This document shows positions 1 through 36,850 of a stretch of DNA of 36,850 bases, piece by piece; position 1 is the stretch's first letter; the number at the start of each line of letters is the position of its first letter. The notes under the pieces are model-generated. The model saw only the letters and a list, made by a program, of their open reading frames with translations, did not search any database and was not told where the DNA came from. The stretch spans positions 1-36,850 of the forward strand of contig DATKQS010000021.1 of NCBI GenBank assembly GCA_035532555.1, in the 5' to 3' direction. A program made the position numbers and the translations under genes. The DNA is from Thermoplasmata archaeon. GTDB lineage: Archaea > Thermoplasmatota > Thermoplasmata > Lutacidiplasmatales > UBA184.

Positions 1-1
1 G

Positions 2-271
2 GTGCCGACGGCGACCCATGCGAGTTGGATGAACCCGGTCGAGACGCACGCGAAAGGCATCGAGGAGCTGGCCCTGCCCGGCACGGAGTTCACCTCGGTG
101 GTCGAGGTAGGGGATGCCTTGGATCGGGCGGTGACCTATCGAAACGAAGAGCGAGAGAAGCGGGGGAAGAGGTTCCGGGACACGGTGAGAGGGGACCGAC
201 GCCACCTGGCGAAAGTCCCGGTGTGGCTACGAGGTACGAATCCCGAACATCCCGCGTGGCCGGTCCACTAG
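2..271 (+). CDS. IS630-family transposase, C-terminal fragment (cut by window edge)
   Basis: The 89 visible residues match the end of an IS630-type DDE transposase. A 'THASWMNPVE' segment contains the last catalytic Glu of the DDE triad. It is followed by a helical stretch and the 'YRNEEREKRGKRFRDT' segment usual at the end of these proteins. The frame is open at the window edge, so the gene starts upstream and the first two Asp residues cannot be checked. The tail after 'KRFRDT' runs about 25 residues further than I would expect, which may reflect decay or read-through past the element end. No terminal inverted repeat is recognisable before the next gene. The family call rests on the motif and I am fairly sure of it; activity cannot be judged. 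Confidence 0.72.
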   Translation: MPTATHASWMNPVETHAKGIEELALPGTEFTSVVEVGDALDRAVTYRNEEREKRGKRFRDTVRGDRRHLAKVPVWLRGTNPEHPAWPVH

Positions 272-386
272 GTCGCTCGACGCGAGCGGAGAACGCCCGA
301 TGAACTCCGGTGGCCCGACGCAGTTGGAGGAAGTCGAGGTAATGCCGGAGAGGCTGGAAGCTGAGGGGCCGACCCTCAGCGAGCGA

Positions 387-1460
387 ATGAAACGTGGACC
401 GTCGGACGCTTACCGCGAACGCTCCTCGGGCTGCCCTCATCGACCGAGGGTGACCCGCCGGAGTCCGGTCCTGACCATGGGGCTCGCCGTTGCGGTGTGC
501 GCGCTTCTCCTGGCAACGACGGCATCGGCTCCGATAGGTGCCGGGAGCGTCGGCAGCCCGGGCTCGGGTCCGGCTGCCCAGAGTGCCCCGGGTGCGCCCG
601 CTCCGATCGCCCTGTACATGGTAACTCTAATCGAATCCGGGCTAGCGGTCGATGGCGCTTACAGCGTCGTCTGGGGGATTGCCATCACGGGGGGCCTCTC
701 GTATTCTTCAACCCTGGGAATCATATCGGTGTACTTGGCGAACGGAACGTACCAGTATACGACCCACTCTAGCGACAACACACGAAGTGCCCCTCCCGGG
801 ACGTTCACCGTTCGCGGGGGGCCCGCATCGGTGTATGTCGCCTACGTTTCCGTGACATCCGTAATCACGTTCACGGAAGAAGGTCTTCCGAACGGGACGA
901 ACTGGACGCTGTCGGTGGACGGCAGCCAAGCCAGTTCGACGACCGACTCGATAGTGTTCGTGGAATCGAACGGATCTAGTTCTTTCGCCGTGACGGAAGT
1001 GCCCGATTACCAGGCCTCACCCACGGCCGGGTCGGTGATGGTCGGAGGGAGTCCGATCACGCAGGCGATCGTGTTTTCCCGCATCACACCGGGGATCTAC
1101 CGGTTGACGTTCGTCGGGAGCGCGTTACCATCGAACGCGACATGGTCGATCGTTCTGAACGGTGCGACCGAGAACGTGGTCGGGAGCACTCTGGGCCTGA
1201 GCGAGCCCAACGGGAGCTATTCGTTCACGGTCCTTCCCCCGCTGGGGTACGCTGCGAGCCCGACCTCGGGAACGGCCGTCATCAACGGCAGCGCCGTCCC
1301 GGTCCCGATCGACTTCAGTCAGAACTCGGCGGGCAGCAGCTCGGGGATCTCCGGGTTCGATTACTTCTGGGGCGCCTTCATCGTCATCGCCATCGCGATC
1401 GCAGTATTCGCCGTCCTTTGGGTGTGGACCAAGAGCCGGGGCCCGCCGCGCGGATTCTGA
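387..1460 (+). CDS. Membrane-anchored surface protein with Thermoplasmata-type beta repeats
   Basis: Predicted exported protein of about 357 aa. An Arg-rich N-region precedes a hydrophobic segment near the start (the stretch following 'RRSPVLT'). Three beta-rich repeats of roughly 75-85 residues follow. The second and third carry the pattern 'GLPNGTNWTLSVDG' / 'ALPSNATWSIVLNG', then 'NGSYSFTV' and 'Y.ASPTSG'. A transmembrane helix near the C-terminus ('FIVIAIAIAVFAVLWVW') is followed by a short basic tail. Many Asn-x-Ser/Thr sites suggest N-glycosylation. This repeat is common in surface proteins of Thermoplasmata. The role (adhesion, S-layer-like coat or substrate binding) cannot be told. 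Start is uncertain: in-frame ATGs lie at 300, 342, 387 and 477. I chose 387 because it leaves a short basic N-region before the hydrophobic segment. Confidence 0.6.
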   Translation: MKRGPSDAYRERSSGCPHRPRVTRRSPVLTMGLAVAVCALLLATTASAPIGAGSVGSPGSGPAAQSAPGAPAPIALYMVTLIESGLAVDGAYSVVWGIAITGGLSYSSTLGIISVYLANGTYQYTTHSSDNTRSAPPGTFTVRGGPASVYVAYVSVTSVITFTEEGLPNGTNWTLSVDGSQASSTTDSIVFVESNGSSSFAVTEVPDYQASPTAGSVMVGGSPITQAIVFSRITPGIYRLTFVGSALPSNATWSIVLNGATENVVGSTLGLSEPNGSYSFTVLPPLGYAASPTSGTAVINGSAVPVPIDFSQNSAGSSSGISGFDYFWGAFIVIAIAIAVFAVLWVWTKSRGPPRGF

Positions 1461-1565
1461 CGGCGGGCCCGGCGGTGGATGGGGCCGGGGTCCGTGCCAT
1501 CGGCGTGGGGGGGTTTGGGGCTCGAGTCCGAGGGAGTAACAGCTCCCGGCGTCCCGCTCCCATGC

Positions 1566-1572
1566 TATATAC
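1566..1572 (+). promoter_or_regulatory. TATA box of tyrA
   Basis: The sequence tatatac is centred 28 nt before the ATG at 1597 in an otherwise GC-rich region. That distance is what an archaeal leaderless transcript needs. It supports the start chosen for the next gene. Confidence 0.6.
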
Positions 1573-1596
1573 TAGCACGGGTGCCAGAGGATTCCG

Positions 1597-2763
1597 ATGG
1601 CAGCAAGCCCGCTGAGCCGGTTGCGCGCCTCCTTGAACCGGGCGGACGCGCAGATCCAAACGGCGATCGCTCGAAGGCTCGAGATTGCGAGGCGCATCGG
1701 CCATACGAAGCGGGCCCAGGGTCTGCCGGTCCGCGACTACGCCGTCGAGCGCCACGTGGTGGGCCGATGGAGGGCGGCCATGGAAGGGATGGGCGTACCC
1801 CCCGAACGAGGTGAGGCGCTCGCCCGATGGCTCGTCGAAGAAGCGGTGCGAGTGCAGGAGCAAGTTGGGGAGGCGCCCGAGCATCGCCGGAAATCGGCCG
1901 ATATCCTCGTGATCGGAGGCGCCGGATCGATGGGACGCTGGATGGTAGAATTCTTCCGGGCCGGGGGCCACCGCGTGGCGGTCTGGGATCCCCGCGCACC
2001 GCGCGGAATCCCCGCCGAGTTCCGCTCGGTGAGCGACTTCGGTGAGGCGGCACGCACGGCCGATGTGATCGTCGTCGCCACGCCGATGCGAGTGGCGCCG
2101 ACTGTGTACAGAGATCTGTGGGAAACGCGAACGCGAGCGACGATCTTCGATATTCTCTCGATCAAGGCCCCCCTCCTGCGCGCGATTCGGCACGGGCGAA
2201 CGGCGGGATTTCACGTCACGAGCGTGCATCCGTTGTTCGGGCCCGCGACCCGCACCCTCTCCGGAAGGAACTTACTCATCCTCGATTGTGGGGATTCCCG
2301 GGCCAACCGGGTCGCCGAGGACCTGTTCCGCGCGAGCTCGCTGTCCGTCCACCGCCTACCGATCGAAGGGCACGATCTCCTCATGGCGGATGTCCTTGCC
2401 CTTCCGCACGCGACCAGCCTTCTCTTCTCCCTCGCCCTGGTCCGCGCCGGTCATAAGACCGGGGATCTCGCGCGGGCCGCGCCTACGTCCTTCACCCGCC
2501 AGGCCGACGTAGCGCGGGTAGTGACCGGGGAGAACCCTCAGCTCTCTTACGATATCCAGGCCCTCAACCCGATGTCCGAGGCGCTCTTCGAGCGCATGGC
2601 CGAGGCCCTCGAGACAGTGCGGCACGTCGTTCGATCCGAGGACCAGGAGGGTTACAACCGGCTCGTGGGAGAGTCGCACGCCCTGCTCGAACGCGAGTAC
2701 CCGTCCCTGGGCATGGAGCTCCTCGTCGCGACGCCTCGCCCTCGATCCGACGGTCGAACCTGA
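1597..2763 (+). CDS. tyrA: Fused chorismate mutase / prephenate dehydrogenase
   Basis: Bifunctional enzyme of tyrosine synthesis: chorismate to prephenate, then oxidative decarboxylation to 4-hydroxyphenylpyruvate. Residues 1-90 form an all-helical AroQ-type chorismate mutase with regularly spaced Arg/Lys ('RLEIARRIGHTKRAQG'). Residues 101-340 form the dehydrogenase, with the nucleotide-binding glycine motif 'GGAGSMG' at 107-113, an acidic residue ending the second strand ('VAVWDP'), the conserved 'SVHPLFG' with His211, and the 'LPHATSLLFSLAL' dimer helix. At 388 aa it is close to the length of known fusions, and there is no ACT domain at the C-terminus. The start fits the TATA box 28 nt upstream. 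It appears monocistronic. Other aromatic genes are not in the window. Confidence 0.9.
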   Translation: MAASPLSRLRASLNRADAQIQTAIARRLEIARRIGHTKRAQGLPVRDYAVERHVVGRWRAAMEGMGVPPERGEALARWLVEEAVRVQEQVGEAPEHRRKSADILVIGGAGSMGRWMVEFFRAGGHRVAVWDPRAPRGIPAEFRSVSDFGEAARTADVIVVATPMRVAPTVYRDLWETRTRATIFDILSIKAPLLRAIRHGRTAGFHVTSVHPLFGPATRTLSGRNLLILDCGDSRANRVAEDLFRASSLSVHRLPIEGHDLLMADVLALPHATSLLFSLALVRAGHKTGDLARAAPTSFTRQADVARVVTGENPQLSYDIQALNPMSEALFERMAEALETVRHVVRSEDQEGYNRLVGESHALLEREYPSLGMELLVATPRPRSDGRT

Positions 2764-2875
2764 AGCTGCATCCGGGAGGGAGTTCCGGGGAGTCGCGAAC
2801 GTTACGCGCGAACTTCGGACGCCGATCCGAGACCACGGCCCGACGGGCGCGGGATCGGTCCCGCGAGGACGAAGG

Positions 2876-2884
2876 TTCAAATAA
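2876..2884 (+). promoter_or_regulatory. TATA box of the ABC exporter operon
   Basis: ttcaaataa is centred 28 nt before the ATG at 2908, giving a leaderless or nearly leaderless transcript. It directly abuts the palindrome at 2885-2902. Confidence 0.6.
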
Positions 2885-2902
2885 GGTATCGATTTCGATA
2901 CC
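2885..2902. promoter_or_regulatory. 18-bp palindromic operator candidate
   Basis: Perfect inverted repeat ggtatcga-tt-tcgatacc with 8-bp arms and a 2-nt centre. It fills the space between the TATA box and the transcription start/ATG of the ABC exporter. A dimeric winged-helix regulator bound here would block the promoter. No regulator gene sits next to it, so the regulator and signal are unknown. Confidence 0.55.
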
Positions 2903-2907
2903 CCCCG

Positions 2908-3705
2908 ATGGCCCGATCGATCGTCTCCGACTGGTCGCAGTTCAAGGTCGCGGTCCGCACGCAGATCGCGGGGTACGTGCAGACCTCCCGCTTCTGGATC
3001 GTCTTCGCCATCGTGCTCGCCATCGGGGGCGGCATCTCGATCGCGTTCATGATCAAGGGCGGCGTGTTCGTGCACGGGGCGTTCGGGGCCACCGCGACGG
3101 CCTACATCGCCGGGCTGCTCGGGTTCGTCAGCTTCCTATCCATCGTCACCGGCGCGTTATTCGGCGGGGACGCGATCTCGACCGACTTCGGCACGAAGAG
3201 CGGATTCTTCACGCTCGCCCTGCCCGTCAAGCGCCGCATCCTGCTCGGGGGCCGGTTCGTGGCCGCGTTCCTCGTGAGCGTGCTGCTCCTTTCGATCTTC
3301 TATGCGTTCGCGCTCTTCGGCGGGATCTACTTCTATTCGTTCGGGACCGTTCCCTGGTTCAACCTCGCCCTCGCCTATCTCCTCGACATGCTGCTCCTCC
3401 TCGGGATCCTCGCCTTCGCGTTCTGCCTGAGCTCGGTGTCGAAGAGCCCGGCGATCGGACTCGTGGTGACCATCCTCGTCCTCCTCGTCGTGTTCAACAT
3501 CATGGACGCCATCCTCACGGCGCTCGTGGGCCCCGTGTACATCCTCTGGTCGATCCTCTACGCGGCGGCCGCGATCCCGACCACGGTCGAGTACGGGCTC
3601 GCGGCGGGATCCCCGGCCCTCTGGCAGTCGACGATCATCATGGCCCTCTATACCGTGATCTTCCTCGCCATCGCGCTCGTGCTCTACGATCGCCAGGAGA
3701 CCTAG
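2908..3705 (+). CDS. ABC-2 type exporter, membrane subunit
   Basis: Polytopic membrane protein of 265 aa with about six hydrophobic helices (first near residues 28-50, last near 240-260). It has the loop pattern of ABC-2 permeases: a soluble amphipathic N-terminus, 'GGDAISTDFGTKSGFFTLALPV' between helices 2 and 3, then 'KRRILLGGRF'. The 'D-G-ter-LLtLPV' style segment is typical of the YhgE/NatB-like and Thermoplasmata ABC-2 group. Its stop is 9 nt before the ATPase gene, so both are one operon. The substrate cannot be read from sequence. The TATA box and palindrome upstream fix the start at 2908. Confidence 0.85.
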   Translation: MARSIVSDWSQFKVAVRTQIAGYVQTSRFWIVFAIVLAIGGGISIAFMIKGGVFVHGAFGATATAYIAGLLGFVSFLSIVTGALFGGDAISTDFGTKSGFFTLALPVKRRILLGGRFVAAFLVSVLLLSIFYAFALFGGIYFYSFGTVPWFNLALAYLLDMLLLLGILAFAFCLSSVSKSPAIGLVVTILVLLVVFNIMDAILTALVGPVYILWSILYAAAAIPTTVEYGLAAGSPALWQSTIIMALYTVIFLAIALVLYDRQET

Positions 3706-3714
3706 GAGGAAGTC

Positions 3715-4668
3715 ATGCCGAGTTTGGAGGCCCGTCACCTGACGAAGCAGTACGGTTCGTTCTTCGCGTTGAACGACGCGTCGTTCGAGTTCGCGGGAAA
3801 CGGCGCGATCGGCTATCTCGGCCCGAACGGCGCCGGGAAGACGACCACGCTGAAGATGATGACCCACCTCGCCCACCCGACCCACGGCGAGGCGTTCATC
3901 AACGGCATCGACGTCCACGTCGACCCGAAACGGGCCCTGTGGGACGTCGGTACCGTGATCGAGTCGCCGGAGCCATACCCCTGGCAGACCGGGACCGCCG
4001 CCCTCGAGATGGTCGGGGACCTGCGAGGGATGAGCCGCGCCGACACGAGAGCGCGGATCCGAGAGCTCACGACCGAGCTCGATCTGCCGCCGATGGAGCG
4101 CAGGACGGGAAAGCTCTCGAAAGGGCAACGCCAGCGGGTCGTGATCGCGGCCTCGCTCCTGAGCGATCCGGCGATCATCATCCTGGACGAGCCGACGAGC
4201 GGCCTCGACCCCGCGGAGCGCATCGCGATCCGCAACATCCTGCTCCGCCTGAAGAAGGAGCGGCTGATCCTGATGAGCTCGCATCTCCTGAGCGAGGTCA
4301 CCGAGATCTGCGACCGCGCCGTCTTCATCAACCAGGGCAAGATCCTCCTCAACGATACCGTCTCGGCGATTTCCTCCATGTACGCGGAGACCGAGGTCGA
4401 CGTGGAGTTCACCGAGCCGATCCCCGCCGAGCGGTTCGTCGCGCTTTCGGGACTGGCCGACGGCGTGAGCCTGGTCGAACCGACGCGCTTCCGGATCACC
4501 TACGATGGCCGGGAGGAGACCCGGGTCGCGATCCTGCGCAAGTGCGTCGATCTCGGGCCGGTGCGCAGCTTCGCGGGCGCCACCCTGACCCTCGAGGACG
4601 CGTACATGAAGCTGATCGGCGTCGATTCCCGCGCCGGGACGATGGCGTCGACCCAGGGCCGGACCTGA
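3715..4668 (+). CDS. ABC exporter ATP-binding subunit
   Basis: Cytoplasmic ATPase of 317 aa that drives the permease encoded just upstream. Walker A 'GPNGAGKTT' is at residues 36-44, the signature 'LSKGQRQRV' near 136, Walker B and D-loop 'IIILDEPTSGLDP' near 159-171, and the switch His in 'LILMSSHLLSE' near 190. The usual Q-loop is atypical: the region reads 'VIESPEPYPWQTG', with Glu where Gln is usual. A C-terminal domain of about 100 aa after the nucleotide-binding domain resembles the extension found in NatA/CcmA-like exporters. The start is supported by an aggagga Shine-Dalgarno sequence just after the permease stop, so the two subunits are translated from one mRNA. Confidence 0.9.
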   Translation: MPSLEARHLTKQYGSFFALNDASFEFAGNGAIGYLGPNGAGKTTTLKMMTHLAHPTHGEAFINGIDVHVDPKRALWDVGTVIESPEPYPWQTGTAALEMVGDLRGMSRADTRARIRELTTELDLPPMERRTGKLSKGQRQRVVIAASLLSDPAIIILDEPTSGLDPAERIAIRNILLRLKKERLILMSSHLLSEVTEICDRAVFINQGKILLNDTVSAISSMYAETEVDVEFTEPIPAERFVALSGLADGVSLVEPTRFRITYDGREETRVAILRKCVDLGPVRSFAGATLTLEDAYMKLIGVDSRAGTMASTQGRT

Positions 4669-4713
4669 ACCGCTGCGGCCGCACCCAAGGGCCGACCCGG
4701 CCGGACGGACCGA

Positions 4714-6282
4714 TCACTCGTCGAACAGCGCGCGGCGCTCTTCGGGCTCCTGGTACTTGTGGATGACGTCGACGAACGTGGAGTGGGACCAGGTGAGAGG
4801 CGTGGCGGACTTCGGCTCCCCCGTGGCCGCGTCGACCTGCTCCGGCAGCATCTGGGTGGGCGTGGCGTGCTCCGCGGCCCATTCGATGAGCTTCCGGCAG
4901 CGGTCCCGGTCCCCGAGCCGCAGGCGGGCCTCGGCGAGCCAGAGCGTGCAGATGATCCAAGGGTTCTCCGAACCGTAGTAGGTGTCCCCCTCGTATCGGG
5001 CGACGCCGCCGAAGCGCTGCGACCAGAGCCGCGCTTCGACCGCATCGACCACGTCGCGGGCGCGCGGATCGCTCCAGGGGACGAGACCGAGCTTCAGGGC
5101 GAGCAGGATGGAGGAGTCGACGCGCTCGTCCCGGGGATCGAGCGAGCGCAGGAAGCGCTGCCGCTTCGCGTCCCAGAGGTGCTCGACCGCCGCTTCCCGG
5201 ATCTCCCGGCCGGCGTCCCTCCAGACGCTCGGCTCCTTGCCGATCTCCTCCGCGATTCGGGCGGCCCGCTCGAGCGCGTGGCCCACCGCCGCGGTCGAGT
5301 AGGTGTGGATCCCCCGCCGCTCCTCCCAGAGATCGTAGCTCGCGGCGGGAAGGCCCGTCTCGGGATCGCGGAAGTGGGTCATGAAGTTCGCAGCTCCCTT
5401 GACCATCGGCCACAGCTCGAGGAGGATCTCCGGGTCGGCGCCTCGCTTGAAGTGGTGCCAGACCGCAGAGACGACCGTGGCCGTCTGGTCGATCTGAAGG
5501 AACGGCGGGGGGTGCCAGGTGCTGCCGATCGCCCCGTCGGGGAAGTGCCGGTGATAGAACGAACCGTCGGGGTCCTGGCACTTCTGGGCGAACTTGAGGA
5601 AGCGCTGGGCGTTCTCGTAGAGACCGGCCTCGTCCATCGCCTTGGAGACGTAGCCGCCGTCCCTCCACCAGCAGAAGTTGTACGTGTCCCCCCAGGCGGC
5701 GAGGCTGCGGGTGTCCGGTGAGGCGATGATCGAGCCGTTCGCGCCGGCTGCGTGGCGCATGACGAGCACGCTCGCGCGGTAGACGTCCGCGACCTTGCCC
5801 ATCAGCTCCACCGGGGCCTGCGGAAGCCGGCGGCGTGCCCAGGTCTCCCAGAACTGTTCGCTCTCCCGCTCGAAGCGTGCCGGGCCGCCCTTGGCCACGT
5901 ATTGGCGCGTCTGGTGGACGGCCGCGAGGCTCTGGCCGACCGAGACGAACATTCGGATCGTCGTGCCCTCGGCCCCATCGGCCGGGATGTCCCACTGCAT
6001 GACGCTGTCCGCCGCCCCGTGGGCCACGGTCCGGCCCTCGAGGCGGCCGTCCTCGGCGTCGATGTACGTCCCCTGGAGGCCCTTGAGCGTGTGTTCCCCG
6101 CAGACCGCGTGGGAGAACGGCGGATCGCTGAAGAACTCGAAGAAGTAGCCGCGCTTGAAGTGGACCAGGGAGTGGCGCTCGGGGTCGACGTAGGCGGTGT
6201 CTTGGTACATCGACTCGGCGATCTGGAGGGAGTGGTAGGCGAAGATCCTCAGCGGCCGGGCGGGATCGGCCCGGATCTTCAT
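4714..6282 (-). CDS. GH15 glucoamylase/glucodextranase-like enzyme (catalytic part)
   Basis: The 522 aa from the first in-frame ATG contain the (alpha/alpha)6 barrel of glycoside hydrolase family 15, which releases glucose from the non-reducing ends of alpha-glucans. Visible family motifs are 'WGDTYNFCWWRDGGYV', 'PDGSFYHRHFPDG' and 'DLWEERRGIHTYSTAAV', where the second Glu of WEER is the probable general acid. Near the end is 'MLPEQVDAATGEPKSATPL', where the Glu of PEQ is the probable general base. The aligned frame continues upstream through the N-terminal beta domain to about 6600 without an ATG, GTG or TTG, so the true protein is longer (see the next entry). It lies downstream of two DUF308-like membrane genes on the same strand. 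No signal peptide is visible, which suggests intracellular glucan breakdown. Confidence 0.88.
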   Translation of the reverse strand: MKIRADPARPLRIFAYHSLQIAESMYQDTAYVDPERHSLVHFKRGYFFEFFSDPPFSHAVCGEHTLKGLQGTYIDAEDGRLEGRTVAHGAADSVMQWDIPADGAEGTTIRMFVSVGQSLAAVHQTRQYVAKGGPARFERESEQFWETWARRRLPQAPVELMGKVADVYRASVLVMRHAAGANGSIIASPDTRSLAAWGDTYNFCWWRDGGYVSKAMDEAGLYENAQRFLKFAQKCQDPDGSFYHRHFPDGAIGSTWHPPPFLQIDQTATVVSAVWHHFKRGADPEILLELWPMVKGAANFMTHFRDPETGLPAASYDLWEERRGIHTYSTAAVGHALERAARIAEEIGKEPSVWRDAGREIREAAVEHLWDAKRQRFLRSLDPRDERVDSSILLALKLGLVPWSDPRARDVVDAVEARLWSQRFGGVARYEGDTYYGSENPWIICTLWLAEARLRLGDRDRCRKLIEWAAEHATPTQMLPEQVDAATGEPKSATPLTWSHSTFVDVIHKYQEPEERRALFDE

Positions 6283-6630
6283 CGTCCGGATGAGGAGGTC
6301 GTGGTTGGGGTGGACGTGGTCTCGGAGGGTGATGGAGACGCCGTGGCCGTTCCAGCTCGAGGCGGGACTATAGGCAGCTCCGTACGGGAAGAGCTCTCCA
6401 CGCCACCCATTGGACTGTCCGAGCCAGGAGAACGTGCCCGCCTGCTCGTCGAAGACGCCGAGGCGCGCCTGCCGAAGGTGCTGGAACTGACCGGGGTACG
6501 GATAGAACAGGCCGTTCCACTGGCCGTCCTCATTGACGGTCAGCAGCAGCCGACCGTTGCCCGCGAGCTGTGTGATTACCGTGGCCCGATTCCCCCAGTT
6601 GGATGACCCGGACAGGGAATCCGTTCCCCT
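6283..6630 (-). other. In-frame N-terminal domain of the GH15 gene, no canonical start codon
   Basis: Upstream of the first ATG (6282) the GH15 frame stays open to a TGA at 6631-6633. It encodes a stretch typical of GH15 N-terminal domains: 'WGNRATVITQLAGNGRLLL', 'NEDGQWNGLFYPYPGQFQHL', 'SWNGHGVSITLRDHVHPNHD'. I checked all 116 codons and found no ATG, GTG or TTG. A CTG at 6615-6613 sits about ten residues before 'WGNR', roughly where relatives begin, and has a purine-rich gaagggg about 10 nt before it. Either a CTG (or other rare) start is used, or a frameshift or sequence error hides the real start. Confidence 0.65.
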
Positions 6631-6679
6631 TCAAATGCGAACGACCCGTACCGGAGTGGGGGCGGAAGGGATCCCCGCT

Positions 6680-7360
6680 CTACTTCGGGGGCGCCGCGGG
6701 CGGCGCGCCCGGCCCACCGGGACCGCCCATGGGCGGGAACCCCGGAACGTTCATGGCCATCTCGAACGGCTTCTTTTCTCCGGAGACCCCGATCGAGAAG
6801 AACGTAGCAGCAGCCACGAAGCCTGCGATGGAGATGAGCAACGCGACGAGGATGAGTGCGAGGCCCGGGATCAGAAGCACGAGAAAGGCGAGGATCAGGT
6901 CGATGATTCCGAGCGCGCTTCCCAATCCCCGCTGCCAGCTGGGAAGCGGACCCGCGGCTCCGATGCCCGCGAGGAGGAAGATCCCCTGGAAGAGCAGTCC
7001 GAGACCGACGAAGACCCACAGGACCAGGAACGCGAAGTAGATGTCAACCAGCGCGACGAAGGCGAAGATGAGGACGAACACTCCCAGGATTACCTGCAGG
7101 GTGCGCATCCCGGACATTGCCGGGTCCCCGCCCGAGGAGCCGGACATGATGTCAAAGATCCCCATCAACAATAGGGAGACGACCACGAAGACGTAGAGGA
7201 CCCACGCGGCGAAGATCCCCTGCCAGAAGAACGAGACGAGCAGGGCGACCGCGAAGACGAACGCGAGGATCCCGAGCAGGATGTAGGCGACCCGCATCCC
7301 CCCGCCGAGGTGTTCGACTGGGCCCGGCGACGCGCTTGCTGTGGACGATGGAGCTGTCAT
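6680..7360 (-). CDS. HdeD/DUF308-like membrane protein, copy 2
   Basis: Integral membrane protein of 226 aa with six predicted helices arranged as pairs, the layout of the HdeD (DUF308) family. Helices begin near 'VAYILLGILAFVFAVALLV', and the last ends before 'FFSIGVSGEKKPFE'. The C-terminal tail is Pro/Gly-rich ('GGPGGPGAPPAAPPK') and presumably cytoplasmic. The start at 7360 is chosen over 7381 because an aggagg Shine-Dalgarno sequence lies just before it. The gene follows its paralogue by 31 nt, so both are cotranscribed, and GH15 comes next on the same strand. HdeD is linked to acid resistance in enterobacteria, but archaeal members have no known role. Confidence 0.7.
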   Translation of the reverse strand: MTAPSSTASASPGPVEHLGGGMRVAYILLGILAFVFAVALLVSFFWQGIFAAWVLYVFVVVSLLLMGIFDIMSGSSGGDPAMSGMRTLQVILGVFVLIFAFVALVDIYFAFLVLWVFVGLGLLFQGIFLLAGIGAAGPLPSWQRGLGSALGIIDLILAFLVLLIPGLALILVALLISIAGFVAAATFFSIGVSGEKKPFEMAMNVPGFPPMGGPGGPGAPPAAPPK

Positions 7361-7391
7361 GAATTTCCTCCTAGGTTCCACGGTCCGTCGG

Positions 7392-8063
7392 CTAGACCGC
7401 CGTGACCGTGAACTTCGACACCCGGATGCCCGCGGCGGCGACTACCAATAGGCGGATTCCGACCGCCAGCAGGGCGATCGAGATGATGAGCCAGACGAGG
7501 ACGGGGCCGAAGGCCGGATAGATCAAGGCCAGGATACCGAAGATGAGCACGATGATTCCGAACAGGACCGACACCCCACGGATCCAGCCGGGGAGCTCGG
7601 GAACCATGCCCACGACGAGCAGGAAGATCCCTTCCAGGGTCAAGGCGAGCCCGACCACGATCCAAAGGAACGTGAGCGCCGTATATCCGCCGACCGTGGT
7701 GTTGAACGCCACGGGGAGGATCGCCAGGATGGCGAGAATGATGACGAGGACGCCGATGGCGACCCGAATACCCCGGTAGGCGGAGCTCGATCCTTCCGCG
7801 GCACTGGCGCCCGAGACGAGGTTGCTGAGCCCAATGACGAACAGCGCGATGATGACCAGCCACTGCAGGAAGCCAATCGCAAAGTAGCCGCTGCCGCCGT
7901 TGAGTCCATAGTTCAAGCCGGAATAGAGTAGCGAGATCGCGATGATGAGGCAGATCGCGCCGAAGACGCCGTAGAGCGCCCGGGAACCACTATCCAGGGA
8001 CTCGGTGATCGTCGCGGAGGCGCTGGCGGAGTAGCTCACGGAAGTTCCTTTGGATGCACTCAT
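7392..8063 (-). CDS. HdeD/DUF308-like membrane protein, copy 1
   Basis: Membrane protein of 223 aa with six predicted helices and a Ser/Ala-rich N-terminal tail ('MSASKGTSVSYSASASATI'). Helices 2-4 carry the pattern 'GYTALTFLWIVVGLALTLEG', matching the equivalent part of the downstream paralogue ('VDIYFAFLVLWVFVGLGLL'). The two genes therefore look like a tandem duplication that has diverged. The ATG at 8063 is preferred over 8099: the TATA box at 8102-8110 places the transcript start near 8080, which excludes 8099, and a ggtg motif precedes 8063. First gene of a likely three-gene unit with copy 2 and GH15. Function unknown. Confidence 0.7.
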   Translation of the reverse strand: MSASKGTSVSYSASASATITESLDSGSRALYGVFGAICLIIAISLLYSGLNYGLNGGSGYFAIGFLQWLVIIALFVIGLSNLVSGASAAEGSSSAYRGIRVAIGVLVIILAILAILPVAFNTTVGGYTALTFLWIVVGLALTLEGIFLLVVGMVPELPGWIRGVSVLFGIIVLIFGILALIYPAFGPVLVWLIISIALLAVGIRLLVVAAAGIRVSKFTVTAV

Positions 8064-8101
8064 GCCGACGCACCTATGCGGGGTCGCATCTTCCGCCATG
8101 G

Positions 8102-8110
8102 AATATAAAG
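8102..8110 (-). promoter_or_regulatory. TATA box of the DUF308-DUF308-GH15 unit
   Basis: On the minus strand this reads ctttatatt, the most A/T-rich stretch nearby. A start of transcription about 26 nt downstream falls near 8080, 17 nt before the ATG at 8063. Confidence 0.6.
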
Positions 8111-8162
8111 CTCGCGGGATGCCGGTACCGCGGCGGGAACGTCCATCGACCGCGAGCCGACC

Positions 8163-9347
8163 TCAGTGAGACGCGCGTGACTTGGCCAGCGAACGGCGGC
8201 GCAGGTCGTTGAGCGCGTTCATGTAGTTCGCGTAGGCGTCGTACGGGTTGGAGTAGCTCGAAAAGTACCGGTGGACGTCCGCATCGGCTCCCTTTCCGGA
8301 GACGTACATGTAGTAGAAGTGGTCCGAGGTCAACAGCTTGCGCCAGTCGGAAAGGATCTCCGGGTCGTGCGAGCTCCGCGCGAACGTTCCGGCCTTCTTC
8401 GCGGCGTCGAACGCCGAGCGCTGCATATCGTTCCCCAGCCAGGCGCCGAGATCTCGGTGCTCGTCCGCCCAGCTCATCGGTTCCGGGACCACGAACGGGC
8501 CGGCGGGAGGCACTCGGACCGCGTCCTCGACCGTCGCCCACTCCAGGTTCGGTTCGCGCGCCACCGCGCTCGGCAGGGCCGAAAGGAAGTCGAGGATCCC
8601 GGTAGAGGCGGGGTGGTGCTCTCCGAAGGTCTCGAAGTCGAGGAAGAGCCCGACCACGTCGCCGGGGCTCCGAGAGAGCCAGAGTGCATACTTCTCCGCC
8701 GTGAGCGGGTACTCCGTCCACCCCCGGGCGGAGAAGCGGAAGCCGACATCGTCGCTGAGCCGGTAGTTCCGCAGGACCACACTGACCCCCCGAGCCACCG
8801 ACGAATAGACATGGTTCGGGGAGCGGCCTCGCAGGGGAGCCTCCCACCCCTCGGCCAGCATCCCGGAGAACCCTTCTCGCGCCGCGAATCGGGCGAGGTC
8901 GTCGTCGTACACGAGCTCGGTCATGCGCAGGACATGCGGGCGAACGTGGAACAGATCCTCCATCCGCTGCTGGTGGAGCGCGACCTCCTCCTCCAGCTCC
9001 GGCGGGGGCAGTAGGAACGCGAGGGAGTGGTAGTACGTCTCGGAGAGGAGCGCGACCCGTCCGGTCTCGACCAGGCGCTGGATCCGTTCGATCACGTCCG
9101 GTGCGGCGAGCGCGGCCTGCTCCAGGAATGTCCCCGTGATCGAGAAGCTCACCCGGAAGCGGGAGTCCTGGCGCAGCATCGTTTCGAGGCGATCGAGCGT
9201 GGGCCGGTAGCAGTTCGCGGCGATCCGGCGGAAGATGTCGAGATTGCGGTCGATGTCGAAGTACGGCTTCCCGGTCCCCAGATCGAGGTACCGGAACCGG
9301 GCGAGCCGCCAGGGCTGGTGCAGATGGAGGTAGAAGACGATCTTCAT
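8163..9347 (-). CDS. GH57 alpha-amylase-like glycoside hydrolase
   Basis: Enzyme of 394 aa acting on alpha-1,4-glucans by a retaining mechanism. The five GH57 regions are present in order: 'HLHQP' (residues 8-12), 'SFSITGTFLEQ' (68-78), 'RMTELVYDDD' with the probable nucleophile Glu144, 'FLDFETFGEHH' with the probable acid/base Asp237, and 'MSWADEHRDLGAWLGN'. It is shorter than GH57 branching enzymes or amylopullulanases and fits the short amylase group. No signal peptide is seen, so it is likely cytosolic. Its ATG overlaps the stop of the glycosyltransferase gene as ATGA (9347-9344), so the two are translationally coupled. Together they suggest glucan synthesis and remodelling. Confidence 0.9.
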   Translation of the reverse strand: MKIVFYLHLHQPWRLARFRYLDLGTGKPYFDIDRNLDIFRRIAANCYRPTLDRLETMLRQDSRFRVSFSITGTFLEQAALAAPDVIERIQRLVETGRVALLSETYYHSLAFLLPPPELEEEVALHQQRMEDLFHVRPHVLRMTELVYDDDLARFAAREGFSGMLAEGWEAPLRGRSPNHVYSSVARGVSVVLRNYRLSDDVGFRFSARGWTEYPLTAEKYALWLSRSPGDVVGLFLDFETFGEHHPASTGILDFLSALPSAVAREPNLEWATVEDAVRVPPAGPFVVPEPMSWADEHRDLGAWLGNDMQRSAFDAAKKAGTFARSSHDPEILSDWRKLLTSDHFYYMYVSGKGADADVHRYFSSYSNPYDAYANYMNALNDLRRRSLAKSRASH

Positions 9348-10546
9348 CTACGGAGGGCTCGGGCGCGGATAGCCTCCCGATACACATCAACCGTTTGGCG
9401 TGCGCGCTCGGCCCATCCGGCCTCGGTCGCCTCGTAGCGGGCCTGATCGCCCATCTCGCGGCTGAGGTGGGGATATTCGAGGAGTTCGGAGATGCGGCTC
9501 GCGAACTCGTCCACGTCCCAGAAATCGACCTGGAATGCGCTCCGCACGACCTCTCCGACGCCGCTGGTCTTGGAGACGATCGTCGGCACGCCGGCCGCCA
9601 TCGCTTCCAGCGCCGCGATGCCGAACGGCTCGACGACCGACGGTAGAACGAACACCGCGGCGTCGCGGAGCAGCGCGGCGCGTTCGGCCTCGGTGACCTT
9701 CCCGAAGAACAGCACCCGGTCCCCGATACCGAGGGAGGCGGCGAGGGCGATCAGGTGCTCGTACTCGGGGCCCTCGCCGGCGACCGCGAAGCGGATCTCG
9801 GGAAACGTGGGGGCAACGATCGCCGCGGCCCGCAGGAAGGTGTCCGGGCCCTTCATTCGGGTCAGGCGACCGAGGTACAGCACGACGTCCCGGAGCCGGC
9901 CATCGTCCAGCTCGGGCGCCACGGGTCGGACGGCATTGTACACGACCCGGACCCGCGGCGGCGGCGCGTCGTAGAGCGTGATGAGCTGCTCGCCGAGCTG
10001 GCGGCTGACGGCGATGATACGGTCCGCGGCCCGGATCCCGATCCGCTCCCGTTCGAGGATCGGAGCGTACGGATGACCGAGAGTGCGGTCGTACTCCGTA
10101 GAGTGAACGGACATGATGAGCGGGATGCCCAACCTGCGGGCGAGCGCGCGGGACCCGACGGTCCCGAACCAGTCGTGCACATGGACGACGTCTGCGTCCT
10201 CGGCGTCCGTGAGATGGGCGATCCAGTCGTTGTACTGGTTCACGACGTCGAGGAAGTGCGGTCCGTAGATCTCGGCCGGCGTGTAGGCCCCCGGGATGGG
10301 CGCCCCCGGAGGAAGGCGTTCGGAGAGCGTGCGGAATTCCACGCCCGGAGCATCGGCGAACGGGCCGGGGAAGGGGGTAAGGAACACGACCCGGTGACCT
10401 AGACGCGCGAGCTCGCGCGAGATCTCGTAGCAGTGGACCCCCAGCCCGCCGGTGTGAAAGGGGGGATACTCCCAGCCGGCCATGAGGATCGTCAGGTGCT
10501 TGAGTGAGACGGGGCCGGTGCCGGCCCCGGATGGGGCGAACCGCAT
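9344..10546 (-). CDS. GT4-family glycosyltransferase, probable glucan (glycogen) synthase
   Basis: GT-B fold enzyme of 400 aa. The N-terminal domain opens with 'HLTILMAGWEYPPFHTGGLG', the sugar-nucleotide entrance motif of glycogen/sucrose synthase-like enzymes. The C-terminal domain has 'VLYLGRLTRMKGPDTFLRA' and the E-x7-E motif 'EPFGIAALEAMAAG'. It likely transfers glucose from ADP- or UDP-glucose to a growing alpha-glucan. The coupling to the GH57 gene by a 4-nt overlap supports this over a role in lipid or protein glycosylation, which cannot be excluded. I chose the ATG at 10546. The frame stays open to 10744, but the extra part is Ser/Arg-rich and looks like a shadow of another frame. 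Confidence 0.85.
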   Translation of the reverse strand: MRFAPSGAGTGPVSLKHLTILMAGWEYPPFHTGGLGVHCYEISRELARLGHRVVFLTPFPGPFADAPGVEFRTLSERLPPGAPIPGAYTPAEIYGPHFLDVVNQYNDWIAHLTDAEDADVVHVHDWFGTVGSRALARRLGIPLIMSVHSTEYDRTLGHPYAPILERERIGIRAADRIIAVSRQLGEQLITLYDAPPPRVRVVYNAVRPVAPELDDGRLRDVVLYLGRLTRMKGPDTFLRAAAIVAPTFPEIRFAVAGEGPEYEHLIALAASLGIGDRVLFFGKVTEAERAALLRDAAVFVLPSVVEPFGIAALEAMAAGVPTIVSKTSGVGEVVRSAFQVDFWDVDEFASRISELLEYPHLSREMGDQARYEATEAGWAERARQTVDVYREAIRARALRR

Positions 10547-10820
10547 CCCCGAGCGCCGGAGCAGCACGGGGAATGCGCTCGCGCGACCGCGGCCGCCCGC
10601 GAGCCTCGTCGGGGGCAGCATACTCCGCGCGGCCCGGGAGCGACGCTTCGATGGGCGCGTCGACTTCGATCGGCGGGCCCGGCCCCTCGCGCGCGGTACG
10701 GCAGACGGTGCACGACGCCGAGAAGAACGAGCGGTCGGCGGCATCCGGATACCTGCGCAGAACGTTCTGCATTGGGAAGTACCGCAAGAGCAGATGAAGG
10801 AGGCGCCCCGAGAGGGGCAC
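10547..10820 (-). other. Coding-like stretch out of frame with the glycosyltransferase
   Basis: Between the triosephosphate isomerase stop and the glycosyltransferase start, one minus-strand frame looks coding. It begins at a GTG (10820) about 20 nt after the tpiA stop, and reads 'VPLSGRLLHLLLRYF', 'YPDAADRSFFSASCTVCRTA' and 'GPPIEVDAPIEASLPG', with codons ending mostly in G/C. The frame has no stop of its own before it enters the glycosyltransferase gene out of register. It could be a small gene broken by a frameshift or sequence error near 10500-10600, or chance. It contains a perfect 14-bp palindrome, gcagaacgttctgc, at 10757-10770. Confidence 0.3.
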
Positions 10821-10839
10821 GTCGGCCTCCGCGGCGCCG

Positions 10840-11568
10840 CTAGAATCCCGCGAGCAGCTCTTCGATGGCAGCGCGTGGGGTGGCGGAGGTCGCGACCGCG
10901 CTCGCGACGAGGACGCCTTCGCTACCGAGCTCGAGCGCCCGCGCGACGTCCCTTCGGTCGTGGACTCCCGCACCGCAGAGCACCCGGGTCCGGGGCGCGA
11001 CGCGATGAACTGCGTCCACCGATTCGGACACCACCTTGGGCCGAGCGGTCGTGACGGAGCGCCGGCCTCCGATGAGCTCGGGAGGCTCGATGGCGAGGTA
11101 CGGAGGCTTCGATCGGGAAAGGCGGGCTGCCGCGAGGACGTCGCGGGCGCATACGACCGCGCTCAGACCAAGCTTGCCGAGACGCCTCACGGCCGCGTCC
11201 ACCTGTGCCCGGGAAAGAGGGTGTTCGGAATGGTTGACAAGGCTTCCGCGAGCCCCCGCGGCCTGGACGGCCTCGGGAACGGTGTATCCGGTGTGGGCCC
11301 CTGCGTCCACCGGGTCCACATGCTGGGCGAGGACCGGTATCGAGAGGGTGGTGGCGAGGTCTCGCAGGTCGGTCGTGGCTGGAGCGATAGCGACCGCCAC
11401 GCCCGCGGCCCGTCCGCAGACACCGAGCAACGCGCCGATCTGTTCGGCACCCGTCCCGAGCGCCTCCGCGTACGACTTCAGATTGACGACGAGAAGAGGC
11501 GAGCCTAGGAAGGTGGGATCAGTGGTGGGCGGCCGCGTGCGCGCGCTTCGGGCGAGAACAGATGGCAT
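10840..11568 (-). CDS. tpiA: Triosephosphate isomerase, archaeal type
   Basis: Interconverts glyceraldehyde-3-phosphate and dihydroxyacetone phosphate in glycolysis and gluconeogenesis. Motifs in order: 'LLVVNLKSY' with the N-terminal Asn and Lys, 'LVNHSEHPL' with the catalytic His, 'YLAIEPPELIG' with the catalytic Glu, and the phosphate loops 'VLCGAGVHD' and 'GVLVASAVA'. The catalytic part is about 220 aa, the short archaeal form. The only in-frame canonical start near the expected N-terminus is the ATG at 11568. It adds about 20 residues and overlaps the upstream 69-aa gene by 50 nt, so the real start may be elsewhere. It is cotranscribed with that small gene and probably with the glucan genes downstream. 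Confidence 0.88.
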   Translation of the reverse strand: MPSVLARSARTRPPTTDPTFLGSPLLVVNLKSYAEALGTGAEQIGALLGVCGRAAGVAVAIAPATTDLRDLATTLSIPVLAQHVDPVDAGAHTGYTVPEAVQAAGARGSLVNHSEHPLSRAQVDAAVRRLGKLGLSAVVCARDVLAAARLSRSKPPYLAIEPPELIGGRRSVTTARPKVVSESVDAVHRVAPRTRVLCGAGVHDRRDVARALELGSEGVLVASAVATSATPRAAIEELLAGF

Positions 11569-11728
11569 ACTCGTCCCCATCGAAGAAGACCTCCCGGTCG
11601 GGGTGCTTGCGCTGGAGCTCGGTGATCTTCGAGAGGACGTCTTCCAGGGTGGTAGATTCGTCATTCGGGTCGATCCGGAGATGGACGGTCTTCTCCAATC
11701 GCTCGGGCACATGTCTCGCAGTCGCCAT
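11519..11728 (-). CDS. Small conserved-looking protein of unknown function (69 aa)
   Basis: A 69-aa soluble protein with a basic N-terminus, a beta-like segment 'KTVHLRIDP', an amphipathic helix 'TTLEDVLSKITELQRKHPD' and a strand 'EVFFDGDEYAICSR'. It ends in a His/Ala-rich tail ('AHAAAHH'). I do not recognise the family. The ATG at 11728 lies about 35 nt after a TATA-like ctatag element near 11761-11766, so it is probably the first gene of the unit that continues with triosephosphate isomerase. The codon pattern and clear secondary-structure periodicity make it a likely real gene. Confidence 0.6.
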   Translation of the reverse strand: MATARHVPERLEKTVHLRIDPNDESTTLEDVLSKITELQRKHPDREVFFDGDEYAICSRPKRAHAAAHH

Positions 11729-12062
11729 GGCGCACCGAGACGATTCCCTACGGGGAGTAGGCTATAGAGCTTTACCAGGGCCCCAGCTAGCGCGAAACCG
11801 CCTCGGATGAAGGCGGGACTCCTCGTGGGAGGGGAAGAGATGTACCGGTCTACAACGGGATGCCCGGCACCGATCCGGCGATCAAGGGAGGAGCAGAGAG
11901 GACCGAACCGGGGCCCTCGGTACCCCTCCTCTGTGGACCGAATCTCGATCTGCTTCTTCTCGCACCGGCCGATAGAGCGAGCGCGCGATACACGGCGCAG
12001 CATGCGATACAGTAACTTGTATATCCCCCCCCCTCCTCCCCTCGCACGGGTGGCTCACGAAC
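11729..12062. other. Divergent promoter region between the 69-aa gene and acs
   Basis: A 334-nt stretch with no convincing gene. On the left it holds the promoter of the minus-strand 69-aa/tpiA unit. On the right it holds the acs promoter, with a direct repeat gcgataca at 11985-11992 and 12004-12011 (19 nt apart) just before the TATA box. The middle shows no RNA gene that I can recognise. Confidence 0.5.
12017..12025 (+). promoter_or_regulatory. TATA box of acs
   Basis: ttgtatatc followed by a C-run. It places transcription start near 12048, leaving a leader of about 15 nt with a ggtgg motif before the ATG at 12063. Two gcgataca repeats directly upstream are candidate activator sites. Confidence 0.55.
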
Positions 12063-14183
12063 ATGGCAAAAGCCGAGAGCGAATCCGCCGGAACGGACAA
12101 CGAATCCCGACTCTCTGAGGCCGAGATCGCGGTGCACTGGAAGGAAGAGAAGCTATACTATCCAAACCCCCGCTTCATCGGTCAGGCGAACCTCACCGAT
12201 CCGACGGTCAAGGATCGGTTCGCGGAGAAGAACTTCCCTGAATGCTACCGGGAGTACGCGGACCTGCTTACCTGGGACAAGTACTGGACGACCACGCTCG
12301 ACACCAGCAAGGCCCCGTTCTGGAAGTGGTTCGTCGGCGGGAAGATCAATGTCAGCTACAACTGCGTCGACCGCAACCTGGAGAAGAATCGAAACAAGGC
12401 CGCGATCATCTTCGTTTCCGAGAACGAAGCCGACCCTCCCGTTGCCGTCACCTATCAGGATCTCTACATCCGTGTCAATGAGATGGCCGCCCTGCTGCGC
12501 GACTTCTGTGGACTGAAGACGGGCGACCGCGTGACCATCCACATGCCCATGGTCGCGGAGCTTCCGATCACCATGCTCGCCTGCGCCCGCCTCGGGGTGA
12601 TCCACTCCGTCGTCTTCGGCGGCTTCAGCGGGGAGGCGTGCGGGAGCCGGATTGCTGACTCCGGCAGCCGAGTCCTCATCACCATCGACGGCTACTATCG
12701 GAGCGGCAAGGTCATCGACCACAAGGCGAACGCCGACATCGCGGTCCGCAAAGCCCAGGAGGATGGGACCAAGGTCGAGAAGGTCCTCGTCTGGAAGCGA
12801 TTCCCCGACAAGTCCGCCTCCGCGACTCCCATGGTCGAGGGTCGGGACTTCATGGTGAACGACGTCCTGAAGCAGTTCACCGGAAAGCTGGTCGATCCCG
12901 TCTCGATGCCGGCCGAGGCTCCTCTGTTCCTCATGTACACGAGCGGCTCCACGGGCAAGCCCAAGGGCTGCCAACACTCCACCGGTGGGTACCTCGCGTA
13001 CGTAACGGGGACGTCGAAGTACATCCAGGACATCCACCCGACCGATGTCTACTGGTGCATGGCCGATATCGGGTGGATCACCGGCCATTCGTACATCGTC
13101 TATGGCCCCCTCGCGCTGGCCGCGACCTCGGTCATCTACGAAGGGGTTCCGACGTACCCGGATGCGGGTCGAGTCTGGCGGATCGCCGAGCGGCTCGGCG
13201 TGAACATCTTCCACACGTCCCCGACCGCGATCCGAATGCTGCGGAAGCTCGGGCCGGACGAGCCGAAGAAGTACCACTATCGATTCAAGTCCATGACCAC
13301 GGTCGGGGAGCCGATCGAGCCCGAGGCCTGGAAGTGGTACTACGAGGTCGTCGGGCAAGGACAGGCCGTGATCACCGACACATGGTGGCAGACCGAGAAC
13401 GGCGGCTTCCTGTGCTCCACGAAGCCGGCGATGGATCCGATGAAGCCCGGAAGCGCCGGCCCACCCATGCTGGGCATCTACCCGATCATCTACGATGAGA
13501 AGGCGAAGGAGATTCCGGTGGGTGCGGGTAAGGCGGGGAACATCTGCATCCGCAATCCCTGGCCCGGCATCTTCCAGACGATCTGGGGGGATCCGGACCG
13601 GTACGTCGCGACCTACTATGCGAAGTATAACAAGAACAAGAACAGCACGGACTGGCGTGACTGGCCGTACTTCGCCGGCGACGGGGCCACTTGGGCGGCC
13701 GACGGCTACATCCGAATCCTGGGCCGCGTCGACGACGTCATCAACGTGGCGGGTCACCGCCTCGGAACGAAGGAGATCGAGTCGGCGTGCCTCACCGTGC
13801 CGGAGGTGGCCGAGGCGGCGGTCGTCCCGATCGTGGACCCGGAGCGGGGACGAGTTCCTGAGGTCTACATCGCCGTGAAACCCGGGGTCAAGGCGACTCC
13901 GGCGGAGATCTCCGCCAAGGTCACCCTCGCGATCGAGACGGTGATCGGGAAGATCGCACGCCCGCGCGTGGTCCGGGTCGTTCCGGACATGCCCAAGACC
14001 CGCTCGGGGAAGATCATGCGACGGGTCCTGGCCGCGATCTCCAACCAGATGGACTACGGGGACATCACGACCCTCGCCAACCCCGAGGTCGTGGAGCAGA
14101 TCCGCGTCCAGGTCCAGGGTGCCGGGCCCGTGGTCAAGAAGACCGCGCCCGAGGACATCAAGGCCTTCGGCGCCGACGTCTAA
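12063..14183 (+). CDS. acs: Acetyl-CoA synthetase, AMP-forming
   Basis: Activates acetate (possibly also propionate) to acyl-CoA with ATP to AMP plus pyrophosphate. The 706-aa protein has the ANL superfamily layout: an N-terminal ACAS segment ('YYPNPRFIGQANLTDP', 'FWKWFVGGKINVSYNCVDRN'), the P-loop 'YTSGSTGKPKG' near residues 299-309, 'DTWWQTENGG', the hinge region 'GRVDDVINVAGHRLGTKEIE', and the C-terminal 'KTRSGKIMRRVL' whose Lys is the usual acetylation-regulated catalytic residue. Length is slightly above the common 650 aa because of an insert around 'YNKNKNSTDWRDW'. The acetate transporter gene lies about 0.8 kb downstream on the other strand, supporting acetate as substrate. Followed by a strong hairpin. 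Confidence 0.95.
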   Translation: MAKAESESAGTDNESRLSEAEIAVHWKEEKLYYPNPRFIGQANLTDPTVKDRFAEKNFPECYREYADLLTWDKYWTTTLDTSKAPFWKWFVGGKINVSYNCVDRNLEKNRNKAAIIFVSENEADPPVAVTYQDLYIRVNEMAALLRDFCGLKTGDRVTIHMPMVAELPITMLACARLGVIHSVVFGGFSGEACGSRIADSGSRVLITIDGYYRSGKVIDHKANADIAVRKAQEDGTKVEKVLVWKRFPDKSASATPMVEGRDFMVNDVLKQFTGKLVDPVSMPAEAPLFLMYTSGSTGKPKGCQHSTGGYLAYVTGTSKYIQDIHPTDVYWCMADIGWITGHSYIVYGPLALAATSVIYEGVPTYPDAGRVWRIAERLGVNIFHTSPTAIRMLRKLGPDEPKKYHYRFKSMTTVGEPIEPEAWKWYYEVVGQGQAVITDTWWQTENGGFLCSTKPAMDPMKPGSAGPPMLGIYPIIYDEKAKEIPVGAGKAGNICIRNPWPGIFQTIWGDPDRYVATYYAKYNKNKNSTDWRDWPYFAGDGATWAADGYIRILGRVDDVINVAGHRLGTKEIESACLTVPEVAEAAVVPIVDPERGRVPEVYIAVKPGVKATPAEISAKVTLAIETVIGKIARPRVVRVVPDMPKTRSGKIMRRVLAAISNQMDYGDITTLANPEVVEQIRVQVQGAGPVVKKTAPEDIKAFGADV

Positions 14184-14197
14184 GAACCGATTCCTCT

Positions 14198-14222
14198 GCG
14201 GCCGCCGGACCCCGGCGGCCGC
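14198..14222 (+). terminator. GC-rich hairpin after acs
   Basis: Perfect 11-bp inverted repeat (gcggccgccgg / ccggcggccgc) with a 3-nt loop, starting 15 nt after the acs stop. There is no T-run. It sits between two convergent genes and could stabilise the 3' end or limit read-through. Confidence 0.45.
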
Positions 14223-14254
14223 CTCCCCTCGTTAGGCGAGCTCGGGGAGTGGGT

Positions 14255-14512
14255 TCAGGGGATCGAGGGCGACCGATCGTCCGAGGACGCAGGGACCCGG
14301 ACCATCCGGATCCGACAGACCGGGCAGATCGGCGTCGTGCCATCCTCGGCGACTTCCCGTAGCTCCGGCTGAATGTCGACCTCTCGGGCCCCGCACCCCG
14401 GGCAGATCCACACCCAGCCCTCCGGTGCGATCGGCGCCGCCGTTCCCTGGGCGCGGGAGCCGCCGGAGGGGTCGCTCCGGCCTCCTTCCGAGTCACCTTT
14501 TGTGGGGTACAT
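14255..14512 (-). CDS. Small zinc-ribbon protein (85 aa)
   Basis: An 85-aa protein with two Cys knuckles, 'CPGC' at 37-40 and 'CPVC' at 63-66, separated by a 22-residue strand-loop-strand. This is a rubredoxin/zinc-ribbon arrangement that binds one metal. The N-terminal 30 residues are low-complexity and possibly not translated. The ATG at 14512 overlaps the ATG of the divergent neighbour in a shared CATG. The partner and role are unknown. Such proteins often act as small regulators or as subunits in nucleic-acid or acyl-CoA complexes, which I cannot decide here. Confidence 0.65.
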   Translation of the reverse strand: MYPTKGDSEGGRSDPSGGSRAQGTAAPIAPEGWVWICPGCGAREVDIQPELREVAEDGTTPICPVCRIRMVRVPASSDDRSPSIP

Positions 14513-14888
14513 GCTTACGGAGTCCGTGGCCGAAGGCGGGGCCCGACCGGAAGCTCTCCTTCCCCTCGAACTCGAACCAGGCGAAGAGCGTATCGCGTCC
14601 TGGAAGGGTCATGCCGGGTCCCGTGCGGTGGTCATGGTCCTCACCAATCGCCACTTGGTCACCATCTTCGTCAAGGGGGTATGGAACCGAAGTTACCACC
14701 TGGCGTCCTCCCGCCGGCTCGAAGCGATAGAGCTCCCCCGCGCTCATGATGCCTACGGGGGCCGGAGGCTCCAGATCGAGGGCGTGGACTTTTCGTTCTC
14801 GCCGGCCAGTGAGGACGCGGTGCGAGAGGAGATCCTGCGGGTCCGAGCCCAACGGGTCGCCGCGGCGCCCCGCGATGCCCCTCCCTAG
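14511..14888 (+). CDS. PH-like domain protein of unknown function (125 aa)
   Basis: A soluble 125-aa protein. A short acidic lead ('LLPLELEPGEERIASWKG') is followed by strands 'RAVVMVLTNRHLVTIFVKG', 'YHLASSRRLEAIELPR' and 'RRLQIEGVDFSFSP', then a helix 'EDAVREEILRVRAQR'. This strand pattern, 'LTNRHLVTIF' followed by a final helix, resembles bacterial PH-like domains (YokE/bPH type) that mediate membrane or protein contacts. The homology is weak. Start uncertain: the ATG at 14511 shares CATG with the divergent gene, while a GTG at 14526 would fit a leaderless transcript from a cttttgt element centred near 14499. Confidence 0.55.
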   Translation: MLTESVAEGGARPEALLPLELEPGEERIASWKGHAGSRAVVMVLTNRHLVTIFVKGVWNRSYHLASSRRLEAIELPRAHDAYGGRRLQIEGVDFSFSPASEDAVREEILRVRAQRVAAAPRDAPP

Positions 14889-14952
14889 TGTGCGCGATCC
14901 CGAAGGGTCTCGGAGAGGCCGAGCTCGCCCCAAGAACGCTGAAAATCAGAAC

Positions 14953-14976
14953 CCCCGGGCCCGAGAGGGCCCGGGG
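14953..14976 (+). terminator. 10-bp hairpin with GAGA loop between convergent genes
   Basis: ccccgggccc-gaga-gggcccgggg, a perfect 10-bp stem closed by a GNRA-type tetraloop on the plus strand. It lies 65 nt after the PH-like gene and 26 nt before the end of the acetate transporter gene on the other strand. Probably a 3'-end stabilising or terminating structure. Confidence 0.45.
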
Positions 14977-15001
14977 AAGGAAAGGGTTGCTGCGGGGAAG
15001 G

Positions 15002-15664
15002 TCAGTACGGGATTACCTTCTTGCCACCGTAGTGCGCAGACGCCAAGACGCCCGTCGCAACGAACCAGGCCGCGAGCCCGGTAAAGACGATCTCGAATCC
15101 CGTGGCCTGCCAAAGCCCCGTGCTGACCGTGCCGCCCTGGCCGAGCAAGATGCCGAAGTCAATCGCCAGCAGGATGAACGCGAGGGTCAGCGTCCAAAAC
15201 ACGACGGCGATCCCAATCCCGTGCTTGTGGGAGTTGATCGCGAAGGAGAACGTGAACATCGCCCACACGACGAAGAACCAGGCAACGTCCCAGCCGGCGG
15301 GCGCTCCGGTGTTTATCGCATACGGACCGATGCTCAGGCCCCCGAGCAACGTCACGAACGCCAACCAGAAAGCCCCGTACCCGATGAACGCTGTTCCCGG
15401 GAAGATCTCACCCTTGCGTAGGGCGATGATACCCGCGATCAGCTGAGCGATTCCCCCGAAGAAGATCGCCATCGCATATACGGGTGCATTCGTGACGCCA
15501 TAGAGGCTCATGCCGTTGGACGTCGCATTGCTCGCCACCGCCATACCCGCAAGTATCGTGGTGGTGCCGAATCCCATCAGTCCCAAGACTGCCGGATTCG
15601 CCCACTGGGCGCTTTCCTCGACTTTCGGCCTATAGTAGTCTGGCACCGACGGCGAATCTACCAT
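15002..15664 (-). CDS. satP: GPR1/FUN34/YaaH-family acetate transporter
   Basis: A 220-aa membrane protein with six helices that moves acetate (and in relatives succinate) across the membrane. Family signatures: 'NPAVLGLMGFGTTTI' at the start of helix 1 (the NPAPLGL motif), 'GVTNAPVYAMAIFFGGIAQLIAGI' and 'GEIFPGTAFIGYGAFWL' in helices 2-3. The N-terminus is cytosolic and hydrophilic. The start fits a TATA box centred 27 nt upstream, so the mRNA is leaderless. With acs nearby this forms an acetate uptake and activation module. The symbol follows the E. coli relative. Confidence 0.85.
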   Translation of the reverse strand: MVDSPSVPDYYRPKVEESAQWANPAVLGLMGFGTTTILAGMAVASNATSNGMSLYGVTNAPVYAMAIFFGGIAQLIAGIIALRKGEIFPGTAFIGYGAFWLAFVTLLGGLSIGPYAINTGAPAGWDVAWFFVVWAMFTFSFAINSHKHGIGIAVVFWTLTLAFILLAIDFGILLGQGGTVSTGLWQATGFEIVFTGLAAWFVATGVLASAHYGGKKVIPY

Positions 15665-15686
15665 GCTAGGCTCTGATACGGTGGGT

Positions 15687-15695
15687 CTTAAAAAA
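15687..15695 (-). promoter_or_regulatory. TATA box of the acetate transporter
   Basis: Minus-strand tttttttaag, centred 27 nt before the ATG at 15664, which predicts a leaderless transcript. The roughly 180 nt between it and the end of the next gene (15875) holds no gene I can support. Confidence 0.65.
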
Positions 15696-15874
15696 CCTTT
15701 GGTTTGTCGGTCTTTTCCATGTTACAGCCGCCAGGCTCGCTCGAGGGGCATTTCTCAATAGCCGGGGGCCCGTCGCATCGGTCCGGGAGGCTCCCTCTCG
15801 GTGCTCGAGTGCCTGGCCGGGCTCTTCGAGGCCCGTGGGGCTCCCACCTGCGGTGCTCCCGAGCCGGACGGACC

Positions 15875-17566
15875 TCAAGGAATGAGGAACTTCCCCGGAT
15901 TCAACACCCCCTTCGGATCGATCGTTGCCTTGAACGCAAGCATCTCGGCCCGCTCGGCCGGAGAGAGGCCGAACCCTAGGGCCGAGCGGTCGAGACGGCC
16001 GATCCCGGGCCGCTGAGCTAGGATCGCCCCGTGCTCGACAAGCGCGGCGCTGGCGGCGGCGCGCATCGCATTCCAAGCCTCGAGCGCCCGTCCCGCAGGT
16101 TCGGGATAGATCACGGTACAGGTCAGGGTGACCGTTGAGGATGTGGGAGACCCCGCCTGGAGGTGGAGGCGGGCGCGTGCCCCGAATTCGGACGCCGCAG
16201 AGCGGACGGCCTCCCGTACGGGGGATGCGATCTCCGCAGCCTGCTCCCATGGTACGGTGGCTTCGATGCCTTCGAGCACCCAGCCATCCGGTACGAGGCC
16301 GTCCCGCAGAGCGGGCGCCCGGAACCGCGTCCGCGCCCACGCCTCCCCGAAGCCGGGCCAGACCCCCCCCGGGAGGACCGCCCCGCCGGCCTGACGGGCC
16401 AGCTCCTCGAGCACGTACGTGCCGCGCCCGACGTTCTTGCGGCTCCCGTCGAAACTCACGATGCCGAGAACGATCGCGCTGAGATCCGCGATCTTGCGCC
16501 GGAGCGCGATCCCCTCCAGCCCTCCGATCTCCTCCGGCGGCGATCCCCCGCGGGCGAGCGTTAGGAGAAACCGGCTCTCTTCGGGGTCGGACATCCGCGC
16601 GATGGCGGGGCGTGGGTCGTCGGCGACGAGGGCCCGCAGGACCCCGAGCGCCGGGGCCCAGGATGGCAGCAGGACCGCCCGCACGGCGCTCTTTTCCGGA
16701 GCGGGGGCGAGGCGCACACCGGCGTCCACGAGCACTCCGAGAGTGCCCTCCGATGCGAGGAGACGTCGTGGTTCGATCCCTCCGGGTCCCGCCTCTCCCG
16801 CCTTCCATTCGTAGAATCCGGTGGGCGTTGCCCATCGGGCCGACGTGACCCGGTCGAGGATCTCACCGTAGCGGCTAGAGGATTGGCTGCTGGAATCCGT
16901 CGAGATCCAGCCCCCCAATGTGGAGAACTCGAAGGAGAGCGGATAGTGCGCGAACGTGACGCCTCGCTCTCCGAGGAAGCGCTCGATATCGGGACCGTGC
17001 GCGCCGGCCTCGAAGCGCGCGGAGTCGGTCCGGGGATCGATGCCAAGGGGTCGGCTCACTCGGCCAAGGCACAGGGTGATCACGGCCCGGTGGGTCCCGG
17101 CGAGGGGAGCCACCCCGCCGACGAGGCTGGTGCCGCCGCCCCAGGGAACCACGGCCAGGTCGTTGTCCGAGGCGAATGCGAGGACCGCCTGGACCTCGGC
17201 GGGGGTCGCGGGCCATACCACCGCGTCGGTGGTCGGAACCGAGGGGCGGTCGCGCCAAGCGACGAGCTCCCCGTACGATCGGCCGAAGGAATAGCATACG
17301 CGATCGAGTTCCTCGATCGAGACCGGGCCGGACACGCGCGCTCGGAGCCCTTCAACGTCGGCGGGAGTGAGGCGGCTCGGGCCCGCCGCGGGAGGCCGCT
17401 CCCGAGAGGGGCTCGTGGGCGGGGTTGCAGGACCGAGCTCCCGCTCGAAGTACTCCTCGATGGCGCGGATCCCCGCGGGAGGGTAGGCGAGGCTGCCGTC
17501 GCCCCATCGCAGGGGGTCCGAAGGCAGGGTCGGGATCGGTGGGCGCGCGGTTCGCTTGGAACGCAT
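15875..17566 (-). CDS. FAD-linked oxidase, alkyl-DHAP synthase-like
   Basis: A 563-aa PCMH-type (VAO family) flavoprotein. The FAD-binding part has 'DAVVWPATPAEVQAVLAFA' and 'AVVPWGGGTSLVGGV' (the GGGTS loop near residues 147-152). It is followed by 'VTFAHYPLSFEFSTLGGWI' and 'SSSRYGEILDRV', which match alkyldihydroxyacetonephosphate synthase better than glycolate oxidase subunit GlcD. The C-terminal cap ends with 'FKATIDPKGVLNPGKFL', general to the family. The N-terminal 'LRWGDGSLAYP' also resembles the AGPS lead-in. The enzyme may replace an acyl by an alkyl chain on DHAP, or oxidise a 2-hydroxy acid; the sequence cannot decide. The start fits a ctatc-type TATA near 17588-17595 (leaderless), divergent from purT. 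Confidence 0.75.
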   Translation of the reverse strand: MRSKRTARPPIPTLPSDPLRWGDGSLAYPPAGIRAIEEYFERELGPATPPTSPSRERPPAAGPSRLTPADVEGLRARVSGPVSIEELDRVCYSFGRSYGELVAWRDRPSVPTTDAVVWPATPAEVQAVLAFASDNDLAVVPWGGGTSLVGGVAPLAGTHRAVITLCLGRVSRPLGIDPRTDSARFEAGAHGPDIERFLGERGVTFAHYPLSFEFSTLGGWISTDSSSQSSSRYGEILDRVTSARWATPTGFYEWKAGEAGPGGIEPRRLLASEGTLGVLVDAGVRLAPAPEKSAVRAVLLPSWAPALGVLRALVADDPRPAIARMSDPEESRFLLTLARGGSPPEEIGGLEGIALRRKIADLSAIVLGIVSFDGSRKNVGRGTYVLEELARQAGGAVLPGGVWPGFGEAWARTRFRAPALRDGLVPDGWVLEGIEATVPWEQAAEIASPVREAVRSAASEFGARARLHLQAGSPTSSTVTLTCTVIYPEPAGRALEAWNAMRAAASAALVEHGAILAQRPGIGRLDRSALGFGLSPAERAEMLAFKATIDPKGVLNPGKFLIP

Positions 17567-17616
17567 GATCGGGCAACGTCTCGGGACGATAGATGCTTGC
17601 GTCCGGCCCGGAGCGG

Positions 17617-17625
17617 AGAATTATC
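17617..17625 (+). promoter_or_regulatory. TATA box of purT
   Basis: gagaattatc/aattatct is centred about 30 nt before the ATG at 17652, favouring a nearly leaderless mRNA and rejecting the more upstream ATG at 17556. Confidence 0.55.
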
Positions 17626-17639
17626 TAGGTCGAGACCTA
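17626..17639. promoter_or_regulatory. Palindrome between the purT TATA box and start
   Basis: taggtc-ga-gaccta, with 6-bp perfect arms and a 2-nt centre, directly after the TATA box. The position and 2-nt spacer are the same as for the palindrome before the ABC exporter, though the bases differ. It could be a repressor site for purine control. Confidence 0.4.
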
Positions 17640-17651
17640 CCCCCTTTCCCG

Positions 17652-18926
17652 ATGACCGAAGCCCGCGCGGGCCGTGGTGTGCTGTTCCGAGACCGGATCG
17701 GGTCTCCGATCGTAGGCAACGCGCCGAAGGTGCTCCTGCTCGGCAGCGGCGAGCTCGGCCGAGAGATCGCCATCGAGGCGATGCGGCTCGGGGCGGAGGT
17801 CATCGCGGTCGACCGCTACGCGAACGCTCCCGCGATGCAGGTGGCGCACCGCCACCATGTCCTGCCGATGACGGACGCTGCCGCGCTGCGGGCGCTCGTC
17901 CGCCGGGAGGCGCCTGACGTCCTGGTTCCGGAGATCGAGCAGATCGCGACCGACGAGCTCCTCCGGCTCGAGGAGGAGGGCTGGACGGTCATTCCTCGCG
18001 CCGCGGCGACGCGGGCGACGATGGACCGTGAGCGCATCCGGCGGATCGCGGCCGAGAAGGCCCGGGTGCGTACGAGCCGGTTCGTCTTTGCAGATACCCT
18101 GGAGGAGGCCCGGCGGGGAGCGCAGGAGATCGGATTTCCCTGCGTGTTCAAGGCGATGATGTCGAGCTCAGGCCACGGAATGACCGTGGTGCCTAACCCC
18201 GAAGGGGTGGCAGAGGCCTACGGCGAAGCGAGCGAGCACGGGCGCGTGCGGAACGCCCGGATCATGATCGAGGAGTTCGTCCGTTTCGACCGGGAGGTGA
18301 CCATGCTCACGCTGAGGCACTACGATCCGGCCGGCCAGATCCGCACAACGGTCATGGCGCCGATCGCGCACGTCCGGCCCGGTACGCTCTACCATGAGAG
18401 CTGGCAACCCGAGCCGTTCGCTCCGGAGGTGGAGGTGGCCCTGCGGGAGACCGCCACCCAGGTCACCGACCAGCTCGGCGGGATCGGGATCTTCGGGGTG
18501 GAGTGCTTCGTCGCGGGGAAGAACGTGTACTTCAGTGAGGTCTCACCACGGCCCCACGACACAGGGCTCGTGACCCTCGGCAGCCAGTGGAACAGCGAGT
18601 TCGCGCTCCACGCCCGCGCGATCCTCGGCCTGCCGTACGTCGGCCCGGAGCCGACGACCCCCGCCGCGGCGCGAGTGATCCTCGGATCCGAGGCGGGATG
18701 GGCGCCGAGCTTCGGTGGCCTCGCGCAAGCCCTGGCTCCCGTCGGAGTGCGGATCTTCCTGTTTGGCAAACCCGAGACGTACCGCGGCCGTCGCCTGGGG
18801 ATCGCCGTCGCCCGCGGCGCCACGACCGAGGAAGCCCGCCGGCTCGCCGACAGCGCCGCCCGCACGGTCGAGGCCGGGATCGTGGTCGATTCACCCGGTT
18901 CCCCGCCTCCGGGCCACGCCGCCTGA
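17652..18926 (+). CDS. purT: Formate-dependent GAR transformylase PurT
   Basis: ATP-grasp enzyme of 424 aa that makes formylglycinamide ribonucleotide from GAR, formate and ATP, step 3 of purine synthesis. PurT hallmarks: 'LLLGSGELGREIAIEA', 'VIAVDRYANAPAMQVAHR' (GAR-binding N-domain), 'FKAMMSSSGHGMTVV' (ATP loop), 'YHESWQPEPFAP', 'FSEVSPRPHDTGLVTLGSQ' (Mg/ATP-binding Glu and Arg) and 'RIFLFGKPETYRGRRLG'. It is about 30 residues longer than the E. coli protein, mainly at the ends. One oddity: the ATP loop reads SSSGHG where E. coli PurT has SSSGKG. No other purine gene is adjacent. The start follows the TATA box. Confidence 0.93.
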   Translation: MTEARAGRGVLFRDRIGSPIVGNAPKVLLLGSGELGREIAIEAMRLGAEVIAVDRYANAPAMQVAHRHHVLPMTDAAALRALVRREAPDVLVPEIEQIATDELLRLEEEGWTVIPRAAATRATMDRERIRRIAAEKARVRTSRFVFADTLEEARRGAQEIGFPCVFKAMMSSSGHGMTVVPNPEGVAEAYGEASEHGRVRNARIMIEEFVRFDREVTMLTLRHYDPAGQIRTTVMAPIAHVRPGTLYHESWQPEPFAPEVEVALRETATQVTDQLGGIGIFGVECFVAGKNVYFSEVSPRPHDTGLVTLGSQWNSEFALHARAILGLPYVGPEPTTPAAARVILGSEAGWAPSFGGLAQALAPVGVRIFLFGKPETYRGRRLGIAVARGATTEEARRLADSAARTVEAGIVVDSPGSPPPGHAA

Positions 18927-18989
18927 GCCGAACCGAATCCGTTCCACCCGTCGAGCTTATGCGCCGAGGAGGCGTCGCAGGCCCCAGCC

Positions 18990-19265
18990 ATGAAGGACAA
19001 GAGCGAGCTCGAGCGTGTGGTGCTCGGAGAGACCCGCATCGTCTTGACACGCGACCTGTCCGTCATGAATCCGAACCTCGCGCCCGGGGCGCAGGGGCTC
19101 GTGACGGCCAAGCTCGCCAACTACACCATGAAGGTCCAGTTCCCCCGCGTCACGGTCGGCATCGGCTGGCAGGACTGCGAGATCGTCGATGGAAAGACCG
19201 GCATGCCCACCGACGCCGAGCAGCCGAGGATGATCCCGCGACCGCGCGCGATGGGCGAAGAGTGA
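18990..19265 (+). CDS. Small beta-rich protein of unknown function (91 aa)
   Basis: A soluble 91-aa protein: a short helix 'MKDKSELERVV', strands 'ETRIVLTRDLSV' and 'GAQGLVTAKLANYTMKVQF', then 'VGIGWQDCEIVDG' and a flexible Pro/Arg tail. The pattern suggests a small barrel, but I recognise no family. The ATG follows an A/T-containing gcttatgc element about 30 nt upstream, consistent with its own promoter. It lies 63 nt after purT on the same strand and may also be read from purT. A single Cys (in 'WQDCEI') makes metal binding unlikely. Confidence 0.6.
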   Translation: MKDKSELERVVLGETRIVLTRDLSVMNPNLAPGAQGLVTAKLANYTMKVQFPRVTVGIGWQDCEIVDGKTGMPTDAEQPRMIPRPRAMGEE

Positions 19266-19308
19266 GCCTGGATCTCTTCTTGGGCGGGGTCCGTCCGCTC
19301 GGCCCCTC

Positions 19309-19707
19309 TTAGACCGGGTCGGCGGTCAGGAACTCGAGACGGTTCCCGAACGGATCGAGCGCGTAGAACCTTCGATATCCCGGCATCGGCACGTCCTCGT
19401 ACGTCCGCGATCCCGCCTCGTCCAGGCGCCGGCGGAGGCCCTCCAGATCGTCGACCAGGAAGGCGGGATGGGCCTTCGCGGCCGGCCGAAACCCGACCTC
19501 GACGCCCAGATGCAGTTCGTTCGGCCCCAGGGAGTACCAGAGGCCTCCGCGGGCCGCGAGGTGTGCGGGCTTCGGTAGAGGAGCGAGGCCCAGGAGGCCC
19601 TCGTAGAACGCGCTCGCCGCGGCCTCCCCTCCGGGAGGAATCGCGAGCTGAACATGGTGGAGCCGGAATCCAGACGCTTCGCGCGGGGGTCCACGATCAG
19701 CGGGCAT
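19309..19707 (-). CDS. VOC (glyoxalase/dioxygenase) superfamily protein
   Basis: A 132-aa single VOC module pair: 'GFRLHHVQLAIPPG' with the first metal-ligand His, 'ASAFYEGLLGLAPLPKP', 'GPNELHLGVE' with the second His, and 'YRRFYALDPFGNRLEFL' with the final Glu. The His/His/Glu set suggests a metal-dependent member, such as a glyoxalase or thiol-transfer/dioxygenase enzyme. The substrate is unknown. Its ATG overlaps the end of the methyltransferase gene by 11 nt on the same strand, so the two are translated together. Confidence 0.8.
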   Translation of the reverse strand: MPADRGPPREASGFRLHHVQLAIPPGGEAAASAFYEGLLGLAPLPKPAHLAARGGLWYSLGPNELHLGVEVGFRPAAKAHPAFLVDDLEGLRRRLDEAGSRTYEDVPMPGYRRFYALDPFGNRLEFLTADPV

Positions 19708-20578
19708 CGGACCTCGTGGCGGTGGGGCCGAGTTCGAAGGCGACCATCATCGCGGCGCATCGTTCCCAACGCTCGGGCAGACGACCGAGCCCCTCCTCGA
19801 TCTCCAACAGGTGGCTCCAAGCGTTCGGGTTCGGATGCACCTCGGCAATCCGATCCGGGTCGAACCCCAGCGCCGGGGCCACGGCCATCGCCTCGCGCAT
19901 CATCCAGCCGGACGGCGAGAGCGCTCGCACGAGATCCGCTACGGTCCGTCGCTGGAACCCGTGGTCCTTCGCGGCCCGCCCGTCGACCGGCGCGAACCCC
20001 TCGCGCTCGATCCGGGGGCGCACGGCGCGCACCGGAGAGCGCAACAGGCGTCCCACGGCCCGAGGAGGCAGCCGAGCGAAATACCGCGATCGCTCGCCGG
20101 TGCCGGGCATGATCTCGAGGAGGAGCTTGGCCCGCGGCGCCGCCGATTTCGCGAGGAGCTGGAGGGAGCGAGCGAACGGCTCCGGGGCGAAGCCGAGCAC
20201 GTTTCCGAGCGCGGTCACCTCCCCGAACGCCGCCGATCGTACGGGCGGGCGGAACCCGTCGCCCCTCACCGGATCGGGGGAGAACCGTTCGCCCGTCCGA
20301 TCCGAGGGGGGGCTGCAGGCCCGGCGGAGCATCACGTCGGAGAGATCGATCAGCACGCGCCGGCTTCCGTCCGCGCCGATCCGATGCGTAAAGCGGCCGG
20401 GTCCGGGCCCGATCTCGAGCGCCCACGGCGCGTCCACCCGGTGGCGATCCAAGAATCGTTCGCGAAGCTCCCGGAAAAGATCGCGCTGCGGGGTCCCCTC
20501 GTAACGTTTCCACTCCCGGTCCGCCCGGTAGGAGTCGACGGCCCGGAAGCGCTCGCGCGCTTCTTCGGCCGTGGGAAT
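19697..20578 (-). CDS. Class I SAM-dependent methyltransferase-like protein, start unresolved
   Basis: About 290 aa with a Rossmann methyltransferase core: motif I 'PWALEIGPGPGRFTHRIG', then 'RRVLIDLSDVMLRRA' (acidic end of strand 2), 'RGDGFRPPVRSAAFGEVTAL' and 'AKSAAPRAKLLLEIMPG'. The C-terminal third is probably a substrate cap; the target is unknown. Coding character is clear from about 20580 ('PTAEEARERFRAVDSYRADR'), but no ATG or GTG occurs in frame between the TATA box at 20698 and motif I except a GTG at the motif itself; a TTG lies slightly upstream of that. An ATT at 20578 gives the most natural N-terminus. The next canonical start, GTG at 20734, lies upstream of the TATA box. Coupled to the VOC gene downstream. 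Confidence 0.7.
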   Translation of the reverse strand: MPTAEEARERFRAVDSYRADREWKRYEGTPQRDLFRELRERFLDRHRVDAPWALEIGPGPGRFTHRIGADGSRRVLIDLSDVMLRRACSPPSDRTGERFSPDPVRGDGFRPPVRSAAFGEVTALGNVLGFAPEPFARSLQLLAKSAAPRAKLLLEIMPGTGERSRYFARLPPRAVGRLLRSPVRAVRPRIEREGFAPVDGRAAKDHGFQRRTVADLVRALSPSGWMMREAMAVAPALGFDPDRIAEVHPNPNAWSHLLEIEEGLGRLPERWERCAAMMVAFELGPTATRSDAR

Positions 20579-20697
20579 GGCGGGATCGGCCTTCCCCGCG
20601 GCGGACGATCGAGGCGAGACGGCGCGTGCGTCTCCCCCTCGCTTCCCCCCGCCCGGCCCCGACGGCGGGCGATCGGTGCCGGCTTGCGCCCGAGCCC

Positions 20698-20704
20698 TTA
20701 TATA
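20698..20704. promoter_or_regulatory. Divergent TATA box (47-aa zinc gene / methyltransferase)
   Basis: ttatata in a GC-rich region. It reads as a TATA box on both strands. To the right it gives a start near 20728, ten nt before the ATG at 20738. To the left it gives a start near 20674, for the methyltransferase-VOC pair. Confidence 0.55.
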
Positions 20705-20737
20705 CCCCAACCTCCCGTTGATAGGTCGGTACACGTC

Positions 20738-20881
20738 ATGCCGTATTACGAGTGTCCGAAGTGCGGCGGGGGCTACGTGATCGATGTTCCGCCGAGCGCG
20801 CGCCCCGTCTGCGACCGCGATGGAGCCCGGCTGAAGCGCACGAGCGACGCTTCCTACGAGAAGAACGCTCGCCAAGACTGA
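20738..20881 (+). CDS. 47-aa protein like an isolated adenylate-kinase LID zinc module
   Basis: Ligand pattern C6-x2-C9-x15-C25-x2-D28, in 'CPKCGGGYVIDVPP' followed by 'PVCDRDGARLKRTSDASYEK'. This matches the zinc-binding LID insert of bacterial adenylate kinases (CxxC ... CDKDG.EL.QR.DD), including Asp as fourth ligand. The rest of adenylate kinase is absent: there is no P-loop and only 47 residues. The ATG at 20738 is supported by the TATA box and short leader. The membrane-protein gene follows after 22 nt. It may be a stand-alone metal-binding peptide reusing this fold. I infer zinc binding; the biological role is unknown. Confidence 0.65.
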   Translation: MPYYECPKCGGGYVIDVPPSARPVCDRDGARLKRTSDASYEKNARQD

Positions 20882-20903
20882 GGGCCGCTCGGGCATCGGT
20901 GCG

Positions 20904-21563
20904 ATGGAGCGACGGGGGCCGCTGGTCCACCGCGCGGTCCGCTTCGGGTCGCTCGCATTGCTCGTCGCCGGCATCCTCCTCCTGCTTGCGAACATCCTCC
21001 CCGCCATCTCCTACTCCGGATTCAGCGCGACCCAGACGCTCCTCCAATCCTTCGGAGATCCCTCCCAGTCTCCGCTCGCGATCGTCTTCGATCTGGTGAT
21101 CGTCGCGTTCGGGATCTTCCTGATCCTCGGCGCGTGGCTGATCTGGAGCGGCCTCCCGGTGCGGGGCTCACGCACCGTCGGGCTCGTCCTGCTCATGATC
21201 GGCGGTCTTTCTGCGGTCCTCCTCGGGGCCTTCCCGGCGAGCTCGCCTCAGAACGTCGCGAACGTCAACGGCGCCGTGACGACTGCGCTCTTCGTCGCTT
21301 CGGGCCTGGCCCTTCTGATCCTGACCCTCGCGATGCTTCGGGACCGCCGGTGGGACGGACTGCGGCTGTACACCCTGCTGTCCGGGATCGTGGTGTTGAT
21401 CTCGTTCTTCCTGTACCACCAGGGATACGTCGGCGCGCTCGGGCCCGGTGGCGCCGAGCGGATCGGCCTGGCGGCGCTGACCCTCTGGCTCTTCGCCATC
21501 GGGACCCGCCTCGTTCGGATCCCGGTGTACTCCGCCCGGTTCCGGACATCTACCGCTTTTTGA
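20904..21563 (+). CDS. DUF998-like six-helix membrane protein
   Basis: A 219-aa membrane protein. Six hydrophobic helices are visible: 'SLALLVAGILLLLANILPAI', 'LAIVFDLVIVAFGIFLILGAW', 'TVGLVLLMIGGLSAVLLGAF', 'TTALFVASGLALLILTLAM', 'LLSGIVVLISFFLY' and 'ALTLWLFAIGTRLV'. The order and the loop 'FPASSPQNVANVNG' between helices 3 and 4 resemble the DUF998 family, whose role is unknown. It follows the 47-aa zinc gene by 22 nt and is probably cotranscribed. Its end overlaps the convergent NUDIX gene by 14 nt. Confidence 0.65.
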   Translation: MERRGPLVHRAVRFGSLALLVAGILLLLANILPAISYSGFSATQTLLQSFGDPSQSPLAIVFDLVIVAFGIFLILGAWLIWSGLPVRGSRTVGLVLLMIGGLSAVLLGAFPASSPQNVANVNGAVTTALFVASGLALLILTLAMLRDRRWDGLRLYTLLSGIVVLISFFLYHQGYVGALGPGGAERIGLAALTLWLFAIGTRLVRIPVYSARFRTSTAF

Positions 21564-21972
21564 AGCGCCGCCCGTACCATCTGCGCGCATCGCGCACGAT
21601 GTCATCGTGGTCGAAGGCGAGCCCGTGCGCCTCCGCGAGGGGCACCCACGCCGCGGTCGACGCATCATCGCCGCCCTTCGGTGCGCCGGATCTCCCCGTC
21701 ATGAGGAAGGCGACGGTCGTCGTCGAGCCGCGGGGATCGCGGTGCGGCCCGGAGTAGACCCCCACGATCGCTCGGGGGCGTGCTCGGAGCCCGGTCTCCT
21801 CGTGGAGCTCCCGGGCCACGGCCGCCTCCACCGTCTCGTCCATCTCCACGAATCCGCCCGGAAGTGCCCACCTTCCGCGGAACGGGGGGCGGCCGCGCTG
21901 GACCAAGAGGATGCGGTCTCGATCGATCCAGACCGCATCGACGGTGAGCGCGGGTCCGGGAGGCCGAGCCAT
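21550..21972 (-). CDS. NUDIX hydrolase
   Basis: A 140-aa NUDIX enzyme that cleaves a nucleoside-diphosphate derivative. The box 'GGFVEMDETVEAAVARELHEETGL' is complete, with the metal-binding RELxEE core. Around it are 'VWIDRDRILLVQRGRPPFRG' and 'VAFLMTGRSGAP'. It resembles the short ADP-ribose pyrophosphatase or MutT-like group; the substrate cannot be assigned. I use the ATG at 21972 because the divergent TATA element at 22022-22030 puts the transcript start near 21998. The in-frame ATGs at 22020 and 22038 lie at or before it. The promoter is shared with the GHMP kinase gene. Confidence 0.82.
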   Translation of the reverse strand: MARPPGPALTVDAVWIDRDRILLVQRGRPPFRGRWALPGGFVEMDETVEAAVARELHEETGLRARPRAIVGVYSGPHRDPRGSTTTVAFLMTGRSGAPKGGDDASTAAWVPLAEAHGLAFDHDDIVRDARRWYGRRFKKR

Positions 21973-22021
21973 GATCGTCGTGTTCTCCCGGCCGGGCGGC
22001 CGATTCGCCGACGCTCGCATC

Positions 22022-22030
22022 GTTATTTGC
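22022..22030. promoter_or_regulatory. Divergent TATA element (NUDIX / GHMP kinase)
   Basis: gttatttgc on the plus strand, gcaaataac on the minus strand. To the right it predicts a start about 6 nt before the kinase ATG at 22059. To the left it predicts a leader of about 26 nt for NUDIX. Confidence 0.5.
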
Positions 22031-22058
22031 GCTTCCATGCCTGTCGGAGTCGTTCGGT

Positions 22059-23147
22059 ATGCAGGTCGTTCGAAGCAAGGCGCCCTTGCGGATCAGCTTC
22101 GCCGGGGGCGGGACCGACGTCTCCCCGTACCCGGAAGAGAAGGGCGGTGCGGTGCTGAACTGCACCATCGACAAGTTCGCCTACGCTACCCTCGACATCG
22201 AACCCGACGGGAAGGGCGAGACCGGGGTCCACTCGCTCGACTACGACATGAAGAGCCGGTACGCCACGCCGGACGACCTCGTCTACAACGGCGAGCTCGA
22301 TCTCGTCAAGGCCGCGCTCCGGATCCTGCGCCCGAGCGATCCCGCGCGACCGCAGTCGACCGACTCCCTGAACATGTTCCTGCATTCCGACGCCCCCCCC
22401 GGGACGGGTCTCGGGAGCTCCTCGACGATGTGCGTCGCGCTCGTGGGCGCGTTCCAGCACTACCTGCGCGAGCCGTGGACCCAGTACGAGGTCGCCGAGA
22501 TCGCCTACCACATCGAGCGCAACGAGCTCGGCCTGCGCGGCGGACGCCAGGACCAGTACGCGGCGACGTTCGGGGGCTTCAACTTCATGGAGTTCACGAA
22601 GGAACGGGCGATCGTCACCCCGCTGAAGATCCACCCGGAGGTTGCGAACGAGCTCGCCTATCGTCTCCTCCTCTGCTACACGGGGACGAGCCATTTCTCC
22701 AACGACATCATTCGGGAGCAGCAGCGCGCGTACACCGCCAAGGCCCGAGAGACCGTCGACGCCCTGGATGCGACGAAGAAGCTCGCGATCGACATGAAGA
22801 ACGAACTGCTCCGTGGGAACATCGACGAGATGGGCCGACTGCTCGACGAGGGGTGGCAGCTGAAGAAGCGGTTCACGTCCGGCATCTCCAATCCGCAGAT
22901 CGACGGGCTGTACGAGAAGGCCCGCGCGGCGGGCGCGCTCGGAGGGAAGCTCCTAGGCGCCGGAGGGGGCGGCTACCTGCTGTTCTTCTGCGACTTCGTG
23001 CGGCGGGCGCAGGTCGCGCGCGCGGTCAACGATGCCGGAGGAAAGGTCGTCGACTTCTCGCTCGAGTATAGCGGCCTCCAATCCTGGACCGTGCGCAACC
23101 CGCGCCGAACGGGGACGAACGCGACCTCGGGGATCGAGCGATCCTAG
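22059..23147 (+). CDS. HddA-like GHMP sugar kinase
   Basis: A 362-aa GHMP-family kinase that probably phosphorylates a sugar or sugar phosphate. Motif 1 is 'APLRISFAGGGTDVSPYPEE', motif 2 (ATP loop) is 'PPGTGLGSSSTMCVAL' near residues 112-125, 'RGGRQDQYAATFGGFNFMEF' is the HddA-type signature, and motif 3 is 'KLLGAGGGGYLLFF' near 295-308. The closest named relative is D-glycero-D-manno-heptose 7-phosphate kinase, but no heptose pathway genes are near, so the substrate stays open. A paralogue of 333 aa lies at 34996. The start is leaderless from the divergent TATA element. Its stop overlaps the stop of the convergent 38-aa gene in a shared CTAG. Confidence 0.85.
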   Translation: MQVVRSKAPLRISFAGGGTDVSPYPEEKGGAVLNCTIDKFAYATLDIEPDGKGETGVHSLDYDMKSRYATPDDLVYNGELDLVKAALRILRPSDPARPQSTDSLNMFLHSDAPPGTGLGSSSTMCVALVGAFQHYLREPWTQYEVAEIAYHIERNELGLRGGRQDQYAATFGGFNFMEFTKERAIVTPLKIHPEVANELAYRLLLCYTGTSHFSNDIIREQQRAYTAKARETVDALDATKKLAIDMKNELLRGNIDEMGRLLDEGWQLKKRFTSGISNPQIDGLYEKARAAGALGGKLLGAGGGGYLLFFCDFVRRAQVARAVNDAGGKVVDFSLEYSGLQSWTVRNPRRTGTNATSGIERS

Positions 23148-23260
23148 GTCCGCTTGCGGTGCACCGGGCACGGCCGCTTCAGTTTGCAAAAGCGGCACTT
23201 CTCCGGGGAGACCGGCGCCGGCATCGCGTGCTGCATGTGACCGTACTTGCGTCGGGGCAT
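23144..23260 (-). CDS. Tiny C2CH zinc-finger-like protein (38 aa)
   Basis: A very short gene: 'MPRRKYGHMQHAMPAPVSPE', then 'KCRFCKLKRPCPVHRKRT'. Ligand spacing is C22-x2-C25-x5-C31-x2-H34, a compact metal-binding module surrounded by Arg/Lys (about ten basic residues), so nucleic-acid or ribosome contact is plausible. A minus-strand cttgaaatc TATA-like element centred near 23292 puts the transcript start within about 5 nt of the ATG, which supports a real leaderless gene. The TATA element may also serve the aldo/keto reductase. Family not recognised. Confidence 0.6.
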   Translation of the reverse strand: MPRRKYGHMQHAMPAPVSPEKCRFCKLKRPCPVHRKRT

Positions 23261-23356
23261 CGTTCGGCCGGGCCGAAGAGGGACCGAGATTTCAAGCTAG
23301 GGTCCCGGACGGCTCCGGCCCCCCAACCTCTTGTGGGCCGGTGCTGCTGGCCGGGC

Positions 23357-24493
23357 GTGGAGCATCTCCCGGGACGGGCGACCCCGGACGGGACGCGCGC
23401 GTTCCGCGAGCGCGCCCTCGAGCGCCGACAGATCTCCCCCTTGCACTTCCGCGAGGCCGCGCAGAGCCTCACGCTCAGCTCGATCGGGCTCGGTACCTAC
23501 CTCGGGAATCCCGACCCCGCGACCGACATCGCCGTCACCGACGCGGTCTCGATCGCGTTGACCAGCGGCCGCGTGAACGTCCTCGATACGGCGATCAACT
23601 ATCGGGGCCAGCGGGCGGAGCGGAGCATCGGCCGCGCGCTGAGCCACCTCGTGGCCACGGGCCCCGTTCGGCGGGAGGAGGTCTTCCTCGCGACCAAGAT
23701 CGGCTACCTCGCTCCCGACAGCGAGTCCGAGCGGGACCCGCGCAGCTGGGTCCACGAGGAGCTGGTGCAGCCGGGGATCCTGCCGCTCGCGGAGGTCGTC
23801 GGCGGAAGCCAATCCCTCGCCCCGTCGTTCCTGCGCGACCAGTTCCGGCGCAGCCGGAACAATCTGCGCGTGGAGGCCGTCGATCTCCTCTATCTGCACA
23901 ACGCGCCCGACGCCCAGATCCCCGAGGTCGGACTCGAGGAGTTCGAGCGGCGACTGCGCCTTGCCTTCGAAGTTCTCGAGGGATTCCGTGCGGAAGGAAC
24001 GCTCGGAACGTACGGGCTCGCCACGTGGGATTCCCTGCGGGTCGCCGCGATCGAGCCGGGATTCTTCTCGCTCGAGACCGCCGTGCGCATCGCCCACGAG
24101 GCGGGCGGCGAGCACCACGGCTTCCGGTACATCCAGTTCCCGTTCAACCTCGCGATGCCCGAGGCCGCGACGGTCCAGAACCAGCGGGTCGCCGGAGTCC
24201 CGATGACCCTGTTCGCGGCCGCGACGGCCCTCGGCGTCGGATGCTTCACGAGCGCGCCCCTCCTCCAGGGCCGGCTCGCGCGCTCGGGCGCGACGGCCGC
24301 CGGGCTCCCGCGCGCCGCGACGGCTCTTCAATTCGCGCGTTCCGCACCCGGGAACACCGCCGCACTGGTCGGCCAGAAACGGCCGGAACACATCGCCGAG
24401 AACCTCGAGCTGGCCTCGATCCCACCGTGGGACGCGACGACGTTTTCGACGCTCCTCCCGTCGGGAGGGCGCTCAGACGCTCTTCCTAGATAG
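23357..24493 (+). CDS. Aldo/keto reductase family protein
   Basis: A 378-aa TIM-barrel oxidoreductase. It has 'LTLSSIGLGTYLGNPD' (strand 1), 'NVLDTAINYRGQRAERSIGRAL' with Asp and Tyr of the catalytic tetrad, 'EVFLATKIGYLAPD' with the catalytic Lys, and 'EAVDLLYLHNAPDAQIPE' with the catalytic His. The C-terminal part contains 'ALQFARSAPGNTAALVGQK', the NADP-phosphate segment. There is an insert between the Lys and His strands, seen in a subfamily of archaeal/bacterial AKRs. The substrate is unknown. I use the GTG at 23357 because 'EHLPGRATPDGTRAFRERAL' looks like the natural N-terminus; the open frame upstream to 23159 overlaps the antisense 38-aa gene. The stop overlaps rad50 by 8 nt. Confidence 0.8.
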   Translation: MEHLPGRATPDGTRAFRERALERRQISPLHFREAAQSLTLSSIGLGTYLGNPDPATDIAVTDAVSIALTSGRVNVLDTAINYRGQRAERSIGRALSHLVATGPVRREEVFLATKIGYLAPDSESERDPRSWVHEELVQPGILPLAEVVGGSQSLAPSFLRDQFRRSRNNLRVEAVDLLYLHNAPDAQIPEVGLEEFERRLRLAFEVLEGFRAEGTLGTYGLATWDSLRVAAIEPGFFSLETAVRIAHEAGGEHHGFRYIQFPFNLAMPEAATVQNQRVAGVPMTLFAAATALGVGCFTSAPLLQGRLARSGATAAGLPRAATALQFARSAPGNTAALVGQKRPEHIAENLELASIPPWDATTFSTLLPSGGRSDALPR

Positions 24494-27038
24494 CGGGCGA
24501 TCCGGCCGGGTCGGCGCGGGAGACTCGGAGCACCGAGACCCCGTCGTGCTTCTCGGCGAGGACGACCCGGTCCGCGATCGACGCGAGCTCGGCCTCGTGC
24601 GAGACGAGGATGACCTGAGGCAGGGCGAGCTCCTCCAGGAGCTCCCCCATCCGCACGATTTGCTCCGGGGAGAACCCGTCGGTCGGCTCGTCCAAGATGA
24701 TCGTTTCGAGATCGAGGCTCCCCATCGTCCGGACGACCCGGCCGAGCGCGAGGCGGAAGGCGAGCGCGAGCGACGTGCGTTCTCCCCCGCTCAGCGCCTC
24801 GGCGGGGGTCCATTCCCCGTGGATGAGGACTGCCGGGGTGAAGCTGACGTCGACGCGGGCCTCGAGGCCCGTGTCGTCTATGAGCGATGCGAAGTAGCGG
24901 GCGAAGAGCTGGTCGAACATCGCCTGGGCGGAGGCGAGCAGGCGTTCCTCGATCGAGAAGAGCGTCTCGCGGAACGGTCCTCCGACCCAGGCCGCCTTCG
25001 CCCGCAGTTCCTCGATCTCGCCGAGGAGCTGGCGGCGCTCCCGAAGACCGGCCTCCGCCTCGTTGAGGCGTCGCTCGGAGTCCTCGATGCGGGCCTCCGC
25101 GCGCACCACGGCGGCGCGGATCTCCGTAGCCACGGCCTGGAGCTCGGCGAGCTTCTTCCGGGCGCGGGCGTCCTCCTGCTCGAGAGTGGCGGCGCGCTCC
25201 ACCCGGTCCCTCAGGGCGTTCAGGGCGATCATGCGCTCGGCGACCCGCTGTTGGATCGCCTCGAGCTCGGTGCCGATCCTCTCCCGATCCCGCTCCAGCG
25301 ACTCCCGACGGATCTGACGGTTCCGCCGTTCCTCCTCGGCTCGGCGGACCCCCTCGATCCCGGTGATGCAGCGCGCCCGCTCGGCGTCCAGGGCGGTCGC
25401 CTTCGCCCGTTCGGCGCGCTCCGTGGCCTCTATGGGTTCGAGTGAGGTGGCCCGCTCGCGGGCCCTCTGGGCCTCGGCTTCCGCTTCGCGGAGCGCCGTC
25501 CGTGATGTCACTTCCTCGCTCTGGCACCGCGCGAGCGACGCGGAAGAGTCCGCGCGGCGGTGCTCTAGATCGATCCAACGGTCGCGGGCGCGTTCGTACC
25601 GTTCGCGGGATCGTCGTTCCTCCCCAACGGCCCCGCGCCCGGCCTGCAGCTTGCGAAGTCGATTCTCCGTTTCGGCGAGGGCTCGCGCGCTCTCCTCTCG
25701 GTGCGGGCGGAACTCCTCGGGGCGGACGGTCTGCCGGCACCGGGGACAGATGCCCCCCGCGAGGAGCGTGTCCACCTCTTCCAGATCCGTCCGAGCGCGC
25801 GCCGTTTCCTCGAGCGCCGTTCGTTCCGCCGCCTGGGCAGTTTCCAGGGCCGCGTCGATCTCCGATAGATTTCGGAGCGTGGGAGCCGGGGGTTCTCGCG
25901 CGGGCCCCTGCGCCGCCAGCTCGGCGAGCGTCGCCTTCGCTTCTTCGAGCGCATGCCGGGCCCGATCGGCGTGCTCGCGAGCGTCGGTCCGGTGTCGCTC
26001 GGCCGCGAGCGCTTCGGCGCGCACTGCGGCGAGCTCTTGGAGTCGAGTGGCGAGTTCGCGCAGCCCGGCGTTCAGCCGGGCTTGCTCCTCGTCGAGCGTC
26101 GCGGCCCGCTGGCTCAGGGCCGCGAGATCGGTGGCGGGGCCGACGGTGTCACCGGCGGCGAGACGTCCGATCTCGGCCACCGCATGGCGCTGCTGCTCGG
26201 TGAGCGAGGCGACGGCGCGCAGATCTTGTTCGCCTTGGCGCGTTAGGCTCGCCTGCTCTCGGCGGTCCCCTTCGACCCGGCGCAGACCTTCCTGGAGCTC
26301 CTGGCCGGCGCGTTCCGCGGCATCGAGATCTCGGCGGAGCTCCGCATGCTTCGTCTCGAGGCCCACGCGTTCCGCCCGGAGCCGGACGATCTCCGCAGAG
26401 CGCACGGAATGGTCGGCCTCCCAGTGGTGGAGGCGGCCGGCCTCCTCGACGCGCGTGGCCGCGACCCGCCGGATCTCGGAGGCGAGTTCTTGCGCGTTCT
26501 CCGCTGCGGCGCGGTACCGCTCAACTCCGAGCGCCTTGCGGATCGTCTCGAGCCGGTCCTGGGGCTCTTGGGAGAGGACCTCGCGCATCCGTTCCTGAGG
26601 CACGTAGACCGCCCAGCGCCACAGATCGGAGTGGGCGCGAGGACTCGGATTGTCCGGAAAACCGAAGAGGTCGATGATCCGCTGGCGGAGCTCGGTCGCC
26701 GAGTACTGGGTCGTCGCTCCGTCCTGCGAGAACGTGCTGCGCTCCAATTCGAAGCTATGGCGACCCTTGCGGGTGATCCGCCGGAACCGGCGGGAGATCT
26801 CGTAGCGGTGGCCCTCGTGCTCGATCTCGACGGCGACCTCCGCTTGGGGCGCGCCGTGGCGAACGAGGAACCCCGCGTCGACCTCGGCGAACCCGAAGAG
26901 GGCCATCTCGATCGCGTAGAGGAGGGAGGTCTTGCCGGAGCCGACATCCCCGGCGATCAGGGTCGTCCCCCGGGTGAGTTCGAGCTCGGCGGAGGTGTAG
27001 CTGCGGATGTTCTTCAATCGGAGGCGGCGCAGCTGCAT
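24486..27038 (-). CDS. rad50: DNA double-strand break repair ATPase Rad50
   Basis: An 850-aa SMC-like ATPase that pairs with Mre11 to tether and process DNA ends. Walker A 'GDVGSGKTS' is at residues 30-38. Two long coiled-coil arms flank the zinc hook 'CPRC' at 431-434, through which two molecules dimerise. The signature is 'LSGGERTSLALAFRLAL', and Walker B with D-loop is 'ETIILDEPTDGFSPEQ'. The H-loop is 'VILVSHEAELASIADRV'. It is complete and of usual archaeal length. Its ATG lies 9 nt after the mre11 stop with a ggagga Shine-Dalgarno sequence between, so both are translated from one mRNA. No herA/nurA is visible in the window. Confidence 0.95.
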   Translation of the reverse strand: MQLRRLRLKNIRSYTSAELELTRGTTLIAGDVGSGKTSLLYAIEMALFGFAEVDAGFLVRHGAPQAEVAVEIEHEGHRYEISRRFRRITRKGRHSFELERSTFSQDGATTQYSATELRQRIIDLFGFPDNPSPRAHSDLWRWAVYVPQERMREVLSQEPQDRLETIRKALGVERYRAAAENAQELASEIRRVAATRVEEAGRLHHWEADHSVRSAEIVRLRAERVGLETKHAELRRDLDAAERAGQELQEGLRRVEGDRREQASLTRQGEQDLRAVASLTEQQRHAVAEIGRLAAGDTVGPATDLAALSQRAATLDEEQARLNAGLRELATRLQELAAVRAEALAAERHRTDAREHADRARHALEEAKATLAELAAQGPAREPPAPTLRNLSEIDAALETAQAAERTALEETARARTDLEEVDTLLAGGICPRCRQTVRPEEFRPHREESARALAETENRLRKLQAGRGAVGEERRSRERYERARDRWIDLEHRRADSSASLARCQSEEVTSRTALREAEAEAQRARERATSLEPIEATERAERAKATALDAERARCITGIEGVRRAEEERRNRQIRRESLERDRERIGTELEAIQQRVAERMIALNALRDRVERAATLEQEDARARKKLAELQAVATEIRAAVVRAEARIEDSERRLNEAEAGLRERRQLLGEIEELRAKAAWVGGPFRETLFSIEERLLASAQAMFDQLFARYFASLIDDTGLEARVDVSFTPAVLIHGEWTPAEALSGGERTSLALAFRLALGRVVRTMGSLDLETIILDEPTDGFSPEQIVRMGELLEELALPQVILVSHEAELASIADRVVLAEKHDGVSVLRVSRADPAGSPAI

Positions 27039-27047
27039 CGGTCCTCC

Positions 27048-28328
27048 TCAGCGTGGTCCGACCCGTCGAACGCCGAGCAGTCGGCTGCCCCCGTCGACCC
27101 GGGCCTCCACGTAATCGGTCCGGGACTCTCCCTCGCCTCGCGGGAGGGCCAGCTCCTGGAGGAGCTCGCGCAGTCGCTGAGCGCCCTCAGGACCCGCGGC
27201 CCACGGAGCGCTCGGTCCCGTCTCCTCGGAGAGGGTAGCGAACCCGGCGGCCTCGATCTCCGATTCCGGCAGCACGGGCGTCGCCTCGGCCGACACGCCC
27301 GCGACGTCCCGGACGTCGGGGTGCAACGACATCCCGAGCTCTTCGAACCGCCGCTGGGACTCCGACACCCCGAGCGCGGCGAGGCCCGCGGCGCTCGGAG
27401 TGCCGGTGTAGTGGGCGATGATGTTCGTTCCGGCCCCCGCGTACGGGCGCGCCGCCACCTCGATGTCGGTGAGGATCTCGCTTCCGCTCCGCCCCGTGAC
27501 GTTGACGTCGATGATGTGGACCTTCGAGTATGGGAATGGATCGAAGAAACGCACCGACGGCCGTCCTCGCACGACGGTCACGACCGCGAGACCTTGCGTG
27601 CCGGGGTGCTCCTGCCGGTACACGAGGTCCGGCGTGGACGTCCCGAAGATCGCACCGGGGTTGACGAGGAGACCGCCGCCCGGTCCTTCGTCCTCGTACA
27701 TCACGTGGATGTGGCCCCCGGCGTAGTACCCGCAGCCTGGGGGCAGATCGGCCCGCGCGATCCCATGGATGTGCGCCCGGAGCCGGGGCGGCAGGCACTC
27801 CTCGATCGCCGCGTGGAACTGGAAGATCTTGAACCCCGGCTCGGCTCGGAACCGCTCGGAGTCCACGCCGCCGAAGTACTCGCGGTCGAGCCCGTGGGAC
27901 CGGCCGGAGATGCCGGCGATCCGAGCTCCGGTCGGCTCGTCCACGAGGAAGGGGAGCGCCCAGCGCGCGCCCTCGGGGTGAACCGCCTCGGGTGCCACCT
28001 TGGCGAAGGCGCCGGCTTCGGCGAGGACGTCGAGCCAGCTGGTCTTGTGCGCGACGTAATCGTGCGAGCCGTAGATCGCGTAGATCCGGGTTCCGTCAAT
28101 CGAGAGCTGACGCAGGGCGGCCGCGACCGGCGCGACCTCCGCCGGGTCCGGTACGGGCGTGTGGAAGAGGTCGCCCGAGATGAGCAGGAACTCGGCATGC
28201 TCGACACGGACCTGGGCGATCGAGCGGAGGACGCTCTCGCGCAGGAGGCCCCGCAGCTTGGCGTCTCGGGGCCATGCCCCGACGTGCGCGTCGGCGAGGT
28301 GCGCGAAGACGAACCGGTCCGAAGCCAT
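27048..28328 (-). CDS. mre11: DNA repair nuclease Mre11
   Basis: A 426-aa metallophosphoesterase nuclease working with Rad50. Metal-binding motifs in order: 'HLADAHVG' (D13, H15), 'SGDLFHT' (D53), 'YGSHDYV' (H89, D90), 'FQFHAAIEE' (H172) and 'AGGHIHVM' (H206, H208). The third motif has Ser88 where Pyrococcus Mre11 has the metal-ligand Asn of GNHD. The rest follows the family, with a capping domain and a C-terminal Rad50-binding helix region ('AQRLRELLQELALP'). The gene starts 6 nt after the stop of a 121-aa gene of unknown function and precedes rad50, so the three form an operon. Confidence 0.92.
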   Translation of the reverse strand: MASDRFVFAHLADAHVGAWPRDAKLRGLLRESVLRSIAQVRVEHAEFLLISGDLFHTPVPDPAEVAPVAAALRQLSIDGTRIYAIYGSHDYVAHKTSWLDVLAEAGAFAKVAPEAVHPEGARWALPFLVDEPTGARIAGISGRSHGLDREYFGGVDSERFRAEPGFKIFQFHAAIEECLPPRLRAHIHGIARADLPPGCGYYAGGHIHVMYEDEGPGGGLLVNPGAIFGTSTPDLVYRQEHPGTQGLAVVTVVRGRPSVRFFDPFPYSKVHIIDVNVTGRSGSEILTDIEVAARPYAGAGTNIIAHYTGTPSAAGLAALGVSESQRRFEELGMSLHPDVRDVAGVSAEATPVLPESEIEAAGFATLSEETGPSAPWAAGPEGAQRLRELLQELALPRGEGESRTDYVEARVDGGSRLLGVRRVGPR

Positions 28329-28334
28329 GGATCT

Positions 28335-28700
28335 CTACCGGACCGGTGGTTCGGGCGGGCCCTTGCGTGGGCCGTTGCGGCTGCGGTCCCGGAGGGCCGC
28401 GGAGATGCCGCTCGCCGCGCCTACCAGGAGGATCCCGAACGGCAGCAGATCGTCGCTGTTGAACCGCGGGGCCGGGGATTCCGGGGAGGTGCTCTTCGGC
28501 GGCGAGGAAGACTTGGAGGCCGGCGGCGCCGCCGCGGCGGCCGCCGAAAGGGAGCGCACGGTGAGGTCCATGATCTCGAACAGCTCGGTCGCTTCCTCCA
28601 TCGTGATCTGCCGGTTGCGCAGGCGGCCGACGAGAAAGACGTAGCGCGCGCTGGAGCTCGCGGTGCCCCCCATCGGTGCTTTGGGCCTCGAGGTCGCCAT
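28335..28700 (-). CDS. Unknown 121-aa protein, first gene of the mre11-rad50 operon
   Basis: The N-terminal half is soluble and helical ('RYVFLVGRLRNRQITMEEAT', 'ELFEIMDLTVRSL'). A Ser/Pro/Lys-rich linker follows, then a short hydrophobic helix 'LLPFGILLVGAASGISAAL' and a basic tail 'RDRSRNGPRKG'. It could be anchored in the membrane by that helix. I do not recognise it. Its stop lies 6 nt before the mre11 ATG, so coexpression with the repair nuclease is near certain, which is the only functional hint. The ATG at 28700 is chosen because the longer form (28796) would start inside the TATA box shared with the divergent gene. Confidence 0.6.
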   Translation of the reverse strand: MATSRPKAPMGGTASSSARYVFLVGRLRNRQITMEEATELFEIMDLTVRSLSAAAAAAPPASKSSSPPKSTSPESPAPRFNSDDLLPFGILLVGAASGISAALRDRSRNGPRKGPPEPPVR

Positions 28701-28782
28701 CGAATCGTGCCGTCCGGAACCGTCCCATGCGGAGCGGGCTCTTGAAGCGTCGGGGAGTGCGGGAGGCGGGCTTCCGCGAGGA

Positions 28783-28789
28783 GTTATAG
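28783..28789. promoter_or_regulatory. Divergent TATA box (120-aa gene / mre11 operon)
   Basis: gttatag is centred 28 nt before the ATG at 28814 (leaderless). On the minus strand, ctataac can serve the 121-aa-mre11-rad50 unit with a leader of about 60 nt. Confidence 0.55.
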
Positions 28790-28813
28790 AGGCCACCGGC
28801 CCTTCCTATCGCG

Positions 28814-29176
28814 ATGTCATCTCCGCCCGAGGCCCCGCACTCCGACGAGCGCGAGCGCCACCTGCACGTGCGCCTTTCCGAGTCCCGGGGCGCGATCTAC
28901 GATCTCATTACCGAGTACCTCCAGGCCGCCGGCAAGGCGCCCGACTGGTACTGGCGGACGGCCGGCCGGCTCGAAGGCAGCGAGGCCGACAACCTCGAGG
29001 AGATGCTCTCGAGCGCCTTCGAGGCGGGCGCGTTCATCGCCCACGAGCACCCCGAGGACGTGGAGTTCGTCTGGGTCACGGAAGAGGACTGCGACAAGGA
29101 GCGTCGCCGGGAGGAGCGCGGCGAGCAGCGCGAGGAAGCGCGCAAGGAACGCTCCACGATGAGCCACTACGCCTAG
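28814..29176 (+). CDS. Unknown acidic/charged 120-aa protein
   Basis: A soluble helical protein: 'HLHVRLSESRGAIYDLITEY', 'APDWYWRTAGRLEGSEADN', 'LEEMLSSAFEAGAFIAHEH', 'EDVEFVWVTEEDCDKE'. It ends in a highly charged helix 'RRREERGEQREEARKER'. No known family or catalytic motif is seen. Leaderless start from the divergent TATA box shared with the mre11 operon, so it may be coregulated with DNA repair. The charged tail could bind nucleic acid or be a coiled coil. The structured element at 29219 begins shortly after its stop. Confidence 0.6.
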   Translation: MSSPPEAPHSDERERHLHVRLSESRGAIYDLITEYLQAAGKAPDWYWRTAGRLEGSEADNLEEMLSSAFEAGAFIAHEHPEDVEFVWVTEEDCDKERRREERGEQREEARKERSTMSHYA

Positions 29177-29218
29177 GCGCGGTCGGCCGTAGCGGCCGCG
29201 TGTCCGTTCATAGAACCC

Positions 29219-29658
29219 TCTCGGCGCGGAGACCCCTCAACTTGTTGGGGGGAGGAGCGCCGGCACCTATTTGTGTTTCCCGGTGATGGCCCCGGCACAC
29301 AGCCGAGCGAGTTCCCCACCGATGGGAACGAGCACGCTCGGCGCAGGGTGCGCCCGCCCCCAAACACCTCGCAAGGGGTAAGGCACTCCCGCAAGGGAGC
29401 AACAGTTGAAGGTTGGGAACCGACGGGCATACGCACCAGACTCGGGGAGCTATGCCTCCGCAAGGAGGGGGCGGAAACACCTTTGATGCCCCTTCCCGAG
29501 CCGGGCCGCTTCCCGCTTCGTGCGGGTAGGGATTGGAACCCCGAAGTCGACCGGCCCATCGCGCTCCGTACCGTCGGTAAGACGGCGTTTTCTGGGGAAC
29601 CAGCCCCTGGACGGAAATTGGAAGCGCAAGCCACCGAGTTCAATCGGTGGTCGTTGAC
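29219..29658 (+). mobile_element. tnpB-less IS200/IS605-like mini-element (PATE/MITE-like)
   Basis: Left end: a hairpin at 29233-29252 (cccctcaa-cttg-ttgggggg, 8 bp with one G-T), preceded by tcggcg and followed by cctattt and ATGG. The tnpB element at 36553-36618 shows the same order: tcggcg, hairpin with the same cttg loop closed by a-t, cctatct, ATGG, at nearly equal spacing. Right end: hairpin ccaccga-gttcaa-tcggtgg at 29631-29650, preceded by ggaagc and followed by ttgac, the usual look of tnpB 3' ends, where the C-terminal '.EA' codons run into the final hairpin. Between them is only about 360 nt and no RuvC or zinc-finger coding. Exact ends are not defined, as no target duplication is expected for this family. 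Confidence 0.5.
29297..29658 (+). ncRNA. Highly structured RNA candidate, possibly omegaRNA-like
   Basis: Hairpins on the plus strand in order: gccgagcg/cgctcggc (29302-29309 with 29335-29342) enclosing gttccc/gggaac; acctc-gcaa-ggggt (29366-29379); ctccc-gcaa-gggag (29386-29399); cctcc-gcaa-ggagg (29455-29468); cccgc-ttcgt-gcggg (29512-29526); ccgtc-ggtaa-gacgg (29571-29585); ctgg-ggaa-ccag (29592-29603); ccaccga-gttcaa-tcggtgg (29631-29650). Three GCAA and one GGAA loops are GNRA only on this strand, which fixes the orientation. A ctatttg TATA-like element at 29267-29273 predicts a start near 29297, just before the first long stem. This fits a transcribed RNA. The link to TnpB guide RNAs is inferred from the ends; RNase P and SRP RNA cores were looked for and not seen. 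Confidence 0.5.
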
Positions 29659-29683
29659 TAGGGCCCGGAACATCGGGCGATCC

Positions 29684-30115
29684 GTGATCGCGGACGTGGC
29701 CGTCGTCGTGTCGAACGCCAAGGCGTCGGCGAAGTGGTGGGCGAAGAACCTCGGATTCTCCACGTATACCGTCGGGGGTTCCGGGCACGCGATCCTCGTT
29801 GCCCCGCCGGGGGACCGGTTCGTTCTGCATCTGTGCGAGGGCTTCGCTCCCCTGGAGCCCGGCGACACCGGCATCGCCTTCGTGACCGATGAGATGGACG
29901 CGCTGACTGCTCGCATGGCCAAGAGCGCCGTGCCGTTCCCCGTACCTCCCCAGCGGGAGAAGTGGGGCGCGATGGCCAAGTTCGCCGACCCGGACGGGAA
30001 CATCTTCTGGCTCCTTGAGGTACCTACGCCGATGGTGCGGGCTACCCTGAATTCGCGCGCCCCGAGCCGAAGGGCCCGGTCAGCCCGGCCTCACGCCCGT
30101 ACTCGAAAGCGCTAG
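29684..30115 (+). CDS. VOC superfamily (glyoxalase-like) protein
   Basis: About 143 aa: 'ADVAVVVSNAKASAKWWAKN' (strand-helix of a VOC module), 'GHAILVAPPGDRFVLHLCEG' with a His in the usual ligand region, 'TGIAFVTDEMDALTARMAKS' and 'GAMAKFADPDGNIFWLLEV' with the final Glu. The usual first His on strand 1 is absent (ADVAVVV), so metal binding may be altered. The frame is open far upstream into the structured element (to 29273), so the start is unclear. GTG at 29684 fits the domain edge, while a TTG at 29654 lies in the element's terminal ttgac. No promoter is visible between, so it may be read from the element's promoter. Confidence 0.7.
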   Translation: MIADVAVVVSNAKASAKWWAKNLGFSTYTVGGSGHAILVAPPGDRFVLHLCEGFAPLEPGDTGIAFVTDEMDALTARMAKSAVPFPVPPQREKWGAMAKFADPDGNIFWLLEVPTPMVRATLNSRAPSRRARSARPHARTRKR

Positions 30116-30216
30116 GCGGCTCGAGAACGCTGGCCGAGAGATCCGACGGGCGAGGTGGTTCGGCCGGGCGCCTCCGGTCCTCCGGGGGCCATCCGGCCCG
30201 GACGCAGCCGCAGGTC

Positions 30217-32343
30217 CTAGATCCCGATGACCGCGTGGGCCACGATGAGCGCGATGAACAGGATCGAGACGGTGTTCACGACCTTGATGAGCGGATTGAT
30301 GGCGGGTCCCGCGGTGTCCTTGGTCGCGTCCCCGACGGTGTCGCCGACGACGGCCGCCTTGTGCGCGTCGGAGCCCTTGCCGCCGAAGTGACCCAGTTCG
30401 ATGTATTTCTTGCCGTTGTCCCATGCGGCGCCCCCCGTGGTCATCATGATCGCGAGCGGGAAGCCGGAGAGGATGACGCCGAGCAGGACGCCCGCGAGCG
30501 CGATGGGTCCGAGCAGGAAGCCGACCGCGAGCGGGACGGAGACCGCGATGATCGCGGGCACTGCGAGCTGGCGGATCGCCGTGACCGTGACGATGTCGAC
30601 GCACGTGCCGTACTCGGGCTTCGCCGTGCCCGCGAGGATGCCGGGGATCTCCTTGAACTGGCGGCGTACCTCGAAGACGATCGCCTTCGCCGCGACCCCG
30701 ACCGCCTCCATCAGGAACGAGGTGAAGAAGAACGGCAGGATCGCCCCGATGATCAGGCCCGCTACGATCAGCGGTTGGTCGATCGTCAGCATGCTGGTGA
30801 ACGAGGTCCAGCAGGAGATCGTCACCGAGGAGCCGCTCCCGCACCACGCCTGGGCGGTCGCGAAAGTGTAGGCCGCGAACAGGGCGAGCGAGGCGAGGAC
30901 GGCCGAGCCGATGGCGTAGCCCTTGGTGATCGCCTTGGTCGTGTTCCCGACCGCGTCCAGCGGATCGGTGATCGCGCGTGCCTCCGCCGGGAGCCCGGCC
31001 ATCTCGGCGATCCCTCCGGCGTTGTCGGTGATCGGGCCGAACGCATCGATCGAGATGATCATGCCCGTGACCGCGAGCATGCTCGCGGCCGCGAGGCCGA
31101 TCCCGTAGAGTCCGAGCTCGGGAGTGGGGGCGGTCGTCCAGCCCTGCCAGCCCACGGCGGTGTAGGCGATCAGGATGGCTCCCACGATCGAGATGCCCGA
31201 GATCCAGACGGCCTCGAGGCCCACGCCTAGGCCCGTGATGACCGTCGTGCCGGCTCCCGCCTGCGCGGATTCGGCGATCTTCTTGACCGGCCGATAGCTC
31301 GAGTTCGTGTAGTAGTCGGTCGCGAGGACGATCAGGACCATCACGACGAGCCCGACCACCGTGGCGACGAACATACCCCAGTTGCCGTTCATCAAGGTGT
31401 AGTTGAGGTAGAACAGGCCCACGACGCCGACGATCGTGGTCGCGCCGAGCCCCTGGTAGAGGGCGCCCATGATGGTGCCGCCGGGCCGCATCCGCACGAA
31501 GGCGATCCCGACGATCGTGGCCACGATCGCCCAGGCGCAGACGACGAGCGGATACAGGATCGCGTTGGGGTAGTTGGTCGTGATGGCGCTCCCGATGAAG
31601 TAGGCGAGGAGCATCGCGCTGACCGCCGTGACGACGTAGGTCTCGAACAGATCCGCGGCCATTCCCGCGCAGTCTCCGACGTTGTCTCCAACGTTGTCCG
31701 CGATGACGGCGGGGTTCCGGGGGTCGTCCTCGGGGATCCCCGCCTCGACCTTGCCGATGAGGTCGGCGCCGACGTCGGCGCCCTTCGTGTAGATCCCGCC
31801 GCCGACCCGGGCGAAGAGACTCATCAGCGACGCCCCGAAGAGGAGCCCGACCATGCTCGAGACGTTGCCACCGAACGCCATGTAGAACCCGACGAGTTCG
31901 ATGAGTGCGAGTCCCGCGACGGAGAGGCCCGTCACGGTGCCGCCGTAGAACGCGAATCGCATGGTCGAAGCCAGATCGCTCTTCTCGGCCTTGGCCGCGG
32001 TGCGCACGTTCGCGCGGACGCTGACGTACATCCCGATCGCGCCCGCGAGCGCGCTGCCCGCAGCGCCGAAGAGGAATCCGATCGCGAGGGCGGGTCCGAT
32101 GCCGCCAATGCCGAACGCGAAGGCGATGATGATCGCGAGCGCGATCGCCACGGAGAACACGATCGTGTACTCGCGGCGCAGGAACGCGTTGGCCCCCTCT
32201 CGGATGGCGTCGCCGATCGACCGCATCCGGTCGTTGCCGTCCGATTGACGCAGGACGAACAGCGTCATCACCGCGGCATACACGAGTGCGAGGACCGAGG
32301 CGACGAGGATCAGGATCTCCAGTTGGAAGGTGCTCAGTCCCAT
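30217..32343 (-). CDS. hppA: Membrane-bound proton-pumping pyrophosphatase
   Basis: A 708-aa integral membrane enzyme with about 16 helices that couples pyrophosphate hydrolysis to H+ export. The active-site loops are present: 'GGGIYTKGADVGADLIGKVE', 'EDDPRNPAVIADNVGDNVGD', 'DAFGPITDNAGGIAEMAGLP' and, near the C-terminus, 'GDTVGDATKDTAGPAINPLI'. The position after 'DAVGNTTKAITKGYA' is Lys (GNTTKA) rather than Ala, which marks K+-independent pumps. Acs, tRNA charging and biosynthesis produce the pyrophosphate. The ATG at 32343 gives a normal first helix, and a TATA box lies 45 nt upstream. Probably monocistronic. Confidence 0.96.
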   Translation of the reverse strand: MGLSTFQLEILILVASVLALVYAAVMTLFVLRQSDGNDRMRSIGDAIREGANAFLRREYTIVFSVAIALAIIIAFAFGIGGIGPALAIGFLFGAAGSALAGAIGMYVSVRANVRTAAKAEKSDLASTMRFAFYGGTVTGLSVAGLALIELVGFYMAFGGNVSSMVGLLFGASLMSLFARVGGGIYTKGADVGADLIGKVEAGIPEDDPRNPAVIADNVGDNVGDCAGMAADLFETYVVTAVSAMLLAYFIGSAITTNYPNAILYPLVVCAWAIVATIVGIAFVRMRPGGTIMGALYQGLGATTIVGVVGLFYLNYTLMNGNWGMFVATVVGLVVMVLIVLATDYYTNSSYRPVKKIAESAQAGAGTTVITGLGVGLEAVWISGISIVGAILIAYTAVGWQGWTTAPTPELGLYGIGLAAASMLAVTGMIISIDAFGPITDNAGGIAEMAGLPAEARAITDPLDAVGNTTKAITKGYAIGSAVLASLALFAAYTFATAQAWCGSGSSVTISCWTSFTSMLTIDQPLIVAGLIIGAILPFFFTSFLMEAVGVAAKAIVFEVRRQFKEIPGILAGTAKPEYGTCVDIVTVTAIRQLAVPAIIAVSVPLAVGFLLGPIALAGVLLGVILSGFPLAIMMTTGGAAWDNGKKYIELGHFGGKGSDAHKAAVVGDTVGDATKDTAGPAINPLIKVVNTVSILFIALIVAHAVIGI

Positions 32344-32383
32344 GACTTCACTCCGTGGTGCTGGTCGCGCGTACCGGCCCCTC

Positions 32384-32393
32384 TATTAAAAAA
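32384..32393 (-). promoter_or_regulatory. TATA box of hppA
   Basis: Minus-strand ttttttaata, the only A/T-rich run nearby, puts transcription start near 32361 with a leader of about 18 nt before the ATG at 32343. Confidence 0.55.
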
Positions 32394-32491
32394 GAATGGT
32401 CGGGGCGGTGTGCCCGCACCGTTGGACGTTTCCTCCCGAGCCCTTGGTGGGTGGGTCGTTCTCGAGCGGAGGAGGATCTCCGCGTCTTCGA

Positions 32492-34411
32492 TCAGGGTTC
32501 GAAGGCGCGTTCGTGCACGCGCCGTGACACCCGGTCGATGAACTCGGGACGCGAAAACGACGCGGAGCCCTTCACTCCGCGAATCCGCAGAGAGACGGTC
32601 CCATCGGCGATCTCCTGATCGCCCACGACCGCGATGTACGGGACGCGATCGACCTCGGCTTCGCGGACCCGCTTGGGGAGCGTCTCGAGCGTGTCGGAGA
32701 CTTCGACCCGGAGGTGGCTCGATCGCAGCTCCTCGAGGAGGCCCCGGGCGAGCTCCACGTGCCGGTCGGCGACGGGAAGGATGCGGACCTGTACCGGGCA
32801 CAGCCAGGGAGGCAGCCGTCCGTTGCAATGCTCAAGGAGGACTCCGAGGAACCGCTCCCAGCTTCCGAGGATCGTCCGGTGGATGACCACGGGGGCGTGC
32901 ATCTTTCCGTCCGCGCCCTGGTACTCGAGCGCGAAGCGGATCGGCTGCTGGTAATCAAGCTGGATCGTCCCCGTCTGCCACGGCCGTCCGATGCTGTCGC
33001 GGATGTGGATGTCGATCTTGGGGCCGTAGAACGCCCCCTCCCCGGGAGAGACGCGGTACTGTACTCCGGACTCCTTCAGGACCTTCTCGAGCGTCGCCTC
33101 CGCGCGGTCCCAGGTCTCCTTGTCTCCCAGGAACGTCGCCGGCCGCGTGGAGAGTTCGTAGCTCCACTCCAGGTGGAACGTCGTAAAGGCGCTCCGTACC
33201 CATTCGAGGAGGACCCGGATCTCCTGCTCGATCTGATCCTCCGATACGAAGAGGTGGGCATCGTCCTGGACGAACTCCCGGACCCGAGTCATTCCATGCA
33301 GCGTGCCGCTTGGCTCGTTGCGGTGGAGCGGAGCGAACTCGGCGAGACGAAGCGGCAGCTCGCGGTAACTCCGCGCGCGCGAGCGGAAGATCATCATCGA
33401 GCCGGGGCAGTTCATCGGCTTCCAGCCGAACGTCCGGTCCTCGCTCGTCGTCAGGAACATGTTCTCCCGATAGTGCTCCCAGTGCCCGCTTGTCTGGTAG
33501 ACCGAGACATCGAACAGGAGAGGCGTGCGGACCTCCGAGTACCCGGTCTCGTGCAGGTGTTCGGTCACGAACCGTTCCAGTTCTCGGACCACGATCATTC
33601 CCTTCGGAAGCCACACCGGGAAGCCCGGGCTCTCCTCGAAGAAGGTGAACAGCTCGAGCTTCGCACCCATGGCTCGGTGATCGCGAGCCTCGGCCTCCTT
33701 GCGCATCTTCAGATACGCATCGAGTCCGGCCCGGGTCGGGAACCCGACCCCGCGCACCCGTTGGATCGACGGTGCGCCCGCTTCCTCCGTGCTCTTGACG
33801 GCCGAGAACCCGAGGACATGAACCCCTTCGAGCCAGTGGGTATCGGGGACGTGGGGACCGCGACACAGGTCGACAAAGTCGCCAGTCGAGTACACCGAGA
33901 CGGGTTCGCCCGCCGGCGCTTCGTGGATGTACCGGAGCTTGTGGGGGTTCGTGGCGAACATCTCCTCGGCCTCGGCCTTCGAGATCTCGCGTCGTTGGAA
34001 CCGGTCCCCCGCGCGGACGGTGCGGTTGATCACGCGACGCATCTCCTCGAGGTCCTCGGGGGTCAGGGGTCGGACATCGAAATCGTAGAAGAACCCCTCG
34101 TCGGTTGGGGGTCCGTGGGTCGGCTTCGCCTCGGGGATGATCTCCGTCAGTGCCTTCGCTACGAGATGGGCCGCAGAGTGCTGCAGGATGTCCCGGCCCG
34201 CTCGGTCCTCGAAGGTGAGCGGTGAGAGCGGGGCGCCGGCCTCGACCCGGCGGTCGAGATCGACGGGGACCCCATCGAGGATCGCGGCGAGGTACGTCGC
34301 GGATTCCTCCGGCCGCCACGCCCGAAGGATCTCCCGTACGGTACTGCCCCGCGGGACCTCCCGTACGCTCGCGTCTGGAAGCCGTACGGTCACCGTGTTG
34401 GGATCGGACAT
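32492..34411 (-). CDS. thrS: Threonyl-tRNA synthetase, bacterial-type domain set
   Basis: A 639-aa class II synthetase charging tRNA-Thr. Domains: TGS ('VTVRLPDASVREVPRGSTVR', about 1-65); the second N-terminal editing domain with 'LQHSAAHLVAKAL' (H-x3-H) and 'DLCRGPHVPDT' (C-x3-H); the catalytic core with zinc ligands Cys in 'KPMNCPGSM', His in 'QDDAHLFV' and His in 'PVVIHRTIL'; motif 2 'PLHRNEPSGTLHGMTRVREF'; motif 3 'GSWERFLGVLLEH'; and the anticodon-binding domain from 'VQVRILPVADRH'. The HxxxH/CxxxH editing domain is the bacterial/eukaryotic kind, not the D-aminoacyl-deacylase-like domain of most euryarchaea. The ATG at 34411 starts directly at TGS. The longer frame to 34591 has no domain. 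Confidence 0.95.
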   Translation of the reverse strand: MSDPNTVTVRLPDASVREVPRGSTVREILRAWRPEESATYLAAILDGVPVDLDRRVEAGAPLSPLTFEDRAGRDILQHSAAHLVAKALTEIIPEAKPTHGPPTDEGFFYDFDVRPLTPEDLEEMRRVINRTVRAGDRFQRREISKAEAEEMFATNPHKLRYIHEAPAGEPVSVYSTGDFVDLCRGPHVPDTHWLEGVHVLGFSAVKSTEEAGAPSIQRVRGVGFPTRAGLDAYLKMRKEAEARDHRAMGAKLELFTFFEESPGFPVWLPKGMIVVRELERFVTEHLHETGYSEVRTPLLFDVSVYQTSGHWEHYRENMFLTTSEDRTFGWKPMNCPGSMMIFRSRARSYRELPLRLAEFAPLHRNEPSGTLHGMTRVREFVQDDAHLFVSEDQIEQEIRVLLEWVRSAFTTFHLEWSYELSTRPATFLGDKETWDRAEATLEKVLKESGVQYRVSPGEGAFYGPKIDIHIRDSIGRPWQTGTIQLDYQQPIRFALEYQGADGKMHAPVVIHRTILGSWERFLGVLLEHCNGRLPPWLCPVQVRILPVADRHVELARGLLEELRSSHLRVEVSDTLETLPKRVREAEVDRVPYIAVVGDQEIADGTVSLRIRGVKGSASFSRPEFIDRVSRRVHERAFEP

Positions 34412-34543
34412 CGAGCCTCGGAGGACGAGGCGACCTCGCCCCTCCCCAAAAAGGGTTCGGACCGGAGGTTCCCCCGACCGGCACCGTCCCCGCCGGCGGC
34501 CGGCATCGCTTTCTACGCGTCGCGCATCGGGCGGCGGAGAACC

Positions 34544-34834
34544 ATGCCGAACTACGTGTTCTTGGTGCAATTGACCGATCAGGGGATTCACACGGTGAAG
34601 GACTCACCCAAGCGGGCCAATGATTTCGAGCGTGCGATCACCGCGGCCGGGGGCAAGGTGACCACGATCCTGCATACCATGGGGATCTACGACGCGGTGG
34701 TCACCGCGGAACTCCCTTCGGACGAGGTGGCGAACCGCCTCGCGCTCGGAGTCGGGCTGAGCGGAGCCGCGCGGACCATCACGCTCAAGGGCTGGACCGA
34801 CGCCGAGTTCCGTCAGCTGGTGGAGAAGCTCTGA
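34544..34834 (+). CDS. GYD-domain protein
   Basis: A 96-aa alpha/beta ferredoxin-like protein with the GYD family pattern: 'MPNYVFLVQLTDQGIHTVKD', a helix 'SPKRANDFERAITAAGGKVT', 'TMGIYDAVVTAELPSDEVAN' with the Gly-x-Tyr-Asp motif (here GIYD), and the closing strand 'ARTITLKGWTDAEFRQLVEK'. Family members form oligomers; their function is mostly unknown. The ATG is 132 nt from the divergent thrS start. Immediately after the stop is a 12-bp palindrome ggccccggggcc (34838-34849). The next roughly 150 nt contain GC-rich inverted repeats but no gene I can support. Confidence 0.8.
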   Translation: MPNYVFLVQLTDQGIHTVKDSPKRANDFERAITAAGGKVTTILHTMGIYDAVVTAELPSDEVANRLALGVGLSGAARTITLKGWTDAEFRQLVEKL

Positions 34835-34995
34835 GCCGGCCCCGGGGCCTCGAGAACCCCGTGCGCCGAAGGCGTCGGAGCGGGGAATGGAAGCCCCCGA
34901 CGGCGCGGGCGCGAACTCGGACGACGGGCCGGGGCGCCGGCCGCTACTTCGATAAGGCCCTAGTCTCCTAGCGGGGTTCGTAGCCGGGCGAGTTC

Positions 34996-35997
34996 ATGCC
35001 GGGGAAGACCGCCGTAATCTCGAAGACGCCATTTCGGGTCACCTTCGCGGGTGGGGGCACCGACCTCCCGGAGTACTACCGGAAGTTCGGGGGCGGCGCC
35101 TGCGTCGCAGGATCGATCAACAAAGGTATCTACGTCATGGTCGCGGAGAATTTCGTACCCTCCGAGATCCGCGTCAGTTACAGGGTCACCGAGGACGCCC
35201 GGCAGAGCATCGACGAGATCGCCCACAGCTCGATCCGGGAAGCGATGCGCCTGCTCCAGATCCCGAGCGGGATCCAGGTCATCACGGCGACCCAAATGCC
35301 CTCCCGCGGCACCGGGATCGGTTCCAGCAGCAGTTGTGCGGTCGGGGTCCTGAACGCGCTCCACTCCTGGCGGGGCGACCGCGTGGGCCCTCGGCAACTG
35401 GCGCGCGAGGCGGTCCGGATCGAACGCGAGATCCTTCACGAGCCGGGCGGAGTCCAGGACCAGTACACGGCGGCCTACGGCGGCCTGAATCTCATCCGGG
35501 TGGACCGGGACGACACGGTCTCGGTTCAGAGCCTGCAGGTGGACCACGACGCGCTCGAGACCCTGAACCAGAGCCTGATGCTCTTCTTCACGGGGGTCGA
35601 GCGACCCTCGTCGGCCATCCATGCGCATCAGGCGAATGCCGTCGAGAGTCATCTCGACGAGTACCGAACGATGAAGGATCTCGCCCTCCAGACCGCCGCG
35701 GCCATCGAGAAGCTTGATCTTCCCGAGATCGGCCGGCTGATGGAGGAGAACTGGGAGCTCAAGCGACGGCTCTCGGAGGGCGTCACCAGTCCGACCATCG
35801 ACGAGTGGTGTGCCGTCGCGAAGCGCAACGGTGCCTTCGGAGGCAAGCTCATGGGCGCGGGCGGAGGCGGATTCCTGTTCTTCGTCGTGCCTCCCGAACG
35901 CCAGCACGACGTCCAGCACGCTCTCGGCTCGCTCGGCCTGATGAGGAAGCCCATCCGCCTCGACATCCGGGGCAGTTCGCTCGTGTTCGAGGAGTGA
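34996..35997 (+). CDS. HddA-like GHMP sugar kinase, second copy
   Basis: A 333-aa GHMP kinase, paralogous to the one at 22059. Motif 1 is 'TPFRVTFAGGGTDLPEYYRK', motif 2 'PSRGTGIGSSSSCAVGVLNA', the subfamily signature 'EPGGVQDQYTAAYGGLNLIR', and motif 3 'KLMGAGGGGFLFFVVPPERQ'. The two copies differ clearly in loops and length, so they probably act on different sugars. It could be a heptose-, fucose- or galactose-type kinase; the sequence alone does not decide. A ttcgataag TATA-like element near 34948-34956 puts the start about 17 nt before the ATG. The GNAT gene lies convergent after 23 nt. Confidence 0.85.
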   Translation: MPGKTAVISKTPFRVTFAGGGTDLPEYYRKFGGGACVAGSINKGIYVMVAENFVPSEIRVSYRVTEDARQSIDEIAHSSIREAMRLLQIPSGIQVITATQMPSRGTGIGSSSSCAVGVLNALHSWRGDRVGPRQLAREAVRIEREILHEPGGVQDQYTAAYGGLNLIRVDRDDTVSVQSLQVDHDALETLNQSLMLFFTGVERPSSAIHAHQANAVESHLDEYRTMKDLALQTAAAIEKLDLPEIGRLMEENWELKRRLSEGVTSPTIDEWCAVAKRNGAFGGKLMGAGGGGFLFFVVPPERQHDVQHALGSLGLMRKPIRLDIRGSSLVFEE

Positions 35998-36020
35998 GGG
36001 TCGAGGCGCGTCCGGCGCGA

Positions 36021-36485
36021 TCAACTCTCGGTGTTCAGTACCCAGTCATACCTGCAGACCACCCGCGCGCCCTTCTGATACATCTCATGATCGGTGGGCA
36101 CCTCGAAGATCCCGGCGAAGTGCGCCCCGAGCCGCTCACAGGTCCGGCGTGAGGCCGCGTTCTCCGGGTCGCACGTGAGGATGATCCTCGTCAGCCCATG
36201 ATCGAGCGCCACCGGCCCGAGCAACCGGCAGGCCCTCTCCGCGAAGTGCCGGCCCCGGTAGCCTTCGGCAACGAAGTACCCCATGTGCCCTGCGGTGAGG
36301 AGGGCCGGGTGATCTCCGATCCTCAATCGAATGGTCCCAATCTCTTCCTCGGATCCGTGGAGCGTGATCTTGTAGTGGTACTGGGGAACGTGGCCTCGAG
36401 CGGGGTCCGCAGGATCCTTCGTCTGGACGTATAGGTCGATCACGCGGTCGGTAAGGTGATCCTCGTTGAGCGTCTCGGTGGACAT
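36021..36485 (-). CDS. GNAT-family N-acetyltransferase
   Basis: A 154-aa acetyltransferase. It has 'YKITLHGSEEEIGTIRLRIG' (strands 2-3), 'MGYFVAEGYRGRHFAERACR' with the acetyl-CoA pyrophosphate loop in YRGRHFA, 'DHGLTRIILTCDPENAASRR' and 'CERLGAHFAGIFEVP' (the Asn and Arg/Lys helix typical of RimJ/RimL-like members). The acceptor is unknown. The ATG at 36485 is preferred over 36506 as it gives a compact start ('MSTETLNEDHLTDR'). Its upstream region is taken up by the tnpB element's left end within about 65 nt, so its promoter may have been displaced or supplied by the element. Confidence 0.82.
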   Translation of the reverse strand: MSTETLNEDHLTDRVIDLYVQTKDPADPARGHVPQYHYKITLHGSEEEIGTIRLRIGDHPALLTAGHMGYFVAEGYRGRHFAERACRLLGPVALDHGLTRIILTCDPENAASRRTCERLGAHFAGIFEVPTDHEMYQKGARVVCRYDWVLNTES

Positions 36486-36552
36486 TGCAACCTCGCGAGC
36501 ATCCACCGCGATGTCGATCCCCGCGGGGCCGGGTTCGCGCAGGGTGACGATG

Positions 36553-36614
36553 TCGGCGAGCGCAAGCCCCCCTACTTGTAGGGGGTTAGCGAGCCCCCTA
36601 TCTACGCTGGGGGC
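36553..36614 (+). repeat. Left-end hairpins of the IS605-family tnpB element
   Basis: Hairpin 1 is cccccta-cttg-taggggg (36568-36585, 7 bp). Hairpin 2 is gccccc (36593-36598) with gggggc (36609-36614), directly before an ATG. Between the arms of hairpin 2 lies cctatcta, a TATA-like element. Subterminal hairpins of this kind are what IS200/IS605 transposases recognise. Order and spacing match the mini-element at 29219. Confidence 0.55.
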
Positions 36615-36850
36615 ATGGATGGAGTGCTACCGCCGAAGATGTATCACCCGAACAAGTACCGCCTCTACCCGTTTCCGAATCAGGAGCGGGAACTCCTCCG
36701 ACAGTTCGGCGAGTTGCGCTTTCTCTGGAACTACGCGCTCGAACAACGGCAAGATGCGTGGCGGAAAGAGAAGCGATCCATCTCGTACGTGGACCAGTGC
36801 CGGGGCCTTGCCAAGTGGAGAGCCTACGACCAGGAGGGGGTCGGGAGGGT
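36615..36850 (+). CDS. tnpB: TnpB (IS200/IS605 family), N-terminal part, cut by window edge
   Basis: The 78 visible residues match the start of TnpB, the RNA-guided nuclease of IS605-type elements and ancestor of Cas12. 'YRLYPFPNQERELLRQFGEL' is followed by 'RFLWNYALEQRQDAWRKEKR'. The second part has the RF.WNYAL pattern conserved in the helix-turn-helix/wedge region. RuvC residues lie beyond the window, so activity cannot be judged. Start: ATG at 36615 follows hairpin 2 directly. The TATA-like cctatcta at 36597-36604 would put transcription near 36627, making the in-frame ATG at 36639 ('MYHPNKYRLYPFP') the better leaderless-type start. No tnpA is visible to the left, so it is an IS1341-like or right-facing arrangement. 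Confidence 0.8.
   Translation, partial: MDGVLPPKMYHPNKYRLYPFPNQERELLRQFGELRFLWNYALEQRQDAWRKEKRSISYVDQCRGLAKWRAYDQEGVGR

Follow-up and report, generated by a model that had tools for sequence, protein, structure and literature searches.

The mRNA of tnpB is also the source of the omegaRNA, which TnpB itself processes from it, and the nuclease is thought to be responsible for maintenance of the transposon (PMC10278001). In the omegaRNA (or reRNA) of the ISDra2 TnpB, bases -6 to -2 before the guide pair with bases -106 to -102 in a pseudoknot that is coaxial with stem 1, and the 5' part of the molecule is dispensable (PMC10097598).

The RNA described here resembles that of ISDra2 in its pseudoknot at the same place, in the stem 1 that surrounds one pseudoknot strand, in its terminal hairpin, in a predicted guide taken from the host DNA that adjoins the right end and in a T-rich target motif, but it is carried by a mini-element without tnpB, extends upstream by about 200 nt of RNA that is both structured and conserved, and holds two hairpins (P8 and P9) in the loop of stem 1. 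Stand-alone, trans-acting IscB omegaRNAs, copies with no nuclease gene at the locus, were reportedly described by Altae-Tran in 2021; unlike these, the RNA here is of TnpB type and sits within a mini-element that is mobile and has an additional conserved domain of its own. The host is a 1.6 Mb genome placed by its neighbours in the searches in the class Thermoplasmata, which are acid-loving archaea, and the window analysed is the whole of its contig G000:C21 (36,850 bases, complete). Like the PATEs and IS605-derived MITEs of Haloquadratum and other archaea, which are presumably moved in trans by TnpA, the element is gene-free with near-terminal palindromes of IS605 type. However, the accessible part of the PATE account describes deletion derivatives and there reports no conserved RNA (PMC3119063), whereas the internal RNA here is conserved class-wide. 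IStrons likewise join IS605 ends to a structured RNA; the present element differs in having no group I intron match and an archaeal host. We consider it probable that this is a non-autonomous IS200/IS605 mini-transposon whose sole cargo is a stand-alone omegaRNA, which uses TnpB in trans and which belongs to a class-wide family.

Borders, ends and copies of the mini-element

The mini-element is of IS200/IS605 type and occupies positions 29212-29658 of the plus strand (447 nt). The first-pass annotation had taken it to lack tnpB, which is borne out, and had proposed comparison with other copies in the same genome; two more full copies were found (C23:88775-89213, 91% identical; C24:91853-92291, 88%), making three at 88-91% identity with unrelated flanks. 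Conservation between the copies sets in directly past a TTCAT motif at 29207-29211 (plus strand) and stops at GTTGAC, which ends at 29658, and these limits therefore define the element. The right border originally drawn at 29658 is retained by this comparison, whereas the left one, placed at 29219, moves seven bases further left. TTCAT, the target and presumed transposon-adjacent motif, or a close variant of it, lies outside several copies, 5' of the left end; by family, the motif is TTCAT-like in several and TTTAT-like in another.

The element has no terminal inverted repeats and no transposase gene, but does have subterminal hairpins at both ends and a fixed target 5' of the left end, thus meeting the criteria for a non-autonomous IS200/IS605 element (PATE/MITE). 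The left-end hairpin (29221-29263, plus strand) is held in common with an autonomous element on contig C19 of the same genome (38618-40252), both ends of which match the mini-element (97% over 31 nt at the left, 94% over 33 nt at the right). Both genes of this autonomous element are intact, encoding a 153-residue Y1-type TnpA and a TnpB whose TNB domain is Cas12f1-like. A TATA-like box, CACCTATTTGTG, is present at approximately 29265-29276; it is recognised from its letters only.

A covarying RNA fold across Thermoplasmata

A dense RNA structure had been proposed for this locus, partly from GNRA hairpins seen on the plus strand only. Counting stems of 4 bp or more, we find four such hairpins on the plus strand, three with GCAA loops and one with GGAA, and none on the minus strand; a total of four GNRA hairpins was reached in 0/1000 mononucleotide shuffles (mean 0.29). 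Single-sequence folding energy is only moderately unusual (z -2.65 for the plus strand, -1.35 for the minus strand), and we set it aside as weak support; the single-sequence fold differs from the one that covariation supports. The case for RNA structure rests on covariation, not on folding energy. Across five close relatives, changes on both sides are observed in 9 of 57 pairs, against 4.3±1.4 in shuffles, and the diverged copy of a sister species (G006) shows many compensatory changes. When the alignment was extended to 25 sequences, both-side changes were found in 48/57 pairs (shuffles 34.9±2.4; slid partners at most 27), with a covariation score for the 25 relatives of 0.482 compared to 0.152±0.008 for shuffles and 0.07-0.08 for slid partners. 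The signal persists in 18 held-out relatives, at loci none of which was used in building the covariance model R2, where 18 of 27 pairs show both-side changes against 8.1±1.8 in shuffles. Covariation in related genomes, the lack of which was to have counted against the proposal, is thus strong in all these sets and confirms a dense structured RNA.

The proposal would equally have fallen to a clear match with another RNA class, but an Rfam search of the RNA at the gathering threshold, HEARO included, returned no family, whereas RNase P, TPP and tRNA sequences adjoining the elements were recognised. On this ground we excluded group I and II introns, RNase P, HEARO and other Rfam classes, none of which matched. 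This bears directly on whether the element could be IStron-like, a self-splicing group I intron fused to IS605 ends. The structured RNA does extend from near the left end to the right end, as it does in IStrons (PMC4227781), but the window copy matched no group I or II intron of Rfam at E 10, and neither did ten diverse loci at E 0.5, although RNase P, TPP and tRNA in their neighbourhood were detected. No archaeal IStrons turned up in a survey either, and we regard this origin as barely conceivable.

A first covariance model (R1), built from five close sequences, gave strong matches in distant families of Thermoplasmata. The second (R2), restricted to the P5-P9 part of the RNA, located it in 29 of 400 sampled Thermoplasmata genomes belonging to 18 genera, and in a draw from the whole phylum its matches were confined to genomes of this class. 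Two relatives, G182 and G269 of family f19, have genomes that consist of a single contig. At the inspected loci the RNA lies between a left-end and a right-end hairpin in an element of about 400-480 nt without tnpB, excepting copies cut by a contig end. The guide-type RNA in a tnpB-less element is thereby supported, but the simple loss of tnpB envisaged by the first-pass annotation is not: the internal RNA domain shows independent conservation throughout the class, always in elements lacking the gene. Nor is the elements' RNA encoded by the 3' end of tnpB, as is required of a TnpB omegaRNA.

The same data weigh on the reading of the element as an ordinary PATE or MITE, a deletion derivative whose folding merely reflects leftover palindromes and whose RNA has no function. 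Gene-free PATEs with IS605 ends are common in haloarchaea (PMC3119063), but an internal domain kept by compensatory change over 18 genera is not expected of neutral filler. Covariation refutes this explanation for the family as a whole, and we regard it as very improbable, although it could hold for single decayed copies such as that at L105 of G347. There, a decayed RNA copy lies at about 1230-960 on the minus strand beside a complete tnpB element; a joint element carrying both tnpB and the RNA was considered and rejected, since the tnpB element possesses a right end of its own and the RNA forms a distinct copy. At another locus (L032 of G006, 1420-1450), a hairpin like an IS605 right end lies just upstream of the mini-element and possibly belongs to a nested or neighbouring element. 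A sequence-pattern scan of genome contigs yielded, among the matches examined, one true homologue, which is the same record as G006; its viral match, L071, was discarded as resembling coding sequence, and two further patterns gave no match against viral sequences.

Architecture of the RNA

All features that follow are on the plus strand. The P1 hairpin (29302-29342) is limited to the closest copies and absent in G006. It is followed by a multibranch domain, P2 (29347-29437), supported by covariation and containing hairpins P3 and P4 with GCAA loops. P2 is wholly missing from three copies (L090, L094 and L099) that start directly at P5, and this part is therefore dispensable. In the copies at L088 and L089 (G195 and G165) the P2 region seems rearranged, with AAAACGGUU ahead of GGCACUCC, the opposite of the usual order. 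The P5 stem with the P6 hairpin (GCAA loop) and a conserved GGAAACACCUUUGA segment (29439-29502) is present in all alignable copies, at the site, immediately upstream of stem 1, that a simple hairpin occupies in the tnpB 3' end. P7 (GGGCCG/CGGCCC, 29503-29557) is the counterpart of omegaRNA stem 1, and its loop carries the inserted hairpins P8 and P9. Given that ISDra2 can dispense with the 5' part of its omegaRNA, conservation of the 5' domain here needs another reason; this extra domain is new and unexplained.

The pseudoknot is formed by GUCGAC at 29546-29551, approximately -113 from the guide, and GUUGAC at 29653-29658, which is both the guide-proximal strand and the end of the element, such that -113 to -108 pair with -6 to -1, the last six bases before the guide. 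Other copies have the distal strand, GUC(G/A)(A/G)C, mostly at -80 to -114. All six pairs are observed in 29/37 copies and at least five in 36/37, none of 5000 re-pairing control trials did as well, and in four families GUCAAC-GUUGAC has switched to the compensated GUCAGC-GCUGAC. Between stem 1 and the right end lies a 3' module corresponding to stems 2/3 (29558-29629), here of a kind we call type B (UCCGU...GGGGAACCA.CCCC...ACGGAAAUUGGAAG; the 3' motif is also written ACGAAAACUGGAAG). The terminal right-end hairpin (29630-29651) matches omegaRNA stem 4, has 94-100% identity with tnpB right ends in the genus, and shows fully compensated changes between copies. Beyond the element, the host flank TAGGGCCCGGAACATCGGGC (29659-29678) differs in every copy and is the predicted guide, a role inferred by analogy with TnpB biology.

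In the RNA-bearing genomes the right ends of tnpB elements fold into a hairpin and then stem 1, whose loop contains the pseudoknot strand. Relative to these, the mini-element RNA keeps stem 1 (P7) and the pseudoknot, has the larger P5/P6 in place of the simple hairpin, and has gained P8 and P9 in the stem 1 loop. The structural features required of a TnpB omegaRNA are present, namely a pseudoknot between guide-proximal bases and a strand about 90-115 nt upstream, a stem 1 that encloses this strand and a terminal hairpin next to the guide; position, fold and sequence all identify the 3' half as an omegaRNA, although TnpB binding and guided cleavage are inferred.

Such an RNA might instead act as a decoy or regulator, its omegaRNA-like 3' half binding TnpB while the large 5' domain inactivates the complex, so that the mini-element silences the resident TnpB and spreads unpoliced. 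A conserved 5' domain beyond the needs of known TnpBs, the imperfect pseudoknot or end of some copies, and the finding that TnpB cleavage can be inhibited by part of a tnpB mRNA (PMC10278001) would all fit. Nearly all copies, however, keep the pseudoknot, the terminal hairpin and a precise boundary with the variable flank, features that matter less to a simple decoy, and inhibition strikes us as rather unlikely.

Scaffold sharing and the resident TnpB

Mini-elements and resident tnpB elements have the 3' scaffold in common. In G203, 95/95 nt agree between the mini-element and a tnpB element over the block that runs from the start of the pseudoknot strand to the element end, with different flanks, and the same block is shared at 96% in G322, 94% in G370 and 94-96% in G195/G165. 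Similarity to the 3' end of a tnpB in the same genome, on which the first reading had been made to depend, is present for the window copy too, but only in two end blocks: its matches to resident tnpB elements are confined to the pseudoknot/stem 1 block (GUCGACCGGCCCAUCG around the pseudoknot strand, 95% over 21 nt) and the terminal hairpin (94% over the terminal 33 nt). Its type B module is common to mini-elements of G142, G041, G217 and G046 and was not found on any tnpB element fetched. Two copies in G041 (L094 and L099) have nearly identical internal RNAs and two different 3' (right-end) modules, suggesting that the module is exchangeable between elements. A mini-transposon whose sole cargo is an omegaRNA-like RNA, conserved independently throughout a class and combined with an exchangeable 3' scaffold, appears to be new; no description of such a family was found in the literature searched, which was limited to open PMC papers. 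Because the right end is also needed by TnpA, sharing it with tnpB elements need not mean that TnpB uses the RNA.

The genomes supply a further link. At least one tnpB is present in 27/29 RNA-bearing genomes compared to 190/400 of those sampled (47%; one-sided Fisher p 9e-8), a test that ignores kinship and general transposon load, whereas G317 (91% complete) and G006 (79% complete) contain a copy of the RNA with no tnpB found. TnpA was detected in 6/13 RNA-bearing genomes searched, in five of them above the family cut-off, and movement would therefore depend on rare donors. A role apart from TnpB, as a TnpA cofactor, with an unknown protein partner or as a self-acting RNA that borrowed IS605 ends for mobility, draws on the strongly conserved unpaired sequence of P5/P6, on a 5' domain without counterpart in known omegaRNAs and on the absence of a detected tnpB from G317. 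It must contend with a 3' half that is omegaRNA in position, fold and sequence, with an RNA whose presence follows tnpB, and with the lack of any Rfam ribozyme or riboswitch match; we judge it unlikely without thinking it negligible.

Returning to a guide RNA for TnpB, transcription might start from a promoter behind the left end, and the product would fold as an elaborated omegaRNA with a 5' domain, stem 1, pseudoknot and stems 2-4, its guide being supplied by the host sequence that adjoins the right end. TnpB from an autonomous element of the same genome would bind it in trans. Once TnpA, also supplied in trans, had excised a copy, TnpB would cut the matching empty site beside TTCAT, and we propose that repair from the sister chromosome would then restore the mini-element. 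The 5' domain may stabilise the RNA or position it for loading, replacing the tnpB mRNA that delivers the omegaRNA in cis. Transcription, TnpB binding and empty-site cutting are inferred from known TnpB biology, without expression data. More tentatively, and with slightly less than even confidence, we suggest a class-wide, RNA-only mobile lineage that has its own conserved guide-RNA chassis and adopts the 3' scaffold of the resident TnpB, a gene-free parasite exploiting and adapting to several TnpB lineages in trans. If TnpB is indeed used in trans, it is a shared resource and gene-free elements can be kept by a nuclease encoded elsewhere through a purpose-built guide RNA. Trans-acting omegaRNAs and the 'empty-site repair' model would become directly testable in archaea, Rfam would gain a missing RNA family, and the extra domain, which may stabilise or regulate TnpB guide RNAs, could serve compact editors.

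As to the partner nuclease, whose use in trans is inferred, a TnpB of the C19/C13 type is more likely than that of the element at the right edge of the window, which the first-pass annotation had offered as an example and whose left end differs. Other tnpB copies were used in the 3'-end comparison, as the edge gene runs off the contig end. This last element sets in at 36568 with a different left end, its tnpB beginning at about 36616, and is cut at 36850.
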